In this document: positions 1 to 64,000 of the stretch, in pieces
How the letters are laid out: the number at the start of each line of letters is the position of its first letter
How positions within the stretch are numbered: position 1 is the stretch's first letter
From: an uncultured Dehalococcoidia bacterium
GTDB taxonomy: Bacteria; Chloroflexota; Dehalococcoidia; Lucifugimonadales; UBA3495
Length of the DNA: 64,000 nt
Direction: 5' to 3'
Assembly: GCA_958296385.1 (NCBI GenBank)
Contig: OY282494.1
Span: 3,120,981 to 3,184,980, forward strand
Program-made: the position numbers and the translations under genes
The notes under the pieces: model-generated
What the model saw: only the letters and a program-made list of their open reading frames with translations
Database searches by the model: none
Told to the model about the DNA's origin: nothing

Positions 1-705
1 GCTGACCAGTCGCTCCCGCTCCAGCATATTCAGAAAGTCGGTGTTGCCGCCAAAGTTCAGCTGATAGGTGTTGTCAATCTCCGCCCCCCGGTTCTCCATC
101 AGACGCGTCAGCACCCGGTGCACGATGGTTGCGCCCACCTGCGACTTGATGTCGTCCCCGATGATTGGCACGCCCCGTTCCTCAAAACGCCCCCGCCAGT
201 AATCCTCTCTGGCGATGAACACCGGGATGCAGTTAATCATCCCGCAGCGCGCGTCCAGTATCTGCTCCACGTACCACTTGGTCGCCATCTCGCTGCCCAC
301 CGGCAGATAGTTGATTACCACGTCCACTTCCCGCTCTCTCAGGATGCCGGAGATGTCGGCGGTGCTGTGCGGCGACTTCACCACCAGCTCGGACACGTAC
401 CGCCCGATGCCGTCGTGCGTCATCCCCCGCTCCACCGGCACGCCCAGATGCGGCACGTCGGCAAACTTGATGGTGTTGTTCGGCTCCGTAAAGATGGCCT
501 GCGACAGGTCTTTGCCCACCTTGTTCTGGTCCACGTCAAACGCGGCCACCACGTTAATATCCTCAATCCGGTAGCCGCCAATGCGGTTGTGCATGACGCC
601 GGGGATGATTTCGTCGTCGGGCACCTCAACGTACTTGTGAATACCCTGCACCAGCGACGAAGCGCAGTTGCCCACACCAATGATGGCAACATTAATCTTG
701 CCCAA
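1..705 (-). CDS. ino1: myo-inositol-1-phosphate synthase, 3' end outside the window
   Basis: The frame reads [20 protein letters not shown] at the N terminus, a Rossmann nucleotide-binding start, and later [19 protein letters not shown] and [12 protein letters not shown], which are typical of prokaryotic inositol-3-phosphate synthases. The family converts glucose-6-phosphate to inositol-1-phosphate with NAD, feeding phosphatidylinositol or compatible-solute synthesis. 235 codons are present and the C terminus runs off the left edge. There is no ATG; I chose TTG at 705-703 because GAGGAG lies 7 nt upstream of it. The divergent flank holds a palindromic repeat rather than a gene. Confidence 0.9.
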
Positions 706-889
706 TTTTGTACTCCTCAAGCCCCGGCTACGCCGGAGGGAAACCCTCCCCACGCCGCCGGCATAATGTTCCGCCGGGTAAAACCCGCAACTAGTCTAAC
801 ACAACCCCGCCAACGCTTTCCGGGCCCGGCTGGTAAATCCCCGCCCTTTCTGCGCACCCCTACTACCATTCCGAGCGCACCCCTCTACC

Positions 890-1040
890 CCCAATGTCAT
901 TCTGAGCGCAGCGAAGAATCTCGATAGCGTAGCAACGGCGTTACCCCCAAAGTGTGCGCTGCCCCGTCGAGATTCTTCGCTGCGCTCAGAATGACATTAG
1001 GGGGACGGAATGACATTGAGGGTAAGGAATGACATTGGGG
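890..1040. repeat. dispersed palindromic repeat, copy A
   Basis: An imperfect palindrome of about 107 bp has arms AATGTCATTCTGAGCGCAGC (from 892) and its complement ending near 998, with a middle containing AGCGTAGCAACGGCG. It is followed by two extra partial copies of GGAATGACATT up to about 1040. The same sequence recurs at 12681-12784, 16480-16585, 16652-16756 and inside 20531-20721. It has no coding potential of its own and could form a long hairpin if transcribed. It fills most of the 706-1075 gap; nothing else is visible there. Confidence 0.85.
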
Positions 1041-1075
1041 AATGGCAGATTGGCCGGGCCGGCGGCAGCGCCCGT

Positions 1076-1753
1076 TCACTCCGCAAAAAAACGGAATATC
1101 GCCGTTTCGTCGTCGTGCCGGAACCGCCCCCCCCGGAAGCGGATGTCCCGCCCCTGCTCAATGTGCTCGTTCACCAGCGCTTTCACCCGCTGGCTGGCCG
1201 ACTCCGCATCATCCGCACTGCGCACAATGTCCATCAGCTCCTCCCCCAGCAGGTTGTCGCTCACCCCGTCGGTGCAGCACACCAGCCGGTCGGCGGCCGA
1301 CAAGTCCAGCGTCGTCTGAAACACTTGCAGCGTAGCCTCGGCCCCGATGGCTTTGGACACGCCCAGACGAATCAACCCGCCCCGCCGTCCGCTGTACTGT
1401 TCGTAAGCGTCGGGCCGGATGACGAATATCGGGCTGTCCCCGGCGCTGACGATGTGCAGCTTGCCATCCAGATACAGCGCCGCCGATGCGGTAGTCAGCA
1501 GAAACCGCCCGCCGCCCACCTGGTAAAAATCGGCGTTCTGGTCGTCAAGGATTGCTACGATGTCCTCCGGCCCCTTGATGTCGGCCTGATTCAGTGCGTC
1601 GGCAACCGACGTGCTCGCCTCGTTGCCCCCGTGATTGGTAACCCCGTCCAGCACCACGTCCAGAAAATTGCCCCCGCCCAGGTCGCGGATTACAAAGCTG
1701 TCCTCGCCGTGGGCCGTGTTGTCGTGCAGAGTAGCTACGGAACTGGTCTGCAT
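1076..1753 (-). CDS. PP2C-family serine/threonine phosphatase
   Basis: This 225-residue protein has the PP2C metal-binding layout: ED near residues 17-18, DGVTNHGG near 36-43, AGDSPIFVI in the middle, CTDGVSDNL near 165 and HDDETAIF close to the C terminus. The acidic residues match the two-metal centre of PPM phosphatases that dephosphorylate Ser/Thr. It is cytosolic, with no signal peptide or membrane segment. It follows the kinase-like gene on the same strand after 43 nt, so the pair probably forms one phosphorylation/dephosphorylation unit; the substrate is unknown. Family assignment is firm, the pathway is not. Confidence 0.85.
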   Translation of the reverse strand: MQTSSVATLHDNTAHGEDSFVIRDLGGGNFLDVVLDGVTNHGGNEASTSVADALNQADIKGPEDIVAILDDQNADFYQVGGGRFLLTTASAALYLDGKLHIVSAGDSPIFVIRPDAYEQYSGRRGGLIRLGVSKAIGAEATLQVFQTTLDLSAADRLVCCTDGVSDNLLGEELMDIVRSADDAESASQRVKALVNEHIEQGRDIRFRGGRFRHDDETAIFRFFAE

Positions 1754-1796
1754 TATTCGTCATCCCCCCGTCAAAATGTTCAATTCGTATCAGCGT

Positions 1797-2816
1797 TCAG
1801 CCGGACAAGCCGGCAAGCTCAGCGTCCGCGTCAAACTGATAGCGCGTCCAGTGCTCCTCTTTGAGCCGTCCCAGCGCCCCGCGCCACGCCGCCAGCGCCG
1901 CCTCCCGCCCGGCCATATTGCCGTTGCGAATGTTAATAAGATGCAGACATTCCTGCAAGTCCCGCCCAAATTCGGCCACCCCGCCGTAATCCCGCCGCCT
2001 GATTCTCCCGATGCAGGCAATGGCGGCCTCGGCAACATCCCCCCCGGCGACGGCAAACCCATGCGCCAGCTCCGTACATTCCTGCTCCAGCGTAATCACC
2101 GGCCGCTGATTGTAAGGGTCAAAATACCCCGCCGCATCGTCCGGCGGTTCCAGCGGCGTGATGTAAAACTTGAGCAGCTCAACGTAAAAGTCGTGAACGT
2201 CCTGCGGCCCCCGGTTCGCCTGCGTCCGGTCAACCCCCTGCCCCACCAGCGCGCCGGCGTCAATCAGCGTTATCTTGCCCGAGCCCGGCGAGTAGAACAC
2301 GTTGTGCGGCCCCAAGTCCAGCAAAGCATAACCGGCGCCGGCAAAAACCTCCTGCGCCGCCAGCAACTGCGTCTGGATCGGCCAGTCGCCAACCCCGTCG
2401 GGCATAACCAGCGGATGCAGCGCAAACAGGTTTTGCCCCAGGCCGATGGGCACCCTCAAAATGCGGCTGCGCGGGTCGCCCACCAGCGGAATACCAACGG
2501 CCCGTTCCTCCACCCGCACCCGGTAAGGCTGCCCCAAATCCTCGTAGAAAAAATCATCGTGGACGACCGCCTCGGTAACCCCAATAATGCGCGGCACGAC
2601 GTCGCAATACTGCCCCGCCTTATCGTAAGCCTCCAGCAGCCGGCTAGTGCGCTCCTCAATCGCGCCGTGCGACTGCCGCCGCACCGCCTGCGGGCTGGGC
2701 CGTTTCAACACGACGGGTTGGCGGGTAGCCCAGTCAATGGCGGCGCGCACGTCATAATCCGCCCCACTCCCCAACGGCCCCAACAGCTCAAACCGATCCA
2801 GCTCAATAACATCCAT
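1797..2816 (-). CDS. protein kinase-like protein paired with PP2C phosphatase
   Basis: The N terminus carries a glycine-rich loop (LLGPLGSGADYDV) and a VVLKRP segment resembling the beta-3 lysine. Later LLDLGPHNVFY has the D-x4-N spacing of a catalytic loop, and LIDAGAL stands where DFG is expected, so the catalytic Lys, Asp, Asn and metal-binding Asp are all present in degenerate motifs. No membrane anchor or sensor domain is visible; the C-terminal 100 residues are helical and unassigned. The ATG at 2816 has GGAG 6 nt upstream; a TTG 42 nt earlier is possible. It is located directly upstream of the phosphatase. Substrate unknown. Confidence 0.7.
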   Translation of the reverse strand: MDVIELDRFELLGPLGSGADYDVRAAIDWATRQPVVLKRPSPQAVRRQSHGAIEERTSRLLEAYDKAGQYCDVVPRIIGVTEAVVHDDFFYEDLGQPYRVRVEERAVGIPLVGDPRSRILRVPIGLGQNLFALHPLVMPDGVGDWPIQTQLLAAQEVFAGAGYALLDLGPHNVFYSPGSGKITLIDAGALVGQGVDRTQANRGPQDVHDFYVELLKFYITPLEPPDDAAGYFDPYNQRPVITLEQECTELAHGFAVAGGDVAEAAIACIGRIRRRDYGGVAEFGRDLQECLHLINIRNGNMAGREAALAAWRGALGRLKEEHWTRYQFDADAELAGLSG

Positions 2817-2879
2817 ACCAAACTCCAAGCCCAACTCCAATTCGCAACCTGCGCCCAACCCGGCCTGTCCCTTGCCGGC

Positions 2880-3740
2880 CTACTTCTTGCGGCACAGGAT
2901 GGTAACCCAGTCTTCCCGTTGCCGCGTTTCGCTGATGGCCAGCCCCGACTTTGCGATGGCGTCCACCGCAACGGCGTGCTGCTCTACGATGATGCCTGAT
3001 GCGATGAACACCCCATCCGCCGCCAGCGCGTCCGGTATGCCGGGCGCCACCAGCCCGACGCCCCGCGCGCTGATGTTGGCTACTGCCACGTCGTAGGTCT
3101 GCCCCCGGATTGCCGGCCCCGGCACGCTGCCCGTTGCCGTCTGCACCCGTTCCAGGACGCCGGTTCGCTTGAAATTCCGGCGGGCCGCGCGCACCGCCTG
3201 GCCGTCAATGTCCACCGCCGTAATCCGCCCGGCGCCCAGCCGGGCCGCGGCGATGCTGAGTATCCCGGAGCCGGTGCCAACGTCCAGCATCGCACACCCC
3301 GGCGTAATCACGTCCTCCAGCGCCTCCAGGCAAGTGTACGTCGTCGGATGGTAGCCCGTGCCGAACGCCAGGCCGGGGTCAAGCTCAATCACCACGTCGC
3401 CGTCCACCGGCTCGTACTCCACCCACGACGGCTTGATGACCAGATTGCGCCCCACCCGCAGCAGCGTAAAATGCTTCTTCCACGAGTTGCGCCAGTCCTC
3501 CTTGTCATCCAGCTCCCGTATTTCCAGCGCGCCCAAATCGGCGATGCTGGCCGCCAGTTTCACGCCAACCTCAATATGCGCCAGCCGCCGCCGCGACAGG
3601 CTGGGCAGATACGACCGCAGGACGGCATACTGCCCCGGCACCGTCTCCACGCTCAACCCGTAAGCGTAACGCTCAAACAGATACGAAACCGGCTCAACGT
3701 ACTCAAAAGGAACGCGGATGCTCAGTTCGTGCCAGGACAT
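2880..3740 (-). CDS. prmA: ribosomal protein L11 methyltransferase
   Basis: PrmA trimethylates ribosomal protein L11 using S-adenosylmethionine. The 286-residue protein has an N-terminal substrate-recognition domain, the PrmA signature DPGLAFGTGYHPTT (normally GTGTHPTT), the SAM motif LDVGTGSGILSIAAARLGA, and VANISARG in the position of the usual NI/NP motif. It lies 39 nt downstream of dnaJ, an arrangement common in many bacteria, and probably shares its transcript. The full length matches the family. Confidence 0.93.
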   Translation of the reverse strand: MSWHELSIRVPFEYVEPVSYLFERYAYGLSVETVPGQYAVLRSYLPSLSRRRLAHIEVGVKLAASIADLGALEIRELDDKEDWRNSWKKHFTLLRVGRNLVIKPSWVEYEPVDGDVVIELDPGLAFGTGYHPTTYTCLEALEDVITPGCAMLDVGTGSGILSIAAARLGAGRITAVDIDGQAVRAARRNFKRTGVLERVQTATGSVPGPAIRGQTYDVAVANISARGVGLVAPGIPDALAADGVFIASGIIVEQHAVAVDAIAKSGLAISETRQREDWVTILCRKK

Positions 3741-3779
3741 AATCGGTTGTGCCGGTAGTAACGCGCGGACGGTAACCGG

Positions 3780-5072
3780 CTAATCGTCGGTCGGGGAGAA
3801 CGTGTCTTTGAGCCGGTTAAACAGCCCCCGCTGCTTTTCGTCCCCCTGCTTTTCATTCCCCTCGCCGCCGTCGCCGACGGGCGCAGCATCAGCGTCAGCC
3901 GGATTATCGTCCGCCGGTTCCGCCGCCGCTGCGTCTTTCCGGGCCGCCGCCTTGCCGCTGGCGGCGCTGCGCCGTCGGCCCGGCGGTGCCTTGCCGCCAT
4001 TGTCAAAAGAGTAGGCCAGGTCTTCCAGCAGCCGGCGCTGGTACTTATTCAGTTTAGACGGCACTGCCACGTCAACCATCACCCGAATATCGCCCCGCCG
4101 GTCCGTAGGCCGCCCGTTGCGGCGCAGATGCGGCACGCCCCGTCCGCGCACCCGGAAATAACTGCCCGACTGCGTGCCGGCCGGAACCTCCAGCTCAACC
4201 GCATCCCCCTCCAGCGTCGGTATCGGCTTGGTCGTCCCCAGCGCGGCCTCGGCCAGATTGATGGCAATGCGATGCACCAGGTCGTGCTCTTCCCGCCAGA
4301 ACACCGCATGATCCTGCACCCGCACCTGCACGTAAAGGTTCCCCGCCGGCCCGCCGTTAACCCCGGCATGGCCCTCGCCCGTAATCCGCACCTGCATCCC
4401 GTCATCAACCCCGGCCGGAATAGTCACCGTGCGAGTACGCCGCCGCCGTTCCTGCCCCCGGGCCCGGCAATTGGTGCAGGGCGTCTCAAACGAACGCCCG
4501 GAGCCGTTGCAGTTGGGGCAAGGCGTAGTAACGGCAAACTGCCCGAACACGCTGCGCTGCGCCCGCCGCACCTGCCCGGCGCCGTTGCAAGTCCGGCAGG
4601 TGTTAACCGCCGTACCCGGCTCGTTCCCAGCCCCGGAACAATGACTGCAAGCCTCAATCCGCGTGATTTCAACGTCCCGCTCGCACCCGAACACCGCATC
4701 CTCAAAAGTCAGCGTAACCCGCTGGCTGATGTCCTCACCGGCCCGCGCCTGGTTCGCCGAACGCCCGCCGCCGCCAAAGAACGTGTCAAAAATATCCCCA
4801 AACCCGTTGAACGGGTCAAACCCGTCAAAGGGCTGGTCGCTGCCCCCGTTGACCCCGGCATGGCCAAAGCGGTCGTAACGAGAACGCTTTTCCTGGTCGC
4901 TCAGTACCTGGTAAGCCTCGTTAATCTCTTTAAAGGTATCCTCGGCGCCCGGCGTCCGGTTCCGGTCCGGATGAAACTCCATCGCCTTCTTGCGAAAGGC
5001 GCGGCGCACATCATCATCGCTGGCGCCCCGGGCTACCCCGAGGGTTTCGTAGTAATCGGCAGGCATAGTCAT
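3780..5072 (-). CDS. dnaJ: chaperone DnaJ (Hsp40, type I)
   Basis: A J domain (DYYETLGV, then HPDRN containing the HPD triad) is followed by a Gly/Phe-rich linker (FDGFDPFNGFGDIFD), four CxxCxGxG-like zinc motifs (CSHCSGAG, CRTCNGAG, CPNCNGSG, and CTNCRARG, the last degenerate) and the two C-terminal substrate-binding barrels. It stimulates DnaK ATPase in protein folding. The last 65 residues form an unusual Ala/Asp-rich charged tail not normally seen in DnaJ. Start is ATG at 5072 or two codons later at 5066; no strong ribosome binding site decides. dnaK and grpE are not in this window. Confidence 0.94.
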   Translation of the reverse strand: MTMPADYYETLGVARGASDDDVRRAFRKKAMEFHPDRNRTPGAEDTFKEINEAYQVLSDQEKRSRYDRFGHAGVNGGSDQPFDGFDPFNGFGDIFDTFFGGGGRSANQARAGEDISQRVTLTFEDAVFGCERDVEITRIEACSHCSGAGNEPGTAVNTCRTCNGAGQVRRAQRSVFGQFAVTTPCPNCNGSGRSFETPCTNCRARGQERRRRTRTVTIPAGVDDGMQVRITGEGHAGVNGGPAGNLYVQVRVQDHAVFWREEHDLVHRIAINLAEAALGTTKPIPTLEGDAVELEVPAGTQSGSYFRVRGRGVPHLRRNGRPTDRRGDIRVMVDVAVPSKLNKYQRRLLEDLAYSFDNGGKAPPGRRRSAASGKAAARKDAAAAEPADDNPADADAAPVGDGGEGNEKQGDEKQRGLFNRLKDTFSPTDD

Positions 5073-5159
5073 CTGAAACGGCAAGATTCGGTAACGGAAT
5101 TATAGCCCAACGCCGCCCCGATGCTCAAATCCGGCATTGCCCGCAGCCCGCCCCCGTCG

Positions 5160-6311
5160 CTACTTGGCAAACGCCGGCATCACGTCCTGGGCAAACAACG
5201 ACAGCTGTTCCTTGAACACCTCCCGCGGCATACCCATCACGGAACCCAGGTTGACCCGTTCCACGCCGGGATACTTCTCTTCAACCCCTTTCAGATGGTT
5301 AACCAGATCGTCGGCCGAGCCGCAGAGCCAGGTTCCGGTTTCCACCGCCGATTCCAGCGTCGGCAGTGCAATGCCCCGGCGCAGTCCGGGGTTGGCTACG
5401 GCGTCAATCTGCTCCGGCTCCAGCCGCATCAGCCCCAGCGGTGCGGCGAATTTCATCGCCTCCTCAAAGTACGGGCGGGCCTGCTTTATCGCCTGCTCCC
5501 GGTTCTCCGCCAGAAAGAATCGGAACCCCAGCGCGATGTCTTCGCCCAGGGCCAGCTCCCGCCCGTGCTTGGCGGCGGCCTGCTGGTACATATCCAGCCG
5601 TTCGCTCAGCGCCGGCTCCGGCGTGTTCGCCACCATCGCCTTGATGCCCATTCGCCCCATAAAGTCCACGCCCTTGGGGTTGCCCGACACCAGCGGCTGC
5701 CAGATGTCCACCGGCTGCCGCATCGGCCGGGGCACCAGGCTCAGCTTTTCCAGCGTGTACCCCCGATACGGCACCGGCGCCGGTATCGTGTAGTGCTTGC
5801 CCTGATGCGCGAAAGCCTCCTGATGAAACGCCTTCACCATCACCTCAATTTGCTCTTCAAACAGCTCCCGGTTGGCGTCGCCGTCAAACATCGGCGACCC
5901 GAATGTCTCCACCTCCCGCGAGTGGTAGCCCCGCCCCACGCCGAATATGATGCGCCCGCCCGACAGAATATCGGCCATCGCAAAGTCCTCGGCCAGCCGC
6001 AGCGGGTGCCACATCGGGGTTATGTTGAACCCGCACCCGTACTTCAGCCGCTGCGTGTTGCACGCCAGGTACAGCCCCAGCATCAGCAGGTTGGGGATGC
6101 ACTCGTAGCCCTCCGGCTGAAAGTGATGCTCCGCCATCCAGAACTCTTCGTACCCGTTGGCCTCCAGATGCCGGGAGAAATCCAAAGCCCAGTCAAAGGC
6201 TTCCGCCAGCCGCTCGTTGGCGTACCAGCGGTCGTTGGCCGGCGTCCCCTCCAGCCCCAAACTGTCGTCAACCACGTGTCCGGCGTATGATGCGCTGAAA
6301 CTCTTAAACAT
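5160..6311 (-). CDS. LLM-class flavin-dependent oxidoreductase
   Basis: The 383-residue protein has the luciferase-like monooxygenase fold signature: EEFWMAEHHF near the N terminus, then GCGFNITPMWHPLRLAED, LSGGRIIFGVGRGYHSREVE and a C-terminal region for substrate entry. Such enzymes use FMNH2 or F420 to oxidise small molecules such as alkanes, sulfonates or aldehydes; the substrate here cannot be read from sequence. The ATG at 6311 follows AGAGG closely and GGCAGG at a more normal distance. The longer open frame upstream to 6635 is low-complexity and unlikely to be translated. Confidence 0.88.
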   Translation of the reverse strand: MFKSFSASYAGHVVDDSLGLEGTPANDRWYANERLAEAFDWALDFSRHLEANGYEEFWMAEHHFQPEGYECIPNLLMLGLYLACNTQRLKYGCGFNITPMWHPLRLAEDFAMADILSGGRIIFGVGRGYHSREVETFGSPMFDGDANRELFEEQIEVMVKAFHQEAFAHQGKHYTIPAPVPYRGYTLEKLSLVPRPMRQPVDIWQPLVSGNPKGVDFMGRMGIKAMVANTPEPALSERLDMYQQAAAKHGRELALGEDIALGFRFFLAENREQAIKQARPYFEEAMKFAAPLGLMRLEPEQIDAVANPGLRRGIALPTLESAVETGTWLCGSADDLVNHLKGVEEKYPGVERVNLGSVMGMPREVFKEQLSLFAQDVMPAFAK

Positions 6312-6427
6312 TGCCTCTTTACCTGCCCTTCTGCGTCGCGTCAGCGCACGCCGTGTTGATTGCCAGTCTGATTGATTGCTGGTCTGGTCGATAGTCGGCT
6401 TGATTGTCGGATTGGTCGGCCCGTCCG

Positions 6428-7339
6428 CTAGGCCGTCGGCGGCGGCGCGGGCGCCGGGTTGTACAGCTCGATTCCGATTGTGGCCGGGAATACCGCGGCC
6501 AGTTCGTCCACCGTCCATCGCCCGTCCTTTTGGATGGTTTTCACCGGCGCCGGTTCGTTCAGCAAAGTAACCAGCCCGCCGGTAACGTGGAACACGTGCC
6601 CATTGACGTGCGCCGCCTCGTCCGATGCCAGCCACGTAACCATCGGCGCCACGTCCTCCGCATCGCCCCGCAGCCCGCCGCCGGCCGCGATGCCCCGCGC
6701 CGAACGCAGCGCCCGCGCCTCATCCGGAACGCTCGTCGTCATCCGCGTGCTGGCCGACGGCGAGATGGAGTTGGCCGTTACGCCGTAGCGCCCCAAGTCC
6801 CGCGCGCAAACCCGCGTGAACCCGGCGATGCCGTCTTTCGCCGCCCCGTAGTTGGCCTGCCCGCTGTTCCCGTACAGCCCCGACGTGCTGCTGAACGTAA
6901 TTATGCGCCCCGACCGCTGCTGCCGGAACAATATGCTGGCGTGTTTCACCACCGTAAAAGTCCCCTTGAGGTGAACGGCAATCACGTCATCCCATTCCTC
7001 CTCACTCATGTTAAACACCATCCGGTCCCGCAGGATGCCGGCCACCGTAACCACGATGTCCAGCTTGCCGAAGTTGTCGATGGCCGTCTGCACAATCTTT
7101 TCGCCGCCGTCCATCGTCGCCACCGATTCGGTGCAGGCCACCGCCTTGCCCCCGGTTTCCCCGATCTCGTTAACCACCTGCTGCGCCACCGATATATCGG
7201 CGCCGGAGCCGTCAACGTTAACCCCCAGGTCGCACACCACGACGCTGGCCCCCTCGGCCGCCATCAGCTTGGCCACGCCCCGGCCAATGCCGCGCCCGGC
7301 GCCGGTGACGATTGCTACCTTGTCATCAAGTAATGCCAT
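6428..7339 (-). CDS. SDR family oxidoreductase (hydroxyacyl-CoA dehydrogenase-like)
   Basis: A short-chain dehydrogenase with cofactor motif TGAGRGIGRG near residues 12-21, structural motif VAGILRD, catalytic serine region (TFSSTSGL) and YxxxK in NYGAAKDG. At 303 residues it is longer than a minimal SDR, with a C-terminal tail ending in a proline-rich stretch, as in peroxisomal multifunctional-enzyme-type hydroxyacyl-CoA dehydrogenases. It is a close paralogue of the next gene upstream, and the MaoC-fold genes nearby support a role in acyl-CoA hydration and oxidation. AAGGA lies 8-10 nt before ATG 7339. Confidence 0.85.
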   Translation of the reverse strand: MALLDDKVAIVTGAGRGIGRGVAKLMAAEGASVVVCDLGVNVDGSGADISVAQQVVNEIGETGGKAVACTESVATMDGGEKIVQTAIDNFGKLDIVVTVAGILRDRMVFNMSEEEWDDVIAVHLKGTFTVVKHASILFRQQRSGRIITFSSTSGLYGNSGQANYGAAKDGIAGFTRVCARDLGRYGVTANSISPSASTRMTTSVPDEARALRSARGIAAGGGLRGDAEDVAPMVTWLASDEAAHVNGHVFHVTGGLVTLLNEPAPVKTIQKDGRWTVDELAAVFPATIGIELYNPAPAPPPTA

Positions 7340-7433
7340 TTCAATTTCCTTGCTGGATTGCTTTGCCGCTTGCTGCGGGCTGGATTTATTCGGGATTTGT
7401 ACGGCGAAAGTCAGGAACTCGCCGGGGCCGGAT

Positions 7434-8366
7434 TCAGGAACTTGCCGGGGCCGGATTGACGATGCCGGCCGTCAGATAGTTGCGCGCCCGCTCCGACAGC
7501 TCGTCCATTTCCCAATGCCCGGTTTCGTTCCAGATGGCCCTTTCCGGACGGGGCTGCGACACCAGCGACACCGTATCGCCGTACACCAGGAACGTCTGCC
7601 CGTTGATGTTGCCGGCGTAATCCGACGCCAGGTAGCACACAAACGGCGCAATCCCCTCCGGGTCCAGGTTGCGGATGTTACTTTCCGGCGTATCCGAACC
7701 GGACAGCGACGCCACGCCGCCCCGGGCCCGTATCTCCGCGGCCGCATCGGGTATGGAGCCAATCATCCGCGTCGTCGCCCGCGGCGCAATCGCGTTGGCG
7801 GTAACCCCGTAGCGCCCCATATCCTTGGCCAGCACCTTAGTCATCCCGGCAATCCCGCTCTTGGCCGCCCCATAGTTCGCCTGCCCGCTGTTGCCAATCA
7901 GACCCGATTCGCTGGTGAAAGTGACAATGCGCCCGGAACGCTGCTGCCGGAACAGGATGCAGGCGTGCTTGACCACGGTAAAAGTGCCCTTCAGATGCAC
8001 CGCAATAACGTCGTCCCATTCCTGCTCCGTCATGTTAAACACCATCCGGTCCCGCAGGATCCCGGCGCAGCAAACCACAATGTCCAGCCGGCCAAAGTTG
8101 TCAATCGCCGTCTGCACGATCTGCTCGCCGCCGGACATCGTAGCCACCGATTCGGCGCAAGCCACCGCAGTGCCGCCCCCGTCGCGAATCTCCCCGGCCA
8201 CCACCTCGGCAATGGACTGGTCAAACCCGCTGCCGTCAACGTTAACGCCGGGGTCCACCACCACCACTTTGGCCCCTTCCTCGGCCATCAATTTGGCAAC
8301 GCCGCGGCCCACGCCGCGCCCCGCGCCGGTCACGATCGCCACTTTGCCTTCCAAATTATTCGGCAT
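7434..8366 (-). CDS. SDR family oxidoreductase, paralogue of the neighbouring SDR
   Basis: 310 residues with TGAGRGVGRG, CCAGILRDRM and NYGAAKSG (catalytic Tyr-Lys). Long segments such as EEWDDVIAVHLKGTFTVVKH in the partner are nearly identical here (EQEWDDVIAVHLKGTF), so the two genes arose by tandem duplication. Both end in an Asn-Pro-Ala-Pro tail. Start ATG 8366 has AAGGA 9 nt upstream; the open frame continues to 8714 but that part is Gly/Pro-rich non-coding-like sequence. Probably oxidises 3-hydroxyacyl-CoA or a hydroxysteroid-like substrate; specificity is not visible. Confidence 0.85.
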   Translation of the reverse strand: MPNNLEGKVAIVTGAGRGVGRGVAKLMAEEGAKVVVVDPGVNVDGSGFDQSIAEVVAGEIRDGGGTAVACAESVATMSGGEQIVQTAIDNFGRLDIVVCCAGILRDRMVFNMTEQEWDDVIAVHLKGTFTVVKHACILFRQQRSGRIVTFTSESGLIGNSGQANYGAAKSGIAGMTKVLAKDMGRYGVTANAIAPRATTRMIGSIPDAAAEIRARGGVASLSGSDTPESNIRNLDPEGIAPFVCYLASDYAGNINGQTFLVYGDTVSLVSQPRPERAIWNETGHWEMDELSERARNYLTAGIVNPAPASS

Positions 8367-8497
8367 ATTCACGGTTCCTTTGCTTGATTTCAGTTTGGAT
8401 TTTTTTGGGATGCCTGCATTTTTCGGGCCTGCCGGCCCGGAGTTAGCTGGCCCGGAGTTATTGGACGGGATTATGATTCCCGCTATCTGATTGCCGC

Positions 8498-8932
8498 TTA
8501 GTCGTTGCGACTTGGCAAAGCCACGGTCGCCGTCCCCGGCGTAGTCTGCTGCCCCTCCGGATTCTCCAGCCAGATTGTGCAGTCCACCAGATTTTGCTCG
8601 CCCTCCTGATACACCCGGCTCACCAGCCCTTTCGCGGTAATCGCCTCGTCCGGGTAGTCCATCCCCCGGTACTGGCAAGTCAGCCGCCGCAGGATACCCT
8701 CCGGCCCGGCCCACCGGGTCACAAAAGACCCCAGCATCGCGTTTTTCAGCGCGCCGTGAATGATGACCCCGGACAGCCCGGTACTCTGCGCGAAATCCTT
8801 ATCGTAATGGATTTCGTAAAAATCGCCGGACGCCCCGGCATACTGCACCAGCTGGCGGGTCGTCGGTTCACGAACCTCCGCCGGCAGCTCCATTCCCTCG
8901 GCAACGTCCTCAAAATAAACTTGCTCAGCCAT
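8498..8932 (-). CDS. MaoC-like acyl dehydratase (hot-dog fold)
   Basis: 144 residues containing YAGASGDFYEIHYDKDFAQ and VIIHGALKNAML, which correspond to the hydratase-2 motif (Asp and His on the active-site helix and loop) of MaoC-like enoyl-CoA hydratases. Members of this family hydrate trans-enoyl-CoA to (R)-3-hydroxyacyl-CoA. Together with the next gene it resembles the split two-subunit dehydratases in which each subunit supplies one hot-dog half. Same strand as the SDR pair, likely one operon. Confidence 0.82.
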   Translation of the reverse strand: MAEQVYFEDVAEGMELPAEVREPTTRQLVQYAGASGDFYEIHYDKDFAQSTGLSGVIIHGALKNAMLGSFVTRWAGPEGILRRLTCQYRGMDYPDEAITAKGLVSRVYQEGEQNLVDCTIWLENPEGQQTTPGTATVALPSRND

Positions 8933-9017
8933 TATTCCCCCTGGTCAGTCCGCAACGGCAAGCGGTGCCGGCGTCAGTCGGTAACGGATCGTCCGCAACA
9001 GGCAGTCGGCGCGGCAG

Positions 9018-9464
9018 TCAGTACCGTATTGAGGTACTGGTCTGCGTTGCCACCGCGTTGCCGGACTGATTGCGATAGGTAATCTTGACGGTAGAGATTA
9101 GCATTTGCCCGATGCTGCCGGTGCGTTCAACCATGTTCTCGATGCGCCCGATGGCCGAGATGGTATCGCCGACCCGGACCGGCTCAAAGTATTCCCAATC
9201 GCTGCCGCCGTCCAGCAGACGCGTGAACGGCACCTCAAAAGGCACCACCGGCCGCACCTCCCGAATGGCGCGCAGAAACGTCGGCGGCGCCACAATGCCG
9301 CCGGCCCAAGCCGTGCCGTCGGTATAAGCGGGATTATCGTCGCCGATCGCCTCCGCAAACCGGGCCACGTGGCCTTTCTCAATATCCAGATAAACGGGTT
9401 CGCTCTCAACGCCAATCGCCTGCTGGCGCATCGCGTCGGTAAGCGTAAAAGCACGAGTGGACAA
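9018..9464 (-). CDS. FAS1-like / MaoC N-terminal dehydratase domain protein
   Basis: The 148-residue protein has VYLDIEKGHVARFAEAIGDD followed by AGGIVAPPTFL and VGDTISAIGRI, typical of the N-terminal hot-dog domain of MaoC-type dehydratases. It probably pairs with the gene at 8498-8932 as a heteromeric enoyl-CoA or beta-hydroxyacyl dehydratase. No ATG is available at the domain start; I chose TTG at 9464-9462 because GGAGG sits 6 nt upstream, the best ribosome binding site in the neighbourhood. First gene of the SDR/MaoC cluster. Confidence 0.8.
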   Translation of the reverse strand: MSTRAFTLTDAMRQQAIGVESEPVYLDIEKGHVARFAEAIGDDNPAYTDGTAWAGGIVAPPTFLRAIREVRPVVPFEVPFTRLLDGGSDWEYFEPVRVGDTISAIGRIENMVERTGSIGQMLISTVKITYRNQSGNAVATQTSTSIRY

Positions 9465-9587
9465 CGGACACCTCCTCCCAAATACTCCCGATACGGCGGC
9501 CCCGGCCAAACCAAACACCGCCCGGCAGCCAACAATGGTACGAGCCACCGCCAAAAGTGTCAAGAATACCCGCCCCAGTCCAGCCCC

Positions 9588-10137
9588 CTTGCCCCCAAAA
9601 ACACAACGAGGGGGTCTGGGGGAAATCATTTCCCCCAGCGTCACCCCCAAATCCCAAAAATCAGCGACACTCCCCCTATTGCCAAACGGTACACCCGTTC
9701 GTGTAAGATACATCCATCGGGCAAATCAACCAACCCCGCTACCAGCCGTTTCTCATATAGAGGGCGCACCTGGGAAATCGGGGACACCGCATCAACATTG
9801 TCGGAGATTCAAGTCAAAACGGCCAGTCAGCAAAAATCGCAATCGGCAAGGGTAGTCCCATCCCCGCTTCCACGGCGTGGGCTGCCTCCGCAGGGTATCG
9901 AGCTTCAGCCCGCGTGCTGCCTCTCATCAGGGCAGGCCACGTAAAATGAAGGTCCAAAATAGTTGCGTACCCACCTCCGGCCGTAGGGCTGACAACGACT
10001 TGAATCTCCGACAACCAACCAAACCAAAATCGCCCGATACGACACCCGCCCGATACCGCCAACCCCAAACTCTCTCCCAAAGGATGGCAGATATGATATG
10101 AAATGACCCAACCACCTCAAACGAAACGCTGCCCCAG
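9588..10137 (-). repeat. dispersed structured repeat, copy 1
   Basis: Non-coding element of about 550 bp also found at 32764-33417 (same orientation) and 49781-50335 (opposite). Read on the minus strand it starts near 10137 with an IS-like terminal sequence (GCAGCGTTTCGTTTGAGGTG), then ATCGGGCGG-type repeats, a 217-nt core closed by an 18-bp stem (10014-9997 with 9815-9798), a GATGGATGTAT block near 9719-9709, and a G/C-rich block (9634-9588) shared closely with copy 2 only. No ORF in it is conserved among copies. Confidence 0.8.
9798..10014 (-). ncRNA. candidate structured RNA (HEARO/omegaRNA-like?), copy 1
   Basis: The 18-nt arms TTGTCGGAGATTCAAGTC (9798-9815) and its complement (9997-10014) are perfectly paired and enclose a GC-rich core that includes ATTTTACGTGGCCTGCCC and GCGGGCTGAAGCTCGATACC on the minus strand. 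The core is conserved at three loci while flanks diverge. The arms covary in copy 3. From memory the core resembles HEARO RNAs, the guide RNA family linked to IscB nucleases, but no IscB gene is nearby and I could not run a covariance search. Confidence 0.42.
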
Positions 10138-10170
10138 GCTAGTTAGCGTTCCGTTGCGGTTCTGAAACGT

Positions 10171-11472
10171 ATGCCTCGCAACGATAAAGCAGCGCTTGCC
10201 CCCCCGGCCAGCGTCAAACGGCAGCGCCCGGCGTGGTATGCCTATGCCCGCCGGGCCTGCCTGCTGGCCATCCTGGCAGCGGTTGCCGGACTGAGCGCCG
10301 GCGATTACGTCCCCGGCCCCCTGGAAATCGCCGCCGGCAGCCACCGGCTGGACGTGCTGTCCTGGGAACTCCAATACCTGCCCGGCAAGTGGCGGCATCT
10401 GGCGGCAAACCCGCCAGCCTGGTTCGCCGGCGCCGCTGCTGGCGATGCCCTTGCTGACGTTGACGAGTTTTTCGCCCGGCACGCGCGCCTGCGCGCGGTT
10501 GACCGGCGTTTGGCCCATCTGTCAGCAGAGGCCCGGCCAGCGGCCGATTCGCAAACCGAGGCGGCAAACCTGCTTGCGGAGCGAACCGCCCTGCTCCACC
10601 GGATTAGCCGGCTCCGTCCCTCGGTTGAGCAAACCCTGGAGTCGGCGGTGGCCCGGACTCTGCGCGCGCAGGGTTTCGGCTCCGGCGCCGGCATATTCCC
10701 CCCGGTGGACACCGCCCTCGTTAGCTCCCCCGCCGTGCTGGTCACCTCGCCCCGGGCCCGCATTGCCCGCGGCGCAGAGCTACTGCTCCACCCCGGCGTC
10801 AGCGCCGCCGAGCGGGCCGCCATCGAAAGTCGCCTGGAATCCCAAACCGGCCTGTCCGCCCTGGTCGTTGACACCGGCGGCATCGCCTTTTACCCCTCCA
10901 TCGCCGTGCCCCATGCCGGCCTGGATTACGCGCTGGAGATAATCGCCCACGAGTGGGTGCATCAATGGCTGGTATTCCGCCCCCTGGGCCGACGCTACTT
11001 CCAGGGCGGCGATTTGCTGGCCCTGAACGAAACCGTCGCCAGCATCGCCGGCCGGGAGCTGGGAACTTTGGCGAAACGGAATCTGGGAACCATCCCGTCG
11101 TCCGGCGCCCCGGCAAGCATTGCGACGCCACCGCCGGTCACCGCAACAGCGGCGTTTGACTTTCAATCCGAGATGCGCCAAACCCGCGTCCGGGTTGATG
11201 CGCTGCTGGCGGCCGGCAAGGTGGCCGCCGCCGAGGATTACATGGAGGAACGCCGCCAGGTTTTCGTGCAGCACGGCTACCCGATACGCCGTCTGAATCA
11301 GGCGTACTTCGCCTTTCACGGCTCATACGCCAACACCGGCGCCGCCGGCGTCAATGTAATCGGACAGCAGGTTGCCGAACTGCGCCGCCGCAGCCCGTCC
11401 CTCGCGCACTTCCTCCGCACCGCCGCCCAATTCACCGGCCCGCAGGATTTGAGCGACTACTTGGAGCGGTAA
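10171..11472 (+). CDS. membrane-anchored protein with HExxH zinc-protease motif
   Basis: The 433-residue protein has one hydrophobic segment near residues 28-44 (ACLLAILAAVAGLSAGD), so the rest is probably extracytoplasmic. HEWVH at 260-264 is followed by NETVASIAGRE with Glu at 287, the spacing of gluzincin metalloproteases (two His and a downstream Glu binding zinc). An N-terminal helical region contains an Arg/Glu-rich heptad stretch. I do not recognise a named family, and substrate is unknown. It stands alone between a structured repeat and the reductase gene downstream. Confidence 0.65.
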   Translation: MPRNDKAALAPPASVKRQRPAWYAYARRACLLAILAAVAGLSAGDYVPGPLEIAAGSHRLDVLSWELQYLPGKWRHLAANPPAWFAGAAAGDALADVDEFFARHARLRAVDRRLAHLSAEARPAADSQTEAANLLAERTALLHRISRLRPSVEQTLESAVARTLRAQGFGSGAGIFPPVDTALVSSPAVLVTSPRARIARGAELLLHPGVSAAERAAIESRLESQTGLSALVVDTGGIAFYPSIAVPHAGLDYALEIIAHEWVHQWLVFRPLGRRYFQGGDLLALNETVASIAGRELGTLAKRNLGTIPSSGAPASIATPPPVTATAAFDFQSEMRQTRVRVDALLAAGKVAAAEDYMEERRQVFVQHGYPIRRLNQAYFAFHGSYANTGAAGVNVIGQQVAELRRRSPSLAHFLRTAAQFTGPQDLSDYLER

Positions 11473-11593
11473 TCAAATCAACCGCCGGCCATAGACAAAT
11501 CCGGCCCGTCACTGCAAAATGCGGCGTATCATCCCGCAACATCCAGCACCCCGGCTAGCATCTGTGCCGGTTGGCATCTTTGGAGACGACATT

Positions 11594-12646
11594 ATGGCAG
11601 ACCGCATTGCGATTATGGGCCCCGGCGCCGTGGGCAGTTACGTCGGCGCTTTTCTGGTTCAGGCTGGCGACGACGACATCACGTTCATTGATATGTGGCC
11701 CGAGCACGTGGAGAAAATGCGCGCCGTGGGCCTGCGGGCCAGCGGCAGCCAGGGCGATTTCACCGTACCCGTCAACGCCCTGCACCTCACCGACGCCCAG
11801 AACATCACCGAACCCTTTGACTACGCTTTCATCACCGTCAAGTCTTACGACACCGAGTGGGCTACTCACTTCATCAAGCGCTACGTCAAGGACGACGGCG
11901 CCTTTGTCTCCATCCAGAACTGCTGGAACGACCCCACCATCGCGTCCATCGTCGGCCCGGAACGGCAGCTGGGCTGCATCGCCTCGCACATTGAGGTTGC
12001 CCTCTGGGAGCCGGGCCACGTCAACCGGGGCGGCGCGCCGGGCCGCGACCACGGCCACACCGTCTTTCGCGTTGGCGAGAACACCGGCCAAATCTCCGCC
12101 CGCGCGGAGGCCATCGCCGCCAAGCTGGACAACATTGACGCCGCCTACGCCACCGACAACCTGTGGGGCGAGCGGTGGGCCAAGCTGTGCCAGAACGGAA
12201 TGGGCAACGCCATCTCCGCAATGAGCCAGCTGGGCAGCCAGCAGATGGCCGAGGACACCCGCATCCGCCGCATCCGCATCCAGCTCGCCAAAGAGGGCGC
12301 CCAAGTCGGCCTGGCCCAGGGCCTCCGCGTCGTTGACATCAACGGCATCGCCGCCGATTTCTGGGCCGACGCCGACAAGGGCGACGTCTTTGAGGAGCTG
12401 GACGGCCGCCTCTCCCAGGCCGGCGGCCGGGTCAACTGGCTGGCGTCAATGGCCCAGGACGTCCACAAAGGCCGCAAGTCCGAAGTGGATTCCATGAACG
12501 GCCTCATCTGCGACAAAGGCCGGGAAACCAGCGTAGCCACCCCCTACCACGACGCCATCGTAGAGGCAATGCGCCTGGTGGACAGCAAAACCGTCGCCCC
12601 CGGCCCGGAGAACGTAGAGCGCATCATCCGCGCCGTCGAGGGCTAA
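11594..12646 (+). CDS. ketopantoate reductase family protein (2-dehydropantoate 2-reductase)
   Basis: A Rossmann start IAIMGPGAVGSYVGAFLVQAG is followed by FDYAFITVKSYDTEW and a C-terminal helical domain with Lys-Leu-containing KLCQNGMGNAISAM, the ApbA/PanE layout. The family reduces 2-dehydropantoate with NADPH in coenzyme A synthesis, but paralogues act on other oxo acids, so the panE symbol is withheld. Start ATG 11594 has GGAG 8 nt upstream; an in-frame ATG at 11519 lacks one. 350 residues is somewhat longer than typical PanE. Confidence 0.8.
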   Translation: MADRIAIMGPGAVGSYVGAFLVQAGDDDITFIDMWPEHVEKMRAVGLRASGSQGDFTVPVNALHLTDAQNITEPFDYAFITVKSYDTEWATHFIKRYVKDDGAFVSIQNCWNDPTIASIVGPERQLGCIASHIEVALWEPGHVNRGGAPGRDHGHTVFRVGENTGQISARAEAIAAKLDNIDAAYATDNLWGERWAKLCQNGMGNAISAMSQLGSQQMAEDTRIRRIRIQLAKEGAQVGLAQGLRVVDINGIAADFWADADKGDVFEELDGRLSQAGGRVNWLASMAQDVHKGRKSEVDSMNGLICDKGRETSVATPYHDAIVEAMRLVDSKTVAPGPENVERIIRAVEG

Positions 12647-12680
12647 CGACTCCCTTTGCCGCTGTCATACTAAAACCCCA

Positions 12681-12784
12681 CTGTCATTCTGAGCGCAGCG
12701 AAGAATCTCGATAGCGTAGCGGAGACTTTGAGGAAACGCCGTTGCTACGGCATCGAGATTCTTCGCTACGCTCAGAATGACAGT
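12681..12784. repeat. dispersed palindromic repeat, copy B
   Basis: A 104-bp imperfect palindrome with arms CTGTCATTCTGAGCGCAGCG and its complement, in the 3' flank of the reductase gene. The centre differs from other copies (it contains GGAGACTTTGAGGAAACGCC), but the arms are almost identical. It lies between two plus-strand genes and could act as a hairpin in the transcript. Confidence 0.85.
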
Positions 12785-12815
12785 AGGGCAATTACGATTA
12801 TCGCGAGGCTGCCCA

Positions 12816-13340
12816 ATGTACATCTCCGTTGAACCCGCCGGGCTGATGATGCACACCGTAAAGCTGGTGTTCGACCCGCAAGACCCCACCGCCGAGGACC
12901 AGCAGGTGCGCGATTACCTGACCGAACACGAGCTGGAACCCCGCTACCACTGGTTCGCCGAGATTGACGGCCTGGCCGGGCGGCAGTGCGAAATCCTGCA
13001 ATTCGGCGGCTGCTACCTGGGCCGCAACCTGCAAAACATCGGCCAAATCCAGCGCCGCGCCGTGGAAACCGAACTGCTAACCGCCGAAATCAGCCGCCAC
13101 ACCGCCACCGGCGCCCTAACCGCCCTGTCCGACACAACCGCCGCCGAGTGCGCCGCGGCAACGGCTCTGCTCATCGACGAGTTCCGCCAGGAGGAAACAT
13201 TCCGCCTTGACGACGCCGGCGAACTGATAGCCACCGTGGACGCCGCCGCCCTGCAACAAGCCGCCATCCGCACCCTGGTCACCGTGCGCCAACAAACCGG
13301 CGCCAACCCCGCCGCGCCGCTCTGCCGCTTTGAGGAATAA
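12816..13340 (+). CDS. hypothetical protein
   Basis: A 174-residue soluble protein that I do not recognise. It begins MYISVEPAGLMMHTVKLVFD and contains a Cys/Gly-containing segment FGGCYLGRNLQNIGQIQRR, then Ala-rich helices and an acidic C terminus. There is no signal peptide or membrane segment. ATG 12816 has GAGG 7 nt upstream; an earlier in-frame ATG at 12777 falls inside the palindromic repeat and is less likely. Codon use matches neighbours, so it is probably a real gene. Confidence 0.6.
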   Translation: MYISVEPAGLMMHTVKLVFDPQDPTAEDQQVRDYLTEHELEPRYHWFAEIDGLAGRQCEILQFGGCYLGRNLQNIGQIQRRAVETELLTAEISRHTATGALTALSDTTAAECAAATALLIDEFRQEETFRLDDAGELIATVDAAALQQAAIRTLVTVRQQTGANPAAPLCRFEE

Positions 13341-13363
13341 AAAAACGCCCGCATCAGCAGGCG
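13339..13363 (-). terminator. Rho-independent terminator of tRNA-Gly
   Basis: On the minus strand a 7-bp stem CGCCTGC/GCGGGCG with loop TGAT is followed by seven T. It starts 5 nt after the tRNA CCA end and overlaps the stop codon of the convergent hypothetical gene. Confidence 0.8.
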
Positions 13364-13368
13364 CAAAA

Positions 13369-13442
13369 TGGAGCGGGCGATGGGGATCGAACCCACGTAG
13401 CCAGCTTGGAAGGCTGGGGCTTTACCACTAAGCTACGCCCGC
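13369..13442 (-). tRNA. tRNA-Gly (anticodon UCC)
   Basis: Minus-strand sequence starts GCGGGCGTAGCTTAGTGGTA and ends with GGTTCGATCCC in the T arm, acceptor strand CGCCCGC, discriminator T and an encoded CCA (13371-13369). The anticodon arm CCAGCCTTCCAAGCTGG places TCC in the loop. All four arms pair; length is 74 nt with CCA. Confidence 0.96.
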
Positions 13443-13451
13443 AACCCCTAC

Positions 13452-13480
13452 ATTGTACCCCGCCAGCGCCAAAGCGTCAT
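13452..13480 (-). promoter_or_regulatory. sigma70-type promoter for tRNA-Gly
   Basis: Minus strand: ATGACG (13480-13475), 17-nt spacer, TACAAT (13457-13452). The -10 box ends 9 nt before the mature tRNA 5' end. It is divergent from the promoter at 13485-13513. Confidence 0.55.
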
Positions 13481-13484
13481 CCGT

Positions 13485-13513
13485 TTGACGGATTTTTGCG
13501 GCACGCTTACAAT
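13485..13513 (+). promoter_or_regulatory. strong sigma70-type promoter for the 43-residue gene
   Basis: TTGACG (13485-13490), spacer of exactly 17 nt, TACAAT (13508-13513), close to consensus. The start codon is 35 nt downstream of the -10 box. Confidence 0.75.
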
Positions 13514-13548
13514 AGACCCACGCTGTAAAGCGACCGGAGGAACGTAAA

Positions 13549-13680
13549 ATGGCTACCGAGAACATCGCCCAGCGGCCCGTTCTCACCCCGGAGCAGGCCC
13601 GGCAAAAGCAGCTCGAGGCTGCCGTCAAACTGGCCTTGGCCCGTAACGCCGCGGCCCTGCGTGAGTTGGCCTACCGCTGA
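13549..13680 (+). CDS. small protein of 43 residues, monocistronic
   Basis: The product begins MATENIAQRPVLTPEQARQK and continues as an Ala/Leu-rich amphipathic helix ending in LRELAYR. It has a near-consensus promoter (13485-13513), GGAGG 8 nt before ATG 13549, and a 13-bp terminator right after it (13708-13741), so it is very likely expressed as its own unit. I do not recognise the family. The doc-like gene comes next, so an antitoxin role is possible, but the terminator between them argues against simple co-transcription. Confidence 0.75.
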   Translation: MATENIAQRPVLTPEQARQKQLEAAVKLALARNAAALRELAYR

Positions 13681-13707
13681 TTATTGAACGTCCGATTGCA
13701 CTTTGGG

Positions 13708-13741
13708 AAAGGCCCTCCGTTGCATTGACGGAGGGCCTTTT
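13708..13741 (+). terminator. Rho-independent terminator
   Basis: Perfect 13-bp stem AAAGGCCCTCCGT / ACGGAGGGCCTTT with a 7-nt loop (TGCATTG), ending in four T. It separates the 43-residue gene from the doc-like gene. Confidence 0.85.
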
Positions 13742-13762
13742 CAATTTCGTTGGCTGGCTAAA

Positions 13763-14299
13763 ATGGTCTTGACCGAGAAAACCTATCGCTTCATCACTTT
13801 GGATGACGCCGAGCAAACCCTTGCCTTAATGGTGTCGGATTTTCTCCGAGATTATCCCGACCCGGTGCCGGACTACCAGTACCTAGACGGTAACCGGGGC
13901 CGGGGCAAACTGGAATCCGCCCTGGCCCAGCCGCAACAGTCCTTTGGCGGCCAGTACCTTTACGACGGCCTGTACGAAAAGGCCGCCGCCCTGTGGTCTT
14001 ACCTGACTCTCAACCACCCGTTCATCGACGGCAACAAGCGGATGGGGCTAGTTTGCTGCCACGTGTTCCTGGCATTTAACGGCTACGACCTCATTGCGCC
14101 GCAGGACGAGGCGGTAGAGATGAGCGTTGCCATCGCGTCTGGGCGCTACGGTTCGGATTTGGCGCCGGTAGCGGAATGGCTGCGTCACAACAGCATCAGG
14201 CTGGAGCAGATAGACCCTCTGATGACGTCAATGGATAGCAATCCGCAATACCGGGGGCTAATCATTGAGGCGATTAGCGAACTGGCGGGTGCGGACTAG
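13763..14299 (+). CDS. Doc-type Fic-domain protein (toxin-like)
   Basis: The Fic/Doc core motif appears as HPFIDGNKRMG, with the catalytic His, the Asp and the GNKR nucleotide-binding loop all intact. Upstream DGLYEKAAALWSYLTLN matches the Doc helix before the motif. Doc phosphorylates EF-Tu, while other Fic proteins AMPylate; sequence alone does not decide. At 178 residues it is longer than phage P1 Doc (126), with an extra C-terminal helix region after VAEWLRHNS. No classical Phd antitoxin is adjacent; the 43-residue gene upstream is the only candidate partner. Ends convergently with sucD. Confidence 0.82.
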   Translation: MVLTEKTYRFITLDDAEQTLALMVSDFLRDYPDPVPDYQYLDGNRGRGKLESALAQPQQSFGGQYLYDGLYEKAAALWSYLTLNHPFIDGNKRMGLVCCHVFLAFNGYDLIAPQDEAVEMSVAIASGRYGSDLAPVAEWLRHNSIRLEQIDPLMTSMDSNPQYRGLIIEAISELAGAD

Positions 14300-14300
14300 C

Positions 14301-15194
14301 TTAGTCTAGCCCCGCCTCCCACAGTGTCTGCGCCGCCGTGGCCCCGATGTCGGCCGGCGTGGGTATAATCACCGCTCCGGCCCGTTCCAGGGCGGCCATT
14401 TTGGATGCGGCGGTGGCCGATTCGCCGGTTATGATGGCACCGGCGTGTCCCATCCGCTTGCCCGGCGGCGCGGTGGCCCCCACTATCAGCGCGCAGATGG
14501 GCTTGGTGAACTCCGCCGAACCGATGTACTCGGCGGCCTGCTGCTCCATCGTCCCCCCAATCTCGCCGATGAATACCACCATGTCGGTGTCCGGGTCAGC
14601 ATTATAGAGGCGCAGGATGTCCACAAAACTGCTGCCAATAATCGGGTCGCCGCCAATCCCCACGCAGGACGACTGCCCAATGCCCAGGTCGGTCAGCTGC
14701 CCCACCGCCTCGTAGGTCAGCGTGCCGCTGCGGGAGACCACGCCCACGCGCCCTGGCAGATGGATGCCGCCGGGCATTATGCCCACCTTGCAGCGCGCGC
14801 CGGGGTTGATGAGGCCGGGGCAGTTCGGCCCGATGAGCCGCGTCCCGCTGGCCTGCACGTAGCGGTACAGCCCAATCATATCCTGCTGCGGAATCCCCTC
14901 GGTGATGCAGGCCACCAGCGGGATGCCGGCGTCCACCGATTCGGCAACGGCGTCGGCGGCAAAGGACGGCGGCACGAATATCAGCGACACGTTGGCGCCC
15001 GTAGCGTCAACCGCCGCACCTACCGCGTCAAACACCGGCACCGCGTCGTCAAACCGCTGCCCGCCCCGTCCGGGCGTAACGCCCGACACCACCTGCGTGC
15101 CGTATGCCTTGCAGGCCCGGGCGTGAAAACTGCCCTCCCGTCCGGTAATGCCCTGCACCAGCACGCGGGATTGCTCGTTCAGCAGGATGCCCAT
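14301..15194 (-). CDS. sucD: succinate-CoA ligase, alpha subunit
   Basis: The 297-residue protein has the CoA-binding N-terminal Rossmann domain ([15 protein letters not shown]), [23 protein letters not shown] and the phosphohistidine loop GHAGAII, whose His is the catalytic phospho-acceptor. With SucC it interconverts succinyl-CoA and succinate with nucleotide triphosphate formation in the TCA cycle. It starts 3 nt after the sucC stop, so the two are translated from one message. Full length for the family. Confidence 0.95.
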
Positions 15195-15197
15195 AAT

Positions 15198-16364
15198 TCA
15201 GCCAGCCCCGGTTTCGGTTCCGCTCAGCGCAGCAGCGGCGGCGGTCAGCGTGTCGGTAAAGGTTACGTTCAGGCCGGACTCGGCCAGTATCGCCTTGCCG
15301 TCGTCCAGGTTAGTCCCCAGCATCCGCACCACCAGCGGCTGCGTCGCCCCATGCTCGGCGTAGGCCATCACGATGCCCCGTGCGGCGATGTCGCAGCGCA
15401 GGATGCCGCCAAAGATGTTCACCAGCACCCGGTCCACTTTGGGGTCGGACAGGATGATGCCCACTGCGGCGGCAACTTTCTCCTCGGTAGCGCCGCCGCC
15501 CACGTCCAGAAAGTTGGCCGGCGCCGCGCCGGCGGCGTTAGCGACATCCAGCGTGGCCATCGCCAGCCCCGCCCCGTTCACCAGGCACCCCACGCTGCCC
15601 TCCAGATTCACGTAGGCGATGTCGTCATCGGCGGCCTGCGCCTCAAAGGCGTCCTCTTGCCCCCGGTCCCGCAATTCCAGCAGGTCGGCGTGACGGAACA
15701 GCGCGTCGTCGTCAACGTTCATTTTGGCGTCCAGCGCCACCACCGCACCGCCTCCGGTTACGATGAGCGGATTAACCTCCACCAGCGTGCAGTCGTTGTC
15801 GGTGAACACCCGGTAGAGAGCGGCAAAGATGCCCGCCGCCTGACGTCCCGCCGCGCCCGTCAACCCCAGGCGCATCGCCAGACGCCGGCACTGATACGGC
15901 ATCAAACCGATAATCGGCTCCACCGCCTCGGTGATGATGGCATCAGGATTGGTAGCCGCCACCTCCTCAATAGACGTGCCCCCGGCCGCGCTGGCGATAA
16001 AAACCACGCCCCGATGCTCCCGGTCGATAGTCAGCGCCACGTACATCTCAGCGGCAATGTCGGCCAGCTCCTCCACCAGCACACTATCCACCGGCACGCC
16101 GTTAGCGTCAGTCTGATGCGTCACCAAACGAGAACCCAGCAACCCGCCGGCAAAATCCCGCGCCGCCGCAACGGAACGCACCACCCGCACCCCCCCGGCC
16201 AGCCCGCGCCCGCCGGCATGAACCTGAGCCTTAACCGCCGCCCGCCCACCGAAAGCAGCAACCGCATCCGCCGCCGCATCAGCAGTAAGCGCCCGCCGCC
16301 CGTCGGGCACCGGAATACCGTAACGGGCAAAAATCGCCTTGGCCTGATACTCATGCAAATTCAT
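15198..16364 (-). CDS. sucC: succinate-CoA ligase (ADP-forming), beta subunit
   Basis: Starts MNLHEYQAKAIFARYGIPVP, the usual SucC N terminus, followed by an ATP-grasp domain (VKAQVHAGGRGLAGGV) and a C-terminal CoA-ligase domain (NIFGGILRCD). 388 residues is the standard length. The longer open frame to 16487 overlaps repeats and is rejected because ATG 16364 fits the family start. Forms an operon with sucD. The upstream 500 bp contain only repeats and a small mobile element. Confidence 0.95.
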   Translation of the reverse strand: MNLHEYQAKAIFARYGIPVPDGRRALTADAAADAVAAFGGRAAVKAQVHAGGRGLAGGVRVVRSVAAARDFAGGLLGSRLVTHQTDANGVPVDSVLVEELADIAAEMYVALTIDREHRGVVFIASAAGGTSIEEVAATNPDAIITEAVEPIIGLMPYQCRRLAMRLGLTGAAGRQAAGIFAALYRVFTDNDCTLVEVNPLIVTGGGAVVALDAKMNVDDDALFRHADLLELRDRGQEDAFEAQAADDDIAYVNLEGSVGCLVNGAGLAMATLDVANAAGAAPANFLDVGGGATEEKVAAAVGIILSDPKVDRVLVNIFGGILRCDIAARGIVMAYAEHGATQPLVVRMLGTNLDDGKAILAESGLNVTFTDTLTAAAAALSGTETGAG

Positions 16365-16418
16365 AGCCCAACCATTTTGCCCCACCAAACCCCAACCGTC
16401 AACGCCGCCAGCGTCCCC

Positions 16419-16627
16419 GGTAGCGTTCCATTTTAGGTGGTTTAGTTTCCCTAATGTCATTCTGAGCGCCCTTTCCCCCAATGTCATTCTGAGCGCAGCG
16501 AAGAATCTCGAAAGCGTAGCAACGGCGTTGCCCTCAAAGTGTGTCCTACGTCATCGAGATTCTTCGCTGCGCTCAGAATGACATTAGGGAGGAGGACTGA
16601 TTAAACCACCTAAAACGGAACGCTACC
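16419..16627. mobile_element. non-autonomous transposon (MITE-like) carrying the palindromic repeat
   Basis: The 209-bp element has 26-bp terminal inverted repeats, GGTAGCGTTCCATTTTAGGT... at the left and its complement at the right, with one mismatch. It is flanked by AGCGTCCCC (16410-16418) and AGCATCCCC (16628-16636), an imperfect 9-bp target duplication. The termini match those of the intact IS at 57217-58291. The interior is one full copy of the CATTCTGAGC palindrome (16480-16585) plus a short partial copy. No ORF. Confidence 0.85.
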
Positions 16628-16651
16628 AGCATCCCCGGTAACGTTCCATCT

Positions 16652-16756
16652 CTGTCATTCTGAGCGCAGCGAAGAATCTCGACAGCGTAGCAACGGCGTT
16701 GCCCCCAAAGTGTGCCCTACGTCATCAAGATTCTTCGCTGCGCTCAGAATGACATT
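16652..16756. repeat. dispersed palindromic repeat, copy D
   Basis: Another copy of the roughly 105-bp palindrome, with arms CTGTCATTCTGAGCGCAGCG and complement, preceded by a degenerate transposon end (GGTAACGTTCCATC at 16638). It is only 25 bp from the previous element. The rest of 16757-16873 shows no gene. Confidence 0.8.
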
Positions 16757-16873
16757 AGGGGGATGGTCACTCAGACCGGGACGCATCCCGCCCCCCCGCC
16801 GCTGTGGTACACTAGGCGGCGATTTTAATCGGCTGCCGCCCTGCTGCGGCGGCCTGGCATTGACAGGGCGTTT

Positions 16874-18931
16874 ATGGTTCCTCCCGACAGTTTGTTTGGC
16901 GTTGTTCCGGTTTGGGTTGGCGTGTACGTGCTTACGGCGCTTGCCTTTGCGGTGGCCGGTTATGCGGTGTATTACCGCGTGTTCCGGCTGGTTTTGCAGG
17001 GATTGCCGGCGGCCCGGTTTGACCGTCCGCTGACCCGTCTGGCCGGCGCGGTTGGCATTGTGCTGGGCCAGCGCAAAGTGCTGCAACGGGTGGGCCGCAC
17101 CGACCCCCGTTCCCGCCGCATTGACCTGGCCGGCTTGGGCCACGCCGCCATTTTTTGGGGCTTTCTGTCCTTCACCCTGTCGTACCTCATTTTCATTTTT
17201 GGCGGCTCCATCTGGCACCCGCTGGGCGAAACCATCCTGACCCCGACCGGCGTGCTGGTCTATAGCATTTATCTTGACCTGCTCGCGCTGGTTGTCCTCG
17301 CCGCGCTGGTCTGGGCTTTGATTCGCCGCTGGATTGCCCAGCCGCACCGCCTCAGCTTTGACCTGACCCGCAAGGGCGAATCGGTAATCATCGTCGCCCT
17401 CACCGGCGGCTTGATGATTGCCACGCTGCTGGCCCATTCCTTTTACGTCGCCGGCGGCGGCGCTGGCCCGGAGGCCGGCGTGCTCATCGGCGGCGTAGTT
17501 GGCCGCTGGCTGGCCGGTTTGGGAATGTCCGCCGCCGCCGCCAACGCGTTGCAGGCCGTGTCCTGGTGGGTGCATCTGCTCATCATCCTGGGCTTTGCGC
17601 TGTACGTCCCCTTCTCCAAGCACATCCACATGGTGGCCGCTCCCCTCAACGCCTTTTTCCGCAGCCTTGAACCCCGGGGTACGCTGGCCACCATAGACCT
17701 GGAGAACGTGGAACGGTTCGGCGCCTCCCGCGTGCAGGATTTCACCTGGAAAGAGCTGCTGGACGGCTACGCCTGTGCCGTGTGCGGACGCTGCACCGAC
17801 GCTTGCCCCGCTCACACCACCGGCAAAGTCCTTTCGCCCATGCACATTGTGGAGAACCTGAAAGAGCATATGATTGCCATTGGCCACCAGGGCCAGCGCG
17901 ACGCCGAACACGTGGAGCCGATGCCCCTCATCGACGGCGCCATCCCGGAGCAGGCCATCTGGGATTGCGTGTCCTGCGGCGCGTGCATGGAGGAATGTCC
18001 GGTTGTCGTGGAGCACGTGCCAACTATCATGAATATGCGCCGCAGTCTGGTGCTGGAGGAATCCCGCATCCCGGAAACCGGCATGAACGCCCTGCTGAGC
18101 ATGGAACAGCGCGGCCATCCGTGGCGCGGCACCACCTTCTCCCGCACCGACTGGGCCGCCGGCCTGGACGTGCCAACTATCGCCGACAACCCCGATGCGG
18201 AAATCCTGTTCTGGGTAGGCTGCACCGCCGCGTTAGAACAGCGCAGCCAGGGCATCGCCCGCTCCATGGTCAAGGTGCTGAAATCGGCCGGCGTCAATTT
18301 CGCCATCCTCGGCGAGGAGGAATCCTGCACCGGCGACCCGGCCCGGCGTATGGGCAACGAATATCTCTACCAGATTATGGCCCAGCAGAACGTTGAGATT
18401 CTCAATTCCTACAACATCAAAACCGTCGTCACCATCTGCCCCCACTGCTTCAACACCATCCGCAACGAGTACCCCCAGTTCGGCGGCGATTACGAGGTGC
18501 TGCATTACAGCCAGTTTGTGGACACCTTAATTCGTGAGGGCAAGGTCAAGCCCGTCAAGATGATGGACGTGTCCGTGGCCTATCACGATTCCTGTTTCCT
18601 CGGCCGGCACAACGGCGTGTACGACGAACCCCGCAACATCGCCCGCGCCATACCCGGCCTTACCCTGGTGGAGATGGAACCCCGCTGCCGCGAGCGCGGG
18701 TTCTGCTGCGGCGCCGGCGGCGGCCATATGTGGATTGAGGAAAGCCAGGGCGAGCGCATCAACCACGTCCGCACCGACCACTTTCTCGAAACCAACGCCG
18801 ACGCCGTTGGCGTTTCCTGTCCTTTCTGCTTGCAGATGATGACCGAGGGCATCCAGTCCAAAGGCCAGTCCGACTCCAAAGAGGCCAAAGACGTGCTGGA
18901 AATCCTGGCCGAAAGCATCGGGGACGATTAA
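16874..18931 (+). CDS. membrane Fe-S oxidoreductase (FadF / heterodisulfide-reductase-like)
   Basis: The 685-residue protein has an N-terminal membrane domain of about five helices resembling the NarI-type haem b subunit (His residues in the helices), then two 4Fe-4S motifs, CAVCGRCTDACP near residue 301 and CVSCGACMEECP near 364, then two CCG domains (CTGDPARR with CPHCF, and later CCGAGGGH). This is the fusion seen in FadF-like proteins, which pass electrons from ETF or acyl-CoA dehydrogenases to menaquinone, and in HdrD/GlpC relatives. It stands alone on the plus strand. Partner dehydrogenase not in the window. Confidence 0.85.
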   Translation: MVPPDSLFGVVPVWVGVYVLTALAFAVAGYAVYYRVFRLVLQGLPAARFDRPLTRLAGAVGIVLGQRKVLQRVGRTDPRSRRIDLAGLGHAAIFWGFLSFTLSYLIFIFGGSIWHPLGETILTPTGVLVYSIYLDLLALVVLAALVWALIRRWIAQPHRLSFDLTRKGESVIIVALTGGLMIATLLAHSFYVAGGGAGPEAGVLIGGVVGRWLAGLGMSAAAANALQAVSWWVHLLIILGFALYVPFSKHIHMVAAPLNAFFRSLEPRGTLATIDLENVERFGASRVQDFTWKELLDGYACAVCGRCTDACPAHTTGKVLSPMHIVENLKEHMIAIGHQGQRDAEHVEPMPLIDGAIPEQAIWDCVSCGACMEECPVVVEHVPTIMNMRRSLVLEESRIPETGMNALLSMEQRGHPWRGTTFSRTDWAAGLDVPTIADNPDAEILFWVGCTAALEQRSQGIARSMVKVLKSAGVNFAILGEEESCTGDPARRMGNEYLYQIMAQQNVEILNSYNIKTVVTICPHCFNTIRNEYPQFGGDYEVLHYSQFVDTLIREGKVKPVKMMDVSVAYHDSCFLGRHNGVYDEPRNIARAIPGLTLVEMEPRCRERGFCCGAGGGHMWIEESQGERINHVRTDHFLETNADAVGVSCPFCLQMMTEGIQSKGQSDSKEAKDVLEILAESIGDD

Positions 18932-18984
18932 GCCCCGGCGTCCGGTGTCCGCTGAACTCCTCTGACTGATAAACCCCGGCAACC

Positions 18985-19755
18985 ATGCTGGATTTTCTGG
19001 AACGCCGCCTGCTTTTCCGGCCCCGCCCGGTTTGCGAAGCCAATCCCAACGACTTGGGCCTGGACTACGAAGCCACGATTGCCAACACCGCCGACGGCCG
19101 TTCCCTCTACTGCTGGTACATCCCCGGAGCAGCCGACAGCAATCTGACGTGGCTGTGGTTCGGGGGCGTGGGCGCCAACCTGACGCTGCGCGTTGGCGAA
19201 TTCGCGGCCATGCGCGCGCAAACCGGCGGCAGCATCATGGCCTTTGACTACGGCGGCTTTGGCCGCAGCAACGGCCGCCCCACGGTACGCCACACCGCCA
19301 TCGACTCCCGCACCGTCCTCACCCACCTGCGCCGCCGCTACGGGGTGGACGCCCCCGACGCCCACTATTTCGGCGTATCAATGGGCGCGGCAGTGGCGAT
19401 ACGCCTGGCCGCCGACGGCTATCGTCCCCGCAGCCTGACGCTGGTTGCCCCGTTCGCCTCGCTGCGCGAAATGGCCAAACTGGTCTATCCCATGATAACG
19501 CTGAACGGCATGGTCGTTGGCGAGCGTTTCAACTCCATCGCCCACATCAGCAAAATCGGCTGCCCCCTGTGCATCCTTCACGGCGCCGCTGACGAGCTGG
19601 TGCCGGCCGCGCAAGGCCGCAAGCTCTACGACGCCGCCCCGGAGCCAAAACGCTACGTAGAACTGGACGGCGCCGGCCATCTGGACGTCGGCGAACACCC
19701 CCAATTCTGGCCCAGCCTGCGCGAATGGCTAGCCGGGGTAGCGAATTACCGCTAG
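18985..19755 (+). CDS. alpha/beta hydrolase
   Basis: A 256-residue hydrolase with nucleophile elbow GVSMGAA, FDYGGFGRSNGRP near the oxyanion region, catalytic acid in LHGAADELVPA and catalytic His in GAGHLDVGEHP. The layout matches the serine aminopeptidase-like / BEM46-like group with an N-terminal LFRPRP segment. No signal peptide is evident, though the N terminus LDFLERRLLF could touch the membrane. Substrate unknown. It follows the Fe-S protein by 53 nt and may be co-transcribed. Confidence 0.8.
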   Translation: MLDFLERRLLFRPRPVCEANPNDLGLDYEATIANTADGRSLYCWYIPGAADSNLTWLWFGGVGANLTLRVGEFAAMRAQTGGSIMAFDYGGFGRSNGRPTVRHTAIDSRTVLTHLRRRYGVDAPDAHYFGVSMGAAVAIRLAADGYRPRSLTLVAPFASLREMAKLVYPMITLNGMVVGERFNSIAHISKIGCPLCILHGAADELVPAAQGRKLYDAAPEPKRYVELDGAGHLDVGEHPQFWPSLREWLAGVANYR

Positions 19756-19787
19756 TCCTCTACCCCGGCCAGCTTGCCAACCCCCCA

Positions 19788-19816
19788 TTGCATCCGCCGG
19801 CCAATGGGCATATCAT
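19788..19816 (+). promoter_or_regulatory. candidate sigma70 promoter for the SelW-like gene
   Basis: TTGCAT (19788-19793), 17-nt spacer, TATCAT (19811-19816), located 48 nt before the start codon at 19865. Five of six matches in neither box, so moderate support only. Confidence 0.45.
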
Positions 19817-19864
19817 CGCCCCAACCTGCAAGCGCTGCGTCTGCCGCAACGGAGGAGTCATCAA

Positions 19865-20134
19865 ATGGCACAACGACCTGATGTCAAGCGGATGGAAGTC
19901 GAGATTGTCTATTGCTGGGATTGAGGCCACGCCGGACGCGCGGCCTGGATGGCCAGCGAAGCCCTGACTCGCACCGGCGACCACATCTCCACCTTCAAGC
20001 TCACCCCCGGTGAACACGGCAAGTTCGACATCACCATCGACGGCGAACTGGTCGGCGAACACAAGCACACCCCCGACGCCCACCTGTTCCCCGACTTGCA
20101 AGACCTGATGTCCGCAATCCACGACCGCATCTGA
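19865..20134 (+). CDS. SelW/Rdx-family selenoprotein (in-frame TGA at codon 20)
   Basis: The frame from ATG 19865 (GGAGGAG 7 nt upstream) reads VEIVYCWD, then TGA at 19922-19924, then GHAGRAAWMASEALTRTGD through to a stop at 20132. This is the SelW/SelT/SelH (Rdx) thioredoxin-like fold, whose redox motif is CxxC or CxxU; here it becomes C17-W-D-U20. The conserved RAAWMASE helix and the C-terminal DGELVGEH and FPDLQDLM segments lie after the TGA, so homology continues through it. With Sec the product is 89 residues, the family length. A TGA-proximal hairpin (19939-19958) could be the SECIS. Own promoter and terminator flank it. The role is probably a thiol/selenol redox protein. Confidence 0.85.
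19939..19958 (+). promoter_or_regulatory. candidate bacterial SECIS hairpin
   Basis: In the mRNA CGC-GGCC pairs with GGCC-(A bulge)-GCG around the loop UGGAU. The loop begins 21 nt after the UGA, in the range usual for bacterial SECIS elements, and contains GG as in the E. coli fdhF loop. A competing hairpin (GCCG/CGGC) lies closer to the UGA. Structure is inferred by eye. Confidence 0.45.
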
Positions 20135-20162
20135 TTCGGGCAGCTCAAACCGCATCCAACGC

Positions 20163-20196
20163 GCGCCCCGGTCTGGCAACCGGGGCGCATTTGTTT
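20163..20196 (+). terminator. Rho-independent terminator of the SelW-like gene
   Basis: Perfect 10-bp stem GCGCCCCGGT / ACCGGGGCGC around a 6-nt loop, followed by ATTTGTTT. It lies 29 nt after the stop codon; the convergent DUF503 gene ends just beyond. Confidence 0.8.
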
Positions 20197-20215
20197 CCGC
20201 GTCATCACCGGACGG

Positions 20216-20515
20216 TCAAACGCCGCTGATTATTTCCGTGCCGTAGTCCAGCAGCTCCAAATCCGGGCGGCTGTCGGCAACGTAGTCCACCACGTTAGCC
20301 AGAACCGCATCGGCGTGGGCGCCATCATTACTGAGGCACGACACGAACAGCGTCAGTCGCTGCCACGCCTCGCCATCTGCGGCAGCATCCTCAGCCACCG
20401 CCACGTTAAACCGCCCCCGTATGCGGTCGCCCAGGCTGCGGGCCACCTGCCGCCGGGCTTTCAGGCTGCGGCTGTCCGGTATCCGCAAAACAATGCGCGC
20501 TATTCCAACATTCAT
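20216..20515 (-). CDS. DUF503 family protein (YlxP-like)
   Basis: 99 residues with the DUF503 pattern: GIARIVLRIPDSRSLKARR, then SLGDRIRGRFNVAVAE and a C-terminal beta strand. These small ferredoxin-like-fold proteins sit in the nusA-infB-rbfA cluster in Firmicutes and are thought to be involved in ribosome biology, but the biochemical role is not settled. Here the gene is away from that cluster. Convergent with the SelW-like gene. Confidence 0.85.
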   Translation of the reverse strand: MNVGIARIVLRIPDSRSLKARRQVARSLGDRIRGRFNVAVAEDAAADGEAWQRLTLFVSCLSNDGAHADAVLANVVDYVADSRPDLELLDYGTEIISGV

Positions 20516-20530
20516 AATCGTAACCCGCCC

Positions 20531-20721
20531 GGTAGCGTTCCATTTTAGGCGGTTTAGTTTCCCCCAATGTCATTCTGAGCGCAGCGAAGAATCTCGACAG
20601 CGTAGCCGCGGCGTTGCCCCCAAAGTGTGCCCTACGTCATCGAGATTCTTCGCTACGCTCAGAATGACATTAGGAATGTTCGGCGGTGGGCTGATTAAAT
20701 CACCTAAAATGGAACGCTACC
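20531..20721. mobile_element. non-autonomous transposon (MITE-like), second copy, with perfect 9-bp target duplication
   Basis: The 191-bp element has termini GGTAGCGTTCCATTTTAGGC... and the inverted equivalent ending GGAACGCTACC, flanked on both sides by the identical 9-mer AACCCGCCC (20522-20530 and 20722-20730). Inside is a copy of the CATTCTGAGC palindrome. Same termini as the element at 16419-16627 and the IS at 57217-58291. The remainder of 20722-20872 is a short leader for rex with no other gene. Confidence 0.88.
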
Positions 20722-20872
20722 AACCCGCCCAACGCTATTGACGCCGGCAAGTGCGGGGGATAGATTATAGCCGGCGCGGGATGCTGCATGACGCTGCGAA
20801 TCTCCCGCCTTGCGGCCCGGTTCCGCTTTGCCGGATGTCCCGCTCAACGGAATACCAACCCTGCATACTGTT

Positions 20873-21541
20873 ATGCCATCTAATCCGGACGATTCCCCGC
20901 CTCTCATTGGCGGCCCTCTCGTTGCTGTTGAGGTTCCGGAGGTGGTAGTCTCCCGCCTCCCGCAGTACGTCCGCATTTTGAGTCAACTGCTGGACGACGG
21001 GGTAGAGGTTACCAACTCCCAGCACTTGGGCGAAAAGCTGCAAGTGACCCCGGCCCAAATCCGCAAAGACCTGTCCTATTTCGGCAGATTCGGCAAGCAG
21101 GGCCGGGGCTACCGGGTGCGGCACCTGCTCACCGAGCTCAAGCAAATTCTCGGCCTGGATTCGGAGTGGAACGTAGCCGTAGTCGGCGTAGGGCGGCTGG
21201 GCAACGCCATCCTGAACTACCCCGGATTCAACCCCGACGGCTTTCACCTCGTAGCCGCTTTTGACAGCAACCCCGGACGCGTTGGCCAGGCCGTGGGTGG
21301 CGTGTCGGTTCAGCCCATGGGCGCTATGGCGGACACCGTCGCCACCCGCAACATCACCATCGCCATCGTAGCCGTCCCCAGCGCCGACACGCAGTCGGTC
21401 ATCGACCAGCTGGTGCATTGCGGCGTGCGGGCCATCCTCAACTACGCCCCCATCAACGCCCAGGTGCCCGAGGGCGTATGGGTGCGCAACATCGACCCCG
21501 TGCTGGCCCTGCAATCAATGACCTACTATCTGACGGATTAG
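20873..21541 (+). CDS. rex: redox-sensing transcriptional repressor Rex
   Basis: The 222-residue protein has an N-terminal winged helix (VVSRLPQYVRILSQLLDDGV, then VTPAQIRKDLSYFGRFGKQG, the Rex DNA-binding signature) and a C-terminal Rossmann domain (VAVVGVGRLGNAIL) that binds NAD(H), ending with the domain-swap helix. Rex represses respiratory and fermentative genes and is released by NADH. It stands convergent to the ATP synthase operon, suggesting a link to energy metabolism, though no clear Rex operator was identified here. ATG 20873 chosen by family start; the upstream ribosome binding site is weak. Confidence 0.94.
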   Translation: MPSNPDDSPPLIGGPLVAVEVPEVVVSRLPQYVRILSQLLDDGVEVTNSQHLGEKLQVTPAQIRKDLSYFGRFGKQGRGYRVRHLLTELKQILGLDSEWNVAVVGVGRLGNAILNYPGFNPDGFHLVAAFDSNPGRVGQAVGGVSVQPMGAMADTVATRNITIAIVAVPSADTQSVIDQLVHCGVRAILNYAPINAQVPEGVWVRNIDPVLALQSMTYYLTD

Positions 21542-21571
21542 GCCAGCGTTCAATCAACCAACGCCGGGCAA

Positions 21572-22021
21572 CTACCCCATCCCGCCTTGCCGCCGCTGCG
21601 AGATGGGACGGTGCGCGCTGGCCCGCCGCCGCCGGGACACGGTTACCCGGACTTGCGCCCGCCGCAGGGATGCTACCGCCTGCTCCAGCTCAACGTCGGA
21701 ACCCCGGCTGGCAATGCGCTGCCGCGCCTCTTCGACCGCCATCTGCGCCCGTTCCTCGTCAATTTCGTCCACGTCCTCGGCAGCGTCGGCCAGTATGGTA
21801 ACCCGGTTGCCCAGCACTTCCATATAGCCGCCCGACAGCGCCAGGAATGATTCCTCCCCCTCGGAGCGCACCATCAGCTCGCCGGGATCGAGCACCGTCA
21901 TCAGCGGAGCGTGGCTGGGCAGTATGCCCAGTTGCCCGGCGATACCGGGGGCCACCAGAGCATCCACCGTACCGGAGAACACCTCCCGCTCGGCGGTGAT
22001 GATTTGCAGCTGCATTGGCAT
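21572..22021 (-). CDS. atpC: F1Fo ATP synthase subunit epsilon
   Basis: The N-terminal beta barrel begins MQLQIITAEREVFSGTVDAL and continues with GQLGILPSHAPLMTVLDPGE, followed by the helical hairpin (DEIDEERAQMAVEEARQRI). The subunit belongs to the central stalk of F1. The C terminus carries an extra Arg-rich tail (SRRRRASAHRPISQRRQGG) beyond the usual 130-140 residues. Last gene of the operon. A start two codons downstream of 22021 (MQLQ) is equally possible. Confidence 0.94.
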   Translation of the reverse strand: MPMQLQIITAEREVFSGTVDALVAPGIAGQLGILPSHAPLMTVLDPGELMVRSEGEESFLALSGGYMEVLGNRVTILADAAEDVDEIDEERAQMAVEEARQRIASRGSDVELEQAVASLRRAQVRVTVSRRRRASAHRPISQRRQGGMG

Positions 22022-22039
22022 GGGACGCGCTCCTCTCGG

Positions 22040-23470
<1,431 letters not shown>

Positions 23471-23521
23471 TCAGGCGGGAAAACGGCTTATCAGAAATCA
23501 AAAAGGGGTGGGAACGGAGCA

Positions 23522-24061
23522 TCAGCCGCCGGCAGCGTTGTCCGCGGCAACGGCATCAGGCGGCGGTTCGTCAAAAAGCTGGCCGGCGGCAGCGGCGTCA
23601 TCCCGGCGTTGCAACCACTCGCGCCAGGCCTTATTGCTTTCCGTGCGGCCCTCCAGCAAGTGCTGCTCCCGCGTTTCCGCTACCATTTTCGCGGCTTCCG
23701 CTCTTGCTTCCGCTCTTACTTCCTCCCTTATTTCCGCTCTTGCTTCCGCGACTTTCTCCTCTACTCGGCGTTGAGCCTGGTGCTTCCAGATAGCGCCTAT
23801 AACCATGTTGGTCACCTCCGTTAGGGCGGCGGCTATGGTGATTTGTACTAGAAACCCTCTACCCAGCTCATCGATGATAGCCGATGAGATGTCGTACCAG
23901 GGGGTTTCCTCTATCACCACCTGTTCATACGCCTCGAGCGATGCCCGCGCCGTCATCATCCAAGTGTAATTGATGATAAACCATCGGTACAAGTCGGAGG
24001 TTATTCTGCGGAAAACGGGGATGTCTTCCAGCAGAGAATCCAGCAGCGCCTGGCGGTTCAT
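23522..24061 (-). CDS. unknown coiled-coil membrane protein inserted in the atp operon
   Basis: A 179-residue protein with one amphipathic or transmembrane helix around residues 70-92 (GFLVQITIAAALTEVTNMVI), then a charged Ala/Glu/Arg coiled coil (EKVAEARAEIREEVRAEARA) and an acidic C terminus. It matches no ATP synthase subunit I know. It sits between atpG and atpD on the same strand, 20 nt after atpG, so it is transcribed with them. The layout (helical membrane part plus Glu/Arg repeat) resembles the genes at 49195 and 56071 in this window. Either an insertion into the operon or an accessory factor. Confidence 0.7.
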   Translation of the reverse strand: MNRQALLDSLLEDIPVFRRITSDLYRWFIINYTWMMTARASLEAYEQVVIEETPWYDISSAIIDELGRGFLVQITIAAALTEVTNMVIGAIWKHQAQRRVEEKVAEARAEIREEVRAEARAEAAKMVAETREQHLLEGRTESNKAWREWLQRRDDAAAAGQLFDEPPPDAVAADNAAGG

Positions 24062-24081
24062 TGCAGCGTGCCTTTCGCGGC

Positions 24082-24945
24082 CTACCCCTCCAGTGAGATT
24101 TGACCGCCCACCAAATCCAGCAGCTCGTTGGTAATGCTGTCCTGGCGGAGTTTGTTCATTACCAGCGTCAAGTCCGATGCCAGCTGGTTGGCGTTGTCGG
24201 TGGCGTTGCGCATGGCTACCATCCGCGCCGACTGCTCGCTGGCGATGCTTTCCAGCATGGCGTGGTACACCTGCATCTCCACGAATTGGGGCAGCAGCGC
24301 GCTCAGCACCGTCGCGGCGTCCGGTTCGTAGATGTAACCCACCCGCTGCGCGCCCTCCAGCTCCGCCGGCTCCACCGGCAATATCCGCTCCAGCGCCGGT
24401 TCCTGCTGCACCGTGGAAACGAACCGCATATAGGCCAGATAGACCTCATCCACTTCGCCGGCGGCGTAGTCGTCAATCACCAACCCCGATATGGCGGTGG
24501 TGTCAGCCAGCGAGATGCGGTCTCCAATGTCGGTGAACACCGCCTGCACGCCCTCGGTGTAGCGGACTAAAAAGTCCCGCCCCTTGCGGCCCACCACGAT
24601 GCTGCGCACCGGCTGCGGGCTGTCCAGGATGAATTGGGCGACCCGCCGGTTGATGGTGGCGTGCATACCGCCGGCCAGCCCTCGGTCGGGGGTAACGACT
24701 ACCATCCCGACGCGGTTCACCGGGCGCACCTGCAACAGCGGGTGCGGCGTTTCGTCGTCCCCCGCCGGCTGCGCCGCCAGCTCTGCGATTACGTCGTGAA
24801 TCTTTTCGGCGTAGGGGCGTCCCTCAACCACCGCCTGCTGCGCGCGCCGCATCTTGGACGCCGCAATCAGCGACATGGCGTTGGTAACTTTGCCGGTATT
24901 CTCGACGCTGCGGATGCGGCGCCGTATGTCTCTAACGCTGGGCAT
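24082..24945 (-). CDS. atpG: F1Fo ATP synthase subunit gamma
   Basis: The rotor subunit begins MPSVRDIRRRIRSVENTGKV and ends LNKLRQDSITNELLDLVGG, the two helices of the asymmetric coiled coil that turns inside the alpha/beta ring. The central Rossmann-like domain includes VVTPDRGLAGGMH. 287 residues, normal for the family. Confidence 0.96.
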   Translation of the reverse strand: MPSVRDIRRRIRSVENTGKVTNAMSLIAASKMRRAQQAVVEGRPYAEKIHDVIAELAAQPAGDDETPHPLLQVRPVNRVGMVVVTPDRGLAGGMHATINRRVAQFILDSPQPVRSIVVGRKGRDFLVRYTEGVQAVFTDIGDRISLADTTAISGLVIDDYAAGEVDEVYLAYMRFVSTVQQEPALERILPVEPAELEGAQRVGYIYEPDAATVLSALLPQFVEMQVYHAMLESIASEQSARMVAMRNATDNANQLASDLTLVMNKLRQDSITNELLDLVGGQISLEG

Positions 24946-24986
24946 ATTCCAACCTTGCGGTGTTGGCGTCTATCAGCCGGCGTCCC

Positions 24987-26495
24987 TTAGCTGAACGTAG
25001 GCTTGAATTCGTTGATGGCGTCCGTGAGCTGCGTTTCCAGCTCCGGGGATAAATTGCCGCTCTCGGAGATGGCTTGCCCGATGTCCGGATGGCCCGCGTT
25101 AAGATGACGGAGCATTTGCTCCTCGAAAGCCCCCACCCGTTCCAGCGGTATGTCTGCCATCAGCCCGGCGTTGACGGCGAACAGGAGCATCACTTCCTCT
25201 CCCAGATTCAGCGGCTGGTACTGGCCCTGTTTCAGGGCCTCGGTGGCCAGCTGTCCCTGGGCCAGTTGCGCCCGCGTCGCTGCGTCCAAATCGGCGGTGC
25301 CAAATTGGGCGAAAGTAGCCAGCTCGCGGTACTGGGCCAAGTTCAGGCGCAGGCTGCCGGCAACGCGCCGCACTGCTCTGGTCTGCGCCGCGCCGCCCAC
25401 CCGTGACACCGACAGTCCCACGTTGATAGCCGGCCGCACTCCCGCGTTGAAAAGCTCCGGCTCCAGGTAGATTTGCCCGTCCGTGATTGAGATGACGTTG
25501 GTAGGAATGTAGGCGGACACGTCCCCGGCCTGCGTTTCAATGATGGGCAAAGCGGTCAGCGAGCCGCCGCCAAACTCGTCGTCCAGCCGGGCCGCCCGTT
25601 CCAGCAGCCGGCTGTGCAGGTAGAAAACGTCGCCGGGGTAAGCCTCCCGGCCGGCCGGCCGGCGCAGTAGCAGCGACATCTGCCGGTAGGCCCAGGCGTG
25701 CTTGGTCAGGTCGTCATAGACGATCAGCACGTCCTTGCCCTCATCCATAAACACCTCGCCCATCGCGCAGCCGGCGTAGGGCGCGATGAATTGCAGCGGC
25801 GCCGAGTCAGCCGAGCCGGCGTTGACCACGATAGTGTGGTCCATCGCCCCGTATTCCTCCAGAATCCCCACCACCTGGGCAACCTTGCCCTGCTTCTGCC
25901 CGATGGCCACGTAGATGCAGATGAGGTCGGTTCCCTTCTGGTTAATGATGGTGTCAATTGCGATGGCCGTCTTGCCGGTTGAGCGGTCGCCGATGATAAG
26001 CTCCCGCTGCCCCCGGCCAATTGGAATCATGGCGTCAATAGCCTTGATGCCCGTCTGCACCGGCGTGTCCACCGACTTGCGGACGACCACGTTGGGCGCC
26101 GTGCGTTCCACCGGCATCAGCCGGTCCGTAGCTACCGGCCCCTTGCCGTCCAGCGGCCGCCCCAGCGGGTCAACGACCCGCCCCAGCAGCGCATCGCCCA
26201 CCGGAACCTCAATAATCTGGCCCGTAGCCCGCACCCGGTCCCCTTCCTTAACGGCGGTAGGGTCGCCCAGAATGGCGGCGCCCACCACATCGGACTCCAG
26301 GTTGAGCGCCAGCCCGAGGACGTCGTTGCCAAAGTCCAGCAGCTCGTTGGAGCGCACGCTTTGCAGCCCCTGGATGCTGGCAATGCCGTCACCCACCTGC
26401 AAAACCGTGCCCACGTCAACGAGAGTCAGGTCTCCGCCAAACTCCTCGATCTGCCGCTTGATGAGTGTTACTAGCTCTTGTCCCCTGACTGCCAT
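24987..26495 (-). CDS. atpA: F1Fo ATP synthase subunit alpha
   Basis: The 502-residue protein has the P-loop [15 protein letters not shown] and the alpha signature [17 protein letters not shown]. It forms the non-catalytic nucleotide sites of the F1 hexamer. The start ATG 26495 ([19 protein letters not shown]) has AAGGAGA 7-8 nt upstream; the open frame to 26684 is an out-of-family extension. 109 nt separate it from atpH. Confidence 0.97.
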
Positions 26496-26604
26496 CGGCC
26501 AGTCTCCTTGTGTCCTGGTGTCCTGCGTTGTCCTCGTAAAAGGCTTGGTGAGCGGTGCGGCGCTGGCCGTCAACCGGCTGCGCCGCTGCTTTGCTTGGTA
26601 TCGG

Positions 26605-27144
26605 TCAGGCCGCCCGCGCCCGCACCGTCCGGCGCATCCGTTCCAGCGCGGTTCCGGTGCTGCCGTCCAGCAGCTGGTCGCCAATCTGGATAATCAGGCC
26701 GCCCAGAATGTTCTCATCCACCCGCGTTGCTACGATTACTTCCTTGCCGGTGAGGGCGGCGGCGAAACGGGTTATGCGCTCCAGCTCGGCGTCCTCCAGG
26801 GCCACCGCCGCCGTTACTTCCACCCGCTGCCGTCCCAAATGCACGTCCAGCAGAGCGGTGTACCCGGCCTGCACTTCCGCCATCGCGTCCACCCCGTTGC
26901 GGCTGACCAGCAGCGCAACCAGATTGCGCACCAGCGGATGGGCCTCGGACAGCACCGCCTCAATGGCGCTTACCTTGCGTTCCGACGAAACCTCGGCGTG
27001 CTTCAGAAACACCGCGAATTCATCGTCCTGCAAGACATCGGACGCCAGGCGCAAGTCCTGGTCCCATTCCTCCAGAAGCCCGTTTTCCAGCGCCAACTCA
27101 AAGATGGCCTGTGCGTAGCGTTGCCCCGACAATCGGTTTGCCAC
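26605..27144 (-). CDS. atpH: F1Fo ATP synthase subunit delta
   Basis: The peripheral-stalk subunit begins [20 protein letters not shown] and ends [22 protein letters not shown], the conserved C-terminal signature. I chose GTG 27144 because GGGAGG lies 10 nt upstream and the resulting 179 residues match the family; the open frame reaches 27195. Connects F1 to subunit b. Confidence 0.92.
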
Positions 27145-27261
27145 GGCTATGCTGCCTCCCTTTTGCTGCTTGTGCGTGTGCGCTGCCGCCGCCACGGAGC
27201 CGCCGCCGGCCGCCCGTTGTCGGGTTGCCGGAGAACGACTGCCGCAGCGCCGGCAGTTTGA

Positions 27262-27762
27262 CTAGCGGCGGAGCGCCTGCTCGCCTTCTGCCAGAACCTG
27301 ATCAATGATTTCCTGATGTGCCTGCCGGTCCACCGAGCGGCGGATAATCCGTTCGGCGGCGGTAATCGCCAAGTCCCCGAATGCGGCGCGCACTTCGTTA
27401 ATCGCGGCGTCGCGTTCCCGGGCGATGTCGGCCTGAGCCCGTTCGCTGAACTCCTCCGCGCTCTGCCGTGCCCGGGCCATCTCCGCGTCGCGGAAACGGT
27501 CGGCGGCCTCGCGGGCCTGGTCCAGCAAACGCTGCCCCTCCCGGCGGGCCTCGTTCAGCTCCTCCTCAATTTCGGAGCGGGACGTTGCCACTTCCGCCCG
27601 GGCCTGGTCGGCGGCGGCCAGGCTTTCCCGGATGCTGTCCACCCGTCCATCAATGGCGTTCAGCAGCGGCCGGTAGGCGAACACGCCCAGCAGAATCAGC
27701 AGGATGATGTAGTTGATCAGATAACTGACCAGCGAGGGCACATTCAAGCCCAGTTCTGCCAT
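27262..27762 (-). CDS. atpF: F1Fo ATP synthase subunit b
   Basis: One N-terminal transmembrane helix (LVSYLINYIILLILLGVFAY) is followed by a long charged helix with Glu/Arg heptads (EIEEELNEARREGQRLLDQA) that forms the peripheral stalk. 166 residues. It starts 4 nt after atpE, so the two are tightly coupled. Confidence 0.95.
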   Translation of the reverse strand: MAELGLNVPSLVSYLINYIILLILLGVFAYRPLLNAIDGRVDSIRESLAAADQARAEVATSRSEIEEELNEARREGQRLLDQAREAADRFRDAEMARARQSAEEFSERAQADIARERDAAINEVRAAFGDLAITAAERIIRRSVDRQAHQEIIDQVLAEGEQALRR

Positions 27763-27766
27763 GTCG

Positions 27767-28140
<374 letters not shown>

Positions 28141-28179
28141 CCCTATTTTCCCTTTGCCCGGCGGCCCGCATCCCGGCGC

Positions 28180-29250
28180 CTAATGCTCCTCGTGGCTCAC
28201 CGCCACCGACAGGAATACCAGGGTGAGGCCGGCAAAGATGACCGACTGTATCAGTCCCACCAGCAGCTCCAGCCCGAACACGAACTGCGTTGCCACGAAC
28301 GGAACCAGGAAGGTAATCATCACCACCAGAATCTCGCCGGCCGTCATGTTGCCGAACAGCCGGAAGGTGAACGAAACTACCCGCACCAGCTCCGAGATGA
28401 ACTCCAGCAGGCCGACGAATACGTTGATGATGCCCGACGGACGCCCCCGCAGGATGTCGCCAAAGGCAAAGAACTTTTTGAGGTACCCGAAGTTGTGCGC
28501 CCGGAACCCCCAGTATTCCACGAACACAAAGGACACCAGCGCCAGCGCCAGCGGCATATTCAAGTCCGTGCCGGCCGGCCGCAGCAGGTGCGCCTTAAGC
28601 TCAAACCCGTGGTCCGTGCCGATGCCGTACCCGACAGCCTGGTAAATCGGTATCAGGAATATCGCCAGCCACGCGTTGAACAGCACAAAGAAAAAGATGG
28701 TTGCCACCACCGGAAACGCCTTGCGCCCCATCTCCGGCCCCAGGATGCTGGTCGCAAAGTTGAGCACCAGCTCAAACAGCATCTCCACCAGCGCTTGCAG
28801 CCGGCCGGGTACTACTTTGGGCTTGCGCGCCGCGCCGACAAAGAACACCAGCATCACGATGCTCACCAGCCACGCCGATAGCAGCGTGTTGGTGATTGCA
28901 ATGTCCATAATCCCCAGCGGCTCGCCGTGATGCGCCTCCGCATCGCCATGGCCCTTTTCCCCATCGCCGGCGTGCGCGTCCGACGACTTGGCGTGCTGGT
29001 CATCTTTGGCGTGCTGGTCATCAGATGACGACATCGCCCCGTGCTCGTCCTTTGCCGGGGCCAGCCCCAGCGCCGAGTCACGGGCCTCAGCGGGGAATAT
29101 GGGCTGCGGCGGCAGGTGAATCTCCGGCTGCGCGACGAACGGCCGCTCCAGTCCGAATATCCGGGAGCCGATCGCCCCCACCACGAAACCGGCGATGAGC
29201 AGCACGGCCATACCGATGCCGAACAGAATCATTATCCGCTTAAGCGACAC
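28180..29250 (-). CDS. atpB: F1Fo ATP synthase subunit a, with His-rich insertion
   Basis: The proton-channel subunit has several membrane helices and the key Arg in SFTFRLFGNMTAGEI. At 356 residues it is much longer than typical (about 240-270). The extra length is an N-terminal hydrophilic segment (about residues 55-105) after the first helix, rich in His, Asp and Lys (DDQHAKDDQHAKSSDAHAG and EAHHGEP). The repeat DDQHAK suggests slippage-type expansion. The loop probably faces the outside of the membrane and might bind metal; that is inference. Confidence 0.94.
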   Translation of the reverse strand: MSLKRIMILFGIGMAVLLIAGFVVGAIGSRIFGLERPFVAQPEIHLPPQPIFPAEARDSALGLAPAKDEHGAMSSSDDQHAKDDQHAKSSDAHAGDGEKGHGDAEAHHGEPLGIMDIAITNTLLSAWLVSIVMLVFFVGAARKPKVVPGRLQALVEMLFELVLNFATSILGPEMGRKAFPVVATIFFFVLFNAWLAIFLIPIYQAVGYGIGTDHGFELKAHLLRPAGTDLNMPLALALVSFVFVEYWGFRAHNFGYLKKFFAFGDILRGRPSGIINVFVGLLEFISELVRVVSFTFRLFGNMTAGEILVVMITFLVPFVATQFVFGLELLVGLIQSVIFAGLTLVFLSVAVSHEEH

Positions 29251-29252
29251 GA

Positions 29253-29522
29253 CTACTCAACGCCTCCGTTATCATCGTTCCGGCTACGCCCGGCCCCTTT
29301 GGAACCGGGCCGGTTGGAACCGTAAATAGCCGGCAGCACCATCCGGTACACGCCGTAAAAGGCAATGACGCTGCCCAGCACCGTTCCCAGCAGCACCAGC
29401 AGCGCAACCTGGCCGGTGAGCTTGCCCAGCCATACGCCGCCCACGATGCCCAGCACGATGCACAGCGCCACGTACCAGCCCAGGCCGGTAAGCCGCAGGG
29501 CGACGATGAACCAGGGTGGCAT
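29253..29522 (-). CDS. AtpZ/AtpI family protein
   Basis: An 89-residue protein with two transmembrane helices (LCIVLGIVGGVWLGKLTG and VLLGTVLGSVIAFYGVYRMV), the size and layout of AtpZ/AtpI proteins found at the head of atp operons. These proteins assist c-ring assembly or Mg2+ supply. Its stop is 2 nt before the atpB start. First gene of the operon behind the promoter at 29694-29722. Confidence 0.85.
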   Translation of the reverse strand: MPPWFIVALRLTGLGWYVALCIVLGIVGGVWLGKLTGQVALLVLLGTVLGSVIAFYGVYRMVLPAIYGSNRPGSKGAGRSRNDDNGGVE

Positions 29523-29584
29523 AGCAATTTACCAGTTTAGCCATAGCAGTTATGCGCCTGCTCCGGTCACTATGAGCGCAGCCG

Positions 29585-29635
29585 CCGGATTTTGTCCCGG
29601 CCCGGATTTTGTCCCGGCCCGGACTTTGTCCCGAC
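29585..29635. repeat. tandem repeat, 3 x 17 bp, in the atp operon leader
   Basis: Three units of CCGGATTTTGTCCCGGC (the third with changes) occur between the promoter and the first gene, so they are transcribed as part of the 5' leader. Each unit contains a short GGA...TCC inverted repeat. Confidence 0.85.
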
Positions 29636-29693
29636 AGTAATGGCGGTTGGTTCCTCAACTGCGTTGCTCATAAGCCGTTGGCAAGCGGCAGAA

Positions 29694-29722
29694 ATACTAG
29701 CATCGGTATCCGGGCCTGTCAA
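29694..29722 (-). promoter_or_regulatory. sigma70-type promoter of the ATP synthase operon
   Basis: Minus strand TTGACA (29722-29717, perfect consensus), 17-nt spacer, TAGTAT (29699-29694). Leader to the first start codon is about 165 nt. Confidence 0.78.
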
Positions 29723-29757
29723 TGCCGTTGACGCCAGAATACGGTTATCCCGTTACG

Positions 29758-29790
29758 AAAACGCCCCGCCTATAGCAATGCGGGGCGTTA
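29758..29790 (-). terminator. Rho-independent terminator after the bifunctional-nuclease gene
   Basis: Minus strand stem AACGCCCCGC / GCGGGGCGTT with about a 10-nt loop, ending in TTTT. Located 36 nt after the stop of the gene at 29826-30371 and before the atp promoter. Confidence 0.7.
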
Positions 29791-29825
29791 TTCTCTGCGT
29801 GGGCCTGGATACGTCAGGACGCCGC

Positions 29826-30371
29826 CTACTTGCGCTCGAAGTCCTCCATATCCAGCTCATTAATCAGGTCAGTGAACGCCGACAGTTTCTCCAGCTCTTC
29901 CTCGGTCACCGGCTCGGCGTCGGCCCCCTGCTGGGGCGATACCGGCTGCCCGCTTTCCTGGTCCATCGAGATGGCCGCCTTGTCCATCACCGCGTCGGCA
30001 ACGAATATCGGCACCTCGGCCCGCACCGCTACGGCCATCGCGTCGCTGGGCCGCGAGTCAATCTCGTGGGTCCGGTCGCCAACCCGGATGACGACCTTGG
30101 CGTAAAACGTTTCGTTTTGCAGGTCGTTCACCAGGATATGCTCAAAGGTGCCGCCCACCGATTTCACCAGGTCAACCAGCAAGTCGTGGGTCAAGGGGCG
30201 GGGCACGCTCATGCCCTGCATCTTGACGGCGATTGCCTCGGCCTCGGTAGGCCCAATCCAGATGAGCAGAAACAGGTCGGTTTCCAGCTCTTTCAGCACC
30301 ACCACCCGCTGATAGTTCATCTGGCTGATTCGGATGCTGTCAATTACCAGTTCGCGCATATCTAGCTGCAT
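29826..30371 (-). CDS. bifunctional nuclease family (BFN/DUF151) protein
   Basis: 181 residues. MRELVIDSIRIS, VVVLKELETDLFLLIWIG, AEAIAVKMQG and SRPSDAMAVAVRAEVPIFV are the hallmarks of the BFN domain, reported to have DNase/RNase activity in plants and structurally characterised in Thermotoga. The C terminus adds an acidic tail ending TDLINELDMEDFERK. ATG 30371 or 30359 could be the start; a GGGAG just upstream fits neither perfectly. The 220 bp upstream hold a solo IS-like terminal sequence near 30490. Confidence 0.85.
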   Translation of the reverse strand: MQLDMRELVIDSIRISQMNYQRVVVLKELETDLFLLIWIGPTEAEAIAVKMQGMSVPRPLTHDLLVDLVKSVGGTFEHILVNDLQNETFYAKVVIRVGDRTHEIDSRPSDAMAVAVRAEVPIFVADAVMDKAAISMDQESGQPVSPQQGADAEPVTEEELEKLSAFTDLINELDMEDFERK

Positions 30372-30595
30372 CACTCCCAGCAACCGCTCCCGGCACAACC
30401 ACAACAGTGAGCCGAGCCTCTGGAGGCGCCGGCCGGTGCGTTCCGGCAATTTTACACCCCGCAAGCACGCCGTTGCAACTACGGAATGTCATCGGATAGC
30501 GTTCCGTTTTACCTGGTTCGCCTGCTGCCATTCCGGGCGCAGACGGGTTGCCGCACTGCCCCCGGAATGGCCGGGCCGAATGGCCGGCCCACCGC

Positions 30596-31162
30596 CTAGC
30601 GCACCATGCTGGGTTGGGCGTATTCCTCCGGCGCAAAATCCTCCGGCGACGGCGGCATTGAGCTTGTGCCGGCCGCCAGCGCCGAGCCGGCCAGCATATC
30701 AATCCCCTTGCGGATGGAACCGTTGGCCGCCGCCAGCTCCCGCTCCAGGTTCCGCAGCGTCCGCAGCGCGTAGGCGTCGGCGTGGTTCCGCCGGTTCTCC
30801 GCCTCCCGCTCCGCCTGCTCAATGATGCGCCGCGACTTCGCCTCCGACTCCCGCAGCAGCTCTTCCGCCTTGCGCCCCAGCTCGTGGTCGCCCAGCCGGC
30901 TCCGGAACTCCTGCTCCATGTGCTGCCGGGCCTGGTGCGCGTCCGAAACCGCCGACGACATAATGACGTCCTTGCGGGACAGCATCTCCTCGGCCCGGCT
31001 TATCTCCTGCGGAATCGCCATCCGCAGCTGCGCCACCAGTTCGTTAAGCTTGATTTTGTCAACCATCACGCTGCTGCTCAGCGGAACCGACTTGCCGGAC
31101 TCCACGAGCAGCTCGATGCGGTCGATGATGTTGTTGATGTCTATGATGTCCTCCTCGGGCAA
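30596..31162 (-). CDS. coiled-coil protein of the coaD neighbourhood
   Basis: A 188-residue, mostly helical protein: NNIIDRIELLVESGKSVPLS, then a long coiled coil (RSRLGDHELGRKAEELLRES, ENRRNHADAYALRTLRNLER). This resembles the uncharacterised proteins, sometimes labelled ATPase or DivIVA-like, that lie beside coaD in Chloroflexota, with the pattern DR-E-L---VPL--. No ATPase motif is visible. Start is uncertain: TTG 31162 lacks a good ribosome binding site, and GAGGAGG falls just inside the frame. Confidence 0.7.
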   Translation of the reverse strand: MPEEDIIDINNIIDRIELLVESGKSVPLSSSVMVDKIKLNELVAQLRMAIPQEISRAEEMLSRKDVIMSSAVSDAHQARQHMEQEFRSRLGDHELGRKAEELLRESEAKSRRIIEQAEREAENRRNHADAYALRTLRNLERELAAANGSIRKGIDMLAGSALAAGTSSMPPSPEDFAPEEYAQPSMVR

Positions 31163-31256
31163 AATTCGGGGCGCCCGCCCCGGTGCCCCTTGACACGGTT
31201 GCGCCGGTAACGCAGTTGCTCCGGCATGCGATTGCTCCGGTTAAATCAAGGCCAGG

Positions 31257-31745
31257 CTACGCGCTCTCCAGCCGGTATTTCTCCAGCAGGGCGTCGGCTA
31301 CGTGGGTCGGCACCATGCCCGTGATGTTCCCGCCCAGCCGGGCCACTTCCTTTAATAGGCTGGAACTGATCATCATATGTTCCTGGTCGCTCATCAGCGA
31401 AACCATGTCCACGTCCGGTTCCAGCCGGCGGTTCATAAAAAACATCTGCGATTCGTACTCAAAGTCCGGGCTGCTCCGCAAACCCCGGATGATAGTCGCC
31501 GCCCCCGCCTCCCGCGCGCACCGCACCACCAGCCCGGTAAATGGCCGCACCTCCACGTTCGGCAGCTCCGCCACCGACTGCCGCATCAGCCCCACCCGTT
31601 CCGCCGTGTTGAACAGCAGGTTCTTCGACGGCGTGTCGTACACCGCCACAATTACCTTAGCAAACAGCCGGGCCGCCCGACTCGTAACGTCCAGATGTCC
31701 TACCGTTACCGGATCGAACGTTCCGGGATATAGAGCGACTACCAT
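31257..31745 (-). CDS. coaD: phosphopantetheine adenylyltransferase
   Basis: The 162-residue enzyme transfers AMP from ATP to 4'-phosphopantetheine in coenzyme A synthesis. It has the nucleotidyltransferase motif ALYPGTFDPVTVGHLD (TxGH), IIRGLRSSPDFEYE and the C-terminal ISSSLLKEVARLGGNI. Length and motifs are standard. The 17-bp tandem array lies directly upstream, between rsmD and coaD. Confidence 0.96.
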   Translation of the reverse strand: MVVALYPGTFDPVTVGHLDVTSRAARLFAKVIVAVYDTPSKNLLFNTAERVGLMRQSVAELPNVEVRPFTGLVVRCAREAGAATIIRGLRSSPDFEYESQMFFMNRRLEPDVDMVSLMSDQEHMMISSSLLKEVARLGGNITGMVPTHVADALLEKYRLESA

Positions 31746-31776
31746 TCGTCAGTTCTCCTGCGGCAATTTTCTAGAT

Positions 31777-32048
31777 GACAACGGGCGTTCCCGGACGACG
31801 GGCGTTCCCGGACGACGGGCGTTCCCGGACGACGGGCGTTCCCGGACGACGGGCGTTCCCGGACGACGGGCGTTCCCGGACGACGGGCGTTCCCGGACGA
31901 CGGGCGTTCCCGGACGACGGGCGTTCCCGGACGACGGGCGTTCCCGGACGACGGGCGTTCCCGGACGACGGGCGTTCCCGGACGACGGGCGTTCCCGGAC
32001 GACGGGCGTTCCCGGACGACGGGCGTTCCCGGACGACGGGCGTTCCCG
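31777..32048. repeat. tandem array, 16 x 17 bp, each unit a mini-hairpin
   Basis: Sixteen contiguous units of GACGACGGGCGTTCCCG (the first has one change, GACAACG...) give exactly 272 bp. Each contains CGGG-CGTT-CCCG, a 4-bp stem with a tetraloop. The array lies wholly in the gap between the rsmD stop (32062) and coaD start (31745) and is presumably transcribed in that operon. The near-identity of the units points to recent expansion. There are no spacers, so it is not a CRISPR. Confidence 0.97.
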
Positions 32049-32061
32049 GCTCGGCGCCAGT

Positions 32062-32616
32062 TCAGTCGGATTGGCACGCGTAAAAGCTGATGGCGTTGTC
32101 GCCATAGCGTCGCCGGTCGTAGCAGCGTAGCCGGCCCCTTGTGTCGGGCAGCTCCCCACGGCTGCTGTGCCCCACCACCACGACGGCGCCATCCGACAGG
32201 ACGCCCGGCCGGGCCAGCGCGTCCAGCGTCGGCGCCAAGTCCGCGATGCGGTAAGGCGGGTCCAGCAGGGCCAGCTCATAGGGCTGCTCCCGCCGTTCCA
32301 GCCAGCGCAAAGCATCGGCGCAATGCACCCCGGCCGCATCCGCATAGCCGGTGCTGTTCAAGTTGTCCTGCAAGTAACGACACTGTCGCTGATTACGCTC
32401 CACAAAATCGGCCCACGCCGCCCCCCGGCTCAGCGCCTCAATGCCGAGGCTGCCGCTGCCGGCGTAAAGGTCAACCACGCGGGCGCCGTCAACCAGGCCG
32501 GGCTCCAGTATGTTAAAGATGGCCGCGCGCACCCGCTCCGTAGTAGGCCGGACGCCGGCAACCGCGGCCCCTTTGAGCCGCAAGCCCCGCGCCGCCCCGC
32601 CGGCAACGCGCATCAT
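32062..32616 (-). CDS. rsmD: 16S rRNA (guanine966-N2)-methyltransferase
   Basis: 184 residues with MRVAGGAARGLRLKG, RPTTERVRAAIFNIL, the SAM motif VVDLYAGSGSLGIEALSRGA and the catalytic DPPY (ALLDPPYRI). It methylates G966 of 16S rRNA. ATG 32616 (MMRV) fits the family start; the open frame upstream to 32769 is not conserved sequence. In an operon with coaD, the common order. Confidence 0.94.
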   Translation of the reverse strand: MMRVAGGAARGLRLKGAAVAGVRPTTERVRAAIFNILEPGLVDGARVVDLYAGSGSLGIEALSRGAAWADFVERNQRQCRYLQDNLNSTGYADAAGVHCADALRWLERREQPYELALLDPPYRIADLAPTLDALARPGVLSDGAVVVVGHSSRGELPDTRGRLRCYDRRRYGDNAISFYACQSD

Positions 32617-32763
32617 ATTAGAATTGCGTGAACGCATTTTACTGCTGCCAAACCCCCGCCGCCGATTACGGCTGCTGCGGGTTTCAACCGTTTTCAGAGA
32701 TTTCCCGCCACCAACGAATCCCAGACAGTATAAAGCCACCCGCAACGGCCGGCCGTCCCCCCA

Positions 32764-33417
32764 TGTCATTCAGAGCTGCGCTCAGAATCCCGATGCCGTA
32801 GCAGCGCCCTTGCCCCCAAAGACACAACGAGGGGGTCTGGGGGAAATCATTTCCCCCAGCGGCACCCCCCTAAGATACGCCCGCCCCGTCAAAATCCCCC
32901 GCCAAATCAAAAAATCAGCGACCCCAACCCCTTGCAACCGCACGTCAGTTCGTGTAATATACATTCATCGGGCAAATCAACCAACCAATCCCCCCTCAGC
33001 CGTCCTCGCTCGAGAACATCCCCTGAGGAACCGGGGCCAGCACACCGCTAGCACAATCGTCGGAGATTCAAGTCAAAAACGGCCAGTCAGCAAAAACCGC
33101 AATCGGCAAGGGTAGTCCCGACCCCGCTTTCACGGCGCGGGCTGCCTCCGCAGGGTATCGAGCTTCAGCCCGCGTGCTGTCCTCTCATTAGGGATAGGCC
33201 ACGTAAAATGAAGGTACAAAATAGTTGCGTACCCACCTCCGGCCGTAGGGCTGACAACGACTTGAATCTCCGACACCAAACCAACCAAACCAAACCAAAC
33301 CGAACTCACCGCCCGATACCACACCCGCCCGATACCAGCCAACATCAAAACCCGCTCCCCCAGGAGATGACCGATTATGAGATGACCAAATCACCCTGAA
33401 ACAAAACGCAACCCGGC
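32764..33417 (-). repeat. dispersed structured repeat, copy 2
   Basis: Second copy of the element at 9588-10137, same orientation. Its IS-like terminus (GGTTGCGTTTTGTTTCAGGG) is at 33417 on the minus strand. The core stem arms are 33274-33259 and 33074-33059, GATGAATGTAT lies near 32970, and the G/C-rich block 32866-32810 is nearly identical to copy 1. The far end fuses to half of the CATTCTGAGC palindrome (32764-32800). This fills the 32617-33594 gap together with the ribF leader. Confidence 0.8.
33059..33274 (-). ncRNA. candidate structured RNA (HEARO/omegaRNA-like?), copy 2
   Basis: Arms GTCGGAGATTCAAGTC (33059-33074) and its complement (33259-33274) close a 184-nt core nearly identical to copy 1, differing at scattered positions. 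The core holds the same ATTTTACGTGGCCTATCCC and GCGGGCTGAAGCTCGATACC blocks on the minus strand. No ORF is adjacent on the 3' side that looks like IscB. Confidence 0.42.
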
Positions 33418-33594
33418 CGGCGCCATCGCTTGCCGGGTTGCCGGGGGTGTGCTACCATCGTTGACGCTATCCTAACCGTAGCGGAAACGTAGCTATGCGC
33501 CGGAACCGGCCCCAACACACTGAATCCGCGCCCTTGCACTCCCCTGACACGCCGCTGCCCGGCAGCCCACACTGACGCTGGAAAACGCTACCCA

Positions 33595-34557
33595 ATGAGT
33601 TTTCGCCAGACGCTGGCCGACGCGGCACCCCCTCCCGGCAGCGAAACCGCCATCACCATCGGCGTGTTCGACGGCGTACACCGGGGGCATCTGCACCTGT
33701 TGCAGCGCCTCTTTCAGCTGGCCCCCCAGCCCCTCATCCCCACCGTCATCACCTTCAGCAACCACCCCGCCGAGGTCGTCAACCCCGAACGCACCGTAAC
33801 CAAAATCATCACCCCGGAGGAGAAAGTCCAGCTCCTTTACGACGCCGGGGTTGGCCAAGTCATCAGCCTGGAATTCACCAACGACCTGGCCAACGTGGAC
33901 GCCAACGAGTTCACCAACATTCTGGTTGACTGCCTCAAAATGCGCGGCATCGTAACCGGCCCCGACTTCGCCTTGGGCCGCAACCGCAGCGGCAACCTCG
34001 ATTACCTCCGCCGCCGGGGCGCCTCCCTCGGCTTTTGGGTGGAGACCGTGCCCCCGCTGGAATTGGACGGCGCCGCCGTCCGCAGCCGCCGGGTTCGCAA
34101 CGCCCTGGCCGACGGCAACGTGGACGGCGCCGAATACCTGCTGGGCCGCCCCTACGCCACCGACGGCATCGTAGTCCACGGCGCCAAAATGGGCCGTCAG
34201 CTGGGATTCCCCACCGCCAACATCATCCCCACCGCCAACTTCGTCATCCCCGCCGACGGCGTGTACGCCACCTACGCCACCGTTGACGGCGTGCGCCACC
34301 TCGCCGCCACCAGCATCGGCGTCCGCCCCACCTTCGGCCTCAGCCAGCGCCTCATCGAGGCCCACCTGCTGGATTTCTCCGACGACATCTATGACGAAAA
34401 CCTGCGCCTGGAGTTCGTCTCCCGCCTGCGCGGGCAGGAAACCTTCGACGGCATTGATGCCCTGATCACCCAGATGAACCGGGACGTTGCCAACGCCCGC
34501 ACCGTCCTGCAACGACACGATAGGCTCGAGGAAAACGACCGGCTGGACCACGCGTAA
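33595..34557 (+). CDS. ribF: bifunctional riboflavin kinase / FAD synthetase
   Basis: 320 residues. The N-terminal nucleotidyltransferase (FMN adenylyltransferase) domain has TIGVFDGVHRGHLHLLQRL and RGIVTGPDFALGRNRSGN. The C-terminal riboflavin kinase domain has GRQLGFPTANI and GVYATYATVDG. It makes FMN and FAD from riboflavin and ATP. No FMN riboswitch-like sequence is visible upstream. Its stop is 39 nt before the tyrS start, so they may be co-transcribed. Confidence 0.96.
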   Translation: MSFRQTLADAAPPPGSETAITIGVFDGVHRGHLHLLQRLFQLAPQPLIPTVITFSNHPAEVVNPERTVTKIITPEEKVQLLYDAGVGQVISLEFTNDLANVDANEFTNILVDCLKMRGIVTGPDFALGRNRSGNLDYLRRRGASLGFWVETVPPLELDGAAVRSRRVRNALADGNVDGAEYLLGRPYATDGIVVHGAKMGRQLGFPTANIIPTANFVIPADGVYATYATVDGVRHLAATSIGVRPTFGLSQRLIEAHLLDFSDDIYDENLRLEFVSRLRGQETFDGIDALITQMNRDVANARTVLQRHDRLEENDRLDHA

Positions 34558-34596
34558 CCGGCCGGTCAGCAATGGCCACAGATGGCGAGGTGTGCG

Positions 34597-35817
34597 TTGA
34601 CCAGTCAAGTACAGATTCCCGAAAACCTGTCCACCATCACCCGCCGGGGGGTGAGCCGCATCATCTCCGAGGCGGAGTTCACGGCCATGCTGCGCCAGGG
34701 CCGCCCCCTGCGCCTCAAAATGGGCTTTGACCCCAGCCGACCCGACATCCACCTCGGCCACGTCGTCGGCCTCCGCAAACTCCGCCAACTCCAGGACTTG
34801 GGCCATCAGGTCATCCTGATTGTCGGCGACTGGACGGCGCAAATCGGCGACCCTTCCGGCCGCTCCGCCACCCGCCCCATGCTCACCCACGCCGACGTGC
34901 TGGAGAACGCCGAATCCTATATGCGCCAGTTCTTCAAAGTAGTTGACCGGCAGCGCACCCGGGTAGAATGGCAAAGCCAGTGGTTCGGCCAGTTCACCCT
35001 GGCCAACGTCATCGAGCTGACCAGCCGCTTTACCGTAGCCCAATTCCTGGAACGCGACGACTTCGCCCGCCGCTTCGCCGAACACCAGCCCATCGCCATC
35101 ACCGAACTGCTCTACCCCCTGCTGCAAGCCTACGATTCGGTAGTCATCGAATCCGACGTAGAGTTCGGCGGCACCGACCAGATGTTCAACCTGCTGGTCG
35201 GCCGGGAGTTGCAGGGCATGATGGGCCAAACGCCGCAGCAGTGCTTCCTGATGCCCATTCTAGTCGGCACCGACGGCATACAAAAGATGAGCAAAAGCCT
35301 CGGCAACTACGTAGCCCTGGAGGAACCCCCCGCCGAAATGTACGGCAAACTAATGTCCCTCCCCGACACCCTAATAACCCCCTACTACGAATACCTGACC
35401 GATGTCCCCGACGCCGAAATCGCCGAAATAACCCAGGCCATAACATCACAAACCGCCAACCCAATGGATTTTAAGAAAAGGCTGGCCCGCAGCATAACCG
35501 CCACCTTCCACGACGCAGACGCCGCCAACACCGCCGAAGCACACTTCGAGCAAGTAGTACAACGCCGGAATATCCCCGACGAAATCCCGGAAGTCACCCT
35601 GGCCGCCATCAGCAACCTAACCATCAACCAACTGCTAGTACAAACCAACCTGGCCAGCAGCAACAGCGAAGCCCGGCGTCTCATAGCCCAGGGCGCCGTA
35701 GAGCTAATCCGGCCCAACGGCGAACGCATCCTCGCAGCCGCCAGCGCAGCACTGGCGCCGGCCGCCGGCGACGTAATCAGAGCCGGCCGCCGCCGGTTCG
35801 TGCGGATAGCAGAGTAA
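34597..35817 (+). CDS. tyrS: tyrosyl-tRNA synthetase
   Basis: About 406 residues. Class I signatures appear as DIHLGHVVGLRKL (HIGH-type) and KMSKSLGNY (KMSKS), with a C-terminal S4 RNA-binding domain (TINQLLVQTNLASSNSEARR). The synthetase charges tRNA-Tyr. TTG 34597 is chosen because CGAGG lies 6 nt upstream; the alternative ATG 34582 lacks a ribosome binding site and adds five residues. Confidence 0.95.
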   Translation: MTSQVQIPENLSTITRRGVSRIISEAEFTAMLRQGRPLRLKMGFDPSRPDIHLGHVVGLRKLRQLQDLGHQVILIVGDWTAQIGDPSGRSATRPMLTHADVLENAESYMRQFFKVVDRQRTRVEWQSQWFGQFTLANVIELTSRFTVAQFLERDDFARRFAEHQPIAITELLYPLLQAYDSVVIESDVEFGGTDQMFNLLVGRELQGMMGQTPQQCFLMPILVGTDGIQKMSKSLGNYVALEEPPAEMYGKLMSLPDTLITPYYEYLTDVPDAEIAEITQAITSQTANPMDFKKRLARSITATFHDADAANTAEAHFEQVVQRRNIPDEIPEVTLAAISNLTINQLLVQTNLASSNSEARRLIAQGAVELIRPNGERILAAASAALAPAAGDVIRAGRRRFVRIAE

Positions 35818-35874
35818 GATAGGCTATCCTGCAACCCACTGAAACACCCGGCATCATTTTCAGCGGAGGTTATC

Positions 35875-38088
35875 ATGACATCACAACCCGACGCTAACCA
35901 GGATGCCTACGCAGAGGAGCGGGAGAATCTGGATAACGTTATCCACGCCATCCAGTCCCGAACCTCCAGCATCGGCTCCCGTATGCCCGCCCGCGCCGGA
36001 GATACCCGGACTGCTGATGCTGTCCAGCAAATGCTCCAAAGGCAGGTCGTAACCCTGGAATCAGCGTTGCGGCAGCCATACTTTGGGCGGGTCGATTACC
36101 AGCAACTAGACCCTCTGAACGAAGCCCCCAAAACTATTTACATCGGCGGCAATCAAATACCGGACACTAACGTTGTCAGTTGGATTGCCCCCGTCGCCCG
36201 CCTCTGGTACACCAACGAGAACCGCTACACCGCCCCTTATGGTCAAATCCGCGTCCGGGTTGACCTGAAACGTTTCCTGCGCGTTCGCGGCCAGGAGTTA
36301 GTCGAACTAAACGACATCTATCGTCGCGCTTTACCGGAGGGCGCCCCTACCGCCAACGCCGCTCTCACCGCCGCCCTTAGCGGCACCGGCGCCGCCGACG
36401 GGCATCTTTCCACCATCATCGAAACCATTGAAGCCGACCAGTACGAAAACATCGCCAATGTCAGCGACCAGGTGTTGATAGTGCAAGGCGCCGCCGGCAG
36501 CGGCAAGAGTGAAATCGGTCTGCACCGCATCGCCTACCTGCTGTCACCCTTCAACGAACTTCCGGAAAGAGAACGTCCTACGGCGAACACTACCCTGTTC
36601 GTCGGCCCCTCCGACTCTTTCCTGGAATACGCTGCCGACGTTCTGCCCAATTTAGGCGTCCGCGATAATATCCAGCAAACTACCCTGCGCGCTTGGCTGG
36701 CCTACCGTCACTCGGACAATGTCAACATCGGCACCCGAATGTGGAGAAACTTGCTGGAAAAGGGTGCAATGACCGAATTCGACGAAACCGCCGAGGCGTT
36801 TAAAGGCTCGATGGGCATGGCTGACGCTTTGGAACGACACGTCAAAAACCGCCTGGATGAAATACGAAAAGCCTTTCGCAACTTGCCGCCCCTGAACTCA
36901 ACCCCGGCCGGACGACGCCTGGCCGTCAGTGAGTCTGACATAGACGCGGCCTTGCGACGAGTATTCGCAAACAACGACGGCGGCTCCGCTCCCAATGTAA
37001 AGCGGCAGCAGTTTGTTGACGCCATCACAGACCTGATCTGGGAGCGCGACGGCTTGGCAGTGGGAACGCGACGCGAGGAGGTCGCCCGCCGTCGGAATCG
37101 CATTGCCGCTGAGGTGATAAACCCCTGGCTGGAAACGCGCTGGCCCCGGCTGGATTTTCAACAGGAGTATGTCTCCCTGCTGACTAACCCTGAACTGCTG
37201 TCGCGACTTTCTCGCGATTCCATCACCGTAGAGGGCGCCCGCAAGTTGCAGGCATCCGCCCGCTATGCGGCGTCCGGCGAGTTTGGGGACTCCGATATTG
37301 GCGCGCTCACCTACCTTGACCACTTGCTCAACAACACCATCCGCCCCCATTACCGTCATATTGTCGTGGACGAAGCCCAGGACATATCGCCCATAGAGTT
37401 CCGGGTGCTCCACCTCAGTTCAGTCAACAACTGGTTCACTGTTCTGGGAGATACCGTCCAGCAGATTACCCCCTATCGCGGCATCCGTCGCTGGCGGGAT
37501 CTTGAGCGCGCGCTGGGCCGTTCTGCCATCAAAGTGCAGCACGCCCGGACATCCTATCGTTCCAACCAGCACATAACCCGCTTCAACAACCGGATTCTGC
37601 GGCTGTTTGATACCTACATCGATGCGCCAATCCCTTATGGCCGCGAAGGGCATCGGGTTGAATTTCACCGGCACGCCAGCTCCGAGAGTATGTACCGCAA
37701 CGTTGTAAGCGAACTGAAGCGGGTCAGGTCACTGGATGATATGGCCGACGCTCAAATCGCTATCCTGGTGAGAGATATGTACAATCTCCGGCGGTTTAAA
37801 AGATTCTGTGAGGAAAACGGGGTAGATGAAGTAACCCCGTTCGGGCCGGAAAGCCACCATGCAAACACGATTCTGTGCCGCATACCCGATGCGAAAGGCT
37901 TGGAGTACGATGCCGTTATCATAATGGGAGTGAACGAAGCATTTGCGTCCACCACTTTCAACCGGAAACTCCTCTACCTGGCTGCAACCCGCGCCAAACA
38001 CTATCTCGCCATCCACTGGGCTCGCAAGCAATCCCCCATAACACGCGCCATATCCGACCGTGGCATCCGCAAATTTAACCCCCAATAG
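35875..38088 (+). CDS. HelD-like superfamily 1 helicase
   Basis: The 737-residue protein has an N-terminal helical arm (EERENLDNVIHAIQSRT) and a segment SWIAPVARLWYTNENRYTAP like that of HelD proteins, then Walker A GAAGSGKSEIG near residue 205, Walker B VVDEAQDISP near 497 and UvrD-like C-terminal motifs (DAKGLEYDAVIIMGVNEAF, LLYLAATRAKHYL). HelD removes stalled or antibiotic-bound RNA polymerase from DNA; other members act in DNA repair. GGAGG lies 7 nt before ATG. Less GC-biased third positions than ribF/tyrS; it opens the accessory stretch. Confidence 0.82.
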   Translation: MTSQPDANQDAYAEERENLDNVIHAIQSRTSSIGSRMPARAGDTRTADAVQQMLQRQVVTLESALRQPYFGRVDYQQLDPLNEAPKTIYIGGNQIPDTNVVSWIAPVARLWYTNENRYTAPYGQIRVRVDLKRFLRVRGQELVELNDIYRRALPEGAPTANAALTAALSGTGAADGHLSTIIETIEADQYENIANVSDQVLIVQGAAGSGKSEIGLHRIAYLLSPFNELPERERPTANTTLFVGPSDSFLEYAADVLPNLGVRDNIQQTTLRAWLAYRHSDNVNIGTRMWRNLLEKGAMTEFDETAEAFKGSMGMADALERHVKNRLDEIRKAFRNLPPLNSTPAGRRLAVSESDIDAALRRVFANNDGGSAPNVKRQQFVDAITDLIWERDGLAVGTRREEVARRRNRIAAEVINPWLETRWPRLDFQQEYVSLLTNPELLSRLSRDSITVEGARKLQASARYAASGEFGDSDIGALTYLDHLLNNTIRPHYRHIVVDEAQDISPIEFRVLHLSSVNNWFTVLGDTVQQITPYRGIRRWRDLERALGRSAIKVQHARTSYRSNQHITRFNNRILRLFDTYIDAPIPYGREGHRVEFHRHASSESMYRNVVSELKRVRSLDDMADAQIAILVRDMYNLRRFKRFCEENGVDEVTPFGPESHHANTILCRIPDAKGLEYDAVIIMGVNEAFASTTFNRKLLYLAATRAKHYLAIHWARKQSPITRAISDRGIRKFNPQ

Positions 38089-38132
38089 CCCCACACCGCG
38101 CCGGCCACCCCCCACAACCCCGTTGCGCTATA

Positions 38133-38582
38133 CTATTCCACCACCTCCAGCCAGGCGTAGGCATTTGCCGGCAACCGCTGCGCCGGTGGCAGCAAGCCGT
38201 TCAGCTCCCCAAACAACCGCCCGCTGTGACGGCAAGCGCGTACAAAGTGCTGCTGTGGCAAGTCCAGATTGTGCTGGAAACTGTGCAGCTGCGCCAGATG
38301 CCCCCAGGCCAATCGCAAATCCCGCTGCGGATAACGCCGGTGCAGACGATACCGCAAATAGTGGTGCCGCTCGGTTGACGCGCCCAGCTGAGTATGGTCG
38401 TCAAGCAGCATCAGCGCCGACACCATATCAATGCCGGCGCTCCATACCAGCATTCCCACGTCGGCCAACTCGAGAAAAGCGTCATCGTACTGCCGAACAG
38501 CCGCCTGGCCGTACCAGTCAGCGGCGTTATCCAGGCGACGCCGGGCGGCTTGCAGATAATCCTGTGGCACGCGGTCAGCCAT
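38133..38582 (-). CDS. hypothetical helical protein (possible HEPN), second gene of a pair
   Basis: 149 residues, almost entirely helical: YLQAARRRLDNAADWYGQAA, then SAGIDMVSALMLLDD and LAWGHLAQLHSFQHNL. The pattern of paired helices with an internal polar face recalls HEPN domains, but no clear RxxxxH motif is visible, so the assignment is weak. Its start overlaps the end of the upstream gene by 8 nt, so the two are translationally coupled. Adjacent to a restriction-modification gene, which fits a defence or toxin-antitoxin role. Confidence 0.6.
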   Translation of the reverse strand: MADRVPQDYLQAARRRLDNAADWYGQAAVRQYDDAFLELADVGMLVWSAGIDMVSALMLLDDHTQLGASTERHHYLRYRLHRRYPQRDLRLAWGHLAQLHSFQHNLDLPQQHFVRACRHSGRLFGELNGLLPPAQRLPANAYAWLEVVE

Positions 38583-38922
38583 TGCCGGCTCTCAATATCC
38601 TGACCAAGTCATCCGCTACTTCCCCAAAATGCGTCTTCCAATCCCACTCCGGCCCTTCCCAAAAGCTGAACCGGCGCGGGTCCAGGCTATCCTCGTAGTA
38701 GGACAGCAGCGATTCGTAGCCCGCCTCTATGCCCCAGCGCTCCCACTCCACCGCCAGCCGCTTTGCGGCGGCAGCGGGTTCCTCTCCCGGCGCCAGCTCG
38801 GCCAATACTTTATCGACCGCCGCCAGCAACAGCGCCGGCGACTCGGAACCAAGCGACCATCGCGCTTCTTTCAGCAATTCACTCGCCGTAGCCGTTTCGG
38901 ATTTTGAGGCTATTGACGCCAT
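38575..38922 (-). CDS. hypothetical small acidic protein, first gene of a pair
   Basis: 115 residues, rich in Ala, Glu and Trp: TASELLKEARWSLGSESPAL, later KRLAVEWERWGIEAGYESLL and FWEGPEWDWKTHFGEVADD. I do not recognise it. The small acidic leader followed by an overlapping helical gene is typical of toxin-antitoxin pairs but also of other coupled proteins. Transcribed divergently from the restriction-modification gene at 39020, 97 nt away. Confidence 0.6.
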   Translation of the reverse strand: MASIASKSETATASELLKEARWSLGSESPALLLAAVDKVLAELAPGEEPAAAAKRLAVEWERWGIEAGYESLLSYYEDSLDPRRFSFWEGPEWDWKTHFGEVADDLVRILRAGNG

Positions 38923-39019
38923 AACCGTACCTCGTTCAGCAATAATCGCCTTACAATGATAGCATGGCCCCGGGGTAGCATAGCCCCCGGCTTCGCATCA
39001 TTCGGCTTGGAGCGTCATT

Positions 39020-41719
39020 ATGTCCCCCCAGCAGTTCATCGCCAAGTGGCACGACATCGCCTTTGGTGAGAAGCAGGCGTCGCAGGAAATGTTCCTTGAC
39101 CTTTGCGCCCTGGTTGGCCACCCCAGCCCGGTAGCCTATGGCAATCGCGACGTTTTTACCTTTGAGAAGTGGGTGCCCGGTGGTTTTGCCGATGCCTATC
39201 TGGAGGAGCGTTTCGGCTGGGAGTTCAAGGGCGGCGATGACCAGTTGGCCGATGCTTTTAATCAGCTGCTGCGCTACCAGGTTTATCTGAAAACGCCGCC
39301 CCTGCTGGTCGTGTCCTCTTTTCGCACCATACTCGTACGCACCAACTTTCCGGGAATGGAAACCGTCCTCCACGAAATCCCCATCACCCGGCTGGACGAA
39401 CCCGCCTATCTGGAACTCCTCAAAAACGCTTTCTTTAATCCCGACGCTCTGCGGCCGGGGCGGTCGGTGGAGCAGGTTACCGAGGAAACGGCCAATCTGT
39501 TCCGCGACATCGTAACCGATATGGAGCAGCATACCGATGACCCGGAGCGGCTGGCCCGCTATCTCAACCAGATTGTGTTCTGCCTCTACGCCGAGGATGC
39601 CGGGCTGCTGCCTGCTGGCCTGTTCACCCGCATTGTCCACCAGCGCTACCGCAGCCCCGGCTTGTTCAATCAGGCCGTCGCCGGACTGTTCGCGCAGATG
39701 GCCTCCGGCGGTCTGTTCGGCGCCGACGAGATTTCCCATTTCAACGGCGATTTGTTCAACCAGGCCGATACCGTCGAGCTGAGCGCCGTCGCCCTGCAAC
39801 GCCTGGGCGAGGCCACCGGCAAGAACTGGCGCGACATTGAGCCGTCCATCTTTGGCACCCTCTTTGAGCGCGCCCTGGACGCCTCCAAGCGTTCCCAGCT
39901 GGGCGCGCACTACACCGGCGCCGACGACATTATGCTGGTGATTGACCCCGTGGTGCTGGAACCCCTGCGCCGCGAATGGGAAACCGTTAAGCAGGAAGTG
40001 AGCGAGTTGCAAGCCGATGATAATACCGACGCTGCCCGCGCCCATCTGCTGGCCTTCCAGCAACGGCTGGCCGGCGCAACCGTCCTGGACCCGGCCTGCG
40101 GCAGCGGCAATTTCCTCTACCTGGCCCTGCGCTCCCTGCTGGATTTGGAAAAGCAGGTCATCGACTTCGCCGCCGCCCGGGGCTGGCACGGCCTGACGCC
40201 AACGGTCAAGCCCGACCGGATGCTGGGCATCGAAATCAACCCCTACGCCGCCGAACTCACCCGCACCGCCCTCTGGATTGGCTACATCCAGTGGCACCAG
40301 GCCAACGGCTTCCCCTACACCCACACCCCCATCCTAACCCCGCTGCACACCATCCGCCAGATGGACGCCATCCTTGATACGACCGACAAGGACAACCCGG
40401 CAGAACCGGAGTGGCCACCCGCCGAGTTCATCATCGGCAACCCGCCATTCCTCGGACGACGCAGTTGGAATCGCAACTTTGAGCGAAAATACACGCTGGC
40501 CGTCGATAGCGTCTATAAAAGTACAATAGCGAAGTCATCAGACTTGTGCTGTTATTGGTTCGAAAAAGCGCGCCGTCAAATCGCTGCCGGCATAGCCAAT
40601 AGGGCCGGATTACTGGCGACGCAGAATATTCGGGCGATTTATAGTCGGGGTGTACTGGAAAACATCAACGAATCCGGCGGCATATTTATGGCGTATCCTG
40701 ACCGGGATTGGCTGCTTGATGGCGCAAATGTACACGTCGCAATCATCGGCTTTGACGACGGTTCAGAGACCAACAAGATGATTGACGGCCAACCCGTTGG
40801 CAGTATCAATGGTAATCTTACCGCCGGCGTCGATGTCACTACTGCCAAAAGACTGCCCGAGAATGCCGGCATCGCATTCAGAGGGCCGCGTACCGCGCCA
40901 TTTGATATTCCCGGCGATTTGGCGGCGGCTATGTTAGCAGATATTGGGAATCCGAATCAGCGGCCCAACTCCGATGTAATAATGCCAGTCAGGAACGGGC
41001 AGGATCTACAGGCACGCGCTCGTGGCCATTACACCATCAACTTTGCCGATATGCCACTGGCAGAGGCATCAGCGTATGCCGCTCCGTTTGAGCACGCCAG
41101 GCAATCTATGATTGCACCGGGCAGTGATTTGACCGGAAACTACTGGCAATATCGCCAATCTGCCCCGAACATGACGGCAGCACTGTCGGGATTGCCGCGA
41201 TTTATCGGACACTCGGTTACTGCCAAGCACCTAACCTTTACGTGGATTGATGCTGGAACAATCTGCAATAGCGCTACCAACGTATTTGCGTGCGACGACG
41301 ATTATTCTTTCGGTGTATTACATAGCCGAGTTCATGAAATTTGGGCCAAAGCTTTGGGAACGCAACTCGAATCACGACCCCGCTACACCCCCACCACCTG
41401 TTTTGAAACATTCCCGTTCCCCCAGCCCACCGACGCACAACGCGCGGCCATCGCCAAAGCCGCCGCCGAGTTGAACCGACTGCGGGAGAACTGGCTCAAC
41501 CCCACCAACGCCGACGGCAACCCGTCCCTTACCCCCGCCCAAATGTCCCAACGCACCCTAACCAACCTCTACAACCAGCCCCCCACCTGGCTAACCAACG
41601 CCCACCACACCCTTGATGCCGCAGTATCCGACGCCTACGGCTGGCCGCCTGGTCTGTCCGATGCGGAGCTGCTGGAACGACTACTGGCGCTAAACCTGGC
41701 GCGGGCAGGCGCTATATGA
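39020..41719 (+). CDS. MmeI-like type IIG/IIL restriction-modification protein
   Basis: One 899-residue polypeptide. The N terminus has a PD-(D/E)xK-type nuclease (D58...E68-F-K70, in GFADAYLEERFGWEFKGG). A helical linker leads to a DNA adenine methyltransferase with DPACGSGNFLYLALR near residue 356 and NPPF near 473, then a target-recognition region and a C-terminal helical part. Such enzymes cut and methylate with one recognition domain. The DNA around 40490-41370, which encodes the target-recognition part, is visibly richer in A/T than either flank. GGAG lies 8 nt before the start. Confidence 0.88.
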   Translation: MSPQQFIAKWHDIAFGEKQASQEMFLDLCALVGHPSPVAYGNRDVFTFEKWVPGGFADAYLEERFGWEFKGGDDQLADAFNQLLRYQVYLKTPPLLVVSSFRTILVRTNFPGMETVLHEIPITRLDEPAYLELLKNAFFNPDALRPGRSVEQVTEETANLFRDIVTDMEQHTDDPERLARYLNQIVFCLYAEDAGLLPAGLFTRIVHQRYRSPGLFNQAVAGLFAQMASGGLFGADEISHFNGDLFNQADTVELSAVALQRLGEATGKNWRDIEPSIFGTLFERALDASKRSQLGAHYTGADDIMLVIDPVVLEPLRREWETVKQEVSELQADDNTDAARAHLLAFQQRLAGATVLDPACGSGNFLYLALRSLLDLEKQVIDFAAARGWHGLTPTVKPDRMLGIEINPYAAELTRTALWIGYIQWHQANGFPYTHTPILTPLHTIRQMDAILDTTDKDNPAEPEWPPAEFIIGNPPFLGRRSWNRNFERKYTLAVDSVYKSTIAKSSDLCCYWFEKARRQIAAGIANRAGLLATQNIRAIYSRGVLENINESGGIFMAYPDRDWLLDGANVHVAIIGFDDGSETNKMIDGQPVGSINGNLTAGVDVTTAKRLPENAGIAFRGPRTAPFDIPGDLAAAMLADIGNPNQRPNSDVIMPVRNGQDLQARARGHYTINFADMPLAEASAYAAPFEHARQSMIAPGSDLTGNYWQYRQSAPNMTAALSGLPRFIGHSVTAKHLTFTWIDAGTICNSATNVFACDDDYSFGVLHSRVHEIWAKALGTQLESRPRYTPTTCFETFPFPQPTDAQRAAIAKAAAELNRLRENWLNPTNADGNPSLTPAQMSQRTLTNLYNQPPTWLTNAHHTLDAAVSDAYGWPPGLSDAELLERLLALNLARAGAI

Positions 41720-41760
41720 TAGATTGTAAATACAGCTTCTCTCATTGACGGTGATTCATC

Positions 41761-42630
41761 ATGTCATTAGTTAACATCGGAGACCTCGTTGCGCCCGCAA
41801 GCACCCTGGTTACGAAGATTTCTAACGCTCTCGGCAGGCATTTTGATCCGAGGCAAGAGATTCGTATGGCCCAGGCCAGGTCTGAAGCAGATCGCATTCT
41901 CAGGGTCTCTGCCGAGGAGACGGACATTATAATTGCTGCTCTCCGAGAAAGGGCTGCGGATCGCTTTCTCAACGAGGAGATAACCAATCAGGCAAACATT
42001 GAGAGCATAACTGAAAAGGCTATACATCGCCTTACTGATAATGCCACTCCTGAGGGTATTGAGGATGACTGGCTCAGGAATTTTTTTGACAAGTGCCGCA
42101 TAATATCGGATGCAGATATGCAGCAGGTCTGGGCCGGCATTTTAGCCGGCGAAGCGAATAACCCCGGTTCATTCTCACGAAGAACGGTCAACTTGATGGC
42201 GGATTTTGATAAAGATGCTGCTGAGCTGTTCAGTAACCTTTGCAGTTTCGTATGGTCAATAGACGAAGTTGCACGCTTACTTGTATATGATACAGGGCAT
42301 GATATTTATAATAAATGTGAAATTGGTCTTGCCACAATTTCTCATCTAGAATCTCTTGGAGTAATTCGGTATCATGAGCCCGGCTATGTTAAGGTGACTG
42401 ATCTTCCCAAAATAGCACAAACTGCTTACCAGGATAACTTGGTAACATTGACATTCCCAAAAGATGATGGAAATGATTTAAATATAGGCCATGTCATATT
42501 CACATTTGCGGGTCTCCAGCTATCCACAATTTGCGAACCTACGCCGGTCGAGGGATTCTTTGAATACGTTTATGACCGATGGGCAGGTGAATCGCTAGTA
42601 CCACCGCGAAATAGCCAGCAGGATGCTTGA
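41761..42630 (+). CDS. DUF2806 family protein
   Basis: 289 residues. The segment WLRNFFDKCRIISDADMQQV followed by WAGILAGEANNPGSFSRRTV is characteristic of DUF2806, whose function is unknown. The C-terminal half may be a winged helix (IGLATISHLESLGVIRYHEPG). The gene is much richer in A/T than the rest of the window, with unusual codons such as ATA and TTA, so it was probably acquired. It follows the restriction-modification gene by 41 nt on the same strand. Confidence 0.8.
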   Translation: MSLVNIGDLVAPASTLVTKISNALGRHFDPRQEIRMAQARSEADRILRVSAEETDIIIAALRERAADRFLNEEITNQANIESITEKAIHRLTDNATPEGIEDDWLRNFFDKCRIISDADMQQVWAGILAGEANNPGSFSRRTVNLMADFDKDAAELFSNLCSFVWSIDEVARLLVYDTGHDIYNKCEIGLATISHLESLGVIRYHEPGYVKVTDLPKIAQTAYQDNLVTLTFPKDDGNDLNIGHVIFTFAGLQLSTICEPTPVEGFFEYVYDRWAGESLVPPRNSQQDA

Positions 42631-42907
42631 CTCGACGGGCAACACTGTCACTATCAACGCATACCGTGGCGGTTAGCAAGTTTGCCGGCCAAGGCAAAAG
42701 CAAAAGCGCGGCTATGTCCAGCGTCCACCCCTCAAGCAGGACAACGTTCTCTGGCCACTCCGCGCTCGCTATAATAACGTAATCGCTGCGGCGGTAAAAT
42801 GTCAACGCCTTTGGACAGCCGGCCGGCAAAACTGCCGCTATCGTTTGCACTATACTATAACCATCCATCCCCAAACCCAACCGTCCCCCGATCACTGAGG
42901 CCCGGCA

Positions 42908-43477
42908 ATGACCACCGCCAAAAAACTATTCACCGCCGATGACTTGCTGGCGATGCCGGATGATGGCAAGCGGTACGAATTAATCCGGGGAGAGCTTATT
43001 GAAACGCCGCCAGCAAGCCACGAGCACGGCAGAGTCGCCGAGCGGTTCGGACGGCGCATCGGCAACTTTGCCGAGGAGCATGACTTGGGCCACGGCATCG
43101 CCGCCGAAACCGGAGTTCACATCGAGCGCAGCCCCGACACCGTGCGCGCGCCCGATTACGGGTTCATCTCTTACGAACGAAAGGCAGAACCGCCTCCGCG
43201 GCGCGGCTATGCCGAAGTCATTCCCGATTTAGTGCTGGAAGTAGTTTCACCCGACGACCGGCAGACCGAAATAGACGCCAAAACGCAAATGTGGCTGGCC
43301 GCCGGCGTAAGGCTGGCGCTGGTAGCGTATCCTGAGTCGCAGGAAGTGTACGCCCATCACGACGATGGCACGGTGCAGCGTTACGGCGTTGGCGATACGG
43401 TAGCCGGCGACCCGGTGCTGCCCGGCTTCGCCTGCCCGGTGTCCGACATTTTCGCCTTTAGGCCGCGCCAGCGTTAG
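42908..43477 (+). CDS. Uma2 family (DUF820) putative nuclease 1
   Basis: 189 residues with the Uma2 core: PDDGKRYELIRGELIETPPA near the N terminus, APDYGFIS, then VIPDLVLEVVSPDDRQTEID and AKTQMWLAAGVRLA, giving the Asp, Glu and Lys of a PD-(D/E)xK fold. Members are widespread in cyanobacteria and Chloroflexota, and their cellular role is unknown. First of three tandem paralogues. The 277 bp upstream show no convincing gene. Confidence 0.85.
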   Translation: MTTAKKLFTADDLLAMPDDGKRYELIRGELIETPPASHEHGRVAERFGRRIGNFAEEHDLGHGIAAETGVHIERSPDTVRAPDYGFISYERKAEPPPRRGYAEVIPDLVLEVVSPDDRQTEIDAKTQMWLAAGVRLALVAYPESQEVYAHHDDGTVQRYGVGDTVAGDPVLPGFACPVSDIFAFRPRQR

Positions 43478-43489
43478 AGGAGAACGGCA

Positions 43490-44050
43490 ATGACTACCGC
43501 CAAAAAGCTGCTTACCGCCGCTGACTTGCTGGCGATGCCGGACGATGGCAAGCGGTACGAACTAATCCGGGGAGAGCTTAGCGAAATGCCGTCGCCCAGC
43601 TTTATGCACATGGCCGTCACCGGCCGCATCGGATACCTCATCACGGATTTCGTTGTAGAACGCAACCTGGGGTTTATTTACGGCCCGGAGGCGTCAGCCT
43701 ACATCGCACGCGGGCCGGACACGGTGCGCGCCGCCGATTATGGCCTGATTGCCCGCGCCCGACTGCCCGAAGTTCTGCCGGAACGCGGCTACATTTTTGG
43801 AGCCGTTCCCGACTTGGTAGTAGAAGTGGTTTCGCCCGAACACCGGGCATCGGTAGTGAACGCCAAAACGCAAATGTGGCTGGCGGCCGGCGTGCGGCTG
43901 GTATTGACCATATACATTGAAACCCACGAAATAGTCACGCACCGCAGCGACGGCGCTATACAGCGGTTCGGCATCGGCGATATGCTGACCTGCGAGCCGG
44001 TGCTGCCCGGCTTTGCCTGCCCGGTGGCCGACATTTTCGCCGTTGGATAG
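43490..44050 (+). CDS. Uma2 family (DUF820) putative nuclease 2
   Basis: 186 residues. The first 30 residues are almost identical to the preceding paralogue (KKLLTAADLLAMPDDGKRYE), and the catalytic region AVPDLVVEVVSPEHRASVVN plus AKTQMWLAAGVRLVL is intact. The middle differs, which may mark substrate divergence. GGAG lies in AGAGGAGAACGGCA just before the ATG, a leader shared with copy 3. Confidence 0.85.
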   Translation: MTTAKKLLTAADLLAMPDDGKRYELIRGELSEMPSPSFMHMAVTGRIGYLITDFVVERNLGFIYGPEASAYIARGPDTVRAADYGLIARARLPEVLPERGYIFGAVPDLVVEVVSPEHRASVVNAKTQMWLAAGVRLVLTIYIETHEIVTHRSDGAIQRFGIGDMLTCEPVLPGFACPVADIFAVG

Positions 44051-44074
44051 CGCCAGCGTTGGAGGAGAACGGCA

Positions 44075-44626
44075 ATGACCACCGCCAAAAAGCTGCTTAC
44101 CGCCGCTGATTTGCTGGCGATGCCGGATGACGGCAAGCGTCACGAGCTCGTTCGTGGCGAGTTGATAACGATGCCGCTCAATGACTTGCGTCACGGCATT
44201 GCCGCCGGTCGAATCCACTTGCGGTTTGGGAACTTTATCTGTGGCAACGACCTCGGCTTTGGCGTAGGCGGTTGCGGCTTTTGGCTGGAACAGGAACCAG
44301 ATACCGTGCTCGCCCCGGATTACGCTTTCATTTCACACGCTCGCTGGGGCTACCGCCCGGTAGCCCATGACTACCCTAAAATAATGCCAGATCTGATAAT
44401 TGAAGTCGTATCCGGCTTTGATATACCAGAATATATCGACGCCAAAACGCAAATGTGGCTGGCGGCCGGCGTGCGGTTGGTCTGGGTAGTCTATCCCGGT
44501 ACGCAGGAAGTTCACGCCCACCACGACGACGGCACGGTGCAGCGGTTCGGCGTAGGTGATACTCTTACCGGCGACCCGGTACTGCCCGGTTTTGCCTGTC
44601 CCGTTGTTGATATTTTCACCTACTAA
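44075..44626 (+). CDS. Uma2 family (DUF820) putative nuclease 3
   Basis: 183 residues, same N terminus as the two before (KKLLTAADLLAMPDDGKRHE). The active-site region reads IMPDLIIEVVSGFDIPEYID and AKTQMWLAAGVRLVWVVYPG, so the Pro usual in the SP motif is replaced (SGFD). Its leader is nearly identical to that of copy 2, showing the duplicated unit includes intergenic DNA. Confidence 0.85.
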   Translation: MTTAKKLLTAADLLAMPDDGKRHELVRGELITMPLNDLRHGIAAGRIHLRFGNFICGNDLGFGVGGCGFWLEQEPDTVLAPDYAFISHARWGYRPVAHDYPKIMPDLIIEVVSGFDIPEYIDAKTQMWLAAGVRLVWVVYPGTQEVHAHHDDGTVQRFGVGDTLTGDPVLPGFACPVVDIFTY

Positions 44627-44673
44627 CCTTGCCCCATTACTGACCTTGCCCAATCACCATCAGGAGTTGCCCC

Positions 44674-46350
44674 GTGGTTCTCTCTAACGACAACGATGCC
44701 ATCTCACAGCGCACCGATGCCTGGCGGCAGCGGGCTGATGCGGCGCCCCGGCGCAAGGCGTCTTACAAGACGCTGAGCCAGCTGCCGGTTGCGCCGGTGT
44801 ATGGGCCGGATGACTTGGCCGACGGCGACTATCTGCGGGATGTTGGCCTCCCTGGGGAGTATCCCTACCTGCGGGGCGTGCATCCGGCCGGCTATCGCTC
44901 CCGGTTGTGGACGATGCGGATGTTTGCCGGGTTTGGCGAACCGCGCGAGACTAACGAGCGGTTCCGCTTTCTGCTGGACCAGGGCGAAACCGGCCTCAGC
45001 GTCGCTTTCGATATGCCCACCCTGTACGGCTACGACCACGACGACGACCGGGCCCGGGGCGAGTTCGGCAAGTGCGGCGTGGCGGTGTCCTGTCTGGAGG
45101 ATATGCAGACCGTCTTTGACGGCATCCCGCTGGACCAGGTTACTACTTCCATGACCATCAACAGTCCGGCGGCAATTATCTGGGCAATGTACATCGCCGC
45201 CGCCGAACGACAGGGGGCGTCTATTGAGTCGCTGGGCGGCACTATTCAGAACGACATTCTGAAAGAATATATCGCTCAGAATGAATATATCTTTCCGCCG
45301 CACCCGTCCATGCGGCTGGTGGTGGACACTGTTGAGTTTGCCACCAATCGGATGCCGCGTTTCAACCCCATCAGCATCAGCGGCTACCACATCCGCGAGG
45401 CGGGCAGCAACGCCGTGCAGGAGCTGGCCTTTACGCTGGCCGACGGGTTTGAGTACGTGCGGCATTGCGCGGAGCGGGGTCTGGCGATAGATGACTTCGC
45501 GCCGCGGCTCAGTTTCTTTTTCAACGTGCACAACGACTTTTTTGAGGAGATTGCCAAGTTCCGCTCGGCCCGCCGCATCTGGGCGCGGGAGATACGGGAG
45601 ACCTTTGGGGCGGAAAGCGAACGCTCCGCCTGGATGCGGTTCCACGCGCAAACGTCGGGCGCGTCGCTGACGGCGCAGCAGCCGGACAACAACGTGGTGC
45701 GCGTTTCGCTGCAAGCGCTGGCCGCCGTGCTGGGCGGCTGCCAGTCGCTGCACACCAACAGCAAGGACGAGGCGTGGGCGCTGCCCTCCGCCGAAGCCGC
45801 TTTGCAGGCGCTGCGCACGCAGCAGATTATCGCCCACGAAACCGGCGTAACCGACACCGTTGACCCCCTGGGCGGCAGCTACTACGTTGAAACGCTGACC
45901 AATCAGGTTGAGGCCGCCGCTTACGATTACTTCCAGCAGATTGACCGGCAGGGCGGCGTGATTCCGGCCCTGGAGTCCGGTTTCTTTCAGCGCGAAATCG
46001 CCGATGCCGCCTACATCTATCAGCAAGAGGAGGACCGCAAAGAGCGCATCACCGTAGGCGTCAACGAGTACGTCAAGGATGACGAAAGCCTGTCCATCCC
46101 CATCCTGCGGGTGGACGAGGCCGGCGAGCAGCGCCACATCGCCCACCTGAACGACGTCCGCCGCCGCCGGGACAACCGGGAGCTGGCAAATCGCCTGCGC
46201 GCCCTGGAAACCGCCGCCCGCCAAAACGGCAGCAGCGCCAACCTGATGTACCCTCTCATCGAAGCCGTCAAAGCCGAAGCTACCCTGGGCGAAATGATGG
46301 GAGTATTCCGACAAGTGTTCGGCGAATATCAACCCACCTGGGGATTTTAA
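44674..46350 (+). CDS. methylmalonyl-CoA mutase-type large subunit, no B12 domain
   Basis: 558 residues with the TIM-barrel signature of acyl-CoA mutases: [47 protein letters not shown] and [20 protein letters not shown]. The C-terminal cobalamin-binding domain is absent, so it needs a separate small subunit, which is not in this window. It rearranges methylmalonyl-CoA and succinyl-CoA, or an analogous branched acyl-CoA. Start is GTG 44674 with AGGAG 7 nt upstream. It lies between Uma2 genes. Confidence 0.88.
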
Positions 46351-46382
46351 GTTATTTGCCCATCAAAACAAGGAAGTGCGGT

Positions 46383-46958
46383 ATGGTAACTGCAAAACCG
46401 AAAGGCAAACACACCTATGCCGACTACGCCGCCGCCCCCGATGGTGAGTGGTGGGAGTTGATTGACGGAGTGCTGTACAAGATGACGGCCGGAGCCAGCG
46501 CCAGGCATCAGGAAGTGTCTGAAAACTTGGGAGGACTGTTTAGTGACCATATCCGTCCGCGTCGGATGGGACGGATTTACCGCCCCCGCTTTGACCTGAT
46601 TTTGCCGGGAGAAACGGCGGTTGAACCGGACTTAATGTATATCAGCGCCAGCCGGCTGGACATCATCACGCAGCGCGGCTGCGAAGGGCCGCCGGATTTA
46701 GTGGTAGAAATCCTGTCGCCATCCAATCCGAGACACGATCTGGAAACCAAACGCGAACTGTACGCGCGGCACGGTATTCCCGAATACTGGGTTCTGGATC
46801 CCTATCAAGAAACGGTGCGGGCCCTTACCGAGCCGGTCATTCGTAACGGCGCCGGCGAATACACGGCAGAGGCCCTCCATCGCCCCGGCGATATGATAGT
46901 CACCGCCTACATTCCCGGACTCACTATCGCAGTAGCCGATATTTTCGCCGACTTGTGA
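46383..46958 (+). CDS. Uma2 family (DUF820) putative nuclease 4, divergent
   Basis: 191 residues. Core motifs EWWELIDGVLYKM, VEPDLMYIS, PPDLVVEILSPSNPRHDLET and ELYARHGIPEYWVLDP match Uma2, with the Lys in ETKRELYARHGI. It belongs to a different Uma2 subgroup from the tandem three (Y-RHG rather than WLAAGV). AAGGAAG precedes the ATG. It follows the mutase gene. Confidence 0.85.
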   Translation: MVTAKPKGKHTYADYAAAPDGEWWELIDGVLYKMTAGASARHQEVSENLGGLFSDHIRPRRMGRIYRPRFDLILPGETAVEPDLMYISASRLDIITQRGCEGPPDLVVEILSPSNPRHDLETKRELYARHGIPEYWVLDPYQETVRALTEPVIRNGAGEYTAEALHRPGDMIVTAYIPGLTIAVADIFADL

Positions 46959-47019
46959 TAGCGACGCAGGGGCGAGATTGCATCCCGCCCCTGCCGTGTT
47001 GGTGCTGTCAACCTGCGAC

Positions 47020-49047
47020 TTACGCCGTTGCGCCTGATTTGGCTTGTTTGGCGGTGTCGATTACGCGCTGCTCGATGTTTTGCGGCACTTGTTCGTAGTG
47101 GTCGAACTCAAAGCGGTAGGAACCCCGGCCGCCGGTCAGGGAGCGCAGGTCTTGCGAATACCGCTGCACTTCGGAGTGGGGGACTTCGGCCTCGATGACG
47201 GTGTAGCGCGTTTCGGGGATCATCCCCAGGATGCGGCCCCGCTTGCTGTTGAGGTCGCTGATGATGTCGCCGGTGTACGTTTCCGGCACGGTTACGTAGA
47301 GCTTGACGACCGGCTCCAGCAGGACGGGCGCGGCCTTGCTCATACCCTGGCGCAGGGCCTGGCTGCCGGCAATCTCAAAAGCGATGGGCTTGCCGTCCAC
47401 CGGGTGCGTGCTGCCGTCGTAGATGATGGCCTTCATATCGACTACGGGGAAACCGGCCAGCACGCCCTCTTTCAGCGTGTTGACTACGCCTTTCTCCACC
47501 GCCGGAATCAGCTCGCGCGGCACCCGGCCGCCCACTACTTCGTTGCCAAACTCAAAGCCCTCGTCCCGGCTCTTGGGTTCCAGCCGGAGCAGAACGTGTC
47601 CGTACTGGCCGCTGCCGCCGGTCTGTTTCTTGTGCCGGTACTCGGAATTGGTGACCTGCGTGATGGTTTCCCGGTAAGGAACTACGGGCAGTTTGACGTT
47701 CAGGTTGGCGCCAAACTTGCGCCGGATGCGGTCCAGGGCAACTTCAATCTGCACTTCGCCCAGGCCGGTAAGCAGGCTTTCGCTGGTCTCCGGGTTGCGG
47801 GTGAATTGCAGGCTGGGGTCATCCTCAACGATGCGGGCCAGGGAGGTGGACATCTTGTCCAGGTCGGCCTGGGTAGCCGGCACTACGGCCAGCGAGTAGA
47901 ACCCGTGAGGGAAGGTGATGCCGTCCAGCGTAACCCGGCTGTCGCTGGCGCACAGAGTATCGCCGGTCAGGGTTGAGCCCAACTTGCCGACGGCGCCGAT
48001 GTCGCCGGCGACCACTTCGGCCACGTTGTCCTGGCTGCTGCCCTGGGGGAAGTAGAGCTGGCCCAGCCGCTCCGACTGGTTCTTGCCGGGATTATGCGCT
48101 TCGCCGTTGGACTTGGCGACGCCGCGAAAGACGCGGAACATGGACAGCTTGCCCACGAAGGGGTCGGCCGTAGTCTTGAATACCAGCGCAGCCAATGGCC
48201 CGGAGGCATCGGGCTGGATGTCAGGGTTGCCCGAGGATTGCGGCAAGTCGGCCGGCGCGGGCAGGAAGTCGTGGATAATCTGCACCAACTCGTCAACGCC
48301 GATGTTCTGCGTGGCCGATGAGACCAGGATGGGAACCAAATCGCCGTTGCGTATGGCCGCCCTTGCGCCGGCGGTAACTTCGGCGGCGGTAATCTCCTCG
48401 CCCTCCAGATACTTGTCCGCCAGGGCGTCATCGGACTCGGCCACCGCTTCGATGAGGCGTTCGCGGGCGGCGTCAAAATCTACTACCAATCCATCGGGCA
48501 GCGCGTCGGGCGGGTCAATGACGCTGACCAGGCCGGTGAAGGTTTGGGCCTCGCCGATGGGCAGCTGGAAGGGGACGCAGCGGGCGCCAAAGATGGACTG
48601 CAATTGCTGAACGCTGCGCTGGAAGTTGGCGTTCTCCCGGTCCATCTTGTTGAGCACGAAAGCGATGGGTAAGCCGCGTTCCGTGGCCATGTCCCAAGCC
48701 CGCTCGGTGCCCACGTCCACGCCGGTGGGCGCCGCCACGAGGATGACCGCCGACTCGACGACGCGCAGGGCGCCCACGGCCTCACCGATGAACTCGTCGT
48801 AGCCGGGGGTGTCCAGCAGGTTCAGTTTGTTGTCGCCATCGGTTACGCGGAGCAGGCTGGTTTGCACGCTGGCGGAGCGCTTGGCCTCCTCCGGCTCGTA
48901 GTCGGATACGGTGTTGCCGTCCTCCACCCGTCCGAGGCGGGTCGTAACCTTGGTGTTGAACAGCATGGTTTCGGCCAGGGTAGTTTTACCGGCGCCACTG
49001 TGGGACAGCAGCGCAACGTTGCGAATGGTGCTGGCGGATACGGCCAT
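47020..49047 (-). CDS. elongation factor G-like GTPase
   Basis: 675 residues. G1 is SHSGAGKTTLAE near 15-26, G3 is DTPGYDEFIGE and G4 is NKMD. The EF-G domain order continues with domain II, domain III (LLTGLGEVQIEVALDRIRRK), domain IV and V (LRSLTGGRGSYRFEFDHYEQ). G1 with SHSG rather than AHID marks the EF-G-II-like group found beside canonical EF-G in many bacteria; its role is not well defined. No rps12/rps7/tuf neighbours here, in keeping with a paralogue. Confidence 0.9.
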   Translation of the reverse strand: MAVSASTIRNVALLSHSGAGKTTLAETMLFNTKVTTRLGRVEDGNTVSDYEPEEAKRSASVQTSLLRVTDGDNKLNLLDTPGYDEFIGEAVGALRVVESAVILVAAPTGVDVGTERAWDMATERGLPIAFVLNKMDRENANFQRSVQQLQSIFGARCVPFQLPIGEAQTFTGLVSVIDPPDALPDGLVVDFDAARERLIEAVAESDDALADKYLEGEEITAAEVTAGARAAIRNGDLVPILVSSATQNIGVDELVQIIHDFLPAPADLPQSSGNPDIQPDASGPLAALVFKTTADPFVGKLSMFRVFRGVAKSNGEAHNPGKNQSERLGQLYFPQGSSQDNVAEVVAGDIGAVGKLGSTLTGDTLCASDSRVTLDGITFPHGFYSLAVVPATQADLDKMSTSLARIVEDDPSLQFTRNPETSESLLTGLGEVQIEVALDRIRRKFGANLNVKLPVVPYRETITQVTNSEYRHKKQTGGSGQYGHVLLRLEPKSRDEGFEFGNEVVGGRVPRELIPAVEKGVVNTLKEGVLAGFPVVDMKAIIYDGSTHPVDGKPIAFEIAGSQALRQGMSKAAPVLLEPVVKLYVTVPETYTGDIISDLNSKRGRILGMIPETRYTVIEAEVPHSEVQRYSQDLRSLTGGRGSYRFEFDHYEQVPQNIEQRVIDTAKQAKSGATA

Positions 49048-49194
49048 CGTGTTACCCCTCTGCGCGTGAATTGCAAGCTAGCTGGGCTGATTGTAGCGAA
49101 ACCGGGGCGCCCGATGCAACCGGAACACGCCGGCAGCAGAGAACAAGCCTAATCGCCAACTGCTGCGACTTCCGACGTATTGCCGGCATACGCA

Positions 49195-49713
49195 TTAGCG
49201 CCGGGCTATCACCAGGTGCACGAGGGGACGGCCAGCGCGTTGATCGGCGATCAGCGTGCGAACGTCAGTATCAGGATTCAGCGCTATCCGCTGTTCAAGT
49301 TCGGCCAGCGACGCTTCTGTGGCTTCAGCCTTTCTTTCAGCCCGCCATGCCTCCATATCTTTCTTGTATTGTGCAAATGCCCAGAACATGATTCTGCCTC
49401 CCAGTTCGACGATGACGGCAAGCGTTCCGTACATCACTGCGCTTACGTCAATCAAATCTGCTGCATCGCCCAAATGTTGGTGAACTGGCCGGCTTGCCGG
49501 GTCAGCGAGATGCGTCACTGCAAGTGTAGTTACGATTATACCAAAGGGCGTAATCGCAAAGTGGCGCAGTTGCCAATCAGCCGGATTGCCCACTACCTGA
49601 CTGAACGAACTATACAGTACCGGCGGCGAGCCGTGCAAGCGAACTTGCCTGGCCAGCAGCGCAAATCCGACAAAGCACGCCAGGAGCACGCTGACTATGA
49701 TACTTGCAGTCAT
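49195..49713 (-). CDS. hypothetical membrane protein with C-terminal coiled coil
   Basis: 172 residues. The N-terminal helix (SIIVSVLLACFVGFALLARQ) and two more hydrophobic stretches (ITPFGIIVTTLAVTHL, AVMYGTLAVIVELGGRIMFW) are followed by a charged helix AWRAERKAEATEASLAELEQ. Architecture resembles the genes at 23522 and 56071 but sequence similarity is not obvious by eye. No family recognised. Confidence 0.6.
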   Translation of the reverse strand: MTASIIVSVLLACFVGFALLARQVRLHGSPPVLYSSFSQVVGNPADWQLRHFAITPFGIIVTTLAVTHLADPASRPVHQHLGDAADLIDVSAVMYGTLAVIVELGGRIMFWAFAQYKKDMEAWRAERKAEATEASLAELEQRIALNPDTDVRTLIADQRAGRPLVHLVIARR

Positions 49714-49780
49714 TTTGACTCACAAATACCTAGATGATTGTCGTTATTTGTTAGTGTCATATACATAACACTTGCAGAGG

Positions 49781-50335
49781 CGTTCCGTTTTGGACGGGTT
49801 CAATGTTCATTCTCAAAGCGCCTGAGTTGTAAGGGTTGCGGATTGGATGGTATCGGGCGGGTGTCGTATCGGGCTATCGTATCGGGCGGTGGGTTCAGTT
49901 CGGCTTAATTTGGTGTTGGTTTGGTGGTTATCGCCGGAGATTCCAGTCGGTGTCAGCCCTTACGGCCGGAAGGTTTTTACGCAACTATTACGGACCTTCA
50001 TTTTACGTGTCCTGCCCTAATGAGAGGCAGCACGCGGGCTGAAGCTCGATACCCTGCGGAGTACCGCCCGCGCTGTGGAAGCAGGGATAGGCGGCCTGGC
50101 CGATTGCGGTTTGGATGCTGACGGGGTGGCCGTGGTGACTTGAATCTCCGGCGACGTTTGATGCGGTGTTGGATCTGGGTGATGTGTGTAGGCCCCGGTG
50201 CCTCAGGGGACGCTCTCGGTGGAGAACGGCTGAGGCGGGGATTGGTTGGTTGATGCCCGATGGATGTATTATGCAGCACTAATGTACGGATGGCAAGAGG
50301 CGGGTGTCACTGATTATTTTAGGTTTTGCCGGGTG
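49781..50335 (+). repeat. dispersed structured repeat, copy 3
   Basis: Third copy, plus orientation, more diverged. It starts with an IS-like end (GGCGTTCCGTTTTGGACGGG), then ATCGGGCGG repeats, the core stem (49931-49948 with 50137-50154), GATGGATGTATTA near 50260 and GGCAAGAGGCGGGTGTC near 50292. It lacks the G/C-rich block of copies 1 and 2. It accounts for the gap 49714-50338; no gene is seen there. Confidence 0.75.
49931..50154 (+). ncRNA. candidate structured RNA (HEARO/omegaRNA-like?), copy 3
   Basis: Arms TCGCCGGAGATTCCAGTC (49931-49948) and GACTTGAATCTCCGGCGA (50137-50154). Relative to copies 1 and 2 the outer pairs changed from TCGG/CCGA-type to GCCGG/CCGGC-type on both sides, that is, compensated. 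The core keeps TTCATTTTACGTG and GCGGGCTGAAGCTCGATACC. These changes support an RNA stem rather than a purely DNA-level repeat. Confidence 0.45.
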
Positions 50336-50338
50336 TCG

Positions 50339-50824
50339 TCAGGCCGGTTTGTAGCCGGGGTCAATGGGGAGATTGGGGGCGGCGGCGGCGCTGCGGGCCA
50401 GTTGGTCGCAGCGTTCGTTGTCGGCGTTGCCGGCGTGGCCTCTGACCCAGCGCATCTCTACCGTGTGGGCCTCGCACAGCTCCAGCAGTCGCTGCCACAA
50501 ATCGGGGTTCACCGCCGCCTCGCGCTTGTTGCGCATCCAGCCGTTCTTGCGCCAGCGGGCCGCCCAGCCTTTCTCAACGGCGTCCACCACGTACCTGGAA
50601 TCGGAGTACAGGGTAACGCGGCACGGGCGGTTCAGCGTTTCCAGTCCTACGATGGCGGCCAGCAGTTCCATGCGGTTGTTGGTCGTCCGGACATAGCCGC
50701 CGGACAGCTCTTTGCGATGCCCGCCGGAGTCAAGGATTACGCCGTACCCGCCCGGCCCCGGGTTGCCCAGGCAGGAGCCGTCGGTGTGGATGGTTACCGT
50801 GTCGTCCGGTTGTGTCGGCGGCAT
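50339..50824 (-). CDS. rnhA: ribonuclease HI
   Basis: 161 residues with the DEDD carboxylates: [17 protein letters not shown] (Asp15), [10 protein letters not shown] (Glu), [12 protein letters not shown] (Asp) and the C-terminal [16 protein letters not shown] (His and Asp). It also has the basic protrusion region [12 protein letters not shown]. The enzyme cleaves RNA in RNA-DNA hybrids. Stop lies 3 nt after the end of repeat copy 3, which may supply the transcript end. Confidence 0.95.
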
Positions 50825-50827
50825 GGG

Positions 50828-51481
50828 CTAGTTGGGGTGCCGGGCGACGCGCTGCATAATGGTGCGGGTGAGGCCGACGCAGTGGTGGCGAACTTTCTCC
50901 GTCCATTCGTCCTGCACGGCGGCCAGCCACTGCTTCGAGTCGATGATGGCGGGGCTGTCGATTTCGTACACCGCCAGGTAGCGGGGGAATCCGGCGGCGT
51001 TGGTGGTTTCCACCCGGTAGCGATAGGCGTTTTGCACACCGTCAACCTGGCGGAGGCCGGGCAGATGCACGGTGTCGTAAAGGTGATTGAACTCGTCCTC
51101 GACGTCGTCGGGGATGTCGGTTTGCACTAGGAACGCGTAGCCGTCCGTCGCCGGCGGGCCGCCCGTCGCCGATGCAATCCGCTGCAATACCGTGTGGGTG
51201 CGATTGGTAGCGTGGGGGCGGATTTTGGTCGCCCAATCGCCCTTTTCCGACTCAACCTGCCAGCCGGCCGACTGCGGAACATCCGGCGCATCCATTTCGT
51301 AGAGGGCCGCATACCGCGCGACATGGGCGGCGTCGGTAGTTTCCAGCCGGTAGCGGGTGCACGAACGCACGCCGGCGGCGTTGCAGATGTATTTGGCGTG
51401 TTCCGTATCATAAACCCGGTTGAACTCGGCCTCCCAATCATCGGGAATATCCATTTGGACGAGATAAGCGTAGTCGGGCAT
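50828..51481 (-). CDS. tandem-duplicated dimeric alpha/beta-barrel protein
   Basis: 217 residues formed by two similar halves: the first has YLVQMDIPDDWEAEFNRVYD and ARYAALYEMDAPDV, the second FLVQTDIPDDVEDEFNHLYD and PRYLAVYEIDSPAI. Each half looks like a ferredoxin-like alpha/beta-barrel of the EthD or DUF4286 kind. Such domains act as small-molecule binding or degradation proteins. It ends 3 nt before rnhA starts, so the two are probably co-transcribed. Confidence 0.7.
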   Translation of the reverse strand: MPDYAYLVQMDIPDDWEAEFNRVYDTEHAKYICNAAGVRSCTRYRLETTDAAHVARYAALYEMDAPDVPQSAGWQVESEKGDWATKIRPHATNRTHTVLQRIASATGGPPATDGYAFLVQTDIPDDVEDEFNHLYDTVHLPGLRQVDGVQNAYRYRVETTNAAGFPRYLAVYEIDSPAIIDSKQWLAAVQDEWTEKVRHHCVGLTRTIMQRVARHPN

Positions 51482-51526
51482 TTGGGGCCTCCGTAAGTTG
51501 CGTTGCTGAGCGGGCCAGCCGGAACG

Positions 51527-52012
51527 TCAATCGCTCCGGCTAGCAGTGAGGATGTGAATAGCGAGGTCGCGGCGCAGGTCGTCGGGGGTTTGGTTGAAAG
51601 CGTTGATGGCGGCCTCAACATTATCGATAAGTTCAGTTACGGCAGTTGCAGAAAACTCTCGGTAGGGGTCGTAGTCGGCGGTATGACGTGTCTGCTGGGC
51701 AATAGCGAATTGTTCGCCAAAATCGATGGCCGGGCCGGAGAACCGACTGCCCAGACTGGCACGGCTGAGCTTGTTTCGAGTAGGCCGATGGTCGGCGGCG
51801 CGGTAGGCTTGCCGCCAGGCCCAATGCTGTTGGGCGGCTGGCGATGCTCCGGCCAGGGTGTTGGCGTTGCTGACGGCCAAAGTGTGAAACATTGCATAAT
51901 AGGCGCAGCTGACGGCGCAGCGCAATTCGGTTTGAGTAGCCGGCGTTGCGCTGCCTGAGATGACGCCATTAACCAAAGCGCGGGCAATGACGATAAGTTC
52001 TGCGGGGTTCAC
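51527..52012 (-). CDS. HEPN-like domain protein, second gene of a coupled pair
   Basis: 161 residues. ELRCAVSCAYYAMFHTLAVS is the helix typical of HEPN proteins (A-YYA-FH), and RHTADYDPYREFSATAVTEL follows near the C terminus as in HEPN (H-ADY). Start GTG 52012 overlaps the upstream stop as GTGA, a classical translational-coupling signal; the longer frame to 52048 would overlap the upstream gene. HEPN proteins are often RNase toxins or nucleic-acid-binding partners. I see no nucleotidyltransferase (MNT) partner. Confidence 0.72.
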   Translation of the reverse strand: MNPAELIVIARALVNGVISGSATPATQTELRCAVSCAYYAMFHTLAVSNANTLAGASPAAQQHWAWRQAYRAADHRPTRNKLSRASLGSRFSGPAIDFGEQFAIAQQTRHTADYDPYREFSATAVTELIDNVEAAINAFNQTPDDLRRDLAIHILTASRSD

Positions 52013-52326
52013 TTGAGGAGCCGTTCCTTGTTGAGCTCCCAATCCCACTTTGCGATGTACAGGGGATGGAGGCGCAGGTCAACACCCAAGTCGTCCAGCC
52101 GGGGTTGGATGATTCTGGACAGGGTGATGATACGAGAATGATCCATATAATCGTGATTCCCTTCCCAAACTATCCACGCGTGCAGGTAATCCTCGTCGTA
52201 CCAGTCATCATAGAGTTGACTGACGATGACGGGGCCAAAGTGAAGGTTGGGCTGGAACCAATCGTTGAGAGTGTCGCCGATGATAGCGGCAACCTGCTCG
52301 GTAATATCTGTGGTGATAGCGGCCAT
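52009..52326 (-). CDS. hypothetical protein coupled to the HEPN-like gene
   Basis: 105 residues, acidic and Trp/Tyr-rich: SQLYDDWYDEDYLHAWIVWE then YIAKWDWELNKERLLK at the C terminus. It has no GSxxxG nucleotidyltransferase motif and no recognised DNA-binding motif. It is translationally coupled to the HEPN-like gene by a GTGA overlap and could be its antitoxin or binding partner. Family unknown to me. Confidence 0.65.
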   Translation of the reverse strand: MAAITTDITEQVAAIIGDTLNDWFQPNLHFGPVIVSQLYDDWYDEDYLHAWIVWEGNHDYMDHSRIITLSRIIQPRLDDLGVDLRLHPLYIAKWDWELNKERLLK

Positions 52327-52358
52327 GGCGCTCAGAGTGACCGGTCGGGGTGACAGTA

Positions 52359-52907
52359 TCAGTAGGTCAGTGCGTCGGCCGTGCCTTCCGGCAGTTCTAC
52401 TTGGAGGGCTTGCAGGGCGTGGGCCAGGCCGTGGTAGTAGGAGACTACTACCAGCAAGTCAACGATGCCAGCATCTCCGATGATGCTGCGGACGGCCTCA
52501 AAGGTGGCATCGGCGATGCGGTGCTGGCGCAGCAGCTCGATTATGAATTGCGCTATGGCGGCGTCATCGTCGGACAGGCCGGCCGGGGCGCGGTACTCGT
52601 GGATGGCGGCGATTTCGGCATCGCCCAGGCCGGCGTTGCGCGCGGCCGGCTGGTTGACCGTCCAAACGTAGTGTCCGCAGGCTTCGCGGGCCGCCGTAAG
52701 CACGGCCACCGCCTTGACGCGGGGCGGCAGCGGCGTCTCATAGCGGGCATAGCCGCCCAGATGGGCAAAATTGCTGGCCGCCGTCGGGTTGTTCAGCAGG
52801 GCCGCATAGTTGCGCTGCACGCCGCCCCGCGAGGTTTCTATATCGTCCCAAACCGCCTGGCCGGCGGCATCCATGCTGTCCCTGGTGGCAAAAGGTACAC
52901 GGGCCAT
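52359..52907 (-). CDS. carboxymuconolactone decarboxylase-fold (AhpD-like) protein
   Basis: 182 residues. LPPRVKAVAVLTAAREACGH followed by YVWTVNQPAARNAGLGDAEI matches the CMD fold, though the AhpD CxxC is reduced to one Cys (EACGHYVW), so thiol peroxidase activity is unlikely. This subgroup in Actinobacteria and Chloroflexota is annotated only as CMD family. Located 32 nt downstream of the tail-anchored coiled-coil gene? It is on the same strand and may be co-transcribed with the genes around it. Confidence 0.78.
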   Translation of the reverse strand: MARVPFATRDSMDAAGQAVWDDIETSRGGVQRNYAALLNNPTAASNFAHLGGYARYETPLPPRVKAVAVLTAAREACGHYVWTVNQPAARNAGLGDAEIAAIHEYRAPAGLSDDDAAIAQFIIELLRQHRIADATFEAVRSIIGDAGIVDLLVVVSYYHGLAHALQALQVELPEGTADALTY

Positions 52908-52936
52908 AATGTGTTACTCCTTGACTTTGGCGGCGT

Positions 52937-53263
52937 TCAGGAAAGTATAGTGGCCGCGATTACCGCAACCGCCAATGCACCAACGATGCTGAACGTTGCA
53001 AAGTACAGCTTGCCGATGTTGGCATCCATTTTTTCAATCCGGTTTTCGATCCGCTCAAACCGATCATTGACTTCATGACGCCATTCCCGCTGCTCGGTAA
53101 GGAATTCTCTACGCCATTGCCGTTGCTCGTTGACGAACTCCTGACGCCATTCCCGCTGCTCGGAGATGAACAGCGTCATCGTGGCTTCCAGGGCAGATAG
53201 TCTGGCCTCAACGCTGGCCAAACGTTGTTCAACGCTGGCTTCTACTGTTACTTGTGTTGTCAT
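52937..53263 (-). CDS. tail-anchored coiled-coil protein, long paralogue
   Basis: 108 residues. The N terminus VEASVEQRLASVEARLSALE is a coiled coil. Three repeats of the EQREWR type follow (SEQREWRQEFVNEQRQWRRE, then FLTEQREWRHEV), and the protein ends in one membrane helix (FATFSIVGALAVAVIAATIL). It is a near-identical twin of the next gene upstream, with an extra 22 residues made of two 11-residue repeats. Probably inserted by its C-terminal tail; function unknown. Confidence 0.75.
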   Translation of the reverse strand: MTTQVTVEASVEQRLASVEARLSALEATMTLFISEQREWRQEFVNEQRQWRREFLTEQREWRHEVNDRFERIENRIEKMDANIGKLYFATFSIVGALAVAVIAATILS

Positions 53264-53301
53264 AATGTCCTCATCTTACTAAATCGTCTGATCGGCGGCG
53301 C

Positions 53302-53562
53302 TCAGGCAAATATACTGGCAGCGATTACCGCAATCGCCAGTGCGCCAACGACGCTGAATGTTGCAAAGTACAGCCGGTTGATGCTGGATTGCATTTTCCC
53401 CATACTGTCTTCGACGCGGTCAAAGCGGGCGTTGACTTCATGACGCCATTCCCGCTGTTCGGTGATGAACAGCGTCATCGTGGCTTCCAGAGCAGATAGT
53501 CTGGATTCAATGCTGGCCAGGCGCTGTTCAACGCTGGCCTCTACCGTTACTTGTGTTGTCAT
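53302..53562 (-). CDS. tail-anchored coiled-coil protein, short paralogue
   Basis: 86 residues, same N terminus as its neighbour (TTQVTVEASVEQRLAS), a single EQREWRHEV repeat and the same C-terminal membrane helix (FATFSVVGALAIAVIAASIF). The two genes are 38 bp apart and clearly arose by recent tandem duplication. No catalytic motif. Confidence 0.75.
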   Translation of the reverse strand: MTTQVTVEASVEQRLASIESRLSALEATMTLFITEQREWRHEVNARFDRVEDSMGKMQSSINRLYFATFSVVGALAIAVIAASIFA

Positions 53563-53638
53563 AGTATCCTCGTTTTATCAAAGGCCGGCGGCGCAGACTA
53601 ACCGCCGCCGGCCGGTATGGTTTGCCCGGCTTTCAGGG

Positions 53639-55900
53639 TTAGCCGCCGTTTTGGCTCCAGAGTTCCTCCAGGACGGCGCCGGGGGACATTGGGAGGTTGT
53701 CCATTCGCACGCCTATGGCGTTGTGGATGGCGTTGGCGATGGCGGCCATGGGGGGGACGATGGGCACTTCGCCGACGCCGCGCACGCCGTAGGGATGGCC
53801 GGGGTTGGCCTTCTCTACGATGACGGTATCAATCATCGGCAGGTCCAGGCTGGTGGGCATCCGGTAGTCCAGGAAGCTGGAGTTCACCATGTCGCCGTCG
53901 TCGCTCATAAAGTACTCTTCGTTGAGCGCCCAGCCGATGCCCTGCACGGCGCCGCCCTGCATCTGTCCCTCAACGTAGCTGGGATGCACGGCCTTGCCCA
54001 CGTCCTGAACGGCGGTGTAGCGCAGGATTTCGACCTTGCCGGTGTCGGGGTCAACTTCGACGTCCACCAGGTGGGTGCCGAAAGCGCTGCCTACGCCGCT
54101 CGGATTGATGCTGACCTGGGCGGAGATGGGGCCGCCGGTGCGGCCCAGCTGCGCGGACAGTTCCTTAAAGGACATTTGCAAGTCCTCGTCGGAACTGTGC
54201 TTGAATATACCGTCGGCCAGGTCAATTTCGGCGGGGTCTTTGTCCCAGATTTTCCCGGCCCGCTCAATCATCTTGCGCTTGATTTCCTGGGCGCACTCGT
54301 AGGCGGCCCAGCCGGTGGCAAAAGTGGTGCGGCTGCCGCCGGTGAGGAACGTAAAGCCCACCGAGTCGGTATCGCCGACGCTGGGGCGCACGTCTTCAGT
54401 GGGGATGCCCAGGACTTCGGCGGCCTGCATACTGATTGAGGCGCGGGTGCCGCCGATGTCGGTTGAACCTTCCACCAGGCCGATGGTGCCGTCGGAGTGG
54501 ACGCTGATGCTGGCGCTGGAGGCCAGGCCGACGTTGAACCAGAAACCGTTGGCCACGCCGCGTCCCCGGTTGGGGCCGGACAATTCCGACCGATAGTGTT
54601 CGGTGTTGCGGGCGGCCTCCAGGGTTTCGATGTTGCCGATTACGGGGAACTCCGGCCCGTCAACCCGGCGGGTTCCCTCTTTGCTGGCGTTCTTGAGGCG
54701 GAAGTCCAGCGGGTCCATGCCGCAGGCTTGGGCCAGCTCGTCCACAATCTGCTCGCCGCCAAAGGCGGAGATGGGGGCGCCGGGGGCGCGGTAGGCGGCG
54801 ACGCGGGGCTTGTTAGTAACCACGTCGTAGCCCTCAACGCGCTGGTTGGGGATTACGTAGGGGGCGAACACGCACTGCGCGCCGGCGGTTACCTGCGAGC
54901 CGGGATAGGCGCCGGCCTCGTAGCACAGCACGGCGTCGGCGGCCACCAGGGTGCCGTCGCTTTGCGCTCCCATCTTGACCTTGAACCAGGCGCCGGAGGT
55001 GGGCCCGGTGGCCTCAAAGGTTTCGGTGCGCGTCATCTGCATCTTGACTGGGCGGCCGGTCTTTTGCGACAGCAGGGCGGCCACCGGCTCCAGGTACAGC
55101 GGAATCTTGCCGCCAAAGCCGCCGCCAATCTCCATCGGCACAACCTTGATGCGGGAAACCGGAATGTCCAGCACGCCGGCCAGCGCGTCGCGGGTGGTGA
55201 AAGCGCCCTGCGTGCTGGTCCAAACCGTCAGGTAGCCGTCGGTGTTCCACAGCGCGGAGGCGTTCTGCGGCTCGATGTAGCCCTGGTGCACGGTGCGAGT
55301 GCTGAACTCGCGCTCCACCACGTGGTCGGCGGCGGCAAATCCGGCGTCCACGTCGCCCTGCTCGTAGCGGAACCGGGTGGCGATGTTGCTGTGCCGGTCG
55401 GTGGGCTCGCCGAACTCGGTGGTAGTCAAGTCGTCGTGGAGCAGCGCGGCGTCATCCTTCATAGCGTCCAGCACGTTGGAGTTGGGCCGCAGGACTTCGT
55501 ACTCCACCGCGATGAGATTGACCGCTTCCTCGGCGACGTGCAGGGAGTCGGCGGCGATGGCGGCGATGGGATGGCCGCGATAGAGGGCTTTGGCGCCGGC
55601 CAGCACGTTGTCGCTGTTGGCGCGGGCGGACAGGGACGGATTGTCCTTGCCGGCGATGGGCAGGTCGGCGCCGGTGACCACGGCCCGTACGCCGGGCAGG
55701 GCCAGGGCCGCCGCCGTGTCGATGGACACGATGCGGGCGTGCGCGTGGGGACTGCGGAGCATCTTGCCGTGGAGCATACCGGCCATGGCAAAGTCGCCGC
55801 CGTATTTGGCGCGTCCGGTAACCTTGTCGGCGCCATCGTGTCGGATTGGCCGGGTTCCGACGACGTTGTAGTTGGTGTTGGATAGCACGATGTTGGTCAT
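53639..55900 (-). CDS. xanthine dehydrogenase-family molybdopterin-binding subunit
   Basis: 753 residues. RHDGADKVTGRAKYGGDFAM and MLRSPHAHARIVSID start the first domain. EPQNASALW, MEIGGGFGGKIPLYLEP and AYRAPGAPISAFGGEQ are the pterin-cofactor loops, and GVGEVPIVPPMAAIANAI near the C terminus holds the catalytic Glu. Such subunits hydroxylate purines, aromatics, aldehydes or CO, but need FAD and 2Fe-2S partners that are not in this window. Start ATG 55900, with GAGGCG upstream; the open frame to 56134 is discarded. Substrate cannot be read. Confidence 0.88.
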   Translation of the reverse strand: MTNIVLSNTNYNVVGTRPIRHDGADKVTGRAKYGGDFAMAGMLHGKMLRSPHAHARIVSIDTAAALALPGVRAVVTGADLPIAGKDNPSLSARANSDNVLAGAKALYRGHPIAAIAADSLHVAEEAVNLIAVEYEVLRPNSNVLDAMKDDAALLHDDLTTTEFGEPTDRHSNIATRFRYEQGDVDAGFAAADHVVEREFSTRTVHQGYIEPQNASALWNTDGYLTVWTSTQGAFTTRDALAGVLDIPVSRIKVVPMEIGGGFGGKIPLYLEPVAALLSQKTGRPVKMQMTRTETFEATGPTSGAWFKVKMGAQSDGTLVAADAVLCYEAGAYPGSQVTAGAQCVFAPYVIPNQRVEGYDVVTNKPRVAAYRAPGAPISAFGGEQIVDELAQACGMDPLDFRLKNASKEGTRRVDGPEFPVIGNIETLEAARNTEHYRSELSGPNRGRGVANGFWFNVGLASSASISVHSDGTIGLVEGSTDIGGTRASISMQAAEVLGIPTEDVRPSVGDTDSVGFTFLTGGSRTTFATGWAAYECAQEIKRKMIERAGKIWDKDPAEIDLADGIFKHSSDEDLQMSFKELSAQLGRTGGPISAQVSINPSGVGSAFGTHLVDVEVDPDTGKVEILRYTAVQDVGKAVHPSYVEGQMQGGAVQGIGWALNEEYFMSDDGDMVNSSFLDYRMPTSLDLPMIDTVIVEKANPGHPYGVRGVGEVPIVPPMAAIANAIHNAIGVRMDNLPMSPGAVLEELWSQNGG

Positions 55901-56070
55901 AATAATGCGCCTCGCTGCTTGCAGGTGATTCGGTTGCCCGATTTTAGCACAGCCCCGCCCCCGCCCCAACCCTTGCCCGGTCACACCCTGCACGGAGCGG
56001 AACGGCGCCGGCCAGGTTCGGGTTTGACCTGCGCCGCCGCCGCCAGTAATATCAAGGTTAGTATAGCCCA

Positions 56071-56547
56071 ATGATTGACACCGTTCTTGAATCCATCGCA
56101 GAGTCCTTGCGTCGTTATACGGCATTCCGGGCATGGTTCGCGGAAGTTCTGATAACGTTCTCCGTCCTCACGCTGGCGCGCCTCGGCGCCAAAGTATGGG
56201 ACGGTATAATGCTGGACGACCTGACGCCGTGGGCAGCCTGGTGGACAGCCTACGACAGCATCGGTTCATTCGCCGACGACTCGCTGGCTTTTGCAATAGC
56301 CGCCACCGCCATTGTTGAGGGAGGCAGTATGTTCCTGGCCAAAAAACGCATCGCCATAACACGAGAAGACGCCCTCGCAGAAGGGCGCAAGGAAGGCCGC
56401 GAAGAGGGCATTGAAATGGGCCGCGAAGAAGGCATCGAAGTGGGCCGCGAAGAAGGCCGCGCCGAGTCAGCAGCCACCATCGCTGAATTGCGGGAACGCC
56501 TCCGCCGGGCTGAAAACGGGTCTGGCGAGCATAACGGCCACTCCTGA
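56071..56547 (+). CDS. membrane protein with Glu/Gly-Arg repeat tail
   Basis: 158 residues. A predicted membrane helix (VLITFSVLTLARLGAKVW) and a second hydrophobic stretch (LAFAIAATAIVEGGSMFLA) are followed by a tail of EGRKEGREEGIEMGREEGI-type repeats, period about 8 residues, in which Glu, Gly and Arg alternate. The tail probably forms an extended charged coil. Similar tails are common in small membrane proteins of Chloroflexota. No function assigned. Confidence 0.65.
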   Translation: MIDTVLESIAESLRRYTAFRAWFAEVLITFSVLTLARLGAKVWDGIMLDDLTPWAAWWTAYDSIGSFADDSLAFAIAATAIVEGGSMFLAKKRIAITREDALAEGRKEGREEGIEMGREEGIEVGREEGRAESAATIAELRERLRRAENGSGEHNGHS

Positions 56548-56578
56548 CCAGCACGGGCTGGTAAAGCAGGGAGGCGGT

Positions 56579-56815
56579 ATGTTTCTAGCCAGAAAGCTCA
56601 TTGCCACAGCGCGCGAGGATGGACTCAAAGAGGGCCGCAGGATAGGCTACGAAGAAGGCTTTAGGATAGGCTATGCGGAAGGCCGCGAAAAGCTAGCTGC
56701 CGTCATCCAAGAATTGGCAGAAAGCCGGCCTGAGGCAGAACCTATCATCAGGGAGTTTCAGGAGCGCTTGCGCCAGTTGGACCGCAGGGCTGGCGGGCGT
56801 AACTGCCATTCCTGA
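56579..56815 (+). CDS. truncated paralogue of the Glu/Gly-repeat protein
   Basis: 78 residues: MFLARKLIATAREDGLKEGR then IGYEEGFRIGYAEGREKLAA. It corresponds to the second half of the preceding gene (MFLAKKRIAITREDALAEGR), so it is a duplicated C-terminal part, lacking the first membrane segment. GGAGG with short spacing precedes ATG 56579. Whether it is functional or a decaying duplicate is unclear. Confidence 0.55.
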   Translation: MFLARKLIATAREDGLKEGRRIGYEEGFRIGYAEGREKLAAVIQELAESRPEAEPIIREFQERLRQLDRRAGGRNCHS

Positions 56816-56825
56816 CTGGTGTAGT

Positions 56826-57195
56826 GGGCGGTTTGATTTAGCAGTCCCCGGTTTTGGAGCAGTACCAGCAGGTTGTGTGGCGTCCCTACCGTGCTCATCC
56901 TTTAACTGATAACCGATTCCCGACGCCGCAACCCTCGGTTGTGCCGCTCCAACCGGAAGGTTGTCTTGAACCGCGCTGGCCCCGTGGCCAAATGGCGCAA
57001 TCCCTAGACGCCGCCGCTGGCCATCCGGCTGAACCCGCCGCCGCAGAATACCGGCAGCTGCAACCGCAGCGCGCCGTGAGGGGTGGTGATGGTGCGGGCA
57101 TGGAGGGCTGGTAGCCGTCTAGAGGCTGCTGCAACGGCTGTTGTAACCGGATGGGGGTTTGCTGCTCCGGCCGGGTTGCCAAATTGTAAAGCGGG
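56826..57195 (-). mobile_element. internally deleted remnant of the IS, inverted
   Basis: The minus strand matches the start of the IS transposase (57195-57005: CCGGATGGCCAGCGGCG near the zinc-ribbon region) joined directly to its 3' end (57005-56826: CACAACCTGCTGGTACTGCT and the reading AAAACCGGGGACT). About 600 bp of the middle are missing. It is degenerate, with stops and changes, and lacks the outer terminal repeat on the transposase-start side. It sits head-to-head with the intact IS. Confidence 0.75.
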
Positions 57196-57216
57196 CCTAT
57201 GTCGACCCCTACCCGT

Positions 57217-58291
57217 GGTAGCGTTCCGTTTTAGGTGGTTGGTTGTAGGATGGGTGCAAATGCCTGGCCTGAAGTCGGCAGGAGGGGAGTTGCTATGGGA
57301 TTGCTTTACGATTTGGAAACCCGGTTGGAGCAGCAGCTGCCCGTCCGGTTGCAGCGGTCGTTGCAGCAGGCTTTGGACGACTACCAGTCGCTCTGCCCGG
57401 ACTGCGGGTTGGCGATGCACCGGCATCACTGGTACGCCCGTACCATCACCACCAGCTACGGGGCAATTCGGTTGCGGATGCCGGTGTTCCGCTGTGGCGG
57501 GTGCCGCCGGATGGCCAGCGGCGCCGACCTGCTGGGCGAAGATGAGCGTTATCAAAGGTACTCAAAAAAACCCGGAACTTAGCCATCAAACTGGCGGCGC
57601 AGGGGTTGAGTTACGCCCAGAGCGGCCAGTGGTTCGGGTTCGCCAAAAGCACCCTGTGCCGGTGGTTGCGACGGGAGCCGGTAGCACAGCCGGAGCTGCG
57701 GGGGCGGGTGTTGGAGCTGGACGGATTATGGACCAGAACGCGGGCAGGAGCCACGGAATTGAAGGTAATCCGAGATGAAAACGGCGTGGCTCTGGGGGCG
57801 TTTGGCAGCTGGGAAAATGTGATTGACCAGGCTTGGCAACAGGGAGCAATCCAGCCGACGCACCTGGTGAGCGACGGGGATAGGGCCATTGCAGAGGGCA
57901 TCCAAATGGTCTATGGCCGGCAGGCGCCGCATCAACTTTGCCACTTCCACCTGCTGCGGGAATACCGGCGGAACATCGGGGCGGACGGTTGGTGGGCGGC
58001 GCGGCGACTGCTGGCGTCGTCTGGCCTGGCGGAGGCCAAGTTTCACGCGGCGCGGGTGATAGCGTTGACCGGAGGACAGGGGACGTACTGGTGTCGGAAA
58101 GCCCTGCGGGAGGGGCTGCGTCATTTGGACACGGGGCAGTCCCGCTTCAAGACAACCTCACGTTTGGAACGGCACAACCGGGAACTGCGACGTCGGGAAA
58201 AGATGGGCACCGTATGGACACCCCACAACCTGCTGGCACTGCTCCAAAACCGGGGACTCATAAACCAAACCACCTAATACGAAACGCTACC
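57217..58291 (+). mobile_element. insertion sequence, 1,075 bp, with 9-bp target duplication
   Basis: Left end GGTAGCGTTCCGTTTTAGGT, right end complement GGTAGCGTTTCGTATTAGGT. Flanks are identical: CCTACCCGT at 57208-57216 and 58292-58300, so insertion is recent. One transposase occupies 57295-58277. The 9-bp duplication and a DDE transposase with an N-terminal zinc ribbon fit IS256/ISLre2/ISKra4-like groups; I cannot name the family without a search. Confidence 0.92.
57295..58277 (+). CDS. IS transposase, two frames joined by a probable -1 frameshift
   Basis: Frame 1 (57295-57582) encodes a zinc-ribbon-like N terminus (CPDCGLAMHRHHWYA ... CGGCRRM). It meets A-AAA-AAA-C at 57564-57571, a standard -1 slippery site, and hits a stop at 57580. 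The -1 frame continues as KKTRNLAIKLAAQGLSYAQS (helix-turn-helix), then LELDGLW, THLVSDGDRAIAEGI and TSRLERHNREL, which supply the DDE residues. The fusion is about 327 residues. The spacing and sense of the continuation support programmed frameshifting rather than mutation. GGAGGGGAG precedes the ATG. Confidence 0.8.
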
Positions 58292-58389
58292 CCTACCCGT
58301 TGGCGTGTGGCGTTTCGTTGGGTTTGCCGTTAGAATTGTAGGCCCGGTTGGTTTGCTGGCCGGGAAACTTGAGGAGGAATGAATCCGCG

Positions 58390-60669
58390 ATGAGTAACAT
58401 CGACTCCACGCCGGAATTTGTGCGGGATACTTACCGCAAGATGGACGAGAAGCTCCGGCAGGTGCGGGAACGGCTGAATCGTCCGCTTACTATGGCCGAA
58501 AAGCTGCTGCTTTCCCATCTGGATGACGTGGCCGAGGCTGACTTGCGCCCCGGCGACAGCTACATCAACCTGCGCCCCGACCGGGTGGCCCACCAGGACG
58601 TTACCGGCCAGATGGCTATTTTGCAGTTTATGCAGTCGGGCCGCAGCCGCGTTGCCGTGCCTACTACCGTCCACTGCGACCACCTGATCCAGGCCCGCGT
58701 GGGCGCGTCCTCCGACTTGCAGGACGCCCTGAACGAGAGCAACGAGGTTTATCAGTTCCTGGAATCGGCCTGCCGACGCTACGGCATGGGTTTCTGGCGC
58801 CCCGGTTCCGGCATCATCCACCAGGTGGTGCTGGAGAAGTACGCTTTCCCCGGCGCGCTAATTATCGGCACCGACTCGCACACCGTGAACGGCGGCGGGC
58901 TCGGCTCGCTGGCCATCGGTGTCGGCGGCGCCGACGCTGCGGACGTGATGGCCGGCCTGCCCTGGGAAGTGCGCTATCCCCAGATTATCGGCGTCAAACT
59001 CACCGGCTCCATGAACGGCTGGACGGCCCCCAAGGACGTCATCATCAAGCTGGCCTACGAGCTTACCGTTTCCGGCGGCACCAACTCCATCATTGAATAC
59101 TTCGGCCCCGGCGCCGCATCCATATCGGCTACCGGCAAGGGCACCATCTGCAACATGGGCGCCGAGTTGGGCGCCACCGGCGACGTGTTCCCCTGGGACG
59201 AGCGGATGGCTACCTATCTGCGCGCCACCGGCCGGGGCGAGCTGGCTGAAATCGCCGCCGAATACGTCCACCTGCTCACCAGCGACCCGGAGGTGGAGCA
59301 GAACCCGGAGCAATACTACGACCGGCTGGTCGAGATTGACCTGTCCACTTTGGAACCGCACATCACCGGCCCCCATTCCCCGGACCGGGCGCGTCCCATC
59401 TCCCAGCTGGCCGCCGAGGTTGAGCGGGAGGGGTTCCCGGAGGCGGTGTCGGTGGCATTGGTGGGCAGCTGCACCAACTCATCTTACGAGGATATGGAAC
59501 GCTGCGCCGACGTGGCCCGGCAGGCCGCCGCCCGTGGCATCTCCGCCGCCTCCGGACTGCTGGTTACCCCCGGCTCCGAGCAGGTGCGGGCCACCATCGA
59601 GCGGGACGGGCAGGCCGCCGCGCTTGAGGCCGTCGGCGGAACCGTGCTGGCCAACGCCTGCGGCCCCTGCATCGGGCAGTGGAACCGCCCGGAGGCCCGC
59701 GGCACCGACAACAGCATCGTAACGTCGTACAACCGCAACTTCCCCAGCCGCAACGACGGCAACGCCGGCACGATGAACTTCATCGCCAGCCCCGAAGTGG
59801 CCGTGGCGATGAGCCTGGGCGGCCGCCTGTCTTTCAACCCGCTGACCGACCCGCTGGTGGACGCCGACGGCAACGAGTTTATGCTGCAACCGCCGTCGCA
59901 AGCCCCCGAAGTGCCGCCCAACGGGTTTGACCCGGGCGCCGACCTGTACATTGACCCTCCGGACGACGGCGGCGACGTTGACGTGCGCGTTGACCCCGCC
60001 AGCAACCGCTTGCAAGTGCTGGATCCGTGGGACTCGTGGGACGGCAACGACTTTGAGGACGTCCCCATTCTGGTCAAGACGCAGGGCAAGACGACTACCG
60101 ACCACATCTCGCCCGCCGGCCCGTGGCTCCGGTTCCGGGGCCATCTGAACAACCTTAGCGACAATATGTTCCTGGGCGCCAGCAACGCCTACACCGATGA
60201 CAACGGCACCGGCAAGAACCAGCTGTCCGGCGAGGAAATCGCCCCGATTCCGGAGATTGCCCGCGCCTACAAAGCGCAAGGGCTGCGCTGGGTTGCCATC
60301 GGCGATGAGAACTACGGCGAGGGTTCCAGCCGGGAACACGCTGCGATGTCGCCCCGGATGCTGGGCGCCGCCGCCATCATCACCCGCAGCTTCGCCCGCA
60401 TCCACGAGTCAAACCTCAAAAAGCAGGGACTATTGCCCCTCACCTTTGAGGACCCGGCCGACTGGGAGCGCATACTGGACGACGACCGGATGAGCCTGGT
60501 CGGGCTGAGCGAACTCACCCCCGGCCGGCCGGTGCAAGCCGTCCTGAAGCACGCCGACGGCAGCGAGGAAACCATCAACCTGCGCCACACGCTGAACGAC
60601 ACGCAGATTGAATGGTTCAAGGCCGGCAGCGCAATGAACTACATGAAGCAGCTCGAGGAGGGCGGCTAA
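58390..60669 (+). CDS. aconitate hydratase (mitochondrial-type)
   Basis: 759 residues. Cluster-ligand cysteines are in VALVGSCTNSSYEDM and NACGPCIGQW. Other signatures are IIGTDSHTVNGGGLG, SYNRNFPSRNDG and, in the swivel domain, GDENYGEGSSREHAAMSPR. It isomerises citrate to isocitrate in the TCA cycle via a 4Fe-4S cluster. The domain order resembles mitochondrial aconitase rather than AcnB. GAGGAGG lies upstream at a slightly long distance from ATG 58390. The IS inserted just before this gene. Confidence 0.94.
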   Translation: MSNIDSTPEFVRDTYRKMDEKLRQVRERLNRPLTMAEKLLLSHLDDVAEADLRPGDSYINLRPDRVAHQDVTGQMAILQFMQSGRSRVAVPTTVHCDHLIQARVGASSDLQDALNESNEVYQFLESACRRYGMGFWRPGSGIIHQVVLEKYAFPGALIIGTDSHTVNGGGLGSLAIGVGGADAADVMAGLPWEVRYPQIIGVKLTGSMNGWTAPKDVIIKLAYELTVSGGTNSIIEYFGPGAASISATGKGTICNMGAELGATGDVFPWDERMATYLRATGRGELAEIAAEYVHLLTSDPEVEQNPEQYYDRLVEIDLSTLEPHITGPHSPDRARPISQLAAEVEREGFPEAVSVALVGSCTNSSYEDMERCADVARQAAARGISAASGLLVTPGSEQVRATIERDGQAAALEAVGGTVLANACGPCIGQWNRPEARGTDNSIVTSYNRNFPSRNDGNAGTMNFIASPEVAVAMSLGGRLSFNPLTDPLVDADGNEFMLQPPSQAPEVPPNGFDPGADLYIDPPDDGGDVDVRVDPASNRLQVLDPWDSWDGNDFEDVPILVKTQGKTTTDHISPAGPWLRFRGHLNNLSDNMFLGASNAYTDDNGTGKNQLSGEEIAPIPEIARAYKAQGLRWVAIGDENYGEGSSREHAAMSPRMLGAAAIITRSFARIHESNLKKQGLLPLTFEDPADWERILDDDRMSLVGLSELTPGRPVQAVLKHADGSEETINLRHTLNDTQIEWFKAGSAMNYMKQLEEGG

Positions 60670-60766
60670 CGTCCACCGGCGCGCGCGCCCGGCGATGAGG
60701 CGGTGAGCGATTGCGCTAATGCGGGGGCGGCCTACGGGTTGCCCCTGCTGTCGTTATGGGCGGCGG

Positions 60767-62512
60767 TTATGCCCCGGCCATCTGGTGCAGTTGGGCGGAC
60801 AGTACCGGGATTAGCTGCTCCAGCTGTTCCCGCCGGGTTTCTCCCATCAGGCAGATTTGCAGCCAGTTGTGGTCGCGCAGGTAGCCGCTGGCGTAGGACG
60901 TGTAGAATCCGTGGGTTTCCAGTGCCCGGCCCAGTTCGCCGGCGTCCGGCTGGCCCGGCGGCAGCGCGATGGTGGTTACCGCCCCTATGCTTTCGGACTC
61001 GGCGGCTACCAGCTCCAGTCCCAACGCCCGCAGCCGCTCCCGAACCCAGCGGCCATCGGCGTCAATTTGCCGCAGCAGCGCATCCGACTGGCGTTGCAGG
61101 CCGGCGTCCAGGGCGGCCAGCAGGTTGGAGGACAGGGTGAACGGCACGGCCCCCGATTCGTGGTCCTGGCAGTGCAAGCCCAGGTCAAGGTAGCGGGGCA
61201 GTCGCTGGTCGGGCTGCGGACGCTCGGAGCAGAACACCAGGCCCAGGCCGGGGTAGGCGGCCAGCCCCTTGCCGCTGGCGGCGCTGGCCAGCCACACGCC
61301 GCTAAGGTCAACCGGCGTCACCCCCAGGCTGCTGATGCAGTCCAGGGCCAGCCGCGCGTCGTGCCGCTGGCAGATGGCCTTGAGGCGGGCTAAATCCGCC
61401 AACGCCCCGGTGGACGTTTCGCAATGCACCGTCCACAGCCAGCCGCCGGGATTATCCGCCAATGCCGCCGCAATGCGGTCGTAGTCCAGCGGCGTCCCCC
61501 ATTCCTGCCGCAGGGCGGTAAAGCGCTGGCCGGTGCGGTTGGCGTGGTCAATCAGCCGGTTGCCGAATTCGCCGGCGGCTACGATGACTCCGGGGCCGTC
61601 CAGCCGGGAGAGCTGGGCCGCCACCACGTCGTTGGCCAGCGTGCCGGAACCCACCATCACCGCCACGTGGTTGGCGCCGGTAAGCCGGCGCAGGTTGTGA
61701 CGCACCCGCAGCATCAGGGCGCCAAATTCGGGGGAACGGTGCGACAGGGGAGGCCGCCGGAACGTGTCCACTACGGCGCCGGGCATGGCCACCGGGCCGG
61801 GGGTCAGGATAACCGGCTCGCCGGGCGGCGCGGCTACCGCATCGTGGAACTGGCCGGCGAACTCCACGCCCACGTTGCCTACCGGACGGTACATCGGCTG
61901 GTAGGGCGCATCGGCATCGCCCACCACCGGGCCAAAGGGAATAAAACCGATGTGGCGGTAGAGGGCCTGCTGGGACACGCGTCCCGACATTACCACGTAC
62001 TCGTAGCCACCGTCCCGGCAGAAACGGGCCATCATCGTCAGCAGCCCTTGCAGCACACGGGTGCGGCGCATATCGGGCCGCACCGCCAGCAGGCGCACCT
62101 CGCACAGCGAAGCGCCCTCAGCCTGGGGCAGATGCTCCTCCAGCCGGCCCAGCTTTTCGTCCAGCGAGAACGGCCGGCGGTCGCGGACGCAAATCATGCC
62201 CACCAATTGGTCAGCGCGCCGGCAGATGAAGTAGATGTTCTCCCGGTGGAAACGGTCAATCAGGGCGCGGTCGGGGTTGGACGGATGCTGCGGCACCTCC
62301 TCGACGAAAGAGGCGTAGTTGAGCCGGTAGATTTCGTCAAACTCCCAATCCTGGTCGGCGCGCTTGAACACCAGCTCCGGGCCGCCCGCCCCGTTGCGGC
62401 CCGGCCCGGCGTGGGCCGACTGGCCGTTCTCAGACGGGCCGCTGCCGTTGACACGGGCCGCAGCGTAAGCTCCGGATGCCGTGGCCTGAATCTGTCTTGT
62501 CGAGTCGGTCAT
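60767..62512 (-). CDS. fusion of N-acyltransferase (GNAT) and class V aminotransferase
   Basis: 581 residues in two parts. Residues about 45-225 resemble N-acyl-amino-acid/GNAT acyltransferases (EIYRLNYASFVEEVPQHPSN, LCEVRLLAVRPDMRRTRVLQ). Residues about 235-580 are a PLP-dependent class V aminotransferase (VILTPGPVAMPGAVVDTFRR, VMVGSGTLANDVVAA, with Lys in ASGKGLAAYPGLG), like alanine- or serine-glyoxylate aminotransferases and 2-aminoethylphosphonate aminotransferase. A Ser/Gly/Ala-rich stretch precedes the GNAT part. Start ATG 62512; the frame to 62599 is less likely. Such fusion suggests a two-step reaction on one amino substrate; substrate unknown. Confidence 0.82.
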   Translation of the reverse strand: MTDSTRQIQATASGAYAAARVNGSGPSENGQSAHAGPGRNGAGGPELVFKRADQDWEFDEIYRLNYASFVEEVPQHPSNPDRALIDRFHRENIYFICRRADQLVGMICVRDRRPFSLDEKLGRLEEHLPQAEGASLCEVRLLAVRPDMRRTRVLQGLLTMMARFCRDGGYEYVVMSGRVSQQALYRHIGFIPFGPVVGDADAPYQPMYRPVGNVGVEFAGQFHDAVAAPPGEPVILTPGPVAMPGAVVDTFRRPPLSHRSPEFGALMLRVRHNLRRLTGANHVAVMVGSGTLANDVVAAQLSRLDGPGVIVAAGEFGNRLIDHANRTGQRFTALRQEWGTPLDYDRIAAALADNPGGWLWTVHCETSTGALADLARLKAICQRHDARLALDCISSLGVTPVDLSGVWLASAASGKGLAAYPGLGLVFCSERPQPDQRLPRYLDLGLHCQDHESGAVPFTLSSNLLAALDAGLQRQSDALLRQIDADGRWVRERLRALGLELVAAESESIGAVTTIALPPGQPDAGELGRALETHGFYTSYASGYLRDHNWLQICLMGETRREQLEQLIPVLSAQLHQMAGA

Positions 62513-62836
62513 AAGCGATTCAGCTGTGGCCGGTGAACCGGCGTGGCGGGGGCCCGCCAAACGGCAGCCCCGCGTCGCCAGCCTCCCGGCAGCAGTCAAC
62601 CCCGCAAGTGCGCCCCTATACTAACCCAATCGTATTGCCAATGACGTAGAATCCGCAACCATATTTACCATAATATGAGAAAATTGCGAAACTGCCCGGA
62701 CAAGGCAGCGTTTGGCAATCGTTTCACGATTGGGACGATGCGCAGCGGACGATGCACGCCGCAGGCCGGTTGGGATATAATGCGGGTAACGGCAGGGTTC
62801 CGCCGTTGGAACCGACTTTCGCAAGGAGGCACAGTT
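62513..62836. other. divergent intergenic region
   Basis: No gene is visible between the fusion gene and the VOC gene. It has an A/T-rich patch (ATATTTACCATAATATGAG near 62660-62678) and a perfect 7-bp inverted repeat CAATCGT-TTC-ACGATTG at 62716-62732, which could be an operator or short hairpin. Promoters for both genes presumably lie here but no confident -35/-10 pair was found. Confidence 0.4.
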
Positions 62837-63331
62837 ATGGCCCACACTCCCAAGCAGCTCGGCCACCTGGTTATCAAGGTGCGCGACATCGAGCGCAGCG
62901 TCGATTTTTACACCAACGTCCTGGGGCTTACCGTGATGACCGGGCGGCCCGGCGGCATGACTTTCCTTTCCGCCGACACCACCATGTCCCACGAGCTGGC
63001 CCTGGTGCCCCTGGGCATGGACGCTCCCGGCCCCGAGGACCGCCGCGTCGGGATGGCCCACATGGCCTGGCAGATGAACTCTTTCCGCGACCTGAAAGAA
63101 CTCTACCAGCGCTGCAAGGACCACGGCGTCCGCTTCAAGCGCCTCGGCGACCACGGCATCTCCATGGGCGTGTACATCTACGACCCGGACGACAACGAAA
63201 TCGAGATTTACTACGAGTCCCCGGAGACCGAATGGGGCAACCGGGAAGGTTTCCTCTTTGAGGGCAACTTCCCCTGGCAGCTTGACCCCATCGAGGAGCG
63301 CGAGCCGGCCGCCGTCGGCGACGACGACTAG
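62837..63331 (+). CDS. VOC family (glyoxalase/extradiol dioxygenase-fold) protein
   Basis: 164 residues: QLGHLVIKVRDIERSVDFYT at the start, then MAHMAWQMNSFRDLKELYQR and YIYDPDDNEIEIYYESP, the paired beta-alpha-beta-beta-beta modules of the vicinal oxygen chelate fold. Metal ligands His (LGHL and AHMAW) and Glu (EIEIYYE) are present, as in catechol 2,3-dioxygenase-like proteins. AAGGAGG lies 8 nt before the ATG. Substrate unknown. Confidence 0.85.
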   Translation: MAHTPKQLGHLVIKVRDIERSVDFYTNVLGLTVMTGRPGGMTFLSADTTMSHELALVPLGMDAPGPEDRRVGMAHMAWQMNSFRDLKELYQRCKDHGVRFKRLGDHGISMGVYIYDPDDNEIEIYYESPETEWGNREGFLFEGNFPWQLDPIEEREPAAVGDDD

Positions 63332-63401
63332 ACGGACAGGGCGGCAGGGGTGAATAATCATCCGCCTCTGCCGCCGCACTTTACGCCCGGCGCCAATTCA
63401 C

Positions 63402-64000
63402 TTGACCGCTCCGCGTTACGACTACGTCATCATCGGCAACGGCATTGCCGGGCTGAATACGGCGCTGCTGGCGGCGGCCCACGGCGCCGTGCTGGTGATT
63501 ACCAAAGGCCGCATTGACGACTGCAACAGCCGTTACGCGCAAGGCGGCATTGCCGCCGCCGTCGGCCCCGGCGATTCGGCCACGCTGCATCAGCAGGATA
63601 CGCTGGACGCCGGCGCCGGCCTTTGCGATCCGGACGCCGTAGCCGTACTCACGGGCCAGGGCCCGGACAGCATCGCCAGCCTCATCCGGTGGGGCGTGCC
63701 TTTTGACACCATCCACGGCGAAATCGCCCTGGGCCGGGAGGGCGCGCACAGCCTCCCCCGCATCCTGCACGCCGGCGGCGATGCCACCGGCCAGCACATC
63801 GAGGACACCCTGGCCCGGCGCGTGCGCGCCACCGCCGGCATCACCGTGCTGGAATACACCCACGCCATCCGCATCTGCGTTGAGGATGGCGCCGTGTCCG
63901 GGGTGGAAACGTTCCGCGACGGCAAGACGCAAACCTTTCGGAGCGACGTAGTGGTCGTCAGCTCCGGCGGTGCCGGCCAACTGTACCGCTACACCACCAA
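63402..64000 (+). CDS. nadB: L-aspartate oxidase, 5' part (3' end outside the window)
   Basis: The frame starts TAPRYDYVIIGNGIAGLNTA (FAD-binding dinucleotide motif), then SRYAQGGIAAAVGPGDS, GREGAHSLPRILHAGGDATG and VVVSSGGAGQLYRYTT at the right edge. These are hallmarks of NadB, which oxidises aspartate to iminoaspartate for NAD synthesis. TTG 63402 is the only plausible start near the domain; no good ribosome binding site is visible. 199 codons are present. Confidence 0.9.
   Translation, partial: MTAPRYDYVIIGNGIAGLNTALLAAAHGAVLVITKGRIDDCNSRYAQGGIAAAVGPGDSATLHQQDTLDAGAGLCDPDAVAVLTGQGPDSIASLIRWGVPFDTIHGEIALGREGAHSLPRILHAGGDATGQHIEDTLARRVRATAGITVLEYTHAIRICVEDGAVSGVETFRDGKTQTFRSDVVVVSSGGAGQLYRYTT

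Follow-up and report, generated by a model that had tools for sequence, protein, structure and literature searches.

A SelW-like selenoprotein gene with a probable SECIS element in a Dehalococcoidia/SAR202-type Chloroflexota genome

The decoding of UGA as selenocysteine (Sec) via SelB is an established bacterial pathway. In the Sargasso Sea and GOS surveys, no selenoprotein family was larger than that of the SelW-like proteins, with 48 genes and 427 sequences, respectively (PMC1088965, PMC2398784), and the function of the family has been termed unclear (PMC1088965). The gene described here resembles these marine genes in its SelW-like family, its CxxU motif and its candidate SECIS element right after the UGA (PMC1088965, PMC2398784); the survey genes, however, come from metagenome sequence, whereas ours lies in a single-contig genome of the Dehalococcoidia/SAR202 type that has its own Sec pathway. 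SelW-like selenoproteins of this kind are already well known from the sea, and the present case is soundly viewed as a correction of annotation rather than a surprise. Among the papers searched, none mentions SAR202 together with selenoprotein.

The bacterial Rdx/SelW structures 2fa8, 2oka, 2obk, 2ojl, 3dex and 2p0g, which presumably have Cys in place of Sec, share the fold and family of the present protein (sequence E-values of 1.9e-9 to 1.4e-5) and are its top Foldseek matches, yet their identity to it is only 27–38%. Mouse SelW (2npb), the native form of which we take to be a CxxU protein, belongs to the same fold class, with 20% identity and a TM score of 0.63. The eukaryotic SECIS element, as in mouse SelW, is located in the 3' UTR, whereas the hairpin considered here is directly downstream of the UGA, in the coding frame.

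A TGA codon in the redox motif

The gene was found in a stretch of 64,000 nucleotides of bacterial DNA (the window), which provides the coordinates of the following features.

19851–19857, plus strand: Shine-Dalgarno-like GGAGGAG, 7 nt upstream of the ATG (direct sequence reading)
19865–20134, plus strand: selW-like (Rdx) selenoprotein gene, including the stop (translation with TGA as U, PF10262, TIGR02174, TGA-bearing orthologues in nine congeners)
19922–19924, plus strand: predicted Sec codon UGA, residue 20, second redox position of CxxU (TGA in every congeneric orthologue retrieved, TGC or TGT (Cys) in more distant homologues)
19939–19958, plus strand: probable bacterial SECIS hairpin, CGCGGCC / UGGAU loop / GGCC, bulged A, GCG (folding, wobble covariation, a desert of synonymous change at codons 24–32, consensus rules of PMC13188914)
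20163–20188, plus strand: possible intrinsic terminator with a 10-bp stem and the tail ATTTGTTTCC (pattern scan only)

The coding part without the stop extends from the ATG at 19865 to 20131 and, with the TGA read through, specifies 89 residues (MAQRPDVKRMEVEIVYCWDUGHAGRAAWMASEALTRTGDHISTFKLTPGEHGKFDITIDGELVGEHKHTPDAHLFPDLQDLMSAIHDRI). Its redox motif is C17-W-D-U20, that is, CxxC in the form C-W-D-TGA, and 69 sense codons separate the TGA from a second stop, TGA at 20132–20134, so that the conserved frame proposed in the initial annotation does continue past the first TGA. The read-through product matches the Pfam Rdx profile PF10262 over its whole length (E = 1.4e-14, 54.5 bits against a cut-off of 22.6) and NCBIfam TIGR02174, CXXU_selWTH (41.9 bits against 34.2), the TGA falling on the second of the two redox positions, and both motif columns are invariant in an alignment of 23 sequences in which Sec was written as C. 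With scores above the curated cut-offs, the full domain covered and the motif placed after the strand at residues 10–17, the product belongs to the SelW/Rdx family, as had been claimed initially.

An AlphaFold model (pLDDT 89.2) has strands at residues 10–17, 41–49, 54–58 and 61–65 and helices at 23–40 and 78–88, which is the strand-helix-strand-strand-strand-helix topology of SelW. The best 21 PDB matches in Foldseek are all SelW/Rdx-family proteins (E-values of 7e-8 to 7e-6, TM scores of 0.76–0.78 by query), followed by thioredoxins, and phmmer recovers the same PDB entries; the predicted fold is the thioredoxin-like fold of SelW. From the CxxU motif and the fold, we infer an oxidoreductase activity for this SelW-like protein.

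Reading of the gene as a bacterial selenoprotein is supported overall, and so is the ribosome-binding site described for it, GGAGGAG being present at a spacing of 7 nt; the sole part without support is the possible promoter, for which a scan yielded no sigma-70-like match, a model that may not suit this phylum. The terminator does exist as a hairpin, but to call it strong was an overstatement, given that the pattern scan found one terminator-like hairpin against 0.6 expected by chance, and an intrinsic terminator downstream of selW is only plausible.

Conservation of the TGA and of the flanking codons

The nearest named records carry the labels Dehalococcoidia, Chloroflexota and SAR202 cluster, and the relatives compared here are assemblies of uncultured bacteria. 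Orthologues of selW occur in nine congeners, at 90–94% identity, and in seven genomes of other genera, at 61–70%, and all of them have TGA at codon 20; among the congeners, the terminal stop varies (TGA, TAG or TAA) and codon 20 is invariably TGA. When the comparison is extended to 36 distinct genes with TGA and to Cys-containing Rdx proteins, as the initial annotation had recommended, the distant, non-Sec homologues are found to have Cys at the TGA column, with the exception of the second gene copy in one relative (L053). An in-frame UGA at a functional residue, which homologues retain as UGA or replace by Cys, is one of the marks of a bacterial selenoprotein. A search of viral contigs and phages yielded no relatives.

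Many of the more distant homologues in the class have CxxC, and the occurrence of such plain-Cys Rdx relatives is compatible with the TGA being a sequencing error or a recent nonsense mutation in an ordinary Cys-type gene, in effect a pseudogene. Close relatives, which had been named as the test of this explanation, keep the TGA and offer no sense codon in its place; its conservation at this codon in separately assembled congeners and in other genera refutes an error or pseudogene, and with purifying selection downstream of the TGA, a covarying hairpin and a full Sec pathway in the genome also speaking against it, this explanation is extremely improbable.

Before the TGA, codon differences, summed over all congener pairs as raw counts from pairs that are not independent, amount to 278 synonymous versus 89 non-synonymous; after it, the counts are 944 versus 162, including 98 versus 0 at codons 21–34. 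On these counts, the sequence 3' of the TGA is under purifying selection. A standard gene caller would split the gene, as had been foreseen, an internal ATG at codon 29 opening a 61-codon ORF; recognition of the selenoprotein repairs a gene that is otherwise divided by callers treating TGA as a stop. The availability of this ORF could also be taken to mean that the TGA mostly terminates translation and that the real product is the 61-codon one. Such a fragment would, however, be without the active site, the covarying hairpin would serve no purpose, and the codons before the TGA, which include the first SelW strand and the motif Cys, are conserved with the synonymous excess given above, so that a functional truncation is very unlikely. 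The full-length selenoprotein gene can be regarded as firmly established by the comparative evidence.

The hairpin downstream of the UGA

The consensus for bacterial SECIS elements specifies a loop of 3–9 nt, an upper stem of 4–16 bp, a G within the first two loop positions, a distance of 16–37 nt from the UGA and an MFE of at most -7.5 kcal/mol (PMC13188914). The candidate proposed initially, with the loop UGGAU (19946–19950) starting 21 nt past the UGA, conforms to these rules (PMC13188914), having a 5-nt loop with G in the second position, an upper stem of 4 bp with more pairs below and an energy of -12.2 kcal/mol for the 27-nt hairpin. Folding, suggested as a check, revealed the hairpin, but the 47-nt stretch has an unremarkable fold energy (z = -0.61), which does not discriminate a SECIS from chance. 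Fold energy as proof of a SECIS was replaced by a covariation test, which does separate the hairpin from chance.

Since the stretch is constrained at the protein level as R-A-A-W-M-A, the test was restricted to the wobble (third) bases of codons. In 35 of the 36 distinct Sec genes, the third base of codon 26 is Watson-Crick complementary to that of codon 30, against a shuffled mean of 12.2, and none of 20,000 shuffles was as high, a fraction that is not a probability, the sequences sharing kinship. All four types of pair are represented (G-C 10, C-G 17, T-A 5, A-T 3), the exception being one congener (L042) in which the pair is broken (T-C). Merging of identical stems leaves 24 of 25 paired, versus 10.4, and among 351 third-position pairs 26/30 ranks first (z = 8.6) and 27/29, the next pair in the stem, second (z = 4.7); in 26 non-Sec homologues, by contrast, 26/30 is paired in 9, with 10.7 expected. 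The case for the hairpin is made by the four pair types across genera together with the contrast to the Cys genes. In the congeners, codons 24, 25, 27, 30, 31 and 32, exactly over the hairpin, show no synonymous change, and most other degenerate codons show about 9–30 pairwise synonymous changes. With covarying wobble pairs that distinguish the Sec-type genes from their non-Sec homologues, the hairpin at 19939–19958 can be taken, with high probability, as a genuine bacterial SECIS. A further candidate below the core stem, the wobble pairing R25/x31, was dropped, as it is not conserved across the wider set.

In this lineage, the Trp codon of RAAW(M/I)A supplies the GG of the loop, and the synonymous wobble bases covary, holding the stem. 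A search of 60 relatives found almost exclusively Rdx copies of the Sec type, and selenium use would therefore be a fixed ancestral trait of the group; that it is such a trait, and that the Rdx motif sequence, on whose RAAW(M/I)A codons the SECIS core is built, may itself ease the gain of Sec, has about an even chance of being right. The covariation record is unusually clear, and as a natural data set it lets wobble covariation cleanly separate SECIS pairing from protein constraint. Tandem Rdx pairs occur in L053 (1504–2077), where a CVPU copy is followed by an SLSD copy without Cys or Sec, and in L089, with one CVPU and one CMPC copy.

Sec decoding in the host genome and the selW locus

The host genome is a single contig of 3.30 Mb, 99.95% complete. 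The search for selA, selB, selD and selC, called for at the outset, recovered the full set of components that the selenoprotein reading implies and excludes the absence of selB and tRNA-Sec that would speak against it. The tRNA-Sec is at 449534–449626 on the minus strand (ARAGORN tRNA-SeC, anticodon TCA; Rfam score 66.4 bits versus a gathering score of 47), selA has a full-length profile match (536.6 bits), selB scores 357 bits over positions 2–580 of 581, C-terminal part included, and selD scores 374 bits, with one in-frame TGA and the active-site region HCAGUAAK. The selD gene (L020, 1501–2421, minus strand; G000:C1:1766127–1767047) is itself a selenoprotein gene.

A frame open past the TGA would also be seen if the whole genome used TGA for a standard amino acid, as in code 4 or 25, instead of reading it locally as Sec. 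This is vanishingly unlikely, with tRNA-Sec, SelA, SelB and SelD all in the genome, TGA serving as terminal stop of selW itself and of sucC in the window, and the in-frame TGA falling exactly at the redox Cys column of the family. The computational evidence shows the gene and the family to which it belongs, the conservation of the codon, the covarying hairpin and the presence of the whole Sec pathway, and selW is almost certainly a genuine SelW-like (Rdx) selenoprotein gene of a Dehalococcoidia/SAR202-type Chloroflexota bacterium, with Sec inserted at UGA codon 20. The insertion itself we infer from sequence: a ribosome reaching this UGA would encounter SelB with GTP and Sec-tRNA(Sec) bound to the hairpin, through the UGGAU loop 21 nt downstream, and Sec would be inserted rather than translation terminated, giving the 89-residue thioredoxin-like protein. 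Its Cys-Trp-Asp-Sec redox centre would probably act by reversible selenenylsulfide/thiol exchange, the partner being a protein or a small thiol.

The three Rdx genes of the host all have TGA at the motif, so that a Dehalococcoidia/SAR202-type genome is now credited with a full Sec-decoding system and a CxxU Rdx set of three members. The two further genes, both with the motif CVP-TGA, are at G000:C1:1220744–1220944 (L064) and G000:C1:2098664–2098870 (L065). A codon-usage scan of the window for more TGA-interrupted genes returned no convincing second selenoprotein, its other output being adjacent gene pairs and antisense-looking frames. Three well-assembled genomes of the class without a full-length selA match (G073, G092, G171; 93–97% complete) have an Rdx gene with no inner stop, a pattern in keeping with the Sec reading; three others likewise without a match (G026, G029, G059) have a TGA-type Rdx, but these genomes, 67–81% complete, are too incomplete for a verdict.

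The congeners, and to some extent other genera, share the order Fe-S/CCG protein, alpha/beta hydrolase, selW, DUF503 (opposite strand), Rex and atpC. At the same locus, selW is absent from four congeners; the lineage can thus do without it, and the gene is accessory in the genus. Absence is clean in G005, G007 and G009 (L096–L098), where the gap between hydrolase and DUF503 is only 21–30 nt, Rex still adjoins and selA is present; in G011, other sequence takes the place of selW between the hydrolase and DUF503. The redox-type neighbours (Fe-S/CCG protein, Rex) are suggestive at most as a functional hint, because Rex remains in the three genomes with clean absence and G011 has other sequence.

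Two regions with toxin-antitoxin-like frames, recognized by eye from translations only, were noted at this locus.

L094, about 1797–2679, and L095, about 270–970: toxin-antitoxin-like frames (G011, G006)

The sequence that stands in place of selW in G011 has small higB/higA-like toxin-antitoxin frames, and in G006 an antitoxin-like frame is found upstream of selW.
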